44,042 nt of DNA from Bacteroidales bacterium (lineage in GTDB: Bacteria; Bacteroidota; Bacteroidia; Bacteroidales; WRLA01). Positions 1-44,042 of this stretch are shown in pieces (position 1 is the first letter of the stretch; every line of letters starts with the position of its first letter). Where the stretch lies: NCBI GenBank assembly GCA_031254805.1, contig JAIRTP010000034.1:1-44042 (forward strand). Reading direction: 5' to 3'. A model generated the notes under the pieces. That model was not told the origin of the DNA and did not search any database. It worked only from the letters and a program-made list of their open reading frames with translations. A program made the position numbers and the translations under genes.

Positions 1-135
1 GGGTTCGAGTTTTGGAATGGAGGGAAAGATTATTTTAAAAATGCTTGGAAATATGGATGGAAATCTACAATAAATGCTTCTAAAATAGATATCGGATTCT
101 TTAAAACCGATCCTAATAACCTAAGTTCAAAATAA
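1..135 (+). CDS. C-terminal end of an unidentified protein (partial)
   Basis: An open frame enters the window at base 1 and closes at a TAA at 133-135, giving 44 residues of a C-terminus. The peptide is rich in aromatic residues and glycine (it contains FWNGGKDYFKNAWKYGWK) and shows no motif I recognise. The 5' part lies outside the window, so neither start nor function can be stated. It ends 35 bases before the remains of an IS982-type transposase that runs the other way, so the insertion or later rearrangement may have occurred just downstream of, or inside, this gene. Confidence 0.45.
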   Translation, partial: GFEFWNGGKDYFKNAWKYGWKSTINASKIDIGFFKTDPNNLSSK

Positions 136-170
136 GCGTGAGCTGTTCGTATATTCTCGAAATTTAACTT

Positions 171-832
171 TTATGGAAGGCTTCTTTTGTCGGCAAAAAT
201 TTTTCCGAATATTTTTTCTAAAAATCTTTCATTCTTAACCGGCTCTTTATCATCAACATTTCCGGGCGCGGTGACGAAATTGAGCAACTCGCCTTTATCG
301 TTGACGCAATGTTTAATTTAAAGCCATAAAACCATCCCATGGTCGATTTTCCTACTTCGGAAATCTCTTTGAAGACCTTGTTTCTTCTGATTCTCTTGTT
401 ATTACAAACGGCAACTTTGGTAGAATCAATAAATGAAATACCGTTGCATTGCGACAGGCATTGCGTTTTGACGAATACAGCGAGGACTAGCATGGCTTTT
501 TGTTGCAATTCGACAAATCGATTGTATGACACCGTGTTGGGAAAATATCCCCGCATCTGTTTGCAAACATAAAACAGGTAAAAATGTTTGAGATTTCGGT
601 ACGATTTGGCATGAAAAAGAATTAGAATCATTTCGCTTGTCGACATCTTCCCCGCGCGATTTCTTGTTTTTTTGCCTGTTTCTGCCGGAAGTAAACACTG
701 GAGTAATACTTTCTCAAAATTGTTGCAGAATTCGTCGATGGCGTAGTATTTTTCAACTATATTTACTGATTTGATATTGTTATTAAATTGAATATTAACA
801 ACAAAGATATATATATTTTCGCAAATATGCAA
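171..832 (-). pseudogene. IS982-family transposase, frameshifted and truncated
   Basis: The first 170 or so residues read like an IS982-family DDE transposase: the segment FIDSTKVAVCNNKRIRRNK followed by KSTMGWFYGFKLN is the family's signature around the first catalytic Asp. The frame is lost near 302-318. A one-base shift restores VNDKGELLNFVTAPGNVDD, which holds the second catalytic Asp, then runs to FADKRSLP and a stop at 171-173. The third catalytic acidic residue and the rest of the C-terminus (roughly 80-100 residues in full-length members) are absent. The gene is therefore both frameshifted and 3'-truncated and cannot encode an active enzyme. No convincing pair of terminal inverted repeats could be assigned. 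A candidate outer end lies near 843-865 beside the 5' end of the gene. Confidence 0.85.
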
Positions 833-1056
833 CTTTTATTTTTTTCTCACGTCGAACTCAGGTTGTAAGCAATATGGATACAAAAGGAATAATAAATTTC
901 TTAACGATATTTGCTTGTCGTAATGCTGAACATATAACTCGTTCATATTATCCGAGTCATGAAAATTTAGGGCATAATGCAGGTCTCAAAAAGAGGTCAA
1001 CATTTTTCATGGGAAAATAAAAAATAAAAAACCGACGTTTGCATGGAAAGATTTAT

Positions 1057-1064
1057 TAATATTG
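1057..1064 (+). promoter_or_regulatory. possible -7 element before atpB
   Basis: TAATATTG matches the Bacteroidetes -7 consensus TAnnTTTG at seven of eight positions and lies 49 bases before the atpB start. No well-spaced -33 element is seen. If real, it would give atpB its own promoter, which would be expected if the upstream ATP synthase genes have been lost from this site. Confidence 0.3.
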
Positions 1065-1112
1065 CACCCGTCAAAATGATAACGTATAAGGCATCTAATT
1101 TAGATAAAGGGA

Positions 1113-2246
1113 ATGCGCGTTAAAAAGTTTATTCTCAGAGCGGCGATTGTTCTCGCCGTATTGGTAGGTTTCACAGGCAAAGTATTTTTGCCAAATATGG
1201 CGGCGCATCAAAGTCAAGACGCTGCCGGAGGTCGCGATGCAATGGAAGCAAGCCGCGATTCTCATTCTGAGGAATCGCCTCTTGATGCGGGCAAAATCAT
1301 AATCTCTCACGTTTTAGACGCGCATGAATGGCACTTTATGACTCTTCCCAACGGAAAAGACGTCGCCATTTATCTCCCTATGATCTTGATTCATGAAGGA
1401 AAATTGCACTGTTTTTCATCCAAACATTTATATCATAGCGTTACGCATTCTCATAAAGGATTTGAGATTGACGAAAATGAGAATGTCATTCGTCGTCGCG
1501 ACGACGGGTCTTTATATGAATCAAAAGTTTGGGATTTTTCTATTTCGAAAGTCGTTGTCGGAATTTTTCTCGGATGTATTGTCGTTTTCTTTATATTTTA
1601 TGGTATGGCAAGAGCTTATACGAGAAATCGGATGAAAGCGCCAAAAGGAATTTGGAATGCTTTCGAGATAGCCGTCATATTTGTTCGCGACACCATCGCC
1701 ATTCCAAGTCTTGGAGAGAAAAAGTATGAAAAGCATATGCCGTTTTTATTGACCGTATTTTTTTTCATTCTCATTAATAATGTAATGGGACAAATTCCAA
1801 ACTGGCCCAATGTAACCGGAAATATCGCCGTCACGCTAACATTAGCTCTGTTCACATTTTTCATAACCGCGTTTAACGGGAATAAACATTATTGGAAAGA
1901 GATTTTTAATCCCGACGTTCCTATGTTGATGAAATTTCCCATTCCATTGATGCCTTTCATTGAGTTTGTCGGCACGCTTACAAAGCCATTTGCATTGACC
2001 ATGCGTCTTTTTGCCAATATTACGGCAGGACACATTGTAATGCTCGCTTTTGTCTGCCTTATCTTTTTATTAGGAGTGAATTCTTTCGCGTTAGGATTAG
2101 GATCAAGTGTATTAAGCATTTTCCTAAGCCTTTTTATGTATTTACTTGAATTGTTGGTAGCATTTATACAGGCATTTATTTTCACGCTTTTATCTGCTCT
2201 TTACATAGGACTTGCAACAGAAGAACATCATAAAGAAGCACATTAA
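1113..2246 (+). CDS. atpB: F1Fo ATP synthase subunit a
   Basis: AtpB is the membrane stator subunit a, which forms the two proton half-channels beside the c-ring. The 377-residue product has an N-terminal hydrophobic segment (about 7-28), then a long hydrophilic extension with many His and Asp residues (about 30-140), as is usual in Bacteroidetes, and then the conserved membrane core. The essential arginine is Arg298 in TKPFALTMRLFANITAGH, followed by the last two helices (about 305-368). AtpE follows after 22 bases, so the two are cotranscribed. Unusually, atpF, atpH, atpA and atpG do not follow and no atpC or atpD precedes. The gene appears intact, so function is likely if the other subunits are encoded elsewhere. 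The ATG at 1113 is preceded by AAAGGG. Confidence 0.96.
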   Translation: MRVKKFILRAAIVLAVLVGFTGKVFLPNMAAHQSQDAAGGRDAMEASRDSHSEESPLDAGKIIISHVLDAHEWHFMTLPNGKDVAIYLPMILIHEGKLHCFSSKHLYHSVTHSHKGFEIDENENVIRRRDDGSLYESKVWDFSISKVVVGIFLGCIVVFFIFYGMARAYTRNRMKAPKGIWNAFEIAVIFVRDTIAIPSLGEKKYEKHMPFLLTVFFFILINNVMGQIPNWPNVTGNIAVTLTLALFTFFITAFNGNKHYWKEIFNPDVPMLMKFPIPLMPFIEFVGTLTKPFALTMRLFANITAGHIVMLAFVCLIFLLGVNSFALGLGSSVLSIFLSLFMYLLELLVAFIQAFIFTLLSALYIGLATEEHHKEAH

Positions 2247-2265
2247 AAAATTATAAAAATAATAG

Positions 2266-2529
<264 letters not shown>

Positions 2530-2554
2530 TTCACGGCAAATATTTTTTTACCAA

Positions 2555-2577
2555 AAGGTTGCTTGAATATCAACCTT
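2555..2577. repeat. hairpin just after atpE
   Basis: Seven-base arms AAGGTTG (2555-2561) and CAACCTT (2571-2577) flank a nine-base loop, 26 bases after the atpE stop codon. There is no T-tract on the plus strand after the stem, so it is not a classic intrinsic terminator. It could slow transcription or protect the atpBE messenger 3' end. Confidence 0.45.
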
Positions 2578-2597
2578 GTAAAACTCGGCAAACGATT

Positions 2598-2623
2598 TTC
2601 TCGCAATTGCGCAATTGCGAGAA
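2598..2623. repeat. perfect 26-bp palindrome downstream of atpE
   Basis: The arms TTCTCGCAATTGC (2598-2610) and GCAATTGCGAGAA (2611-2623) are perfect reverse complements with no spacer. The core is the overlapping unit GCAATTGC. It lies about 70 bases after atpE in a stretch without genes. With no T-run it is more like a protein-binding site, a cruciform-prone element or an mRNA end-stabilising hairpin than an intrinsic terminator. Confidence 0.75.
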
Positions 2624-3210
2624 GATTATAATGAGGACGTCTCAACAGATAAAATATTGAAGCTTCAAAGAGAGCAGGATTCTTCAAAGAACCTGTATGT
2701 ATTTGGTTTTAAATATGTTATACCTTGAACCTTTTATGAATTTTTAGTTGCTTTGTAGTTAAAAAGATTTCCGAGACCTCCTCATTTTTGTTTATGCAGA
2801 AGCAGAATGTTTTAATATACAATTATTTCAACATTTTTGGATAATTCTTTCCGCTTCACTGTAAGTGGCAGTATCAATAATACTATGCTGATTATTTCGG
2901 GAGTGTAGATTCTGAAATAGATAACCAAGAAAATATACGGGAAAAACTATTCAAAAATAGCATTCCGGTAAATCTTGTCGTAGCATAGTCATAAGTCCGA
3001 GAGGCTCTGTATAGCCCTTTAGCGAAAACCATCATGAGCCCAAATACTGTAAAAAGCGATACTGCTATGATAAACTGTGATGGGATAACGGTAAATGGTT
3101 GTAATTCCCCAATCTCTCCATGCCCAAATTACAGATCGCCCATGTCTCTTCAAAATTATGAAAAGCAAAAGGCAAGAGCTTAATAGCAAGTATTTGTTTG
3201 TTCTCTCGAA
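2624..3210. other. gene-poor region with a possible decayed membrane-protein fragment
   Basis: I see no intact gene here. On the minus strand an open frame from about 3128 to a TAA at 2892 reads through a hydrophobic stretch (PSQFIIAVSLFTVFGLMMVF) followed by KGLYRASRTYDYATTRFTGM. It has its only Met codons at 3033-3035 and 3030-3032, giving under 50 codons. A second frame upstream also looks protein-like (WAWRDWGITTIYRYP), which suggests a frameshifted relic. Function and origin are unknown. The place is where atpF, atpH, atpA and atpG would normally be, but nothing here resembles them. Confidence 0.3.
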
Positions 3211-4512
3211 TCACATTCTTTCTCTTAGTTTCTTTTGCAATTCATTAATTATCAAATCTTCATATTCGGAATCAAAATTAATTTTAAAATTTTCCAAATA
3301 CAGTTTTACAAGTTTCTCCAAATTTTTAGTATCGTCAGATTTTCGATAACTATCCGCAAGGTTTAACAACATGCGATTATATCCATACAGAACAATTCCT
3401 GATATTCGAGGAATATCATTATTCATAATACTTCTATAATGTTCAAAGTTTTGTGGAACAAGTAACAGGCTGACTGTTGACTCATCAAATTCGTAATTGC
3501 TGCTTTGTGTTTTTATAGGTGTTAACTTCGATACAAGTCCACAATTTTGAAAAAAATCATTCAATCCCGCATAGAAGCTTGATTCAGCGAAATTTGAAAA
3601 ATAAATCGGGCGTTCGGAAAAATTATCTTGCACGATTTGAAGAAGAATAGCCCTTTGTGGACTGAGATATGTTCTCTTTTTTGCTGTTTCATTTTCTATT
3701 TTTGAGTGCATTCTCTCTGAATTTAAATCAGGAGAAATAGTCCACATCAATTTATAATTATCAGACAAGTCGAATTTGGCTTTATCTTTCGGTGAAACAT
3801 CAATAGAAATCTCGGTTTCTTTCCACTTAAAAGGATGAATATCCATTATCTGTTGTTCATTAAGGTTTATGCGAACTTTTCGAACACATCCATTCAATCC
3901 ATTTTTCAAGAAGCCCACATACCAAGGACGATCGATATTCCCAATAGGTATTACAGTAATGTCGGCTCTGAAATTTTCACAAAGTTGCAGGTATGAACAA
4001 ACATCAAAATCAGCATTTCCTCCTGCAAATAAAATAGCGTCCTCTTCACAACTATTCAAGATATTCTTTCCAAATTCAATTAACCAATCGGGATAAGCGC
4101 CCTTTTTATAAGCAAGTTCGAAGAAGTATTTTAGTTTATCAGAATTATAATTTTGCATTGCTAAAAATGCATTGCCGCTACATTCCGCACCATAAAAATA
4201 TTTTGCATCTCCATAATTGGGGTTTAATTCAAGAGCTTTATCCAAATAGTTAAATATACGTTTTGAATATGAATAATCATAACCGTTTAAAGGACGGCTG
4301 TCGTAAGCTCTGTAATGATTGAACCAACCCAAGTAATAATAAATCTCCGGATCATTGGGATTTTTAATTTTTGCTTCTTCAAGTAGATTGATAGCTTCGT
4401 TGTAGTGTTCGTTTTTAAATTCCTCCAATGCCAGTTTTTTCAATGACTGTTCTTGTGAAAAAGCCGCTATTGCAATAAGGCTAAAAATAAAAATATTTAA
4501 TAACTGCTTCAT
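3211..4512 (-). CDS. secreted TPR-repeat protein, C-terminal half resembling DUF2723-type soluble domains
   Basis: The 433-residue product starts with a signal peptide (MKQLLNIFIFSLIAIAAFSQ, about 1-19) and so is probably periplasmic. Residues about 25-130 hold tetratricopeptide-type helices (ALEEFKNEHYNEAINLLEEA; YYYLGWFNHY; YLDKALELNPNYGDAKYFYG). The middle part, EDAILFAGGNADFDVC then FRADITVIPIGNIDRPWYV, resembles the soluble C-terminal region of Bacteroidetes DUF2723 membrane proteins, where DAILFTNGDNDTFP-like and R-x-DVxVxN-like segments occur (recalled from family knowledge, not searched). There are no polytopic membrane helices here, so this would be that domain without its membrane part. 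No enzymatic residues are recognised. A -7-like element on the same strand lies about 215 bases upstream. Confidence 0.8.
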   Translation of the reverse strand: MKQLLNIFIFSLIAIAAFSQEQSLKKLALEEFKNEHYNEAINLLEEAKIKNPNDPEIYYYLGWFNHYRAYDSRPLNGYDYSYSKRIFNYLDKALELNPNYGDAKYFYGAECSGNAFLAMQNYNSDKLKYFFELAYKKGAYPDWLIEFGKNILNSCEEDAILFAGGNADFDVCSYLQLCENFRADITVIPIGNIDRPWYVGFLKNGLNGCVRKVRINLNEQQIMDIHPFKWKETEISIDVSPKDKAKFDLSDNYKLMWTISPDLNSERMHSKIENETAKKRTYLSPQRAILLQIVQDNFSERPIYFSNFAESSFYAGLNDFFQNCGLVSKLTPIKTQSSNYEFDESTVSLLLVPQNFEHYRSIMNNDIPRISGIVLYGYNRMLLNLADSYRKSDDTKNLEKLVKLYLENFKINFDSEYEDLIINELQKKLRERM

Positions 4513-4821
4513 GTCGTTTGCTTTTGCTTTATTGTTATCATTATAACTCTTAACATAGCATATCTATTGTAAAAATACTAAAAATCTGAGATGCGCCCAT
4601 AATTACATCTTAATTCTTGACTTCTGAATTGTTCTGACAGATTTTTCATAGGAAGATGGATAGTATTAATTTATAGGACCATCTCCGTCTTTAAAAAACA
4701 ACAATTCAGAGTTGCCTATTATTAACAAAGATACATTCTTCCATTGAATTAGATCATATTGTCAGTGTCAATATTTTGACAAACAGCATAGTTACAGTTT
4801 TTCATGGTGTAACTCCATCCT
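4513..4821. other. non-coding stretch with an 11-bp inverted repeat and a minus-strand promoter-like site
   Basis: No gene is seen. TATCTTTG on the minus strand (4726-4733 as CAAAGATA) matches TAnnTTTG exactly and points to the TPR gene. The perfect 11-base arms TCTGAATTGTT (4623-4633) and AACAATTCAGA (4700-4710) lie between that site and the gene, so they would pair in the long leader RNA if this promoter is used. Confidence 0.4.
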
Positions 4822-5276
4822 CTATTTGCTATATTTACCGCATTGATAAACGCGGTAAAACACCTTGTCATCGGGAATGACATACGAATCTTTAGTCTTT
4901 TTAGACAGTACGCCAAAGTCGCGCCCGACTTTCTGACTGATTATCTCAACATAAATTTGAGTTGCTCGGATATTGGAATGCCCATCATCTTGCTGATTAT
5001 TTCTATAAGAACTCCGTTAGACAAGCAGGCTTCGATCGCAAATGTGCGCGCCCATATGGAATTAAAATTGCGCCCTATACCGCATTGTTTTGCCATCTTT
5101 TTCAGGTGCGGATTGATGCTCGTATTATGAAGCATGGAAAACAGCTTTCGCCTTCTGCCAAACCTTTGTACTTCTCCATAATTTTAACGGCAATATCCAA
5201 CAGCATTATATTTTCAAGTGGCCTGTCTTTTGACGGTTTGTTTCTATCCAGATGTTACGCCAACAAGTAATACGTT
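4822..5276 (-). pseudogene. tyrosine recombinase (phage-type integrase) C-terminal remnant with frameshifts
   Basis: Three minus-strand frames together rebuild the catalytic domain of a Bacteroidetes tyrosine recombinase. They are WIETNRQKTGHLKI near 5250, LLDIAVKIMEKYKGLAEGE near 5190, then NPHLKKMAKQCGIGRNF and ARTFAIEACLSNGVLIEIIS near 5000-5110. After another frame change, HSNIRATQIYVEIISQKVG (near 4945) holds the nucleophile Tyr in the expected HxxIxxTQIYxxI context. The stop is at 4822-4824. The H-x-ARHTFA box is degraded to WARTFA. At least two frameshifts and the missing N-terminal half make it non-functional. It marks the site of an old integrated or transposed element. Its attachment site is not visible. 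Confidence 0.8.
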
Positions 5277-5502
5277 AATTATCAACTAAATTTGACAACA
5301 GAAAAGAAAACAGGTAACGATTTAGAAACTAACTTCACTCAATTAGAATGTGTTGGTTTTTGTACCTTAAATAATCTAATACAAAGGTAACGAAATTCCT
5401 CGAAAAAGCAACATAATTCTTTCAATTTATTTCTCTATACAAATAACTTAACTTCACGTAATCGCAAATTAATTCATCTTTATGTATATAAAATTATTTA
5501 CA

Positions 5503-5525
5503 TATATTTGCACCGTACATACGGT
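5503..5525 (+). promoter_or_regulatory. promoter with palindrome at the expected start of transcription
   Basis: TATATTTG at 5503-5510 matches TAnnTTTG exactly. Immediately after it, ACCGTACATACGGT at 5512-5525 is made of perfect 6-base arms around CA, where transcription should begin. Such placement fits an operator for a repressor of the downstream protease-like gene (inference). The messenger leader would be about 40 bases. Confidence 0.5.
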
Positions 5526-5557
5526 ATAAAATAGAAATAACGCTAAACAATAACAAC

Positions 5558-6829
5558 ATGGCAACAAATAAAATTAAAGGCGTTTGTATCGCTATTCTCT
5601 TTGGCGTAATCTTTATGAATGAGGTTTTCGCACAAAATAAGGCTGAATGTCAAAAAATCGTTGCAGCAACAGTAGATGCAATTAACAACAAAACGCCCGA
5701 ACAACTTGAAAAATGTCTTGCAACTGACTTTACATGCTCTGGGCAAAAAGCGCCATTAGCGAGCGTGGTACTCAATCAACTTCTAAAACAACTGAACGAA
5801 GAAGTTGTAGCGTATCATAAAACAGACGAAGTTGAAAATAACGGCGAACTCACGTTGGTTTATGAATTTAAGTATGCCGAAAAGTTAGGACAAAGAACAA
5901 CAACATTCGTATTCAATAAAGATAATCAACTGAAACAGTTAGATTTATTTACAATACAGGTAAAAACTATGGAGAAAGAGGATACGGCTGTTGAGAAGAA
6001 CGATCAGAAAACTATCACAATTCCCATACAAACAGCGAATAAAATTCCCACAGCACAGGCAATCGTTAATGGGCAGAAAAGAACCTTCTATATTGATAAT
6101 GGTTCGCCCCGCCTGATTCTTAACAGCAAATATTTTGATAAAAACTATGACAGTAAAATATCCACGAGTAATGTTCAGGGAGTAAATTCGTCCGTATCGA
6201 ACATGGATATTGTCCAAATTGAAGATTTTGACTTTCACGGCATAAAAATTACGGAAAGTAACGTTTTGACAATGAATCTTTCTCATTTAGAAAAAGCAGA
6301 TACGGAAATTTACGGACTAATCGGCCATGAGATATATAAAGATTACGATATGTTGTTTGATTATTCGAATAATACGCTAACCCTGATCCAACCGACCGAA
6401 ACGGAAAAATATCTGGAAACGAATTATAAACAAAGTAAAAAAGAGGCGCTCCTCATTGAGATGTCAGGACATATCCCGACCGTAAAAGCTAAGATAGGAG
6501 ATATAGAACTTAACTTCGGAATAGACTGCGGCGCAGAGATTAATTTAATAGATATAAAACTTACAGAATCTTTGAGAAAGTATATTTCGGAATCAGAAGA
6601 AACAGATTTGCGAGGTGCGGGTGAAACGAAAAAAGTCGAATCGGGACAATTACAAACATTAACCATTGGTGAAAAAGAATTTCCGAATACGAATACTGTA
6701 TTCAACGACATGAGCCATCTGAATTCAAATTATGAAATAGCGTTAGACGGATTAATCGGTTACGAAATACTATCAAAATATAAAGTTCTACTGAGCTTTC
6801 AAAACAAGCGACTAATCTTTATTGATTAA
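5558..6829 (+). CDS. secreted protein with two retropepsin-like aspartic protease domains
   Basis: The 423-residue product has a signal peptide (cleavage probably after ...NEVFAQ, about residue 26). An N-terminal alpha/beta region (about 28-135) looks like the DUF3887/NTF2-like domains often found on secreted proteins. Two copies of a clan AA aspartic protease fold follow. The first has the active-site triplet as Asp180-Asn-Gly-Ser (FYIDNGSPRLILN) and the flap/core segment YGLIGHEIYKDYDMLFDY. The second has Asp323-Cys-Gly-Ala (FGIDCGAEINLID) and LDGLIGYEILSKYKVLL. Two lobes in one chain could pair as in pepsin-like enzymes. Neither site has the usual Thr of DTG, so activity is uncertain. It is probably periplasmic or outer-membrane associated. 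The gene stands alone behind its own promoter. Confidence 0.82.
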   Translation: MATNKIKGVCIAILFGVIFMNEVFAQNKAECQKIVAATVDAINNKTPEQLEKCLATDFTCSGQKAPLASVVLNQLLKQLNEEVVAYHKTDEVENNGELTLVYEFKYAEKLGQRTTTFVFNKDNQLKQLDLFTIQVKTMEKEDTAVEKNDQKTITIPIQTANKIPTAQAIVNGQKRTFYIDNGSPRLILNSKYFDKNYDSKISTSNVQGVNSSVSNMDIVQIEDFDFHGIKITESNVLTMNLSHLEKADTEIYGLIGHEIYKDYDMLFDYSNNTLTLIQPTETEKYLETNYKQSKKEALLIEMSGHIPTVKAKIGDIELNFGIDCGAEINLIDIKLTESLRKYISESEETDLRGAGETKKVESGQLQTLTIGEKEFPNTNTVFNDMSHLNSNYEIALDGLIGYEILSKYKVLLSFQNKRLIFID

Positions 6830-7104
6830 TGCCTTAAACAAGTAAATTAATGTATGATCGTTCGCTTGAACTGCTTTAGATCAGGATAATTTCTCATATC
6901 CAGTAAAGATTAATACCAACATGACCAGAGGATATAGATTGGGAGCGTATAATGTATCAAATCAACCGTATGATATGGTTACGTTTACAGATATTGAAAA
7001 AACGACAGGTCTGATCCGAGGAATTGATTTGTAACGCTTTAGTTCTAAACAGACCATTTTCAATGCGGCTATCAAGACTTCTTTACTCAACCGTGATATA
7101 TTAT
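6830..7104. other. intergenic stretch with a 37-codon reading frame
   Basis: The only coding-like signal is a plus-strand frame from ATG 6921 to TAA 7032-7034, which reads MTRGYRLGAYNVSNQPYDMV and on to TTGLIRGIDL. The residue mix looks protein-like and the frame may be the relic of a longer gene, but no start signal or homologue is recognised. The rest shows nothing. Confidence 0.25.
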
Positions 7105-7137
7105 AAAAAACCCTCAGGGCTTTTGTAACTCTGAGGG
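7105..7137 (-). terminator. intrinsic terminator of the ECF sigma gene
   Basis: Read on the minus strand, the arm CCCTCAG (7131-7137 complement) pairs with CTGAGGG (7111-7117 complement) and is followed by TTTTTT. It lies 32 bases after the stop of the sigma gene at 7169. Confidence 0.85.
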
Positions 7138-7168
7138 CGTCATTAAAAAAAATATGAAAAAATCTAAA

Positions 7169-7756
7169 TTATACAGTCAGCACCATTTTATTCTCATTGA
7201 CCATCTTGCGCAAGTTAATCAATGCATAGCGCATTCTTCCCAATGCTGTATTAATGCTGACATTGGTAGCTTCCGCAATCTCTTTGAAACTCATATCGCG
7301 ATACATGCGCATGTATAGAACCTCTTTTTGGTCTTCCGGAAGATATTCGATCAAAGAGCGCACGTCCTTATGAATTTGGGTTACAATCATCTGTTCTTCA
7401 ATACACGGATCTTGCAAGCCGATTGTGTCAAAGATGTCAAAATCGTCCCCTCCGTCGGTTATGGGAATTCTCTTGTTATTACGATAACTGTCAATGGCCA
7501 AATTATGCGCAATACGCATTATCCATTGAATGAACTTTCCCTCTTCGTTATACGATCCGCTACGCAACGTATTAATTACCTTGATAAAAGTATCTTGGAA
7601 GATGTCGTCTGCTTCATTCTTATTGCGTACAAGCATAAGAATGTATGTATAAACCTTTTTTTGGTGACGGCTAATTAAAGATTCAAGAGCATTATGATCT
7701 CCTTTCAAATATCTACCAATCAGCGCCTCATCCGAAAGCGAAACAGCAACTTTCAT
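7169..7756 (-). CDS. RNA polymerase sigma factor, ECF (sigma-24) type
   Basis: The 195-residue product has the two-domain layout of an ECF sigma factor. Region 2 includes NEADDIFQDTFIKVINTLRS and the DNA-melting/-10 recognition segment KFIQWIMRIAHNLAIDSYRN (about 74-93). Region 4 at the C-terminus includes LPEDQKEVLYMRMYRDMSF, then EIAEATNVSINTALGRMRYA, the -35-binding helix-turn-helix. No anti-sigma gene is adjacent, unlike the second ECF gene in this window, so its control is probably at transcription or by other means. It is a single-gene unit with its own -7 element at 7880-7887 and terminator. The leader would be about 115 bases. Target genes cannot be told from the sequence. Confidence 0.95.
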   Translation of the reverse strand: MKVAVSLSDEALIGRYLKGDHNALESLISRHQKKVYTYILMLVRNKNEADDIFQDTFIKVINTLRSGSYNEEGKFIQWIMRIAHNLAIDSYRNNKRIPITDGGDDFDIFDTIGLQDPCIEEQMIVTQIHKDVRSLIEYLPEDQKEVLYMRMYRDMSFKEIAEATNVSINTALGRMRYALINLRKMVNENKMVLTV

Positions 7757-8044
7757 AATTCATGAGTTTTTATTAGTTAAACAATAATGCTTAATTGGTA
7801 AATCTTATCTATAGGCTATCCATATTTTTTAAACAATCTGTTTTTTATACTTCGCTCTCTACATTAGAGTTTGTTGCAACAAAGATACGATTTTTTTCAA
7901 TTCTGCAATATTTTCTCACAAAAAATATAAAAATATTTTCATAAAAAATAACATGCTGTATATCACATGCTTATAACATTCCATTCTTCTCGTCAATCAT
8001 ATCGTTTATCTGACAATAACGAAAAATGCATTCTTAATTAAAGC
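7757..8044. other. AT-rich intergenic region between sigma gene and subtilase gene
   Basis: No gene is seen. It holds the minus-strand promoter of the sigma gene: CAAAGATA at 7880-7887, i.e. TATCTTTG on the minus strand. The rest is AT-rich without recognisable structure up to the subtilase terminator. Confidence 0.5.
7880..7887 (-). promoter_or_regulatory. -7 element of ECF sigma promoter
   Basis: TATCTTTG on the minus strand is an exact TAnnTTTG match, 124 bases upstream of the sigma factor ATG. Confidence 0.5.
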
Positions 8045-8072
8045 AAAAACCGCCCAAAACTGAGCGGTTTTT
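8045..8072 (-). terminator. intrinsic terminator of the subtilase gene
   Basis: The arms AAAAACCGC (8045-8053) and GCGGTTTTT (8064-8072) are perfect complements around a 10-base loop, with U-runs formed in either direction. It lies 27 bases beyond the subtilase stop codon. Confidence 0.85.
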
Positions 8073-8098
8073 ACTGTTTCATGTTACAAATATACCGT

Positions 8099-10813
8099 TT
8101 AATTAACGACTATTTTTTTGGAAACGCGCTGTCCGTCTTCTTTTTTAAAGTTGACAACATAAACCCCTGCAACGGCTTCAAACCTAATTTTCCCGTTTTG
8201 GGCAGTAACCGATCGATCTTCCAATACTTTTTGCCCTAACATATTGAATACGGATATTTCCATACTCCCATATTTCTCTTTGCAGTTAAAAAGTATATAT
8301 CCATTATCATAGTGAACGGCCATGTCGTCCTGATCAATATCATTAATATCATCGATTGATTGATACTCAAGCAAAATATCGTCAAGAAGCAACCCGCTCC
8401 CTTCCGGAGAATTAAGATGAATACCTATATATATGTATCCGTCGGTTTCCGGTTCTATGGGAACAACAAGTTCTTCCCATTGCGTCGTCGTAACTTCGTC
8501 GCTAAAAAACAACTTGTTTTTCATCTCTCCCGATGTCGGATAAGTTCCCCAAACGACTCTCAATACCTCAGGAATCTCTTGATATACCCGATAATGAAAT
8601 TTCAAGTCATATTTTTTTTCAGCAGTTACTGCAATCGGAGGCGTAATCAACATATTATCCATGGGTTCTATCTGCGCAAAATTGACCATACAAGCAAATG
8701 CATTTCTGCCCGAAAAGCGCTCTTCGTTTGTAACCTCCCATTTTCGCAGACCATTATCAATCGATTGCCAGCCTTCGGGAAATTCTGGGGCCATTTCATG
8801 CTCTAGATCAATAAAATAAGGAATTTCATCGACCGAATAAGTCGTAAAACTGTAAATCGTATTACATTGCGTATTTGTTCCGTAATCATTTCCGGGGTGT
8901 ATCGCCAAATAATAAGTTGTAGCAGGCTCCATATCATATTGAAAATAGTTATCGGTAATAACTGTTCCATTATAAATATTCGTTGGAATATCCGTTCCAT
9001 TACCGTCCGTTCCGAAATATACCTCGTAAGAAGTTGCAAAGTCGGCTTTTCTCCAAACTATCTCTTGATTGACAAGGGCATTAGAACTTTCATCCTCAGG
9101 CGACTTTATCGAGGTACATTCAGGAGCCTCTGAATATTCGCCGATGCCGCTTATAATAAGTGAAAAAACTTGTTTGCCGTCTCTAAGCGTTCCTGCATGA
9201 TCCACAATAATTGTATAATTTACTCCTTGAGGTTCTGCAATGTATAGATGCTCCACATTATCTACATAGTTTTTAGAATCTTTCGTAGCCGGAGTCGATG
9301 GGTTATCAGGATCAAGTTTATATGGATAAAATGTATTTCCTTGTTCATCAACAACCCTCAAATCAAGATCGTTCACTAAAACGGGAGCGCGATTATTTAA
9401 TGCAGGATTATAAACAGGGCCTATGGCATCAGTCCAACAAATTGTAACTCTTAAAGGTTCGTTACCTGATGAAGCAACATGTCTGGTATATTCTTCTCCA
9501 TTGTTCAACTGTATCTCGCTTATGGTCATTAAATCCTCTTTTTGCTGAATGACTTCTGCGGCTCTTTGCGCATTAACCAAACCCCATCCGTACATATAAT
9601 CAGGACCTTCTGCAGGGCCGCATTCATCGGCCGTATGAATAACCAATCCTTTCAAAGTAGAAGAGAGCATATTTTCCCCATAAAGTTGCTGATAATAATC
9701 AATCAACAACACTAAAGTTCCGGTCGCATTCGGCGACGACATGCTCGTTCCGCTATAACTATCGTATTCCGAATCTCCTGATGAAATACTGGAATACAAG
9801 TCATAGCCTGCAGCTACTACGTCAGGTTTAATTCTTCCATCATCAGTTGGTCCCCAACCGCTAAAATAAGTCATTTTTACATCTCCGGGCTTTGTATAGT
9901 TCATTACTTTTTCAACAGCGCCAACCGTAAGAATATTTTTTGAAGTTCCCGGGCTGGAGATACAATCATAACCGTCGGCTCCTCCATCTTTTTCCGGAAC
10001 GCCGGAAGAACCCGCATTGTTTGGACCGTCCCCGCGATCATTTCCGGCCGCTTTTACCATCAAGAAATAAGGAGCATTTTTAGCTATCATATCCCATTCT
10101 TGAGCGGCGTCGCTATAATATCCAAAATTATAGTCCTCTTCTTCACTTATATACGAATCGCCATACCACTGCCAACCATTGTCATAATGCCACCCTGTTA
10201 CATAACCCCATGAATGATTTGATATCAGCATTCCATCAGCGGCGGCCGTCGCCATTTCGCTTATTACATAATCCCAAATATAAGAACGCAGCTTAGCTTC
10301 GTAAGCCATTCCTTGCGCCGCAGGGTCAACGCCGCCAGCAACAATAGTTCCCGCAACATGCGTAGCATGTGCAGATTGCGAACCTGAATCGCCAAGCGTC
10401 ACGCGAGGAATTCCCATATCGTTAAATTCCTGATGAGTGACGCGAACAGATCCGCCGTCCCAAATAGCGACTTTGTCAAATCCGGATCCTGTAACTTCTA
10501 TCCCTAACGTTCCGCCCGGCCATAATTCATTAGCGCGCGTTGTTACGGCCGCATCCGCATTATCGGTAACGAAATATACGGGCATGCCATTCTTCACATC
10601 GACTAATTCGATGATCTTGCCATCTTCAAATTCTTTCCTTTTCTCTATTCCGTTCTCTTTCGCAAATTTTTTCACTCTCTTAGCAGCTTTTTTCCATTCT
10701 TTTTCTTTTTCTTTAGCAAACTGCTCTAATACTTGCATATTAGTTTCAACTTGAGAAAACAATACAGTCGAAACAGAAAAAGATAAAATCAAAACGGCAA
10801 ATAATCTCTTCAT
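8099..10813 (-). CDS. secreted subtilisin-like serine protease (S8) with type IX sorting domain
   Basis: The 904-residue product has a signal peptide (1-20), a charged helical propeptide-like segment (about 25-100), and a subtilase domain (about 110-420). The catalytic triad is Asp119 (KVAIWDGG), His149 (SAHATHVAGT) and Ser357 (SGTSMSSPNATG), with oxyanion-hole Asn258 (AAGND). A beta-sandwich/proprotein-convertase-like region follows (about 425-555), then a fibronectin III-like domain (about 565-655) and a jelly-roll domain (about 665-810). The last 80 residues form a type A T9SS C-terminal sorting domain (SVFNMLGQKVLEDRSV ... GVYVVNFKKEDGQRVSKKIV). The enzyme is thus likely exported by T9SS and attached to the surface or released. 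It is a single-gene unit with a promoter at 10879 and a terminator. Substrates are unknown. Confidence 0.95.
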   Translation of the reverse strand: MKRLFAVLILSFSVSTVLFSQVETNMQVLEQFAKEKEKEWKKAAKRVKKFAKENGIEKRKEFEDGKIIELVDVKNGMPVYFVTDNADAAVTTRANELWPGGTLGIEVTGSGFDKVAIWDGGSVRVTHQEFNDMGIPRVTLGDSGSQSAHATHVAGTIVAGGVDPAAQGMAYEAKLRSYIWDYVISEMATAAADGMLISNHSWGYVTGWHYDNGWQWYGDSYISEEEDYNFGYYSDAAQEWDMIAKNAPYFLMVKAAGNDRGDGPNNAGSSGVPEKDGGADGYDCISSPGTSKNILTVGAVEKVMNYTKPGDVKMTYFSGWGPTDDGRIKPDVVAAGYDLYSSISSGDSEYDSYSGTSMSSPNATGTLVLLIDYYQQLYGENMLSSTLKGLVIHTADECGPAEGPDYMYGWGLVNAQRAAEVIQQKEDLMTISEIQLNNGEEYTRHVASSGNEPLRVTICWTDAIGPVYNPALNNRAPVLVNDLDLRVVDEQGNTFYPYKLDPDNPSTPATKDSKNYVDNVEHLYIAEPQGVNYTIIVDHAGTLRDGKQVFSLIISGIGEYSEAPECTSIKSPEDESSNALVNQEIVWRKADFATSYEVYFGTDGNGTDIPTNIYNGTVITDNYFQYDMEPATTYYLAIHPGNDYGTNTQCNTIYSFTTYSVDEIPYFIDLEHEMAPEFPEGWQSIDNGLRKWEVTNEERFSGRNAFACMVNFAQIEPMDNMLITPPIAVTAEKKYDLKFHYRVYQEIPEVLRVVWGTYPTSGEMKNKLFFSDEVTTTQWEELVVPIEPETDGYIYIGIHLNSPEGSGLLLDDILLEYQSIDDINDIDQDDMAVHYDNGYILFNCKEKYGSMEISVFNMLGQKVLEDRSVTAQNGKIRFEAVAGVYVVNFKKEDGQRVSKKIVVN

Positions 10814-10878
10814 GATTTTTTATTTTTGTAAGGTAAATAATTGTTTACGTTGATTCCGGACATATTCGAAATCAGGCG

Positions 10879-10886
10879 CAAATATA
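10879..10886 (-). promoter_or_regulatory. -7 element of subtilase promoter
   Basis: TATATTTG on the minus strand (CAAATATA on plus) matches TAnnTTTG exactly, 66 bases upstream of the subtilase ATG. Confidence 0.5.
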
Positions 10887-11013
10887 GGAAAATAAATAAC
10901 TTTGAGAACCGTTATTTTTGCCATCATCATTTATCACAAAGAAATAAATTACTTATAAATCGAATCTACAAACAATTACATAGTAAGATTACTCTTTTTT
11001 TTACAATTAATGT

Positions 11014-11021
11014 TACATTTG
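11014..11021 (+). promoter_or_regulatory. -7 element of the ECF / DUF4252 / DUF1573 operon
   Basis: TACATTTG is an exact TAnnTTTG match, 53 bases before the second ECF sigma gene. It is the likely start of the four-gene unit. Confidence 0.5.
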
Positions 11022-11073
11022 CACCTTTTATTTGTCTAATTAAAGAGAACGGAAGTTTTTCGAATGTTAAGAA

Positions 11074-11580
11074 ATGGAGTTAAATCAATTTAAGGAAGAA
11101 GTTTTACCAGTACGGAGCAAAATTTATAGCTACTCATTGAGATTACTCAATAATCTGACAGAGGCGGAAGACGCCGTTCAAGAAGTTCTTTTGAAGCTAT
11201 GGCAAATGCGGGAACGGCTCGAAGAGTATCGAAATATTGAAGCGCTTTCTATACAAATAACAAAAAATATCTGCCTCAATAAATTAGATTATCAAAAAAG
11301 ACATCAAACCGATCAGGTTGATCAATTTTACTTCATTGCCGAAACGGATAGTTCTGAGAAAAGGATGGAAGCAGCCGACGCTGTTTCTCTGGTCAAAAAG
11401 ATCATTAACTCTTTACCCGATTTGCAAAAACTAATTATTCAGATGCGCGACCTTGAAGGATATGAATTGGATGAAATTGCTGAAATAACCGGATGTCGTA
11501 TCGAATCGGTCAGGATGAATTTGTCAAGAGCAAGGAAACGAGTAAAAGAGATTTTTTTTAAAATAAATCATATATCATGA
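11074..11580 (+). CDS. RNA polymerase sigma factor, ECF type
   Basis: The 168-residue product is a compact ECF sigma factor. Region 2 contains TEAEDAVQEVLLKLWQMRER and YRNIEALSIQITKNICLNKL, and region 4 contains LPDLQKLIIQMRDLEGYELD with EIAEITGCRIESVRMNLSRA as the helix-turn-helix. It is the first gene of a tight four-gene operon. Its last codon overlaps the start of the next gene (ATGA at 11577-11580), which couples its translation to that of a membrane protein likely to be its anti-sigma factor. Sigma factors of this size beside a DUF4252 gene recur in Bacteroidetes (family knowledge). The signal it answers to is unknown. Confidence 0.93.
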   Translation: MELNQFKEEVLPVRSKIYSYSLRLLNNLTEAEDAVQEVLLKLWQMRERLEEYRNIEALSIQITKNICLNKLDYQKRHQTDQVDQFYFIAETDSSEKRMEAADAVSLVKKIINSLPDLQKLIIQMRDLEGYELDEIAEITGCRIESVRMNLSRARKRVKEIFFKINHIS

Positions 11581-12050
11581 ATCAATGCGAGGATATCAAA
11601 TTATTGTTAGAGAAGTATTTTGAAGGCAATACTTCTTTGAGCGAAGAAGAATCGCTGAGAAACTATTTCATGTCGGATATGGTTGCCGACAATTTATTAA
11701 AATACAAGCCGATTTTTGTATTCTTTGCAGAATCCCGGGAGAATAACGCTATTGAATATAGCGCCGAACATATAGCTATTCCCGTTAATCGAAAAAGAGT
11801 TATAATAAGAGCGTTAACAACAGTCGCCGCTTGCGGATTGATCCTTTTAGGCATATTTCTGCTTCCGAAAGGACAAAATACGGCGATTCCCGATTTGAGT
11901 TGCTCAGGCACCTACATCATGATTGAAGGAGAATGTTTTAACGATCCTGATCTTGTTTTTTTACATGCGGAACAGACATTGAACGACTTGAGTTTGCTAT
12001 TTGAAAATTTTTCAACTAGCGACAGTCCGGCGGTAGAATTAAATGAATGA
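11577..12050 (+). CDS. single-span membrane protein, probable anti-sigma factor
   Basis: The 157-residue product has a cytoplasmic N-terminal part (1-78), one membrane helix (about 80-99, ALTTVAACGLILLGIFLL) and a short external tail. The N-terminal segment, with LLLEKYFEGNTSLSEEESLR, resembles the start of FecR-like and related Bacteroidetes anti-sigma proteins (ExxLxxYxxGxxSxxExxxL). It overlaps the ECF sigma gene by four bases. These facts support a role in holding the sigma factor at the membrane (inference). There is no HxxxCxxC zinc motif. The outer tail of about 55 residues could sense a signal or bind the next gene's product. Confidence 0.7.
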   Translation: MNQCEDIKLLLEKYFEGNTSLSEEESLRNYFMSDMVADNLLKYKPIFVFFAESRENNAIEYSAEHIAIPVNRKRVIIRALTTVAACGLILLGIFLLPKGQNTAIPDLSCSGTYIMIEGECFNDPDLVFLHAEQTLNDLSLLFENFSTSDSPAVELNE

Positions 12051-12060
12051 TTTTTATAGG

Positions 12061-12570
12061 ATGATAAAGAAATTGTGTATTTTATTGATTTTCACGTTTT
12101 TATCCGTAACATTTTACGGACAAAAATCAATAATCGACGTTTTTTTGGAACAAAATCCCGACATCAAAGAGCGTGCGACAACTTGTATCAACATCACGCC
12201 TGAGATTTTGTGTACTTGTTACGACCTTAAATCGGCTCTTTCTTGTCTGGAAAGGTATCAAAGTTTATCTATGTGCGACGCCGAATTGTCCATCCCTCGT
12301 TTTGAAGAAATGATCAAAACAAAAAAATATGAAGAGATTTTATCTTTATCGGAAGACGACGGCAGCATTGTCAAATATTTTCAAAGAAAAAGCGAGAAAA
12401 AAGGAGACGGCAGCAACGAGCTTATCGTCTATATGAAATATCACAACGACCTGACCGTCTTATATCTGAAAGGAGTAAATCTCTCCTCAACAGATCTTGA
12501 AAACCACTTAAATAGAATAAAAGAGTGTATTGAAAAAAAAGAATATTTAAACAAAGATAAATTAAATTAA
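12061..12570 (+). CDS. DUF4252-like secreted protein
   Basis: The product is 169 residues from the ATG at 12061, which gives a clean signal peptide (MIKKLCILLIFTFLSVTFYG). An in-frame ATG at 12043, overlapping the previous stop, would add six residues and could serve in coupled translation. The mature part has a Cys-rich middle (LCTCYDLKSALSCLERYQSL) and the segment VKYFQRKSEKKGDGSNELIV followed by YLKGVNLSSTDLE, the strand-helix pattern of DUF4252 proteins. These are often found in operons with an ECF sigma and a membrane anti-sigma gene. It is presumably periplasmic or outer-membrane associated. No lipobox is seen. The molecular role is unknown; it may be the sensor or the main output of the operon. 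Confidence 0.72.
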   Translation: MIKKLCILLIFTFLSVTFYGQKSIIDVFLEQNPDIKERATTCINITPEILCTCYDLKSALSCLERYQSLSMCDAELSIPRFEEMIKTKKYEEILSLSEDDGSIVKYFQRKSEKKGDGSNELIVYMKYHNDLTVLYLKGVNLSSTDLENHLNRIKECIEKKEYLNKDKLN

Positions 12571-12582
12571 ACAGTTTTTATT

Positions 12583-13035
12583 ATGAAAAAGTATTTTCTA
12601 TTATTTGCAATTTTATGCGGTATGAGCGCTATCTATGCTCAAGACAATCAAGTAAATAAAAATGCTCCTCAAATTACGTTTGACGATCGTTTTATTACGC
12701 CTGAAGGAATCATTTACGATTACGGAACCATCGAGAAAGACAGCGACGGATTATGCTATTTTGTCTTTACAAATACCGGAAAAGAGCCGCTAATCATTGA
12801 GAAAGCTTCATCATCATGCGGTTGCACAGTTCCCAATCCTCCGCAATATCCGATCTTGCCGGGGCAAAGAGATTCTATATCGGTGAAATACAGCACAAAT
12901 AGAGTCGGCCCTATTAACAAAACAGTTACTATCATGTCGAATGCCCAAAATAGCAATATAATGATGAGAATCAAAGGGCAAGTTGCAGATAATAGCACAA
13001 CTCCGAATGAAGTCGGCATAGTCCCTAAACAATAA
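12583..13035 (+). CDS. DUF1573 secreted protein
   Basis: The 150-residue product has a signal peptide (1-19, ...SAIYA) and one immunoglobulin-like DUF1573 domain: YDYGTIEKDSDGLCYFVFTN, then GKEPLIIEKASSSCGCTVPN and PILPGQRDSISVKYSTNRVG. The CGC pair in the middle is typical of the family. DUF1573 proteins are common in Bacteroidetes and their role is not established; an ASH/PapD-like fold suggests protein contacts in the periplasm. It starts 12 bases after the DUF4252 gene and ends at a strong terminator, so it closes the ECF operon. Confidence 0.9.
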   Translation: MKKYFLLFAILCGMSAIYAQDNQVNKNAPQITFDDRFITPEGIIYDYGTIEKDSDGLCYFVFTNTGKEPLIIEKASSSCGCTVPNPPQYPILPGQRDSISVKYSTNRVGPINKTVTIMSNAQNSNIMMRIKGQVADNSTTPNEVGIVPKQ

Positions 13036-13068
13036 ATTTGAATAATCTGTATTTCATTATTGAACCGA

Positions 13069-13102
13069 CAAGCTTCTGTTTTCGGACAGAAGCTTGCTTT
13101 TT
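13069..13102 (+). terminator. strong intrinsic terminator after the DUF1573 gene
   Basis: The perfect 11-base arms CAAGCTTCTGT (13069-13079) and ACAGAAGCTTG (13086-13096) flank a six-base loop and are followed by CTTTTT. Confidence 0.93.
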
Positions 13103-13195
13103 ATATAATCTGACAGGCTTACGTATTTGTTTTTCAGTATCAAAGCGACCGTCAACTTTTATCCAATTCATTCTCAATTCTTCGCTCTTTTTTAC

Positions 13196-13203
13196 TATCT
13201 TTG
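13196..13203 (+). promoter_or_regulatory. -7 element of bipA promoter
   Basis: TATCTTTG is an exact TAnnTTTG match. A transcript would begin near 13210, so the in-frame ATG at 13201 cannot be used and the ATG at 13240 is the bipA start. Confidence 0.55.
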
Positions 13204-13239
13204 CAAACTCAATTTTCAATCAATAAATTATTGATTATC

Positions 13240-15042
13240 ATGCAAAATATCAGAAATATAGCTATAATAGCGCACGTTGATCATGGAAAAACAACACTCG
13301 TAGACAGAATGTTGCATCAAGCCAAATTATTTCGTGAAAATCAGGAAACGGGAGATTTAATTCTTGACAATAACGATTTGGAACGCGAGCGCGGCATCAC
13401 CATTTTATCGAAAAATGTGTCCGTGCGTTATAAGGATCACAAAATCAATATTATAGATACGCCCGGCCACAGCGATTTCGGCGGCGAAGTGGAGCGCGTT
13501 TTGAATATGGCCGACGGCGTTCTGCTGGTAGTCGACGCTTTTGAAGGGCCTATGCCTCAAACGCGTTTTGTTCTTCAAAAAGCGATAGAATTGAATCTTA
13601 TGCCAATTGTCGTGATCAATAAGGTTGACAAACCTAATTGTCGCCCCGATGAAACTCAAGAAGCAGTTTTTGATTTGATGTTCAATTTGGATGCATCGGA
13701 AGAACAGCTGGATTTTTATACTGTCTTCGGATCTTCTAAACAAGGATGGATGAGCGACGATTGGAAAAAGCCGACAGAAGATATCTCTCCTCTAATGGAC
13801 GCTATCATTAAATATATTCCTGAACCAAAGCCTGAAAAGGGAAATCTTCAAATGATGATCTCTTCACTGGATTACTCTTCTTATGTGGGAAGAATTGCCG
13901 TAGGACGCCTGATGCGGGGAACTTTACAAGCCGGCATGGATATTATGTTGGCAAAACGCGATGGCTCTACGACCAAACAACGTATCAAAGAACTCTATAT
14001 ATTTGAAGGATTGGCTAAGGAGAAAATTAAAACGCCTATCGAAGCGGGAGAAATTTGCGCTGTTTTGGGATTGGAAGATTTTGATATCGGAGATACAATA
14101 TGCGACGCCGAAAATCCAGAACCGCTGACGCCGATTAAAATTGACGAGCCGACAATGAGCATGTTGTTCACTATTAATAATTCGCCGTTTTTCGGAAAAG
14201 AAGGAAAATTCGTTACTTCAAGGCATCTAAGAGACCGGCTCTTCCGCGAACTTGAAAAGAATCTGGCATTACGAATTGAGGAGACCAACTCCCCCGACGC
14301 CTTACTTGTATTCGGACGCGGAATTTTGCATCTTTCTATTTTAATTGAAACAATGAGAAGAGAGGGCTATGAATTACAAGTTGGACAACCTCAGGTAATT
14401 ATCAAAGAAATTAATGGTATAAAATGCGAACCTATCGAACAACTTTCAGTCATTCTTCCCGAACAATTCAACGGGAAAGTGATCGAATTAGTTTCTCAAC
14501 GTAAAGGTGAAATATTATCCATCGATACAAAAGGCGACCGGATACAACTCGAATTTTCCATTCCGTCGCGGGGATTGATGGGATTACGTAATCAGGTTTT
14601 GACCGTTTCGGAAGGAGAAGCAATCATGTCGCATAGATTTTTGGAATTTGCGCCTTGGAAAGGCGAGATTCCGGGACGCCGCACCGGCTCTCTTATCGCA
14701 AAAGAAACCGGAACTGCTATTGCCTATTCGATTGATAAGTTGCAAGATCGCGGGAGATTTTTTATCAATCCGTTTGAAGAAGTTTACGGCGGACAAATCG
14801 TTGGCGAGAATACGCGCCAAGGCGATATTGTAGTCAATGTAACCGTTTCAAAGAAACTAACGAACATGCGCGCAGCAGGTTCCGACGATAAAATGAATAT
14901 TGCGCCGGCTACAAAATTTTCATTAGAAGAAGCTATGGAATATCTGGGCGAAGATGAATATTTAGAAATAACGCCCTCTTCTTTGAGATTGAGAAAAATA
15001 CTTTTGGACGAAATAGAAAGAAAAAGAGCCGGCAAACAATAA
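13240..15042 (+). CDS. bipA: translational GTPase BipA/TypA
   Basis: The 600-residue protein is a ribosome-binding GTPase of the EF-G family that aids large-subunit assembly and growth under stress or cold. The G domain has the P-loop AHVDHGKTT (about 9-17), switch [14 protein letters not shown] and the NKVD box, followed by domain II, the EF-G-like III and V domains and the BipA-specific C-terminal domain ([18 protein letters not shown] ... [20 protein letters not shown]). The length and order match the family. I place the start at 13240 because homologues begin with [19 protein letters not shown] and because a -7 promoter element overlaps the earlier in-frame ATG at 13201. It is a single-gene unit. 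Confidence 0.97.
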
Positions 15043-15050
15043 GCCGGCTT
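15027..15050 (+). terminator. hairpin overlapping the bipA stop codon
   Basis: The 7-base GC-rich arms AGCCGGC (15027-15033) and GCCGGCT (15043-15049) surround the TAA stop, with a weak T-rich tail (TTCTATTCTTTT). It is probably the bipA terminator. Confidence 0.7.
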
Positions 15051-15076
15051 CTATTCTTTTGCCATCAAATTATTTT

Positions 15077-16639
15077 CTAGTCCATTCCCACCCACAATTT
15101 TTTTGATGTTTTGACTCTATTGTAAGATACGTTAACAGTATATTTCCCACTTTCGAGACGAACTTTTACATCGCTCGGCTTTCCGCTCTCAATAACATAA
15201 AACGCCTGAATTCCATAAGGAAGTTCCGTCATTTTCCAATTTTCGATATCAGAAGTTATCCAAGAAATCATTCCTGTATGTTGATTCATTAATTCTATGG
15301 CTAAAGTTTCTCCTTTGGATATATGTGCGCATATGCTACATTCTTCATTAATGTTTATATGGCTAACCGCCGGATGAATAATGTTTGCTCCATATTTTCC
15401 CGATACAGGAAGCGCATTCACTATAAAAGTGACTTTTAACGTCTTAACAAAGGTGGGCTCGGAAGAGTTATTTTCGTAATAATCAATTCTATATTCTCCT
15501 TCATAGAATCTCATTCTTAAATCGCTTGGTTTTCCGCCCTCAATTACTTTATATATTTGAGACTCTTCGTCTATATTATAATCGTATATTTCCCAATTTG
15601 AAATGTTTCCAAATGCGACGCCAAATGGCTTGAACATGTGCAAAGCGGTAATTTTTACTTTTAACGAGGCATTTAGAGGAATATCCGCAGCCATGCTATA
15701 TTCTGATTCGGTTTCTCGAAAACATTTCACCTCTAATACGTCGGGATGTAGAATATTTATGCCATGCGCTCCTTTTTCAGGAAAAAGTAATGTTTGAGGA
15801 TCATCAAAAGTTGTATTTTCTAAAAACATGAGTACATATTTTTCAAAATCAGGAACATCAATTTGGAAACCCAAATCTTGATATTTTCTCTCTAAATTCA
15901 TCCGAATCTGCGATAAATCCATATACTTGAGAGGCCCTATTAGGGCTTTTTGAGAAGTTGCGTTATTCAAGATACCGTCTTCTCTCAAATCGGTATTGAT
16001 ATTTTCCAACAATTCGCTAAACTCAGACGTCGTCCGTTCTCCCTGTAAGATGACAGACGCTGCCAATAATATCGCATTATCCTCTCCGGATTGCGTAATA
16101 TTCAGATTCTCTGAAGCGACAATATCATTTTTCTCAATACTCAACATCGCTAAAATCTCTTGCATTGCTTGTTTTTTTGCCTTCGCAAAAGAATAGCCTT
16201 GATTTCCGATCAGATAAATCGCCCTGCTTTTTTCTAAATGAGAAAGTACGTTGACATTCACATTTTCCCGATTGGAAAGGTCGGCAAGAGCCGACAATTT
16301 TAATGGAGCAGAAGAATTTTCTCCAAGAACTTCATTGTAATAATATCCATCTGCTTTTATTTCAACATATTGAGAAACTAATTCAATGCCTTTTAGTTCA
16401 AACGAACCTTGATTATCTAATATTTCAGTATTAAAAATTTTTCCTGTTGGATTCATTTTCAAATCAAGTTCGGAAATCGTAATCGTCGAACCGTTAACAA
16501 AAGGACCTTTTTGAACGTATCCCGAAATATCTTTTGCAATCAAAACGATATCTTTGGGTCGATTTTCTTTACAACTCTCAATTATTAATACTCCCAATAG
16601 AAATATTAATGCGCATTTCATACATGTTTTCATAATCAT
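15077..16639 (-). CDS. lipoprotein with duplicated C-terminal beta module
   Basis: From the ATG at 16639 the product is 520 residues, with a lipoprotein signal (CALIFLLGVLIIESC) whose last Cys would be acylated. The 5' end is set by a -7 element (CAAAAGTA, 16663-16670 minus) that lies inside a longer frame starting at 16699. After a Carboxypeptidase-D-like or TonB-plug-like beta segment (GYVQKGPFVNGSTITISELD ... GSFELKGIELVSQYVEIKAD) comes a helical part (about 125-290). Two related modules of about 95 residues follow, each with NWEIY/NWKMT, an IY/FYVIExGKPSDxxxRxxxGxY core and a preceding GxNIxHP strand. No enzyme motif is recognised. The GYVQKGPFVNGS start recurs in Bacteroidetes and Deltaproteobacteria lipoproteins of unknown role. 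It is probably on the outer membrane or in the periplasm. Confidence 0.8.
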   Translation of the reverse strand: MIMKTCMKCALIFLLGVLIIESCKENRPKDIVLIAKDISGYVQKGPFVNGSTITISELDLKMNPTGKIFNTEILDNQGSFELKGIELVSQYVEIKADGYYYNEVLGENSSAPLKLSALADLSNRENVNVNVLSHLEKSRAIYLIGNQGYSFAKAKKQAMQEILAMLSIEKNDIVASENLNITQSGEDNAILLAASVILQGERTTSEFSELLENINTDLREDGILNNATSQKALIGPLKYMDLSQIRMNLERKYQDLGFQIDVPDFEKYVLMFLENTTFDDPQTLLFPEKGAHGINILHPDVLEVKCFRETESEYSMAADIPLNASLKVKITALHMFKPFGVAFGNISNWEIYDYNIDEESQIYKVIEGGKPSDLRMRFYEGEYRIDYYENNSSEPTFVKTLKVTFIVNALPVSGKYGANIIHPAVSHININEECSICAHISKGETLAIELMNQHTGMISWITSDIENWKMTELPYGIQAFYVIESGKPSDVKVRLESGKYTVNVSYNRVKTSKKLWVGMD

Positions 16640-16662
16640 TCGTGTTTTTAGAATTAACCGGA

Positions 16663-16670
16663 CAAAAGTA
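16663..16670 (-). promoter_or_regulatory. -7 element of lipoprotein gene
   Basis: TACTTTTG on the minus strand matches TAnnTTTG exactly. It lies between the stop codon of the transglycosylase gene and the lipoprotein ATG, so the lipoprotein can be transcribed separately from the genes upstream. Confidence 0.5.
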
Positions 16671-16680
16671 ATGAATATTT

Positions 16681-17646
16681 TTAATATCCTATAAACCAAC
16701 CGGATTTTTTCTCTCTTTGCAGTTTTTTATCGTAATCGGTATATCCCTTTTTCGGAATAACTATTTCATATTCTTTCCCTGCTTTATTGGTCAGGAAAGT
16801 ATTACGAAGCCATGGATTAAACTCTTTTAAGATAAGGTAAGATATATCAAATTGATGCGCAAAATCCGCCAACGAAGTTATCGAAGTATCGACTTTAACT
16901 GTCTCTACGGGAATTATCGGGTAAATATCATCGTCTCCGAGATAAAATCCATAAGAAGTCGGATTTTCGAGAATACACTTCAAAGCTGCAATGCGATAAA
17001 CATAACGCATGGACTCTTGGCTCATGAGCATATCATAATAATCTTCCGTTTTTTGTTTTTCGATAAATTCCTTTATACGCGCATTACCGGCGTTATACGC
17101 CGCCGCTACTAAAGCCCAATCTTTATAATTCTCGTAAGATTTCTTAAAATAATCGCAAGCTGCCTGCGTCGCTTTCTCCAAATGATAACGCTCGTCGACG
17201 TCGTTCGTAACTTCTAATCCGTACTCTTTCCCCGTATCCTTCAAAAATTGCCAAACGCCTTCCGCTTTTGCCGGAGAAACTACATTGCGTAATCCGCTCT
17301 CTGCTACGGCTAAATATTTCATATCCTCAGGAATATTGTTCTTTCTCAGAATCGGTTCTATCACAGAAAAATAACGATTGGCTCTTTTCAAAGTCTGCAA
17401 AGTAGATCCATGAAGATAACAGTTTGTAATTAACTCTCTTTCAAATGACTCTCTGACATTATATTTGTTTAAAGGGATCTCTTTCCCACAAAACGTTACC
17501 TTATCGGGAACAAATGGCATCAATATTTGCTGAAAGACCTGCCTTTGAACTATCTCATCGTTATTTTTAACCTCGCTTCCTTGAATCATGAAAAATAAAA
17601 GCGTAATAATCATCCCGATTAGCATAAAAATGACTCCTTTTCTCAT
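16681..17646 (-). CDS. membrane-anchored lytic transglycosylase (GH23, MltD-like)
   Basis: The 321-residue enzyme cleaves the glycan strands of peptidoglycan with formation of 1,6-anhydro ends. An N-terminal membrane anchor or signal (about 5-22) precedes the goose-lysozyme-like domain: catalytic Glu116 in YLAVAESGLRNVVSPAKAEG, then VWQFLKDTGKEYGLEV and AAYNAGNARIKEFI (about 181-196). The C-terminal part (about 240-310) looks like a LysM-like wall-binding segment (TSITSLADFAHQFDISYLIL and FNPWLRN). It follows rfbC by 14 bases on the same strand, suggesting cotranscription with lpdA and rfbC. The length and layout match Bacteroidetes MltD-type proteins. Confidence 0.93.
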   Translation of the reverse strand: MRKGVIFMLIGMIITLLFFMIQGSEVKNNDEIVQRQVFQQILMPFVPDKVTFCGKEIPLNKYNVRESFERELITNCYLHGSTLQTLKRANRYFSVIEPILRKNNIPEDMKYLAVAESGLRNVVSPAKAEGVWQFLKDTGKEYGLEVTNDVDERYHLEKATQAACDYFKKSYENYKDWALVAAAYNAGNARIKEFIEKQKTEDYYDMLMSQESMRYVYRIAALKCILENPTSYGFYLGDDDIYPIIPVETVKVDTSITSLADFAHQFDISYLILKEFNPWLRNTFLTNKAGKEYEIVIPKKGYTDYDKKLQREKKSGWFIGY

Positions 17647-17660
17647 ACTGCAATTGCTTT

Positions 17661-18203
17661 TTAAAACGGCGAAATAAAATCCTTAAAAAAGGGAGCAATT
17701 TTATCCTTCTCAGATAAGACAGGATCGGCGACGCCCCAATTAATTGCCAAATCAGGATCAGCCCAATTCAGACTTCTTTCGCTCTCTTGATTGTATAATT
17801 TCGTGCATTTATACGCAAAAATCGCGTCATTTTCCAAAGCTAAAAACCCATGCGCAAATCCTTCCGGAATCCAAAACATACGGTTATTCTCTCCGCTCAA
17901 CAAGACAGAATACCATTTTCCGTAAGTTGGCGATTTTTTTCTCAAATCTACCGCTACATCCAAAACAGAACCCGAAATAACCCGTACAAGTTTTCCCTGA
18001 GCGTGAGGCGGCGCTTGAAAATGCAATCCCCGTAACACGCGCTTTTTTGAGATGGATTGATTATCCTGCAACATAAGCTCCGGAATTCCATAATCTTTTA
18101 AAATTTGACTATTGAAAGTTTCCATAAAAACTCCTCTGTCATCTTTAAAAACGTCAGAAGTAATAATCAACAATCCTTCTATAGGAGCGGTTTCGATATT
18201 CAT
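17661..18203 (-). CDS. rfbC: dTDP-4-dehydrorhamnose 3,5-epimerase
   Basis: RfbC/RmlC epimerises dTDP-4-keto-6-deoxyglucose at C3 and C5, the third step of dTDP-L-rhamnose synthesis. The 180-residue cupin has the family's DDRGVFMETF, the catalytic His61 in RGLHFQ, the KLVRVISGSVLDVAVDLR strand pair, FWIPEGFAHGF, and the catalytic Tyr at about 131 (FAYKCTKLY). No rfbA, rfbB or rfbD lies nearby, so the other steps must be encoded elsewhere. It begins 12 bases after lpdA and is followed after 14 bases by the transglycosylase gene. Confidence 0.96.
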   Translation of the reverse strand: MNIETAPIEGLLIITSDVFKDDRGVFMETFNSQILKDYGIPELMLQDNQSISKKRVLRGLHFQAPPHAQGKLVRVISGSVLDVAVDLRKKSPTYGKWYSVLLSGENNRMFWIPEGFAHGFLALENDAIFAYKCTKLYNQESERSLNWADPDLAINWGVADPVLSEKDKIAPFFKDFISPF

Positions 18204-18215
18204 GTTTCGTCGCTT

Positions 18216-19610
18216 TTACAAATGTACGCACTCGTCCATTGCATGAGAAGTCGCTTCCATAAAAGCTTCCGACATGGTTGGATGCGGATGAACCGCTGCT
18301 AAGATGTCTTGCGCCGTCGCCTTTTTTTGGCGTAAAGCAACCGCTTCGGCAATCATTTCCGTTACATGCGCTCCGACCATGTGAACGCCAAGCAAAAGAT
18401 TCGTTTTCGCATCAAAGATTACTTTAATAAAACCATCTTTTGCCCCTGCCGCCGTCGCTTTTCCGGAAGCGGTAAACGGGAACTTCCCAACTTTTATTTC
18501 ATAACCTTCTTCCAAAGCTTTCGCCTCGGTCAAGCCCACGCTGGCAACTTCCGGCGTAATATATGTACAACTCGGAATATTTCCATAATCCATTGGATGA
18601 ACATCCTTTCCACCTATTTTATCAATACAAATTAAAGCCTCATGAGAAGCCGTGTGCGCTAAAGCCGGACCATGAACAATATCGCCAATGGCGTAATATC
18701 CCGGAATATCTGTAGCATAAAAATCATCAACAATGATTTTCCCTTTTTCTGTTTTGATTCCGACCTCTTCCAATCCGATATTCTCAATATTCGTCACCAC
18801 GCCAACGGCAGAAAGGACTACGTCGACTTCCAGTTCGACAACGCCTTTTCGCTTTGTGTTGATCGAAACTTTGCATGTTCCATCGACAATTTCTACTTTT
18901 TCAACGGAAGCTTCCGTCATAATTTTCATGCCGGCTTTTTTCATAGAACGTTCAATCTGTTTGGAAGAGTCTTCATCTTCAGCGGGAAGTATCCTCGGCA
19001 TGTATTCCGCCAAAGTAACTTGCGTTCCGATTGCATTGTAGAAATAAGCCAATTCGCTCCCAATAGCGCCGGAACCGATTACCAACATCGTTTCGGGTTG
19101 CTTTTCCAAAGTTAACGCTTCACGATATCCGATAATATGAACGCCGTCTTGCTTGATATCAGGTAATTCTCTCGAACGCGCGCCGACTGCAAGAATAATA
19201 TAATCTGCTTCATATTGAGCGATTTTTCCATCTTCTGACGCAACTTCGACAATTTTCCCGGGCTTTACTTTCCCAAAACCTTGCAAAATATCTATATTAT
19301 TCTTTTTCAAAAGAAATTGTACCCCTCGGCTCATAGCGGCCGCCACATCGCGGCTACGCCCGATAACGGCCGGAAAATCTACCGCCGCTTCATCGGTAAG
19401 ATTTATTCCGTATGATTGCGCATGTTTGCATTCTGTAAATACTTCCGCGCTTTTCAACAACGCTTTGGTTGGAATGCACCCCCAATTTAAACAAATCCCG
19501 CCGACTTCCGCTCTTTCGACAAGAGCTGTTTTCTTCCCTTGTTGCGAAGCTCTGATCGCCGCCACATATCCTCCCGGGCCGCTGCCAATCACGATAAGAT
19601 CATATTTCAT
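18216..19610 (-). CDS. lpdA: dihydrolipoyl dehydrogenase (E3)
   Basis: This flavoprotein reoxidises lipoyl groups of 2-oxo acid dehydrogenases or the glycine cleavage system with NAD+. The 464-residue product has the FAD site GSGPGG (about 9-14), the redox disulfide Cys40-Cys45 in GGICLNWGCIPTKA, a NAD-binding motif GSGAIGSELAYFY (about 178-190), the second FAD site YYAIGDI, and the active-site His-Glu pair at the C-terminus (HPHPTMSEAFMEA). It is first in a minus-strand run with rfbC and the transglycosylase, an unusual partnership because no E1, E2 or gcv gene is nearby. Confidence 0.97.
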   Translation of the reverse strand: MKYDLIVIGSGPGGYVAAIRASQQGKKTALVERAEVGGICLNWGCIPTKALLKSAEVFTECKHAQSYGINLTDEAAVDFPAVIGRSRDVAAAMSRGVQFLLKKNNIDILQGFGKVKPGKIVEVASEDGKIAQYEADYIILAVGARSRELPDIKQDGVHIIGYREALTLEKQPETMLVIGSGAIGSELAYFYNAIGTQVTLAEYMPRILPAEDEDSSKQIERSMKKAGMKIMTEASVEKVEIVDGTCKVSINTKRKGVVELEVDVVLSAVGVVTNIENIGLEEVGIKTEKGKIIVDDFYATDIPGYYAIGDIVHGPALAHTASHEALICIDKIGGKDVHPMDYGNIPSCTYITPEVASVGLTEAKALEEGYEIKVGKFPFTASGKATAAGAKDGFIKVIFDAKTNLLLGVHMVGAHVTEMIAEAVALRQKKATAQDILAAVHPHPTMSEAFMEATSHAMDECVHL

Positions 19611-19665
19611 AATATCTGTTAACTATTTAATTATCAATTATATGTATTATCTTTATAACTATCTG

Positions 19666-19673
19666 CAAAGATA
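19666..19673 (-). promoter_or_regulatory. -7 element of lpdA promoter
   Basis: TATCTTTG on the minus strand matches TAnnTTTG exactly, 56 bases before the lpdA ATG. It sits inside a small inverted repeat (CTATCT ... AGATAG, 19659-19674). Confidence 0.55.
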
Positions 19674-20039
19674 GTGAAAAAGAAGTGAAGTAATAAAAAA
19701 CAAGCTGTCTATTTTAGTAGAGCCGTTCGGTTTTAACCAAATATGATTTGACCATTTTGTTATTGAGATGCGTTTTTCAGTTGATTTTCCATCTCTAACA
19801 ACCATTTTAACCCGGATTAAGCGCTAAAATTATTTCTGACGCTTAATTTGGGATCACGTAATTAGACAATTTTATGAAATAATCATACTCCTAATAACGA
19901 ATGCGCTAAAAAATATTTTCGGTTAAAAGATAGAGTTGAAAAGGCTCACATTCATAAAATTAGGACGAAATCAAAAGTATTTCTGTACCAAAGTTGAAAA
20001 TTATGTGTGAATTTTTATTTATTTTATTTAATTATTTGT
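19674..20039. other. non-coding region between divergent lpdA and lipoprotein genes
   Basis: No gene is seen. The main structure is an inverted repeat of 13-base arms at 19811-19823 (CCCGGATTAAGCG) and 19840-19852 (CGCTTAATTTGGG). Eleven positions pair by Watson-Crick rules and the other two could be G-U pairs in RNA. Its direction and role are unclear. Confidence 0.4.
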
Positions 20040-20047
20040 TACCTTTG
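20040..20047 (+). promoter_or_regulatory. -7 element before coiled-coil lipoprotein gene
   Basis: TACCTTTG matches TAnnTTTG exactly, 32 bases before the ATG at 20080. Confidence 0.5.
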
Positions 20048-20079
20048 CAAAAATGTATTTATTATTTTCATAAATTCAT

Positions 20080-20964
20080 ATGACAAATCAGATTGCTAAT
20101 ATAAAACGAAACATTTTTTTTGTACTTCTTTTGTTATTGTTCTCAGGGTGCGGCCATGCTCCTTCTACCAATGATCATGCAGACGCCGTTTTTAAGGATA
20201 GCATTTATTTACATCAGATTGACAGCTTAAATAGACTTCTTTTTCAGAAAGATACGCTTATTATTGATATGTTCATGCTTTTAGTGGATATTCAAGAATC
20301 ATTGAACGATATACAACTTAAAAAGATCTCTTTTTTGCGCTCGTTTACAGTATTTGACGAATCTAAAACGGATTCGATCAAAAAGGAGTTCAAAAAACAC
20401 ATCAACGAAACCAAATCATTGTTAAAGCGAAACAAAGACAAAGTTGCTACCTTACAATTGTTAATTGAAAAAAACAATATTGAGATACAAGAATTGTCAA
20501 ACGCGATTATGAAATTTGAGCAAGAGATTAATGCGCGTAATAGGAGAATCGCCAATTTAGAGCAACAGCTTAAAAATAATGAGTTAAAAATTTCCGAATT
20601 GGAGGAAATTGTCGCCTCTTTGTACGAAGAGTTTGAAGGGATGGGCAACGCCATCATACAACAAGAAAAGCAACTAAATACGGCATGGTATTGCGTCGCC
20701 GACAGAAAGATACTGATCAACAGCGCGTTAATAAGTAAAAAAGGGAAAGTTCTTTCAATTGACGCCTCGTTAGCCGAAAAAATAGATATAAGAATGCAAA
20801 AAGAGATCCCTGTTAACTCCAAAAGGGCGACTATTTTAACGGCTCATCCTGCAAATTCTTATCAATTTGTAAAGGATAAAAATCAAATAGAAAAAATTGT
20901 CATTCTCAATCCTTCCGAATTCTGGAGTATCAGTAAATATTGCGTGGTTCAGATCAAAAATTAA
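20080..20964 (+). CDS. coiled-coil lipoprotein of unknown function
   Basis: The 294-residue product has a lipoprotein signal with the box LFSGC, the acylated residue being Cys24. Residues about 35-200 are strongly heptad-patterned, with long runs of Leu/Ile spaced among Lys and Glu (KVATLQLLIEKNNIEIQELS; RNRRIANLEQQLKNNELKIS), so a long coiled coil is likely. The C-terminal 90 residues form a beta-rich domain (AWYCVADRKILINSALISKK ... ATILTAHPANSYQF ... ILNPSEFWSISKYCVVQIK). I do not know its role. The design (lipid anchor, rod, terminal domain) suggests a structural or scaffold role in the periplasm. It is a single-gene unit. Confidence 0.85.
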   Translation: MTNQIANIKRNIFFVLLLLLFSGCGHAPSTNDHADAVFKDSIYLHQIDSLNRLLFQKDTLIIDMFMLLVDIQESLNDIQLKKISFLRSFTVFDESKTDSIKKEFKKHINETKSLLKRNKDKVATLQLLIEKNNIEIQELSNAIMKFEQEINARNRRIANLEQQLKNNELKISELEEIVASLYEEFEGMGNAIIQQEKQLNTAWYCVADRKILINSALISKKGKVLSIDASLAEKIDIRMQKEIPVNSKRATILTAHPANSYQFVKDKNQIEKIVILNPSEFWSISKYCVVQIKN

Positions 20965-20973
20965 CTTCCATAT

Positions 20974-21005
20974 AAAATGCGGCAATTAGTTTTTGCCGCA
21001 TTTTT
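20974..21005 (+). terminator. intrinsic terminator after coiled-coil lipoprotein gene
   Basis: The 12-base arms AAAATGCGGCAA (20974-20985) and TTGCCGCATTTT (20993-21004) are perfect complements and are followed by more T. It lies between convergent genes and could act on both strands. Confidence 0.9.
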
Positions 21006-21035
21006 ATAGATGCAAAACTTGCTTTTGCCGTTATT

Positions 21036-21974
21036 TTACAATATAGCGCGAATATTTCTCTCTACTCTTTTTTCTACATCGTCCATATCAGCTCTTTGGA
21101 ACTTTTCTCCTGTAATTTTTTCATAAAGTTCAATATAACGTTCCGAAATTTGATTGATGAATTCCTCGCTCATTTCCGGAATTTGTTCTCCTTCTTTTCC
21201 TTGAAAACCATGCTCCATCAGCCATTCGCGGACAAATTCTTTTGATAGTTGTTTTTGAGCTTCGCCTTTTGCAAAACGTTCTTCATAACCTTCTTTATAG
21301 AAATAACGGCTTGAATCGGGAGTATGAATTTCATCAATCAGATAAATTTTCCCGTCGCGTTTTCCAAATTCATATTTTGTATCGACCAATATCAGCCCTT
21401 TTTCCGCAGCCATTTCGGTTCCGCGTTGAAAAAGTTTTACGGTATAAGCCTCAAGTTGTTCATATTCTTCTTTACAAACCAATCCTTGCGCTATGATCTC
21501 TTCTTTTGAGATATTTTCGTCATGTCCTTCGTCGGCTTTTGTCGTTGGCGTAATCAACGGCGTCGGAAATTTTTGATTCTCATTCATTCCATCCGGCAAA
21601 GGCAAGCCGCAGAGCGTTCTTGCTCCTGATTTATATTCTCTCCAAGCGCTTCCCGTAAGATATCCTCGAATGACCATTTCCACCTTATAAGGCTCGCATT
21701 TCAAACCCGCCGTTACCATCGGATCGGGAACCGCCGTTTTCCAATTAGGAACGATATCAGCCGTAGCGTTTAAAAATTTTGAAGCTATTTGGTTCAATAC
21801 TTGTCCTTTACACGGAATTCCTTTAGGAAGAATTACGTCGAATGCCGAAATACGATCGGTGGCAACCATGACCAAAAGATCGTCGTTGATCGTATATACG
21901 TCGCGTACTTTTCCATGATACACATCTGTTTGTCCCGGAAATTTAAAATCTGTGTTTGTTAAAGCGGTTTTCAT
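21036..21974 (-). CDS. purC: phosphoribosylaminoimidazole-succinocarboxamide synthase
   Basis: SAICAR synthase joins aspartate to CAIR using ATP in purine synthesis. The 312-residue product matches the longer form of the family: [20 protein letters not shown] with the [20 protein letters not shown] motif, the [20 protein letters not shown] signature (about 97-117), [20 protein letters not shown] and [11 protein letters not shown]. It follows phoH by 19 bases on the same strand, a pairing common in Bacteroidales, so the two are probably cotranscribed. Confidence 0.97.
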
Positions 21975-21993
21975 ATTATCCTATTCTAAATTA

Positions 21994-22995
21994 TTATTTC
22001 TCTTCTTTTTTCAATGTCTCTCTTGCTTGTTCTTTACGAATCTTTTCTTTTTCATCAAATTGTTCGTATGCTTCGACAATTTGTTGCACCAATTTATGGC
22101 GGACAATATCTTGCTTGTTGAATTCAACTTTTCCTATGCCCCGAACATCTTTTAGAATATGCATCGCTTGGATCAATCCCGATTTTTGCGCCGGAGGAAG
22201 ATCTATCTGCGTAATGTCGCCCGTAACGATCATTTTTGCATTCAACCCTAAACGGGTTAAAAACATTTTAATTTGATGCGTAGTCGTATTTTGAGCTTCG
22301 TCAAGAATAATAACGGCGTCGCTCAATGTGCGCCCTCGCATAAAAGCCAACGGAGCGATCTGTATTACATTGTTTTCCAAGTGTTCTCTCAATTTTGCAG
22401 CGGGAATCATATCTTGCAAAGCGTCGTACAACGGCTGCAAATAGGGATCAAGTTTATCTTTTGTGTCGCCGGGCAAAAAACCCAATTTTTCTCCCGCTTC
22501 CACCGCCGGACGACTTAGAATAATTTTTCGGACCTCTTTATTTTTAAATGCTCGCACTGCCAATGCTATTGCCGTGTATGTTTTTCCTGAGCCTGCCGGG
22601 CCAATTGCAAAGATTAAGTCGTTTTTTTCATAAGACTCTACCAATTTCTTTTGATTCAACGTTCTCACTTTGATCAATTGTCCGTTTCGGCCATGCAACA
22701 AAACATCGTCCGATAATTTATTTTCTGCATGATATTGGCTGGAGGTAGCCGCATCCATGATTTTTTGAAGATCTTTTTGCTCTATTTTTCCGAATTGTTC
22801 ATAATGCCACTCCAACAGTTGAAATTTTTCCTCAAATCGCAAAATTTCTTCCTGATCGCCAATGATTTTCAATAATTCGCCTCTCGACACAAGAGATAAT
22901 TTCGGGAAGTATTCCCGCAAAAATTGAAGATTCCGCTCTTGAACTCCAAAAATATCAATCGCTTTATGCGCCTCTAATACAAGTGATTTTTCCAA
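21994..22995 (-). CDS. phoH: PhoH-like ATPase, with TTG start
   Basis: PhoH-family proteins are P-loop NTPases, here of the PhoL type that works with ribosome and RNA metabolism proteins such as YbeY. The product has the N-terminal KH-like segment, the Walker A GPAGSGKT and Walker B VIILDEAQN, followed by the GDITQIDLP motif. I choose the TTG at 22993-22995, giving 333 residues (M)EKSLVLEAHKAIDIFGVQ..., because an exact -7 element (TAATTTTG, minus strand, 23022-23029) lies inside the longer frame that starts at 23073. A ribosome-site-like AGGA stands just before the TTG, and homologues begin with MEKS/xxxLE. purC follows after 19 bases. Confidence 0.9.
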   Translation of the reverse strand: MEKSLVLEAHKAIDIFGVQERNLQFLREYFPKLSLVSRGELLKIIGDQEEILRFEEKFQLLEWHYEQFGKIEQKDLQKIMDAATSSQYHAENKLSDDVLLHGRNGQLIKVRTLNQKKLVESYEKNDLIFAIGPAGSGKTYTAIALAVRAFKNKEVRKIILSRPAVEAGEKLGFLPGDTKDKLDPYLQPLYDALQDMIPAAKLREHLENNVIQIAPLAFMRGRTLSDAVIILDEAQNTTTHQIKMFLTRLGLNAKMIVTGDITQIDLPPAQKSGLIQAMHILKDVRGIGKVEFNKQDIVRHKLVQQIVEAYEQFDEKEKIRKEQARETLKKEEK

Positions 22996-23021
22996 ATTTA
23001 TTCCTATTTCATTCTTTTGTG

Positions 23022-23029
23022 CAAAATTA
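23022..23029 (-). promoter_or_regulatory. -7 element of phoH-purC promoter
   Basis: TAATTTTG on the minus strand matches TAnnTTTG exactly. It lies 26 bases before the proposed TTG start and rules out the ATG at 23073. Confidence 0.55.
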
Positions 23030-23164
23030 ATAAATATGTACGAGATACGAGCATAAAATCCATTAATAAACACGTCATTTCAAAGATAAAAAAATAGATT
23101 TATTACATGAACCTCACGCTTTTTGTTACAAGCTCGTTAGTTATACTTTTACGCGTCTTTTTTA

Positions 23165-23172
23165 TACCTTTG
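23165..23172 (+). promoter_or_regulatory. -7 element of mtaB promoter, very close to the start codon
   Basis: TACCTTTG matches TAnnTTTG exactly and ends only four bases before the ATG at 23177, so the mRNA should begin at or almost at the start codon. Confidence 0.5.
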
Positions 23173-23176
23173 CAAA

Positions 23177-24472
23177 ATGATAGCGCAAGGAAAAAGTATA
23201 GCTTTTCATACATTTGGATGTAAATTAAATTTTTCCGAAACATCACATATTATGCGTCTTGTTGCGGAAAAAGGATTCCGAGTTACGGACTTCCGCGATT
23301 TGGCGGATTATTATGTGATCCATTCGTGCGTAGTGACGGAAATAGCGGAGAAGAAATGTCGCGCTTTGATTCGGAGCGTCAAAAAACGTGCTCCACAATC
23401 GAAGATTGCTATTATGGGATGTTATTCCGAATTAAAAAAAGAAGAATTGGAAGCGTCTCCCGAAATTGATTTTGTTTTAGGAACGTTCGATAAATATAAT
23501 CTACCCGATTTAATCGCCGCATCGCAAGAGAAGGAAAATATTGTACTAAACGCTCGCATTGAAGATCCTTTGCAGTTTGTTCCTACTTTTTCTTCGGGCG
23601 ATCGTACGCGCGTTTTTTTAAAAGTGCAAGACGGATGCGATTATTTCTGCACTTTTTGTGCAATTCCTTATGCAAGAGGAAGAAGCAGAAGCAACACCAT
23701 CGAGAAAACGCTGAAAACCGCTCGTAAAGCAATCGAAACAGGCGCAAAAGAGATCATTTTAACGGGCGTCAATGTCGGCGATTTTGGAAAACATCATGGC
23801 GAGAACTTTTTTCAACTGATACAAGCGTTGGATGCGATCTCATGGGACGGTCGAATCCGCTTATCTTCCATCGAACCTGAGCTTTTAAGCGACGATATCA
23901 TAGAATTTGTCGCCGTTTCGAAACATTTTATGCCACATTTTCACATTCCGCTACAATCAGGGTCCGATAAAATCCTTAAAAAGATGCATCGTCGTTACTC
24001 TCGCGCATTGTTTGAACATCGCGTTGACAAGATCAAAAGCTTATTGCCATATGCCTGTATTGCCGTGGATGTGATCACGGGATTTCCAACCGAATCGGAA
24101 AAAGATTTTCAAGATAGTTGCAATTTCTTATCAAGATTGGATATTTCGGCATTGCATGTCTTTACCTATTCGCAACGCAACGGTACTCCAGCGGCAAAAA
24201 TGGAAGAACAAGTTCCCATGTATGAGCGCAGAATGAGAAGTAAAGCGTTACAACGATTGTCCAATGAGAAAAAAGCTTTTTTTACCAAGAATAACATCGG
24301 CAGATTTGAAAAAGTTCTCTTTGAGGCAGAACGTTCTAAAGGATTTATGTATGGATTTACAAAAAATTATATTCGAGTAGCAACAAAGTTTGATAGGTCC
24401 ATGATAAATAAAGAAATAGAAATAAAACTCGAAAAATTGAACGATGGAAATGAGTTTATTTATAATCCATAA
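23177..24472 (+). CDS. mtaB: tRNA t6A37 methylthiotransferase MtaB
   Basis: MtaB adds a methylthio group to t6A37 of ANN-decoding tRNAs. The 431-residue product has the three conserved N-terminal cysteines of a methylthiotransferase (Cys15 in FGCKLNFSE, Cys51 in HSCVVTEIAEKKC, Cys82 in GCYSE) that bind the auxiliary cluster. The radical SAM triad is Cys154-Cys158-Cys161 (GCDYFCTFCAIPYARGRSRS). Further family segments are ILTGVNVGDFG and FHIPLQSGSDKILKKMHRRY. The C-terminal TRAM-like region is short. A promoter -7 box ends four bases before the ATG, so translation may be leaderless. lgt follows after 57 bases. Confidence 0.95.
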   Translation: MIAQGKSIAFHTFGCKLNFSETSHIMRLVAEKGFRVTDFRDLADYYVIHSCVVTEIAEKKCRALIRSVKKRAPQSKIAIMGCYSELKKEELEASPEIDFVLGTFDKYNLPDLIAASQEKENIVLNARIEDPLQFVPTFSSGDRTRVFLKVQDGCDYFCTFCAIPYARGRSRSNTIEKTLKTARKAIETGAKEIILTGVNVGDFGKHHGENFFQLIQALDAISWDGRIRLSSIEPELLSDDIIEFVAVSKHFMPHFHIPLQSGSDKILKKMHRRYSRALFEHRVDKIKSLLPYACIAVDVITGFPTESEKDFQDSCNFLSRLDISALHVFTYSQRNGTPAAKMEEQVPMYERRMRSKALQRLSNEKKAFFTKNNIGRFEKVLFEAERSKGFMYGFTKNYIRVATKFDRSMINKEIEIKLEKLNDGNEFIYNP

Positions 24473-24529
24473 TACTTTTATCGAGAAAATTAATTGAATA
24501 TTTTAGAAATTGATAAATAGCAATACGAT

Positions 24530-25702
24530 ATGTATCCAAAGTTAAGCGATCTAATTAATGATATTTTCGGGACAAATATTACGTTGCCCATCCAAAGCTA
24601 CGGTCTCATGGTAGCTTTAGCCTTCGTCGTAGCGGCATATTTACTCTATTTAGAGTTGAACAGAAAAAAGAAGCAAGGACTCATTCCGATTTTAAAGGAG
24701 AAAGTGACCGTCGGACTTCCTGCAACGCCATGGGAAATTGCCATATCCGTTCTGTTAGGCTTTTTGATAGGATGGAAAGGCGTAGCGGCGATCTTTGATT
24801 ATCACAATTTTGCTGAGAATGCACAAGATTTTTTACTTTCAACAACGGGAAATATTTGGGGAGGACTCATCGTTGGAGCGGCATCCGGAGCGTATGCTTG
24901 GTATTCTAAAAAGAAAAAAGTTTTAGATAAACCCAAAACCGCCGAAGAAGAAGTCTCGATGTTTCGTATTTCAGGAAATATTTTGATCATTGCCGTTGTT
25001 TTTGGGCTTATTGGAGCAAAAGTTTTTGACGTCGTCGAACATTTGAACGATTTTTTTGCCGATCCGTTGGGAATGTTTTTTTCCTTTTCGGGATTGACGT
25101 TTTATGGCGGTCTGATCGGAGGAACAACTGCTTCTCTGATTTATGCCCGTCGAAAAAAAATTCCGATCTTGGTTTTAATCGATGCAGCGGCTCCCGCTCT
25201 GATGATCGCTTACGCCGTCGGACGTTTAGGATGCCATATTTCGGGCGACGGGTGCTGGGGAATTCCTAATCTAAATCCCAAACCGGAATGGCTTGCATGG
25301 CTTCCTGATTGGGCGTGGGCAAATTATTATCCTCATAATGTGATCAACGAAGGCGTTCCTATTGCTAATTGTCATGGAAATCATTGTTTTGTGCTTGATC
25401 AACCGGTATTTCCAACTTCGCTTTATGAATCTTCTATTTGCATATTTTTCTTTATCGCCTTGTGGCTTATTCGCAAAAAAGTCGCCATCACCGGATTATT
25501 ATTCGGAATCTATTTGATTTTGAATGGGATAGAACGTTATCTGATCGAAGGCATCCGAGTCAATATTCAATACAACATCGGAAACAGTTATCTTACGCAA
25601 GCGAGGATCATTGCGTTGATATTGATCATAGTCGGAATCGGGCTTTCGATATGGGCGATCATACAATATCGAAAAAAGAAAAAGACAGGTATAAATTCTT
25701 AA
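24530..25702 (+). CDS. lgt: prolipoprotein diacylglyceryl transferase
   Basis: Lgt transfers diacylglycerol from phosphatidylglycerol to the lipobox Cys of prelipoproteins in the inner membrane. The 390-residue polytopic product is longer than the E. coli enzyme (about 290) because of a charged loop and extra segment (about 45-155), as in other Bacteroidetes. Family landmarks are the PIQSYGLMVALAF first helix, FYGGLIGGTTAS, the Lgt signature region GRLGCHISGDGCWG (about 235-248) and FPTSLYES before the last helices (about 295). It sits between mtaB and a glycosyltransferase gene. It would serve the several lipoproteins seen in this window. Confidence 0.95.
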   Translation: MYPKLSDLINDIFGTNITLPIQSYGLMVALAFVVAAYLLYLELNRKKKQGLIPILKEKVTVGLPATPWEIAISVLLGFLIGWKGVAAIFDYHNFAENAQDFLLSTTGNIWGGLIVGAASGAYAWYSKKKKVLDKPKTAEEEVSMFRISGNILIIAVVFGLIGAKVFDVVEHLNDFFADPLGMFFSFSGLTFYGGLIGGTTASLIYARRKKIPILVLIDAAAPALMIAYAVGRLGCHISGDGCWGIPNLNPKPEWLAWLPDWAWANYYPHNVINEGVPIANCHGNHCFVLDQPVFPTSLYESSICIFFFIALWLIRKKVAITGLLFGIYLILNGIERYLIEGIRVNIQYNIGNSYLTQARIIALILIIVGIGLSIWAIIQYRKKKKTGINS

Positions 25703-25784
25703 TTTTTTAGGAATTTAAATGATTGACATAAAGAATAATTACAGATATTTGCAGCAAATTTATTTCTTTGATTAATTTTTTATT

Positions 25785-26915
25785 TTGAGCAAAAGATCGG
25801 ACAAGAAGAAAAAACGGATTGTAATCTCCGTGACCAACGATTTGGTTACGGATCAACGCGTTAACAGGATTGCCACAACGTTATACAATAATAACTACGA
25901 CGTATTATTGGTCGGCCGCAAATTGAGAAAGGCGTATGCAATCGATCGGTCGTATAAAACCAAAAGATTTCAATTGATTTTCAGAAAAAAAGCAGTTTTT
26001 TATGCAGAATTCAACATCCGCCTTTTCTTTTTTTTGTTGTTCGTAAAAGCGGATATTTTTCTCTCGAACGATACGGATACGTTACCGGCAAATTTTTTAG
26101 CGAGCAAAATCCGTCGGAAAAAACTGGTTTTCGACGCGCACGAAATGTTCCCCGAAGTTCCGGAAGTGATCGGACGTCTGCGGGTTAAAAAAATCTGGGT
26201 CAAGTTTGAAAATATGTTTTTTCCAAAACTTAAAACTTGTTATACTGTTTGTCAATCCATTGCGGATTATTACAACGATAAATATAACATCAACATGCAG
26301 GTTGTAAGAAACATATCCGTTTATAAACCGCTTGAAAACATTGAGAAAAAGATCAAAAAGACCGACAAGAAAATTTTATTGTATCAAGGCGCCGTTAATA
26401 TCGGACGCGGAATAGAGTGGGTAATCGATGCGATGCCTTATTTGGAGGAGGCGGTTTTTTATATTGCCGGAGGAGGCGATATTTTGCAGCAACTTTTAAC
26501 ATACGTCAGTAAGAAGAATTTAAATGATCGCGTGATCTTTTTAGGAAGAATTCCTTTCGAAGATTTGAACGAATATACTATTTCGGCTGATTTGGGCGTT
26601 AGCTTATTAGAAAATAAAGGATTGAATTATTATTACTCTCTGCCTAATCGAATCTTTGACTTCATGCATGCGCAAGTTCCTGTTTTAGCAACCGATTTTC
26701 CTGAAATCAGAAAAGTATTGACGGAAGCGGGAACAGGCGAATTGATCGATTGCTACGAGCCGCAATATTTAGCGGGAAAAATAAAAGAGACCCTGCAAAA
26801 ATGGGAAAACAAAGCGGATAAAGAGAAAATTTTCGAAAAAGCGCGCGCAAAATTTAATTGGGAAGAAGAGGAAAAAAAATTATTGAAAATTTTTAAACAA
26901 TTAGAAGAAGAGTGA
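25785..26915 (+). CDS. glycosyltransferase, GT4-like
   Basis: The 376-residue product has a GT-B fold pattern. The N-terminal half begins KKRIVISVTNDLVTDQRVNR and includes LVFDAHEMFPEVPEV. The C-terminal half has KILLYQGAVNIGRGIEWVID, then FYIAGGGDILQQL, VIFLGRIPFEDL and YSLPNRIFDFMHAQVPVLAT, with the nucleotide-sugar-binding acidic region AGTGELID. It starts at a TTG (25785-25787); no in-frame ATG exists before residue 120. A GATATTTG box (7/8 of the promoter consensus) lies 27-36 bases upstream. It lies between lgt and a lipoprotein gene (18-base gap). The acceptor is unknown and is probably a surface glycan or lipid. Confidence 0.88.
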   Translation: MSKRSDKKKKRIVISVTNDLVTDQRVNRIATTLYNNNYDVLLVGRKLRKAYAIDRSYKTKRFQLIFRKKAVFYAEFNIRLFFFLLFVKADIFLSNDTDTLPANFLASKIRRKKLVFDAHEMFPEVPEVIGRLRVKKIWVKFENMFFPKLKTCYTVCQSIADYYNDKYNINMQVVRNISVYKPLENIEKKIKKTDKKILLYQGAVNIGRGIEWVIDAMPYLEEAVFYIAGGGDILQQLLTYVSKKNLNDRVIFLGRIPFEDLNEYTISADLGVSLLENKGLNYYYSLPNRIFDFMHAQVPVLATDFPEIRKVLTEAGTGELIDCYEPQYLAGKIKETLQKWENKADKEKIFEKARAKFNWEEEEKKLLKIFKQLEEE

Positions 26916-26933
26916 TCTTCGTTTTTTAGCAAT

Positions 26934-28376
26934 ATGAAATATCGTAAGACCATATTATTTTTTTGTTTTTGGGCGACGCTCGTTACGGTTATTTTCACGT
27001 CGTCATGCAGAAAAGATCCTGCATTTAATACCGACGGCGGAGTTAAATTGGCTTTTTCAACCGACACCGTTCTTTTTGATACAGTTTTTACGACAATCGG
27101 ATCGTCAACGCGAAAATTAATGGTTTATAATCCCTATGATGAAGCCGTTAAAATATCTAAAATAGCTTTAGCGGGCGGTTCTTCCTCGCCTTATATGATC
27201 AACATTGACGGAGAATATTCAACGGCTATTTATGACAAAGCGATCGAGCCTAAAGATAGTATCTACATTTTTGTTAAAGTACGTATCAATCCCGACGATA
27301 GCAATAATCCGTTTTTCGTTCAAGATTCCATCATTTTCAATACCAATAATAATTATCAAGACGTCAAATTGGTGGCGTGCGGACAAAACGCCAACTATAT
27401 TTTACCTGACGTTTTTGGGCAATCTTTCAATTATCGCCGCGTAGAGGGCGTTTGGACGAGTGAAAGGCCTTATGTGATTTATGATTACGCGGTAATTGAT
27501 TCGGCGACAACGCTGGTTATCGAAGAAGGATGTCAATTATATTTTCACAAAAATGCTCGATTATGGGTCTACGAAGGGACATTGCATGTAAACGGAACGC
27601 CGGAAAATAAGATCGTGTTCCAAAGCGACCGGCGCGAGCAAGAGTTTAAAAACCTTCCCGGACAATGGGACGGCATTCTTATTACAAATGCGCTGAATTG
27701 TTTCATCCAAAATGCGGAGATACGAAATGCCATCTCTGGAATCCAATGCGATGGATTTGTCGCTTCTTCCGAAGCTCCGACGCTGCAAATCATTAATACC
27801 AAAATCGAAAATATGAGCACAGGCGGAATTGCCGGAAATGGAACGTATATAGTAGGAGCCAATATATTGATTGACAAATGTTATGAATACGCCATGGCTC
27901 TGTGCGGCGGCATATTTGGATTTCAACATGTAACAATCGCTAATTTCGTATCCACCGCCGAGAAGCCTTCTATGATATTGCAAAATTATTTTGAGCAATA
28001 TGAAGGATTCGGAGAGACGATTATCGTGCATAAAATTCCTGTTGCGCCTACTTTGATTAGTTTTGAAAACAGCATTGCTTGGGGAAAAACTAAAGAAGAA
28101 ATTGTTACTAAATATTTGGAAGGATACGATTTTAATTGGAGTTTTGACCATAGCCTTTTACAAACCCAACGCAATTTGAATGAAAGTAACTTTATAACTT
28201 GTTGGGCTAACGAAGATCCACTGTTTGTCAATTGGGAAGAATATGATTATAAATTGGATACGCTCTCTCCTGCTTTAGATAGAGGAAAGCCGCTGCCCAA
28301 TATACAAACCGATATCAACGGCTTTTTGAGAAATCCTCAACATCCCGACTTAGGAGCTTACGAGATGACGTATTGA
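26934..28376 (+). CDS. lipoprotein with right-handed beta-helix domain
   Basis: The 480-residue product has a lipobox FTSSC (acylated Cys25). Residues about 30-145 form an immunoglobulin-like domain (FSTDTVLFDTVFTTIGSSTR; LMVYNPYDEAVKISKIAL) similar to DUF1573/ASH modules. Residues about 160-470 show beta-helix rungs (TTLVIEEGCQLYFHKNARLW, then LHVNGTPENKIVFQSDRREQ, CFIQNAEIRNAISGIQCDG and LQIINTKIENMSTGGIAG) and end in TDINGFLRNPQHPDLGAYE, the motif seen in choice-of-anchor and pectate-lyase-like surface proteins. It is a conserved Bacteroidetes type of surface lipoprotein. No catalytic residues can be named. It follows the glycosyltransferase gene by 18 bases. Confidence 0.88.
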   Translation: MKYRKTILFFCFWATLVTVIFTSSCRKDPAFNTDGGVKLAFSTDTVLFDTVFTTIGSSTRKLMVYNPYDEAVKISKIALAGGSSSPYMINIDGEYSTAIYDKAIEPKDSIYIFVKVRINPDDSNNPFFVQDSIIFNTNNNYQDVKLVACGQNANYILPDVFGQSFNYRRVEGVWTSERPYVIYDYAVIDSATTLVIEEGCQLYFHKNARLWVYEGTLHVNGTPENKIVFQSDRREQEFKNLPGQWDGILITNALNCFIQNAEIRNAISGIQCDGFVASSEAPTLQIINTKIENMSTGGIAGNGTYIVGANILIDKCYEYAMALCGGIFGFQHVTIANFVSTAEKPSMILQNYFEQYEGFGETIIVHKIPVAPTLISFENSIAWGKTKEEIVTKYLEGYDFNWSFDHSLLQTQRNLNESNFITCWANEDPLFVNWEEYDYKLDTLSPALDRGKPLPNIQTDINGFLRNPQHPDLGAYEMTY

Positions 28377-28447
28377 TTCTCTATTTTGTATCAAAGACAA
28401 GCTACATGAAATATCTAATTTTAATTCAAATGTTACACGATTTTTTT

Positions 28448-28467
28448 CATACCTTTGTAGAGGTATG
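28448..28467 (+). promoter_or_regulatory. clpS promoter inside an inverted repeat
   Basis: TACCTTTG (28450-28457) matches TAnnTTTG exactly and lies within arms CATACCT (28448-28454) and AGGTATG (28461-28467) around a six-base loop. The repeat covers the -7 region and the likely start of transcription, so it could be an operator. Confidence 0.5.
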
Positions 28468-28484
28468 ATTATTATTGTAAGACA

Positions 28485-28757
28485 ATGCTAAAAGAGTTAC
28501 AACAAAGGCTCATTAATGAGTCAAAAGTCGAAACGGGAGAAGATCAATTAATCTTTTTTAATGATGATTTTAATACATTTGATCTCATGATAACGTCGTT
28601 GATTATCACTTGCGACCGCTCTTCTGGACAAGTATTCCAAGGCGCTCTTATAGCGCATCTTAAAGAAAAATGCTCAATAAAAAATGAAACAAGGGATATC
28701 TTGGCGTCCATTAAAATATCTCTGCAAAACAAAAATTCAACTGCTAAAATAATGTAA
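28485..28757 (+). CDS. clpS: ClpS-like adaptor of ClpAP/ClpCP
   Basis: ClpS delivers N-degron substrates to the Clp protease. The 90-residue product has the signature Asn-Asp-Asp in LIFFNDDFNTFDLMITSLI (about 22-40) and the His of the second motif in QGALIAHLKEKCSIK, where canonical members have HxxGKxxV. The Gly at that place is Glu here. The N-end-rule pocket acids (NDD) and the His are kept, so binding of hydrophobic N-termini is plausible, but the protein is divergent. NfeD follows after two bases and FloA after two more, so the three form one operon. Confidence 0.78.
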   Translation: MLKELQQRLINESKVETGEDQLIFFNDDFNTFDLMITSLIITCDRSSGQVFQGALIAHLKEKCSIKNETRDILASIKISLQNKNSTAKIM

Positions 28758-28759
28758 AT

Positions 28760-29233
28760 ATGGATATTGTATTTATTGCCATACTTGTCGTATTAGGCTT
28801 CGCTTTATTGCTATTAGAACTCTTGGTATTGCCGGGCGTGGGCGTAGCCGCAATAGGCGGGTTTCTTCTTTTAGGCGTATCTATTTGGCAAATTTTTTCT
28901 CATTACGGCGTTACGGCAGGCGTTTGGAGCATTGTCGTTATCGCTATTTTATCGCTTGTTTTCATCTATTTCGCATTACGCGCTAAAACATGGCGAAGAG
29001 CCGCTTTAAAATCCGAAATTGACGGTAAAGCGGACGGACAACCTGATGTTCCTATTTGCGTAGGCGATCAAGGGAAAACCGTTTCAAGATTAGCGCCGGC
29101 AGGAAAAGCATATATCAACGGCGATTATTTCGAAGTACGTACTTTCGGAGAGATGCTTGATCCCGAGGCAGAAATAGAAGTTATCAAAATAGAAAACAGA
29201 ACAATTTATGTAAAATCTATAAAAACTAATTAA
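28760..29233 (+). CDS. NfeD-like membrane protein
   Basis: The 157-residue product has two or three membrane helices (about 3-26, 30-50, 56-75) and a cytoplasmic OB-fold domain. The latter has [20 protein letters not shown], then [20 protein letters not shown] and [11 protein letters not shown], as in short NfeD proteins. These act as partners of flotillin/SPFH proteins in membrane microdomains. The flotillin-like FloA gene starts two bases after its stop codon, which supports the pairing. Confidence 0.93.
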
Positions 29234-29235
29234 TT

Positions 29236-30228
29236 ATGAGTGAATTTATCATAGTAGCTATTATTATAGCATGTATTATTCTAATTTGGATATTTTTATA
29301 TTTTGTGCCGGTAGGAATGTGGTTTACGGCATTACTTTCTAATGTCAGGATCTCGCTGTTGCAATTGGTGCTGATGCGTTGGAGAAAAGTGCCTCCACGC
29401 GTTATTGTACAAAGTTTGATCTCTTCCACCAAAGCTGGACTAAAATTGAACCGAGACGAGCTGGAAGCGCACTATTTAGCGGGAGGAAATATCATAAAAG
29501 TAGTAAACGCTCTAATTTCCGCGGACAAAGCCAATATGGGATTAGATTTTAAAACGGCTACCGCGATCGATCTTGCCGGACGCGATGTTTTTGAAGCCGT
29601 GCAAATGTCTGTAAACCCAAAAGTCATCAATACTCCTCCTGTTTCTGCCGTAGCAAAAGACGGGATTCAGTTGATTGCCAAAGCACGCGTAACTGTTCGC
29701 GCAAGCATTCGTCAATTGGTTGGAGGCGCCGGTGAAGAGACCGTTTTGGCAAGGGTCGGCGAAGGCGTCGTCTCGTCTATCGGATCGGCGGCTTCCCACA
29801 AACAGGTGCTCGAAAACCCGGATACTATCTCTAAAGTGGTGTTAAGCAAAGGGTTGGATTCGGGAACGGCATTTGAAATTTTGTCTATCGATATTGCCGA
29901 TATTGACGTCGGAAAGAACATCGGAGCCGCCCTGCAAATGGACCAAGCCAACGCCGACAAACATATTGCTCAAGCAAAAGCAGAAGAACGGAGAGCAATG
30001 GCTATCGCATTAGAACAAGAGATGCAAGCAAAAGCGCAAGAAGCGCGCGCGAAAGTTATTGAAGCAGAAGCGGAAATTCCAAAAGCAATGGCGGAAGCTT
30101 TCCGAAACGGCAATTTGGGAATTATGGATTATTACAAATTTCAAAATATTCAAGCCGATACCGAGATGAGACAGGGAATCGTGAAATCTTCCAAGAAAGA
30201 TAAAGGAGAAAACCCGAAAACCAAATAA
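29236..30228 (+). CDS. floA: flotillin-like protein FloA
   Basis: FloA (UPF0365 family) organises membrane microdomains. The 330-residue product has an N-terminal membrane insertion (about 4-27), the family core ([20 protein letters not shown], then [20 protein letters not shown] and [20 protein letters not shown], about 45-185) and an SPFH-like helical region with Ala/Glu/Lys repeats ([20 protein letters not shown] ... [20 protein letters not shown]). It ends in a charged tail. The length matches the family. It is the last gene of the clpS-nfeD-floA operon and is followed by a terminator. Confidence 0.96.
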
Positions 30229-30258
30229 TCTGATCATTAAATATGTAGCATATATGCG

Positions 30259-30287
30259 GGGGCGACGATTTTATGAATTGTCGCCCC
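30259..30287. terminator. bidirectional terminator between floA and prmC
   Basis: The perfect 8-base GC-rich arms GGGGCGAC (30259-30266) and GTCGCCCC (30280-30287) are followed on the plus strand by a T-rich run (TATTCTTTCTC). The right arm touches the prmC stop codon on the other strand. Confidence 0.75.
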
Positions 30288-31153
30288 TATTCTTTCTCCC
30301 CTTTTACAAAACGGTCTTTATCATTAAAATCCTTCAAAATCGAAATATTGGTAAAAGAATATTTTTGTAACACTCCGGCAACTTCTTCTCCAAAACGTTC
30401 ATTGATCTCAAAAAATAATTTGCCTTCGGAAGATAATCTTTCAGATGCAACGCCGGTTATCGTTTTATAAAACAATAACGGATTGTCGTCAGGAACAAAA
30501 AGCGCATCGTGCGGTTCATTCTGCAACACATTAGATCGCATCAAAGCTTTCTCGGATTGACAAACGTAAGGCGGATTGGAAACAATAACGTCAACGTCAG
30601 GGATCAACTTAACGGCGGCGTTCGATAAAATATCGCATTCGAAAAAATGAATATCCGTTTCATGTATTCGAGCATTTTCACGAGCCGTTTCCAATGCTGT
30701 TGAAGAGATATCACAACCGTACAAGATACAGTCGGGACGGTTTTTCTTTAATGAAACCACAATAGCGCCAGATCCGACGCCAATATCTAAAATTCGAACC
30801 GGCTGCAACGGAAGCTCTTTGAAGATGATTTGCGCTAATTGTTCCGTTTCAGGACGCGGTATAAGTACCGATTCGTTCACTTTGAATTGTAATCCGAAAA
30901 ACTCGCTCTTTCCTGTTACATATTGAACGGGAATATTTTGCAGGATTTTCTTACACGCCTTATGAATGAGCAAAAGTTCCGATTCGCTTAATCGAAGATC
31001 GGGATTTGAAGCAAGCGCAAAGCGATTTATTTCAAAAAGATCATCCATCAACAACCAAATAATCGCGTTCGCTTCCTTCTGCGGATAAAGCGAGCCAATT
31101 TGATCGCTATAATGTTTTACAACTGTTCCAACGTTATTGGAAGGTATTTTCAT
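30287..31153 (-). CDS. prmC: release factor glutamine methyltransferase
   Basis: PrmC methylates the Gln of the GGQ motif of release factors RF1 and RF2. The 288-residue product has the N-terminal helical domain, the linker IPVQYVTGKSEFFGLQFKVN with LIPRPETEQL, the SAM-binding motif ILDIGVGSGAI (about 121-131) and the substrate-binding Asn-Pro-Pro-Tyr at 193-196 (VIVSNPPYV). It begins one base after the stop of the TM1266-like gene, so the two are cotranscribed. Confidence 0.96.
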   Translation of the reverse strand: MKIPSNNVGTVVKHYSDQIGSLYPQKEANAIIWLLMDDLFEINRFALASNPDLRLSESELLLIHKACKKILQNIPVQYVTGKSEFFGLQFKVNESVLIPRPETEQLAQIIFKELPLQPVRILDIGVGSGAIVVSLKKNRPDCILYGCDISSTALETARENARIHETDIHFFECDILSNAAVKLIPDVDVIVSNPPYVCQSEKALMRSNVLQNEPHDALFVPDDNPLLFYKTITGVASERLSSEGKLFFEINERFGEEVAGVLQKYSFTNISILKDFNDKDRFVKGEKE

Positions 31154-31154
31154 T

Positions 31155-31412
31155 TTAGATGTCGAACGTAATTTTTTTTACTTCGACGCCGCCAATTTGT
31201 TTTAATTCCTCCTCCAACCGATGTTGCGATGCAGTATCCCCGCTCAATTGCAAAATAATAATTCCAACGCGGCTGCAAGAAGATTCCGATAATTCATGAA
31301 ATCCCAACCGCGAACGTATCGTCGAAGCGTAACGGCTGATGATTTCTTGCGTTTTTCCCGCTTCCTTTACCCGATCGCGAATCAATAAAGCTAATATTCC
31401 TATCTCATTCAT
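31155..31412 (-). CDS. small ACT-like protein, TM1266 / iron-only hydrogenase system regulator family
   Basis: The product is 85 residues from the ATG at 31412 (MNEIGILALLIRDR ... YASTIRSRLGFHE ... RVGIIILQLSGD ... LKQIGGVEVKKITFDI). The beta-alpha-beta-beta-alpha-beta pattern and the INxIL/SRxGxxE-type core fit the TM1266 family, annotated as a putative regulator of the [FeFe]-hydrogenase system. The start is set by an exact -7 element (TACTTTTG, minus strand, 31431-31438) that overlaps an earlier in-frame TTG; the leader would be about 10 bases. It is followed after one base by prmC. No hydrogenase or hydE/F/G gene lies in the window, so the role here is open. Confidence 0.72.
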   Translation of the reverse strand: MNEIGILALLIRDRVKEAGKTQEIISRYASTIRSRLGFHELSESSCSRVGIIILQLSGDTASQHRLEEELKQIGGVEVKKITFDI

Positions 31413-31430
31413 TTTCTTTTGCTTTTTTTG

Positions 31431-31438
31431 CAAAAGTA
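31431..31438 (-). promoter_or_regulatory. -7 element of TM1266-like / prmC operon
   Basis: TACTTTTG on the minus strand matches TAnnTTTG exactly and lies 18 bases upstream of the ATG at 31412. Confidence 0.5.
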
Positions 31439-31492
31439 AGATACTTTTCGATTACAAAATAATTTTATTTTTCCTGCTATTTGAATATCAAA

Positions 31493-32749
31493 TTAATCCT
31501 TCAAATCATGAATGATCAGGCCGCTGCGTAATTTAGGTTCAAACCAAGTTGTTTTCGGCGGCATAATATTGCCGGTATCGGCGATATCGATCAACTGTTT
31601 CATGGAAACAGGATATAATGCAAATGCAACCGCCATATCGCCGCTGTCAACGCGTTTTTTCAACTCGCCTAATCCGCGAATGCCGCCGATGAAATCAATT
31701 CTTTTGCTTGTTCGAAGATCGGCGATATCTAATATTTTGTTTAATACCAAATCGCTCAAAATAGTAACATCCAATACGCCGATTGGGTCGTCATCATTAT
31801 ATGTCCCCGGTTTTGCGCTCAATTTGTACCACTTCCCGCCCAGATACATACTGAATTCATGCAATTTCTGCGGTTTGCAGATATCGACTCCCATCTCTTC
31901 AACTTCAAAATTATCTTTCAATTTCTCGATAAGCTGCGCTTCGGTAAGTCCGTTCAAATCTTTTACAGTTCGATTATAATCGATTATTTTTAATTGATTA
32001 TCAGGAAAATGGACAGCCATAAAATAGTTATATTCTTCTTTTCCGGTGTGATTTGGATTTTGCGCTCTTTTTTCCGCTCCGATACGTGCGGCGGCGGCAG
32101 TACGATGGTGCCCGTCCGCAACATAAGTATAAGGCGCTTTTGTAGCAAACAACTCTTCCAACCTCTTATTTATCTCCGGATCGTTTACCGGCCAAAAATG
32201 ATGCCCGAAACCATCCTCGTCAGCGATAAAATCATATTCCGGAACTTCGTTTTTAACGATATTTTCTACAATAGCGTCGATTTCGGGAACGGCTCTGTAT
32301 GAAAAAAATACCGGCTCAATATTGGCGTTGGTATAACGCGTCAAAATCATACGGTCTTCTTCCTTATCCGGGCGCGTCAATTCATGTTTTTTGATAATCC
32401 CTTTTTCGTAATCTTCGCATGCGGCGCAACCTACGATTCCATATTGCGTCCGGCCATCCATCGTTTGAGCGTAAATGTAAAATTTTGGTTCCTCGTCTTT
32501 TACCAACCATCCTTCTTGCCGCATCTTTTTGAAATTCTCAACCGATTTGTTATAAACCGTTTCACTGTGAATATCAGTTCCTGAAGGGCAATCTATTTCG
32601 GCGCGCGTAACATGTAATAACGAACATGCTTTTCCTTCCGCCATTTTTGCCGCTTCTTCCGAATTCATTACATCATAAGGAAGACATGACGTTTCTTTTA
32701 CAATTGATTTTGGAGGACGAAGTCCTTTAAAAGGTTTGACTATAGCCAT
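31493..32749 (-). CDS. DUF1015 family protein
   Basis: The 418-residue product matches DUF1015 over its whole length: FKGLRPPKSIVKETSCLPYD at the N-terminus, IKKHELTRPDKEEDRMILTR and the hallmark VADGHHRTAAAARIG (about 212-226), then MAVHFPDNQLKIIDYNRTVK. The family's function is not established; the HHR segment suggests a phosphate-binding or kinase/phosphatase-like site. In Bacteroidetes it commonly lies with serA and serC, as here with serA and a four-helix-bundle gene, so a link to serine or phosphoserine is plausible (inference). The gap to the upstream gene is 169 bases without a clear promoter. Confidence 0.92.
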   Translation of the reverse strand: MAIVKPFKGLRPPKSIVKETSCLPYDVMNSEEAAKMAEGKACSLLHVTRAEIDCPSGTDIHSETVYNKSVENFKKMRQEGWLVKDEEPKFYIYAQTMDGRTQYGIVGCAACEDYEKGIIKKHELTRPDKEEDRMILTRYTNANIEPVFFSYRAVPEIDAIVENIVKNEVPEYDFIADEDGFGHHFWPVNDPEINKRLEELFATKAPYTYVADGHHRTAAAARIGAEKRAQNPNHTGKEEYNYFMAVHFPDNQLKIIDYNRTVKDLNGLTEAQLIEKLKDNFEVEEMGVDICKPQKLHEFSMYLGGKWYKLSAKPGTYNDDDPIGVLDVTILSDLVLNKILDIADLRTSKRIDFIGGIRGLGELKKRVDSGDMAVAFALYPVSMKQLIDIADTGNIMPPKTTWFEPKLRSGLIIHDLKD

Positions 32750-32918
32750 AACTAATACTTTAAATTTTTATTTATAATTGAAATATTAACTAATATAGAA
32801 GAAGGCTGTTACGCCTCCTTTGGTAATAATACTTTAAATAAATCTCTGTTTTAAGATTACAAACGAAATCGCAGTAATCAGAAAATAACAAAAAGATCAG
32901 AATCAAAAATTTGAATTT

Positions 32919-33353
32919 TTATTCAAATCCATTTGGTTCCGATAGATGTTCTTCGTCATATTGTTGACGATTGTTTGAAGTTTGTCGTCTTAACGAACCG
33001 ATGAAAGCGCTCAACATTTTGCTTAATTCCATCAGATGCGTATTCGACTCCGTCGCTTGTTCATCAGAAAAAACGCCGATACGCTGTCCGATAGCGGTAT
33101 AGACCACGCAGGAACGTATGGGATTCTTCACCTCTTTTAAAATGTTGACAAATTGCGGTTTGCTGTAGAATGAACCTTGTGAAATAGATAATACAATGGT
33201 ATTTCCAACGTCTAAAAAGTCTCTTTTCAAATCCGTGGGAAATTGATCCACGTTTTTATATAGAAAAGCGACATAATCTAAAGCTTTATGGTACACGCGC
33301 AGGTCTTCAAATCTGAAGAACGCAAAGTTTTTTTCTTCAACCGGATCAAACAT
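32919..33353 (-). CDS. four-helix-bundle protein (S23/IVP-like family)
   Basis: The 144-residue product begins with FFRFEDLRVYHKALDYVAFL and continues with FPTDLKRDFLDVGNTIVLSI and ELSKMLSAFIGSLRR. The LRVYxKALDYV-type start and spacing identify it as a member of the four-helix-bundle family related to the proteins encoded in 23S rRNA intervening sequences. This copy is a free-standing gene, with no rRNA nearby. The SISQGS segment replaces the more common SIAEGx(G) motif. It lies between serA (27-base gap) and DUF1015 on the same strand. The function is unknown, possibly nucleic acid or protein binding. Confidence 0.8.
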   Translation of the reverse strand: MFDPVEEKNFAFFRFEDLRVYHKALDYVAFLYKNVDQFPTDLKRDFLDVGNTIVLSISQGSFYSKPQFVNILKEVKNPIRSCVVYTAIGQRIGVFSDEQATESNTHLMELSKMLSAFIGSLRRQTSNNRQQYDEEHLSEPNGFE

Positions 33354-33380
33354 AGCTACTCTTTTTGGGGTTGTAAAAGT

Positions 33381-34304
33381 TTATTTGTTTACTTGGAATG
33401 TCGTATCGCCTTTTTCTAAGAAATTGACGATTTGTTGTGCTGCCGCTAATCCTGCATTAATGTTAGCTTCAGCCGTTTCGGCTCCCATTTTCTTGGGCGT
33501 CGCAAAAACTCTTGTTCCGAATTTTTCATTTAAAATTGCTTGATTATCAGCTGCAATATCGGTGACATATTTCAAATCTTGACGTTCTTCCATGATTTTA
33601 ACCAACTCTTCTTCATTGATCACCTCTTTACGCGCCGTATTTACCAAGCATCCGCCCTTAGGCATTTTTGATAAAAGATCGTATCCGATCGATTTTTTAG
33701 TTTGTTCATTAGCGGGAATATGAAGAGAAATATATTGACATTTGCTATATAATTCTTCGACGTTATCAACGGGCGTTACGCCGTTTTGAACCATCATATC
33801 TTTCGGCGTAAAAGGATCAAAAGCAAGTACTTCCATTTCGAAACCTTTTGCAATTTTTCCAACCAGTTTTCCTACGTTTCCGTAAGCGTGAATTCCTAAT
33901 TTCTTCCCTTTCAATTCCGAACCCGTCCCGGATTTGAAAGTATTACGCGCCATGTAGATCATCATTCCTATCGCCAATTCCGCTACAGCGTTGGAATTTT
34001 GTCCAGGCGTATTCATCGCCACGATATTTCGCGTCGTACATGCGGCTAAATCGAGATTGTCGTATCCCGCCCCTGCACGAACTACTATCTTTAAATTTTT
34101 AGCGGCGTCAATGACCTCTTTAGTAACTTTGTCGGAGCGAACAATCAAAGCGTCGACTTCTTCGACAGCCTTGTAAAATTCATTGACATCGACGTATTTT
34201 TCCAATAATACAAGTTCATAACCCGCTTTTTCGATGATATTCCTGATACCGTCTACCGCTGCTTTAGCAAAAGGTTTTTCGGTTGCAACCAATACTTTTT
34301 TCAT
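33381..34304 (-). CDS. serA: D-3-phosphoglycerate dehydrogenase-like protein (Bacteroidetes type)
   Basis: The 307-residue product has the fold of NAD-dependent D-2-hydroxyacid dehydrogenases. It shows IVRSDKVTKEVIDAA, the VVRAGAGYDNLDL strand-loop, AMNTPGQNSNAVAELAIGMM, the NAD-binding loop GIHAYGNVGKLVG (about 137-149) and the catalytic-type Arg225 in GGCLVNTARKEVINEEEL. It lacks the ACT domain of longer SerA proteins. The canonical catalytic His context (TPHxGAxT) reads ATPKKMGAETAEAN, with Lys at 271-272, and the usual Asp-x-x-x-Glu-x-Pro loop reads TDIAADN. I recall the same TPKKMGA in other Bacteroidetes SerA, so this is probably a lineage trait. It leads the serA - four-helix - DUF1015 run. 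Confidence 0.88.
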   Translation of the reverse strand: MKKVLVATEKPFAKAAVDGIRNIIEKAGYELVLLEKYVDVNEFYKAVEEVDALIVRSDKVTKEVIDAAKNLKIVVRAGAGYDNLDLAACTTRNIVAMNTPGQNSNAVAELAIGMMIYMARNTFKSGTGSELKGKKLGIHAYGNVGKLVGKIAKGFEMEVLAFDPFTPKDMMVQNGVTPVDNVEELYSKCQYISLHIPANEQTKKSIGYDLLSKMPKGGCLVNTARKEVINEEELVKIMEERQDLKYVTDIAADNQAILNEKFGTRVFATPKKMGAETAEANINAGLAAAQQIVNFLEKGDTTFQVNK

Positions 34305-34353
34305 ATCTGATAACTTCTTTGTCTACAACAAGTTTAACTTAATAATAATAAGG

Positions 34354-34361
34354 CAAAGGTA
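34354..34361 (-). promoter_or_regulatory. -7 element of serA promoter
   Basis: TACCTTTG on the minus strand matches TAnnTTTG exactly, about 50 bases upstream of the serA ATG. Confidence 0.5.
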
Positions 34362-34601
34362 ATAATAATTTCAAACTGCAATAATATTTTTTATTTCTTT
34401 TTTGATAGAATTAAGTGAAATACTAATCGGACGTTTTTTAAGAAAAAAATGGAAAAAACAGTCCGTTCAAAAAACTATTATTCGCTCTCCTGAAAATTAT
34501 TTTTCAACAATTAAGCTATCTATTTATGTCATTATCAGTATTTATTATAAGAATGGCATTCAAATATTGATTCCGAGAAAACCGGCTTATCTCCAAAAGA
34601 G

Positions 34602-34609
34602 TTATCTTC
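34602..34609 (+). promoter_or_regulatory. possible -7 element before the radical SAM gene
   Basis: TATCTTCG matches TAnnTTTG at seven of eight positions and ends five bases before the ATG at 34615, another case of a promoter almost touching its start codon. Confidence 0.35.
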
Positions 34610-34614
34610 GCAAC

Positions 34615-35883
34615 ATGAACGACGCGACGTTGCAAAAGTTAAAAATCCTTGCAGAATCGGCAAAATATGATGTTTCATGCGCGTCAAGCGGAACAGTGCG
34701 AGGAAATAAATCCGGCGGATTAGGAAATACTGTCGGCGGAATGGGAATTTGCCATAGTTTTACGGAAGACGGACGTTGCGTTGCACTGTTCAAGATCATG
34801 CTTACCAACCATTGCATTTACGATTGCGCTTATTGTGTGAATCGACGCAGTAATGATATTCCCCGTACGGCTTTTACGGTAGACGAATTGACTACTTTAA
34901 CAATCGAATTTTATCGAAGAAATTATATAGAAGGGCTTTTTCTAAGTTCAGGCGTGATGCAAAATCCTGATTATACCATGGAACGAATGATTCGCGTTGT
35001 GAAAAATTTACGCGTCATTCATCGTTTTAACGGTTATATTCATATGAAAAGTATTCCCGGAGCCAGTCGAGAGCTGGTTCGCGAAGCGGGAATGTACGCC
35101 GACCGGTTAAGCGTAAATATTGAGATTCCTACAGAAGAGAATCTGAAATTGCTTGCGCCGGAAAAAGATCATCAGAGCGTTTTTAAGCCGATGTCGTATA
35201 TTCATCAAGGCATGATTGAGAATATGGAAGAACAAAAAAAATATCGTCATGCGCCGCGTTTTGTTCCTGCCGGACAAAGTACGCAAATGATCGTCGGCGC
35301 AACCTCCGAAACGGACAGGGAAATTTTATCCGTCTCATCGATGTTGTACCGGCAACCCAGCATGAAACGGGTTTATTACTCGGGATATGTTCCTGTAAAT
35401 CATTTCGACGAACGTCTTCCGGCTTTACAAGTTCCTCCTTTAGTTAGAGAAAACCGTTTGTATCAAGCCGATTGGCTGATGCGGTTTTATTACTTTTCGG
35501 CCGATGAAATTACGGAATCCGAGCGCCCGAACCTTGATCTGGACGTCGACCCAAAACTTGGCTGGGCGTTGCGTCATCCGGAGAAATTTCCCGTCGATAT
35601 CAATAAAGCGGATTATGAAATGATATTACGGACGCCGGGAATCGGCGTAAAATCGGCGCAAATGATTGTCGCTTCACGACAACATACTAAATTAGGATAT
35701 TGGGAATTGAAAAAAATCGGCGTAGTCATGAAACGGGCGCAATATTTCATCACTTGCAACGAATTGCCGACTTTTACCATCCAAGAAGCGCGACCGGAAT
35801 ATGTCCGCAAAGCGCTTACTCAAAAAGCAAACGATAAAAAGAGGAAAAATCCCGATCAACTGTTATTGAATTTTCCGGAATGA
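34615..35883 (+). CDS. radical SAM protein of the putative DNA modification/repair type (linked to UDG-like partners)
   Basis: The product is 422 residues from the ATG at 34615 (MNDATLQKLKILAESAKYDV), the start seen in homologues. A longer frame from 34402 adds 71 low-complexity residues that do not fit the family. The radical SAM cluster motif is Cys67-Ile-Tyr-Asp-Cys71-Ala-Tyr-Cys74, followed by the SAM-binding segments GLFLSSGVMQNPDYTMERMI and YIHMKSIPG. The C-terminus has a helix-hairpin-helix DNA-binding motif (DINKADYEMILRTPGIGVKS). It belongs to the family named for its linkage to uracil-DNA glycosylase-like proteins. The next gene overlaps by four bases (ATGA at 35880) and is the standard partner. 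The reaction is not known. Confidence 0.92.
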   Translation: MNDATLQKLKILAESAKYDVSCASSGTVRGNKSGGLGNTVGGMGICHSFTEDGRCVALFKIMLTNHCIYDCAYCVNRRSNDIPRTAFTVDELTTLTIEFYRRNYIEGLFLSSGVMQNPDYTMERMIRVVKNLRVIHRFNGYIHMKSIPGASRELVREAGMYADRLSVNIEIPTEENLKLLAPEKDHQSVFKPMSYIHQGMIENMEEQKKYRHAPRFVPAGQSTQMIVGATSETDREILSVSSMLYRQPSMKRVYYSGYVPVNHFDERLPALQVPPLVRENRLYQADWLMRFYYFSADEITESERPNLDLDVDPKLGWALRHPEKFPVDINKADYEMILRTPGIGVKSAQMIVASRQHTKLGYWELKKIGVVMKRAQYFITCNELPTFTIQEARPEYVRKALTQKANDKKRKNPDQLLLNFPE

Positions 35884-36644
35884 TCTATTTCATTTATGAC
35901 GCTACTTTCGACGGATTGTTAACTGCTGTTTTTGAATCGTTCGACAGAAAACTCATTCCCGATAAGGTGATTTCAGAGAACGAGCAGATTCCTCTTTTTA
36001 TCGAGCAAATCGTCGATATTGCGACCGACGAAGTTAAATCGCAACGCGTCTGGAAAGGTTTGCAGAAAAAACTTTCTCCTTCAGCCTGTTCCATGCTTAC
36101 AGTCAACTTTCTAGCGGATTATCCGAATCTTTCTACCATACTTTTTCGATATATCTGTAAAACTTTCCAATCGGAACGTTCCATTGAAACTAATTTTAGC
36201 GACAACGACGTTTTGGAACTTTCGCAATTGTACAGAAAAGTGCGATATGAAGCAACCCGCGTCATGCAATTTCTTCGTTTTCAAAAAAGCTCCGACGATA
36301 TTTTCTTTGGCCCGATTGCTCCGTTGCACAATGTGCTTCCGTTAGTAATATCTCATTTTACCGATCGTTTTGCCGACCAAAAATGGGTGATTTACGATAC
36401 AAAACGACAATATGGAATCTTTTACGACCTGAAATCAACGCAAGAGATTATTCTTGACAATATTCAAGTAGAAGAAACAACCGGAAAGCTTCACAAAGAA
36501 GCTATGGCGGAGGATGAAAAAATATTCCAACAGATGTGGAAAGAATATTTTAACTCTCTGGCTATTAAAGAGCGAATCAATCCAAAACTGCATCGCCAAA
36601 ATCTGCCGCGCCGTTTTTGGAAATATTTGCCCGAAAAGAGATAA
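35880..36644 (+). CDS. DUF4130 / probable DNA metabolism protein, partner of the radical SAM gene
   Basis: The 254-residue product starts with IYFIYDATFDGLLTAVFESF and has YRKVRYEATRVMQFLRFQKS and GPIAPLHNVLPLVISHFTDRF, then WVIYDTKRQYGIFYD, which are the marks of the DUF4130-type partner. In other bacteria this domain is often fused to a uracil-DNA glycosylase-like domain. Here the protein ends after the first domain (...NLPRRFWKYLPEK), so no glycosylase is present. Translation is coupled to the radical SAM gene by the ATGA overlap. The pair is thought to act in DNA repair or modification, but its substrate is undefined. Confidence 0.9.
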   Translation: MIYFIYDATFDGLLTAVFESFDRKLIPDKVISENEQIPLFIEQIVDIATDEVKSQRVWKGLQKKLSPSACSMLTVNFLADYPNLSTILFRYICKTFQSERSIETNFSDNDVLELSQLYRKVRYEATRVMQFLRFQKSSDDIFFGPIAPLHNVLPLVISHFTDRFADQKWVIYDTKRQYGIFYDLKSTQEIILDNIQVEETTGKLHKEAMAEDEKIFQQMWKEYFNSLAIKERINPKLHRQNLPRRFWKYLPEKR

Positions 36645-36663
36645 AGATTATTAGGCTTCCTAA

Positions 36664-37500
36664 TTATCCGTGGAATTTCACCAAGTTATCCGTAGGAGCT
36701 TTGATGATAGAACCAATCGTCAATCCCAACTTTTCCGCTTCGCTACGCATCAGGTTTTCAAAAACCAAGGCGACGGATCCGGCGCAATTAACCGGAACTT
36801 CACGATGTTTTTCATATTTGCATACGTTTTCCAAGAAAAATTCGCGAAAAGAAGCGCGCACAATCTGCTCCATAAAAGGATGTTCGATATGATCGCCTAC
36901 AAAATAACTGGCTTGTGCAAAAAATTTATGCGGATTACCTTCAGAATATATTTTCGACAAAACCTTATCAAAATCTAAAGAAGTCGTTTCAGTAAAAATA
37001 TCGCGTAATGCTTTCGGGCATTCTTTTGTCAAAAATGCGCCGATAAAGCTTTTCCCGATGTGCGCCCCGCTGGCTTTATCTCCGAACAACCAACCGACGC
37101 TCTCAACGTTAGCCACAACATCTACGCCGTCGTAATAACAAGAATTAGAGCCTGTTCCCATAATACAAGCGATCCCCGGATTGCGTCCGCAAAGCCCGCG
37201 CGCCGCACCCAACAGATCATGTCCCACTTCTATCGTAGCTTTCGGGAAAAATTCAACAATAACGCTTCTTACTTTCTCATTATTCCCTTCGGTAGAGCAT
37301 CCCGATCCGTAATAGTATACCTCTTGCGCCTCTACCTGTCCAATCGAATCCATCAAATTGTCTTTTATAGCGCGTCGCAAAAGATCTTTCTCATAATAAT
37401 AAGGATTGTATCCTGCGGTTGTACATCTTTTTATCTCTGTGCCATCGTTAGTAAGAATCCATTCTATTTTGGTGGATCCGGCGTCTGCAATTAATTTCAT
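36664..37500 (-). CDS. BadF/BadG-type sugar kinase, probable N-acetylglucosamine kinase
   Basis: The product is 278 residues from the ATG at 37500 (MKLIADAGSTKIEWILTNDG). The frame extends to 37548, but a GATATTTG promoter-like box (37519-37526, minus strand) and homologue starts favour 37500. Actin-fold ATPase motifs are the phosphate-1 loop ADAGSTKIEW, GHDLLGAARGLCGRNPGIAC with IMGTGSNSCYYDG (phosphate-2), and NCAGSVALVFENLM. The family phosphorylates N-acetylglucosamine or related sugars with ATP. The NagB-PIG-L fusion gene about 1.4 kb away supports an amino-sugar role. The exact substrate is an inference. Confidence 0.82.
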   Translation of the reverse strand: MKLIADAGSTKIEWILTNDGTEIKRCTTAGYNPYYYEKDLLRRAIKDNLMDSIGQVEAQEVYYYGSGCSTEGNNEKVRSVIVEFFPKATIEVGHDLLGAARGLCGRNPGIACIMGTGSNSCYYDGVDVVANVESVGWLFGDKASGAHIGKSFIGAFLTKECPKALRDIFTETTSLDFDKVLSKIYSEGNPHKFFAQASYFVGDHIEHPFMEQIVRASFREFFLENVCKYEKHREVPVNCAGSVALVFENLMRSEAEKLGLTIGSIIKAPTDNLVKFHG

Positions 37501-37566
37501 CGGTTTAATTTTTTTCTGCAAATATCTTATTTTTTGCCCAGTTGACAAAGGATCAAAAAAGTAATA

Positions 37567-38685
37567 CTATGTGTTTTTTTCTATAAATAATTTGAAAAAC
37601 GGATCCGTAATAAAATATTCGCTATTCGTTTTTTCCACTATTCCTTCCAAAATCAATCCTGATATTGCTCGCTGTATTGTTGCGGCTCCGGATAAGTTGT
37701 TTGTTCTAATGTAAGCTGTCGAAAATATATTTTCCCCATTTTTTATTAATGCTTGCAACAATTGCTTTTTGCTTCTCGACTGTTTATCAAAAAGTTCAAT
37801 ATAATAATCGCTTTTCAATTCGATAAGCAGATTTATACATTTATCAATAATCTCTTTGGTGACGGTTTTGCTCGTATTTATCATATACTGCCATATTTCC
37901 GAAGATAGCAACTGAATGTAATGGGGAATATTAGAGGTTACCGAAATAATATATAAAGCCTCCTCATCATTAATAACGATGTTTGATTCTGCAAATTTTC
38001 TTCGCAAATATTCCATAGTATCTACTTTGGGAAGCCCGATTATGGTCATTTGAAAAGCGGCATTATAAAAAGCCTTTTTTTTACTATTAAACAATTCTTT
38101 GAGAATATGAGTCTTACTTCCCAAAAAAAGATAATTGGTCTTTTCTTGCTGCTGAATTTTACTCCTTAATAACGCTTCAAAATTAATTTTTTCTAACTTT
38201 TCAACATCTTGGAATTCATCTAAAAAAACAAGAACTCTTTTCCGGAATCCTGCAATTTTTTCCGGCAAATCCAATAATTGCGATACCGTAGTTTCATCAA
38301 TTTTTCCTCCCATAAAATCAATTGAGAATTCCGGTTTTCCATCATGCCCGAAAGTCAAGACAGGCCTGATATTTTTGATCAATGAAGCAAATGTCTGTAC
38401 AAATTTCTGTAAATTAGCTTGTTTTTTTGCTAATGCTTTTGAATAGAGCCGCACAAAAGATTCCAGCGAAAATACGGGCATAAAATCAAAATACACGCAA
38501 ATAAATCCTTTTTTCTCCAACTCTTCCATTGCCTTAAATACCAAAGATGTTTTTCCAAAGCGACGCGGAGCATATAATACTATATTATTCCCTCCGGATA
38601 AAACCCTCACAATTCGCTTGCATTCCTCTTTTCTATCGTAAAAATTGTCGCCTTTTACTATTGTACCGTAATTGAATGGATTCAT
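37567..38685 (-). CDS. AAA ATPase of the archaeal-type ATPase_2 family
   Basis: The 372-residue product starts MNPFNYGTIVKGDNFYDRKE, the usual family opening. It has Walker A Ala-Pro-Arg-Arg-Phe-Gly-Lys-Thr (39-46), Walker B VLVFLDEFQDV (151-161) and a sensor segment TNYLFLGSKTHILKELF. A STAND-like lid (ISVTSNIPHYIQLLSSEIWQ) and a C-terminal winged helix (AYIRTNNLSGAATIQRAISG ... YFITDPFFKLFIEK) follow. Such genes occur in many dispersed copies in Bacteroidetes and Archaea, and their function is not established. This copy sits between two amino-sugar genes, in the opposite direction to nagB. Its promoter (TATCTTTG, minus, 38714-38721) is flanked on both sides by copies of the heptamer GCATAAT. 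Confidence 0.9.
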   Translation of the reverse strand: MNPFNYGTIVKGDNFYDRKEECKRIVRVLSGGNNIVLYAPRRFGKTSLVFKAMEELEKKGFICVYFDFMPVFSLESFVRLYSKALAKKQANLQKFVQTFASLIKNIRPVLTFGHDGKPEFSIDFMGGKIDETTVSQLLDLPEKIAGFRKRVLVFLDEFQDVEKLEKINFEALLRSKIQQQEKTNYLFLGSKTHILKELFNSKKKAFYNAAFQMTIIGLPKVDTMEYLRRKFAESNIVINDEEALYIISVTSNIPHYIQLLSSEIWQYMINTSKTVTKEIIDKCINLLIELKSDYYIELFDKQSRSKKQLLQALIKNGENIFSTAYIRTNNLSGAATIQRAISGLILEGIVEKTNSEYFITDPFFKLFIEKNT

Positions 38686-38691
38686 ATTATT

Positions 38692-38777
38692 GCATAATTT
38701 TTGAATTTGTCTGCAAAGATAACTAATTATTTCAAATTATGCTTTTTTGTATTATGCAAAAAGGCATAATTTGAAAT
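38692..38777. repeat. inverted-repeat array around the AAA ATPase promoter
   Basis: The perfect 14-base arms ATTTCAAATTATGC (38729-38742) and GCATAATTTGAAAT (38764-38777) enclose a centre that itself pairs almost completely (TTTTTG with CAAAAA), so the 49 bases can fold into one long hairpin. The heptamer GCATAAT or its complement occurs four times: 38692-38698, 38736-38742, 38751-38757 and 38764-38770. The -7 element of the ATPase gene lies between the first and second copies. This suggests an operator array or the footprint of a mobile element. Confidence 0.8.
38714..38721 (-). promoter_or_regulatory. -7 element of AAA ATPase promoter
   Basis: TATCTTTG on the minus strand matches TAnnTTTG exactly and lies 29 bases upstream of the ATG at 38685. 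The long inverted repeat covers the position of the -33 element. Confidence 0.55.
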
Positions 38778-38814
38778 CGAAGAGTCAAATTGCTATTTAT
38801 TAAGGATATTTTTC

Positions 38815-38843
38815 CTTGACCAGAAAATTATTCTGTACTTTTG
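38815..38843 (+). promoter_or_regulatory. nagB-like gene promoter
   Basis: CTTG at 38815-38818 is followed after 17 bases by TACTTTTG at 38836-38843, an exact TAnnTTTG match. The leader to the ATG at 38867 is about 18 bases. Confidence 0.55.
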
Positions 38844-38866
38844 CATAACTAAAGTAAAATTTCATA

Positions 38867-40756
38867 ATGAAAGAAATTATTGAGAAAATACCGGTATCGG
38901 TATACAAAAATTCGGCAGGAGCATCTATTGTGATAGCGCATGAGATTGCAGAGTTGATAAAGAGAAGAAATGCGGAGAACAAAAAAACCGTGCTTGGACT
39001 TGCTACGGGAGTTTCTCCAATCAAAGTATATGAAGAACTGGCGCGTATGCATAGAGAAGAAGGGTTGAGTTTTAAAAATGTCGTCACTTTCAATTTGGAC
39101 GAATATTATCCGATGCAACCGACCCATCCGGAAAGTTACGTCAGCTTTATGAATTATCATCTGTTTGATCATATCGATATCAAAAGAGAAAACATCCATA
39201 TTCCCGACGGAACTATTATGGCGTCGGAAATTTCCGATTTCTGTACAAAATATGAATACGACATAGAAGATGCCGGCGGTATTGATATTCAATTGTTAGG
39301 GATCGGGCGTTCGGGACATATCGGATTCAATGAACCGGGAAGTCCGATATATTCTAAAACGCGTTTGGTTACGCTCGACATCATTACGCGAAGAGACGCC
39401 GCCGATTTCTTCGGCGGGCTTGATCAAGTCCCTAAAACAGCGCTTACAATGGGAATCAGCACCATTTTAAAAGCGCGTCGCATTATTCTTTTAGCTTGGG
39501 AAAATAGAAAATCGGATATTATCAAAGAAACGGTCGAGGGACAAATTCGCGATTATGTGCCGGCAACTTTTTTGCAAGAACACAATAACGTAGACTTTAT
39601 TCTGGATTTCGAAGCTGCTTCTAAATTGTCGCGGATTAAATTGCCATGGCTTTTTGAAGAGTGTAAATGGGACGACCGCTTAACAAGAAAAGCGGTAATT
39701 TGGTTGAGCTTAATGTTAAATAAGTCTGTCTTGAAATTGACCGACAAAGACTATATTGACCACCATATGGGCGATTTGCTCCAAATATGGAACTCTTCTT
39801 ACGATTTGAATATCAGAATATTCAATGAACTGCAACACACTATTACCGGTTGGCCGGGAGGAAAGCCGAATGCGGATGATTCGCAACGCCCCGAACGCGC
39901 AACGCCTTATCCGAAAAGAGCGATAATTTTCAGTCCTCATCCCGACGACGACGTAATTTCGATGGGGGGAACTTTGGCGAGATTGGTTAAACAGAATCAC
40001 GACGTACATGTAGCCTACCAAACTTCGGGAAACCACGCCGTTTTTGATGATGATTTGATGAAATATCTTGATTTTATTGAAGACGCTAAAGACGTTTTGC
40101 CAACTAACGATCAGCTATTTCAAAAGACAGAACAATTGATGCGGTATTTTCACTGCAAAGGTAATGAAGAACCTCGCGATCTTGCCGAGTTGAAAGGAAT
40201 TGTCCGCAAAGGAGAAGCTAAAGCAGCTTGTCGTTTCATTGGGATTCCCGACCAAAATATTCATTTTTTAAAGATGCCGTTTTATGAAATGCCTATCTCA
40301 AGGGAGCGCGAATTGGGCGAAGAAGATATTCAATTAATTGTGGATCTGTTGCAAAAGGTGAAACCGCATCAAATATATGTTGCAGGAGATTTTAACGATC
40401 CGCACCGTACGCATAAGATATGTTTTGACGCTGTGATTGAAGCGTGCGAAAGAACTAAGAATGAAACTTGGTCAAAAGATTGCTATATCTGGCTCTATCG
40501 CGGCGCATGGGACGAATGGGATATTCACGAAGCTGATATGGCGGTGCCGCTAAGCCCCGACGAGGTCACAGTAAAAAGAAAAGCGATTTTCAAGCATCAA
40601 ACGCAGAAGGATATTGTCCCATTTCCGGGATCAGACGTTCGCGAATTTTGGCAACGCGCCGAAGAACGAAATCATCAAACGGCCGTTTTATATGATAAAT
40701 TAGGTCTTGCAGATTATCAAGCCATGGAACTTTTTGTGAGGTATCATTTTGATTAA
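38867..40756 (+). CDS. nagB: glucosamine-6-phosphate deaminase-like / PIG-L deacetylase fusion
   Basis: The 629-residue product has two enzyme domains. The N-terminal one (1-265) is NagB-like: GLATGVSPIKVYEEL (phosphate loop), FNLDEYY with Asp78, and GIGRSGHIGFNEPGSP with His151 and Glu156. In canonical NagB the fourth catalytic residue is Asp in GxGxDGHIAFNEP; here that position is Ser149. The C-terminal domain (about 350-600) is a PIG-L/LmbE-type zinc deacetylase with His358-Pro-Asp360-Asp-Asp and the distal pair His513-x-x-His516 (DPHRTH). The fusion is typical of Bacteroidetes. It could convert GlcNAc-6-phosphate to fructose-6-phosphate in one protein, replacing NagA (inference), and the GlcNAc-type kinase nearby fits this. 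Confidence 0.92.
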   Translation: MKEIIEKIPVSVYKNSAGASIVIAHEIAELIKRRNAENKKTVLGLATGVSPIKVYEELARMHREEGLSFKNVVTFNLDEYYPMQPTHPESYVSFMNYHLFDHIDIKRENIHIPDGTIMASEISDFCTKYEYDIEDAGGIDIQLLGIGRSGHIGFNEPGSPIYSKTRLVTLDIITRRDAADFFGGLDQVPKTALTMGISTILKARRIILLAWENRKSDIIKETVEGQIRDYVPATFLQEHNNVDFILDFEAASKLSRIKLPWLFEECKWDDRLTRKAVIWLSLMLNKSVLKLTDKDYIDHHMGDLLQIWNSSYDLNIRIFNELQHTITGWPGGKPNADDSQRPERATPYPKRAIIFSPHPDDDVISMGGTLARLVKQNHDVHVAYQTSGNHAVFDDDLMKYLDFIEDAKDVLPTNDQLFQKTEQLMRYFHCKGNEEPRDLAELKGIVRKGEAKAACRFIGIPDQNIHFLKMPFYEMPISRERELGEEDIQLIVDLLQKVKPHQIYVAGDFNDPHRTHKICFDAVIEACERTKNETWSKDCYIWLYRGAWDEWDIHEADMAVPLSPDEVTVKRKAIFKHQTQKDIVPFPGSDVREFWQRAEERNHQTAVLYDKLGLADYQAMELFVRYHFD

Positions 40757-40768
40757 AAATGTATCGTT

Positions 40769-40809
40769 AACAGCGTCCGCTTGAAAATAAATATCAAGCG
40801 GACGCTGTT
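40769..40809. terminator. long hairpin between convergent nagB-like and yfcC-like genes
   Basis: The perfect 16-base arms AACAGCGTCCGCTTGA (40769-40784) and TCAAGCGGACGCTGTT (40794-40809) flank a nine-base AT loop. The right arm ends one base before the stop codon of the convergent transporter gene. The stem is very stable and probably stops transcription in both directions, though the T-tract is short. Confidence 0.85.
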
Positions 40810-40810
40810 C

Positions 40811-42427
40811 TTAGAATCCGTTCAGATTCATATAAACAGTGGGTATCAGTAATATAAATCCGAGAATTATAAAAATCAGAACAATCTTCCAAAACCATTT
40901 AAACCATTTTTCATAAGGTATTTTAGCGATCCCCAAACAGCCGATCAAAACGCCTGACGTCGGCGTGATCATATTGGTAAATCCGTCGCCAAATTGAAAA
41001 GCCATGACCATTGCCTGCCTTGAAACATAAATCAGATCGGCAAAAGGAGCCATAACAGGTATTGTCAAAGCTGCTTTGGCCGAACCGGAAGGGATGATGA
41101 TATTTAAACCGGTTTGAATTAAATACATCATGCCGAGAGAAACTAATCGGTTCACCTCGTTCATTAAGTTGGAGAGTTCAAACATAATGGTATCGATGAT
41201 CTTTCCGTCTTGTAAAATCACAATGATTCCTCCCGCCAATCCTACTACGACTGCGGCGGATAAAATATCCTTCATCCCATCCAAAAACAATTTGGTAATT
41301 TGATTCGGACTGTTTCCGGCGGCAATTCCCGCCGTCAATCCCATAACAAAAAACAGCGTGCCAATCTCTTTTACATACCACTCATAGCCCATCACGCCAA
41401 CAATCAGAAACCAAATCGTACCGAACAGCAAAGCCAGATTAAAGAAGTGGTATGATTTTCTCAGTCCCAAAAATGCAAAAACGGCGAATATAATGGTTCC
41501 GATCGGTATGGCGGGAAAGGAGACGACATGGCTGCCGATTTTCATGGACGTAACCGGATAAATTACAGAAAAAACAATCAATGCAATCATGACCAGCCCA
41601 TAAACAAACCAAGACGACGTCGTTTTCACATGCTTGATTTGCATAGAAGCGATATCGTGATTTTTTCTCCAATATTCATCCAATTGATACATCGGAGATA
41701 TTTTTGGATTTTTCTTCACTTTATTCGCCCAAAAGAGGATGATGGAAAATCCGACGATATTGATCACGAACCAGCAAAAAATCCGATATTCTATCCCCGA
41801 AAACAGCGGCAGATCTGCTAATTGTTGCGCGATGCCAATCGTAAATGGATTTAAAACGGCGCCGGCAAAACCAATGTGCGCCGCAACATAAACCAAACAA
41901 ATGCCTGTTAAAGAGTCGTATCCCATCGAAATAGCCAAAGGAACGATGATGATCACAAAAGCGATCGTCTCCTCGCTCATGCCAAACACCGCTCCAAAGA
42001 TACTGAACATGGTCATAATCAATATCATTACAATGTTATTAACGCCAATCTTTTTGAGGCCTTTGTATTTTTCGAGTTTTTTGGTAAAATTGATAAACGA
42101 TAAAATCCCCGCGTCGATAGATTTGGAACTGTTCAATATCCAAAACGCGCCGCCAATCAACAAAATAAACATAATAATCCCCGATTGATTCACAAATCCT
42201 TGGAAAAAAGAGGAGAAAAGTTCCCAAGTTTGGGGCGATTGTTCTATATAATGAAAAGATTCGGGATCGATTACTTCCCGCGTCGAACCTGATTCCAAAA
42301 CTTTTTGGGTGCGTTCATACGCTCCGGCAGGAATAAACCAAGTCATGGCGGTCGCCGCCAAAGCTATTAAAAATACAATAACATAGGTGTGCGGAATCTG
42401 ACGCTTTCTGGTAAGCAATTTTTCCAT
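40811..42427 (-). CDS. YfcC / C4-dicarboxylate-type carrier family membrane transporter
   Basis: The 538-residue polytopic protein starts KRQIPHTYVIVFLIALAATA followed by MTWFIPAGAYER, the hallmark of the YfcC (DcuC-related, ion transporter superfamily) group. About 12 membrane segments can be counted. Family segments include GMSEETIAFVIIIVPLAISM, GFAGAVLNPFTIGIAQQLA and IIPSGSAKAALTIPVMAPFA near the C-terminus, the latter with a re-entrant PSGSA loop. Members carry amino acids, peptides or dicarboxylates; the substrate here cannot be told. It is convergent with the amino-sugar gene, so any link between them is only positional. Its promoter is at 42467-42474. Confidence 0.9.
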   Translation of the reverse strand: MEKLLTRKRQIPHTYVIVFLIALAATAMTWFIPAGAYERTQKVLESGSTREVIDPESFHYIEQSPQTWELFSSFFQGFVNQSGIIMFILLIGGAFWILNSSKSIDAGILSFINFTKKLEKYKGLKKIGVNNIVMILIMTMFSIFGAVFGMSEETIAFVIIIVPLAISMGYDSLTGICLVYVAAHIGFAGAVLNPFTIGIAQQLADLPLFSGIEYRIFCWFVINIVGFSIILFWANKVKKNPKISPMYQLDEYWRKNHDIASMQIKHVKTTSSWFVYGLVMIALIVFSVIYPVTSMKIGSHVVSFPAIPIGTIIFAVFAFLGLRKSYHFFNLALLFGTIWFLIVGVMGYEWYVKEIGTLFFVMGLTAGIAAGNSPNQITKLFLDGMKDILSAAVVVGLAGGIIVILQDGKIIDTIMFELSNLMNEVNRLVSLGMMYLIQTGLNIIIPSGSAKAALTIPVMAPFADLIYVSRQAMVMAFQFGDGFTNMITPTSGVLIGCLGIAKIPYEKWFKWFWKIVLIFIILGFILLIPTVYMNLNGF

Positions 42428-42439
42428 ATATCAATCTTA

Positions 42440-42474
42440 TATCTTTGCAAAAGGATTATAACGGCGCAAAGATA
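42440..42474. promoter_or_regulatory. two opposed -7 elements forming an inverted repeat
   Basis: TATCTTTGC (42440-42448, plus) and its exact complement GCAAAGATA (42466-42474) are 17 bases apart. The minus-strand copy is well placed, about 40 bases before the yfcC-like ATG. The plus-strand copy points at the 3' end of lpxK, where no plus-strand gene exists. Confidence 0.5.
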
Positions 42475-42528
42475 CGGAGTTTTTAAAAAAGTATTTTTTC
42501 AAGATAATTGTAATTACTGAAAGAAAAA

Positions 42529-43584
42529 TTATACTTTCGGGAATTGTTCTACAAAATTTTTGATGGTCAGGTCGAACGATTCGTGTTGGTGCAGGGCAAT
42601 ATTGATAGGGACATAGTAAACAGGCAGATTGATTAACATAGAGCGAAATGGGTTAATAATAAGCCGCTTTGCATCTTTTTCAGTCATAATGATGGCTTTT
42701 TTAGTCGAAAGATGGCGGTTAAAATCATCAATGATCCTAGAAATTTCCTTCTTAGTAAAACTATGATGATCTTTGTAGATAAAATGATACATTTCGGAAC
42801 AATGTTTCTTAACATGCTCTTGAAACGGATAAGGGTTGGCAATGCCGGTAATCAAAAACAGCGTCGTCACATGTTCCGTTAGAAATTTTGTCGAATTAAA
42901 TAGAGATACGGGAGTTTGATATTTAATATATGAAAAATACAACCTTTGATAAGAACATATCTTCAATTTCTTCAACATGATCTTCTTAATAATCGGGGAA
43001 AAAACAGTGGGATCGGTCTTTGTAACAATAATAATATCCGCTCTTTTCGAGCCGGAACGCGGTTCTCTCAATGTTCCGGAAGGCATGATAAAATCATCTG
43101 AATAGAGTCTATAAAAATCCGTCAGTAAAATATTCAACCCCGGCTTTACATATCGATGCTGATAAGCGTCGTCAAGAATAATAACGTCGGGATTATCCGT
43201 CGCTATCAGATTTGAAATGCCGATCACGCGATCTTCGCATACGGCTACTTTAACATCCGGAAATTTTGCGGCAAATTGAACCGGTTCGTCGCCCACTTCT
43301 AAAAAATTGGCGGTCGAGGTTACTTCTCTATATCCTTTCGTTTCTCGTCCGTAGCCGCGACTCAATGTCGCAACTTTAAATTTATCTTTAAGTAACGCTA
43401 TAACATACTCTACATGAGGCGTCTTCCCTGTCCCTCCAACCGAGAGATTTCCCATGCTTATCACCGGTTTATTAAAACTTTTTTCTTTCAGTAAGCTCCA
43501 ATCGAACAATTTATTTCTTATAAAAGCGCCAAGGCTGTAAATCAGCGAGAATGGTAACAACAAGATAATTCTAAGCGCTTTCAT
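42529..43584 (-). CDS. lpxK: tetraacyldisaccharide 4'-kinase
   Basis: LpxK phosphorylates the lipid A disaccharide at position 4' in the inner membrane. The 351-residue product has an N-terminal hydrophobic helix (about 5-22), the P-loop Gly45-Asn-Leu-Ser-Val-Gly-Gly-Thr-Gly-Lys-Thr (SMGNLSVGGTGKTPHVEYVI), TLSRGYGRETKGYREV, the VGDEPVQFA segment, VAVCEDRVIGI, VIILDDAYQHRYVKPGLNIL and LREPRSGSKRADIIIVTKTD. The length fits Bacteroidetes members. It is a single gene with a -7 element at 43609-43616 on its strand. It shows that the organism makes lipid A. Confidence 0.96.
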   Translation of the reverse strand: MKALRIILLLPFSLIYSLGAFIRNKLFDWSLLKEKSFNKPVISMGNLSVGGTGKTPHVEYVIALLKDKFKVATLSRGYGRETKGYREVTSTANFLEVGDEPVQFAAKFPDVKVAVCEDRVIGISNLIATDNPDVIILDDAYQHRYVKPGLNILLTDFYRLYSDDFIMPSGTLREPRSGSKRADIIIVTKTDPTVFSPIIKKIMLKKLKICSYQRLYFSYIKYQTPVSLFNSTKFLTEHVTTLFLITGIANPYPFQEHVKKHCSEMYHFIYKDHHSFTKKEISRIIDDFNRHLSTKKAIIMTEKDAKRLIINPFRSMLINLPVYYVPINIALHQHESFDLTIKNFVEQFPKV

Positions 43585-43608
43585 ACAACGGCTTTATAAA
43601 ATTTGCTA

Positions 43609-43616
43609 CAAAAATA
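43609..43616 (-). promoter_or_regulatory. -7 element of lpxK promoter
   Basis: TATTTTTG on the minus strand matches TAnnTTTG exactly, 25 bases before the lpxK ATG. Confidence 0.5.
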
Positions 43617-43670
43617 AGCAAAAAAAACATATAAACAACAAATTGTTTAATAATGTTAAGACAAACACGA

Positions 43671-43705
43671 AGAAGGCTACCGGTTTCACGATAGCCTTCT
43701 ATTTT
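43671..43705. terminator. terminator hairpin after the T9SS protein gene
   Basis: The perfect 9-base arms AGAAGGCTA (43671-43679) and TAGCCTTCT (43692-43700) enclose a 12-base loop. The T-run is on the plus side, but only a minus-strand gene ends here (stop at 43732), so it probably serves that gene. Confidence 0.7.
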
Positions 43706-43731
43706 TCTCTACGAATAATTTCAATCCTGTA

Positions 43732-44042
43732 TTATTGCTTCACAATCTTTCGCGTAACGATATTGTTGTTTTCCAGACAGATTTTTATGATATAAACGCC
43801 TTGTGGTAAATGTCCGATGCCGAATGTCGTCTCCGTCGTCTCAAATACCTTGACGCCGAAAATATCGAATATCTCCGCCTTTTCAATTTTCAACTTTCCA
43901 CTTTCAATTTTCAACCGCCCATTTGTGGGATTGGGATGAACGGTCAAATCATACTGTTCGCTTCCGGACGACGCTTTTTCTATCTCAGCCGCCGCGCTTT
44001 TAGAATCGGCGCTTTCTTCCTGTTGACATTCTTCATATTCTT
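43732..44042 (-). CDS. C-terminal end of a T9SS-exported protein (partial)
   Basis: An open frame enters from the window edge and gives the last 102 residues of a protein whose start lies outside. After a low-complexity acidic linker (EYEECQQEESADSKSAAAEI) comes a type A T9SS sorting domain: LTVHPNPTNGRLKIE, then AEIFDIFGVKVFETTE, GIGHLPQGVYIIKI and VTRKIVKQ. The cargo is therefore secreted across the outer membrane. Inside the domain the peptide LKIESGKLKIEKAE comes from two perfect 14-base direct repeats of DNA. The catalytic or binding part of the protein is not in the window. Confidence 0.88.
   Translation of the reverse strand, partial: EYEECQQEESADSKSAAAEIEKASSGSEQYDLTVHPNPTNGRLKIESGKLKIEKAEIFDIFGVKVFETTETTFGIGHLPQGVYIIKICLENNNIVTRKIVKQ
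43881..43915. repeat. 14-bp direct repeat in the T9SS domain coding sequence
   Basis: TTTCAATTTTCAAC occurs at 43881-43894 and again at 43902-43915, a 21-base period that keeps the reading frame and doubles the peptide LKIE within the sorting domain. Confidence 0.8.

Follow-up and report, generated by a model that had tools for sequence, protein, structure and literature searches.

The ATPase gene and its promoter

The window, the entire 44,042-nucleotide stretch analysed (contig JAIRTP010000034.1 of a Bacteroidales bacterium), carries an ATPase_2-family gene that shares its upstream intergenic region with the divergent gene nagB (Table 1). TAnnTTTG is the −7 consensus of Bacteroidota promoters, and a box of this type precedes the ATPase gene. 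Read along the minus strand, the promoter consists of ATTTCAAATTATGC, CTTTTT, GCATAATAC, AAAAAA and GCATAATTTGAAAT, followed by AATTAGT, the −7 box TATCTTTG and an ATTATGC heptamer in the 5′ UTR.

The 49-bp near-perfect inverted repeat claimed in a preliminary description of this locus was present, with outer arms of 14 perfectly paired bp, and its arms span the expected position of the −33 element. It was the top-ranked inverted repeat in a scan of the window and folded as single-stranded DNA with −18 kcal/mol, compared with −4.3 kcal/mol in shuffled sequences (z = −7.2; none of 200 shuffles equalled it). No second copy of the hairpin was found in the 2.2-Mb genome. The four GCATAAT/ATTATGC heptamers reported around the −7 box were likewise recovered, three upstream and one downstream of it. 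The heptamer was not enriched across the window (9 observed, 11.8 expected). Simulation of 100 sequences of 44 kb with the AT-rich composition of this region, however, never gave four heptamers within 86 bp; the maximum was three, reached once. Elsewhere in the window, a 16-bp perfect inverted repeat lies directly behind the nagB stop codon (40769–40809) and is likely the nagB terminator.

Table 1. Features of the ATPase gene and its promoter (window coordinates)
Feature	Position	Strand	Basis or remark
ATPase_2-family gene, 372 aa, AAA+ ATPase with predicted C-terminal winged helix	37567..38685	-	Pfam, AlphaFold2 model, fold search
Predicted winged-helix domain, residues 304-360	37606..37776	-	DSSP: H304-315, H323-328, H334-346, E350-353, E356-359
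Predicted recognition helix, residues 334-346	37648..37686	-	DSSP of model
GCATAAT half-site, presumed 5′ UTR	38692..38698	+	Heptamer search
-7 promoter box TATCTTTG, Bacteroidota TAnnTTTG type	38714..38721	-	Consensus from general knowledge
Hairpin/repeat array over the -33 region	38729..38777	.	Inverted-repeat scan, folding, homologous arrays in L049-L059
Hairpin arms	38729..38752, 38754..38777		24 nt each, 92% complementary
Outer hairpin arms ATTTCAAATTATGC/GCATAATTTGAAAT	within 38729..38777		
Three half-sites inside the hairpin	38736..38742, 38751..38757, 38764..38770	-, -, +	Start-to-start spacing 15 and 13 bp
Perfect dyad site ATTATGC-N6-GCATAAT	38751..38770	.	Sole perfect one in the 2.2-Mb genome

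Domain structure and fold of the ATPase

The protein matched PF01637 (ATPase_2) with 39.6 bits, above the curated cut-off of 33.2; 97 of 99 homologues matched this family at an E-value of 0.01 or better. The P-loop (Walker A) was intact, with R41, G44 and K45 invariant in the 99 sequences. AlphaFold2, run with 98 homologues, predicted with confidence (pLDDT 95) an AAA+ core with a winged helix at the C terminus, in agreement with the winged helix that had been proposed for ATPase_2 proteins, and seven homologues gave weak matches to the winged-helix family MarR_2. The nearest solved folds were the archaeal ATPases PAB2304 (2qen, Z 23.9) and SSO1545 (2fna, Z 23.8), which have the same overall fold at 15–18% identity; SSO1545 was also detectable by sequence (E 7e-9). 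Archaeal Orc proteins followed, among them one structure bound to origin DNA, and TnsC also scored high. The Orc1/Cdc6-like arrangement of an AAA+ core with a C-terminal winged helix was matched over 315–324 residues (1w5t, Z 18.5; 2qby, Z 17.6). We know of no DNA target for SSO1545 or PAB2304.

Homologues with an E-value of 1e-20 or better were present in 116 of the 295 Bacteroidales-type genomes searched; to our knowledge, no function is known for these common ATPases. The idea that they occur in many copies per genome did not hold for the genome under study, which has one clear copy; a congener has five.

Repeat arrays at homologous ATPase genes

A search for GCATAAT arrays at other ATPase_2 genes had been proposed as a check, with their absence as one refuting outcome; such arrays were found in other Bacteroidia. 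Ten full-length homologues (L049–L057 and L059; 62–70% identical), from separate genomes and mostly separate loci, all had promoter repeats. Nine of them carried clear GCATAAT/GCATTAT arrays directly upstream of a TAnnTTTG-like box, mostly with a 15-bp step (for example GATTATGCAAAAATGCATTATGCATTTTTGCATAATGCATTTTTGCATAATC in L053), and the tenth, L054, had a diverged array only. A truncated homologue (L068) likewise had a GCATAAT/GCATTAT array, and more distant homologues had 14- or 15-bp arrays of their own. Seen against these homologues, the window hairpin belongs to the array type of the 62–70% identical genes, with three units. The most fitting reading is a short series of half-sites phased at 15 bp, which takes the shape of a hairpin because the units are dyad-related.

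For a wider comparison, 102 promoters of flanking genes served as the reference for homologue promoters from an order-level search and from a scan of genome contigs (21 loci). Start codons of homologues were set by alignment, and repeats were scored as z over dinucleotide shuffles, with z > 3 taken as significant. The median z was 5.7 in 128 homologue promoters (129 in the first run of the scoring) and 0.35 in the flanking-gene promoters (Mann–Whitney p 5e-19), and z > 3 was reached by 65% and 12%, respectively; the sample is biased towards the best matches, and the counts refer to one order and the named contigs. About one third of the homologues lacked a significant array, including the 51–57% identical L061 and L062. 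DUF4143 genes, originally chosen as a negative control, proved positive (see below), and the multi-copy AAA-ATPase_like family PF09820 was used as the working negative control instead. Its promoters had a median z of 0.5, with 4% above 3, and no winged helix was among the Pfam matches of the N-terminal piece of the PF09820 protein, the part that was scanned.

The best direct period among the 128 homologue promoters was 15 bp in 49 and 14 bp in 21. When only these two periods were admitted, 98 genes yielded a repeat unit, of 15 bp in 66 and of 14 bp in 32, and the units formed distinct groups, such as GTATTATACCAAATG, AGTAATAACTTTATT, TTACAAACATTCTTG, ACGAAAATTATCGCA and AAACATTTTGTTTT. Among genes for which both unit and box were available, about 62–74% had the array over positions −45 to −15 relative to the −7 box; in 19 of 77 genes with a box, it spanned the box or lay downstream of it. 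A subgroup with GTATTATACC-type units (L135, L144, L030, L046 and L116) departs from the layout of most family members: its arrays are placed across or behind the −7 box, in the 5′ UTR. In genome G048, a pair of GCATAAT arrays some 130 bp from each other (C680:592–626 and 724–758) precedes the gene of L029, an ATPase of a distant subfamily that shares only 29% identity with the window protein yet has the same heptamer.

Homologues were also found among plasmids (20 records) and phages (2 records). One of them, L183 on the Vibrio plasmid NZ_CP072682.1, is preceded (upstream of 1186) by a 14-bp repeat that resembles CTAAATACTAAACT and is present in three copies, so the array habit is not confined to Bacteroidota.

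Correspondence between repeat units and proteins

Repeat units agreed in 81% of the gene pairs whose proteins were more than 70% identical and in 2% of those below 25%. Across 49 phylogenetically independent pairs, unit identity correlated with the identity of the AAA core (rho 0.60). None of 34 pairs of paralogues within one genome had a common unit, compared with 4.5% of between-genome pairs. These comparisons firmly indicate that protein and array co-diverge.

The array was also specific at the level of whole genomes, which were searched by sequence pattern. In the genome under study, the perfect dyad ATWATGC-N6-GCATWAT occurred at the ATPase promoter only; five sites elsewhere had one mismatch, a number close to the three of the reversed-pattern control. 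Among the matches listed for relatives, perfect sites were at one place each in G297, G298, G299, G302 and G278, and G296, G048 and G123 had one perfect site each on another contig.

Where in the protein the co-divergence is located was addressed with a partial Mantel analysis controlling for whole-protein similarity. Helix 334–346, the predicted recognition helix, and segment 312–327 were among the top windows, and the value for the recognition helix was reached in none of 300 permutations. In pairs with 45–70% protein identity, the recognition helices were 61% identical where the unit was common and 42% where it was not, and residues 1–300 were 57% and 52% identical, respectively. The excess covariation of the recognition helix disappeared on the independent pairs (partial 0.09, p 0.28), and we therefore do not count it as proof. 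A concentration of the co-divergence in the winged helix is no more than suggested by these data.

Gene neighbourhood

Across 25 homologue loci, no neighbour family recurred consistently; the exceptions were scattered distant matches and one pair of near-identical loci. nagB was absent from both congeners, the flanks of about 1.5 kb around nagB contained nagK in none of 29 relatives of the order, and in G123 the ATPase gene is about 200 kb from nagB on one contig. Repeats at both ends of the gene, as in a transposon, were not observed: the 300 nt downstream contained no heptamer in 12 of 13 genes and a single one in the other. Gene and array thus recur as a unit in unrelated neighbourhoods, and the appearance of the array is not that of an insertion end.

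Comparison with known systems

Iteron-type plasmid Rep proteins and DnaA are winged-helix or AAA+ proteins that bind repeated sites and also autoregulate. Iterons tend to be longer and belong to replication origins; unlike in these systems, no replicon function is indicated for the window array. The non-initiator Orc1/Cdc6 paralogue Orc1-2 of Sulfolobus gives a footprint at a motif within the promoter of its own gene, and its output is governed by ATP binding and hydrolysis (PMC9738581). The window protein resembles it as an AAA+ ATPase with a predicted C-terminal winged helix, but comes from a Bacteroidota host and is related at the level of the fold only. Moreover, Orc1-2 recognizes one short motif (DDRE) common to its regulon, whereas here each gene has a private 14- or 15-bp repeat array and no regulon was seen. 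The mycobacterial regulator IniR is a promoter-binding transcription factor with an SSO1545-like ATPase domain; it differs from the window ATPase in having a MalT-like domain and an SdiA-like DNA-binding domain, and controls iniBAC (PMC5760070). Among open-licence PMC papers, none was found that describes repeats at PF01637, COG1672 or DUF4143 genes.

Proposed autoregulation and alternative explanations

We propose, with a probability of about 0.68, that the ATPase binds the array at its own promoter via the C-terminal winged helix and thereby regulates its own expression, probably by repression. The earlier suggestion of autoregulation, with the array as the binding site of the ATPase itself, is supported by the recurrence of own-type arrays at homologue promoters; direct binding is what we infer. 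Specific sites recur at the gene's own promoter, as expected of an autoregulator, and their sequence co-diverges with the protein. As no neighbouring gene is conserved, there is no other obvious cognate binder, and Sulfolobus Orc1-2 provides a precedent. Against the proposal count the roughly one third of homologues without a significant array, the genes whose array follows the −7 box and the loss of the recognition-helix signal on independent pairs. The hairpin would then be a cluster of putative binding half-sites for the adjoining ATPase, an ORC/Cdc6-like AAA+ protein that may occupy the 15-bp-phased GCATAAT half-sites as a dimer or small oligomer, probably cooperatively. With half-sites over the −33 region and on both sides of the −7 box, the bound ATPase would most likely block RNA polymerase, so that expression settles at a low level set by the protein itself. 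Both binding and repression may be tuned by the nucleotide state and perhaps by a further signal. Gene and array would travel together, with the repeat sequence co-diverging with the protein, so that paralogues could coexist in one cell without cross-regulation.

Auto-activation would use the same protein and the same sites: the array would stand in for a weak −33 element, with RNA polymerase recruited by the bound ATPase in a positive feedback. The array does lie at the expected −33 position; Orc1-2 is the global regulator of the DNA-damage response whose own promoter is among those induced (PMC9738581), and IniR, with its SSO1545-like domain, is an activator (PMC5760070). Arrays that span or follow the −7 box nevertheless fit a roadblock better, and since the array overlaps the −33 region and at times extends to or beyond the box, we favour repression and regard auto-activation as unlikely. 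The nearness of the fold to archaeal ATPases and then to ORC, the high score of TnsC and the resemblance of phased arrays to initiator or iteron arrays would suit a loading or nucleation platform with an origin-, partition- or targeting-like role, autoregulation being a side effect. This is rather improbable in our estimation, given that the position of the array is tied to the promoter, that no partner gene accompanies it and that the genome has no second perfect site.

The remaining explanations do not involve regulation by the ATPase. A regulator of the host other than the ATPase could read the array, which lies in the intergenic region common to nagB, or the strand, which folds well, could act as an RNA hairpin or terminator. 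The RNA version was rejected, as the array lies upstream of the −7 box here and in most homologues and would not be transcribed from it. A different regulator is hard to reconcile with an array that stays with the ATPase where nagB is no neighbour, and with units that differ among paralogues of one genome; we consider this pair of explanations very unlikely. The array had also been suggested to mark where such genes insert, and it could be such a mark or the end of a mobile element carrying the ATPase. Unconserved neighbourhoods, the distance from nagB in G123 and plasmid-borne homologues would fit. The suggestion was dropped as highly improbable, because the array is found 5′ of the gene only, its sequence tracks the protein rather than the site, and the perfect dyad is at no other place in the genome.

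DUF4143 genes and a possible wider class

If each ATPase reads its own array, the DNA target is known beforehand for dozens of proteins, ready for binding assays. A specificity code of the winged helix might then be derived, together with a first handle on the role of the family, and orthogonal ATPase–array pairs could act as independent transcriptional switches in Bacteroides. We would put at even odds a broader proposal: that solitary multi-copy AAA+/winged-helix genes, both ATPase_2 (14/15-bp arrays) and DUF4143 (arrays of about 32 bp), make up a large class in which every unit is self-contained and consists of an ATPase and a private promoter array that this ATPase alone reads, and that co-evolution of protein and repeats keeps paralogues orthogonal.

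Among the DUF4143 promoters, 57% exceeded a z of 3, and the preferred period was 32 bp. The proteins are laid out as AAA_14, a helix-turn-helix with a wing at about residues 195–264 (in the model of L210) and the rest of DUF4143. Gene-specific promoter palindromes or direct repeats were seen at DUF4143 genes of the same order (L189–L218; for example L200, L205, L210, L211 and L214).
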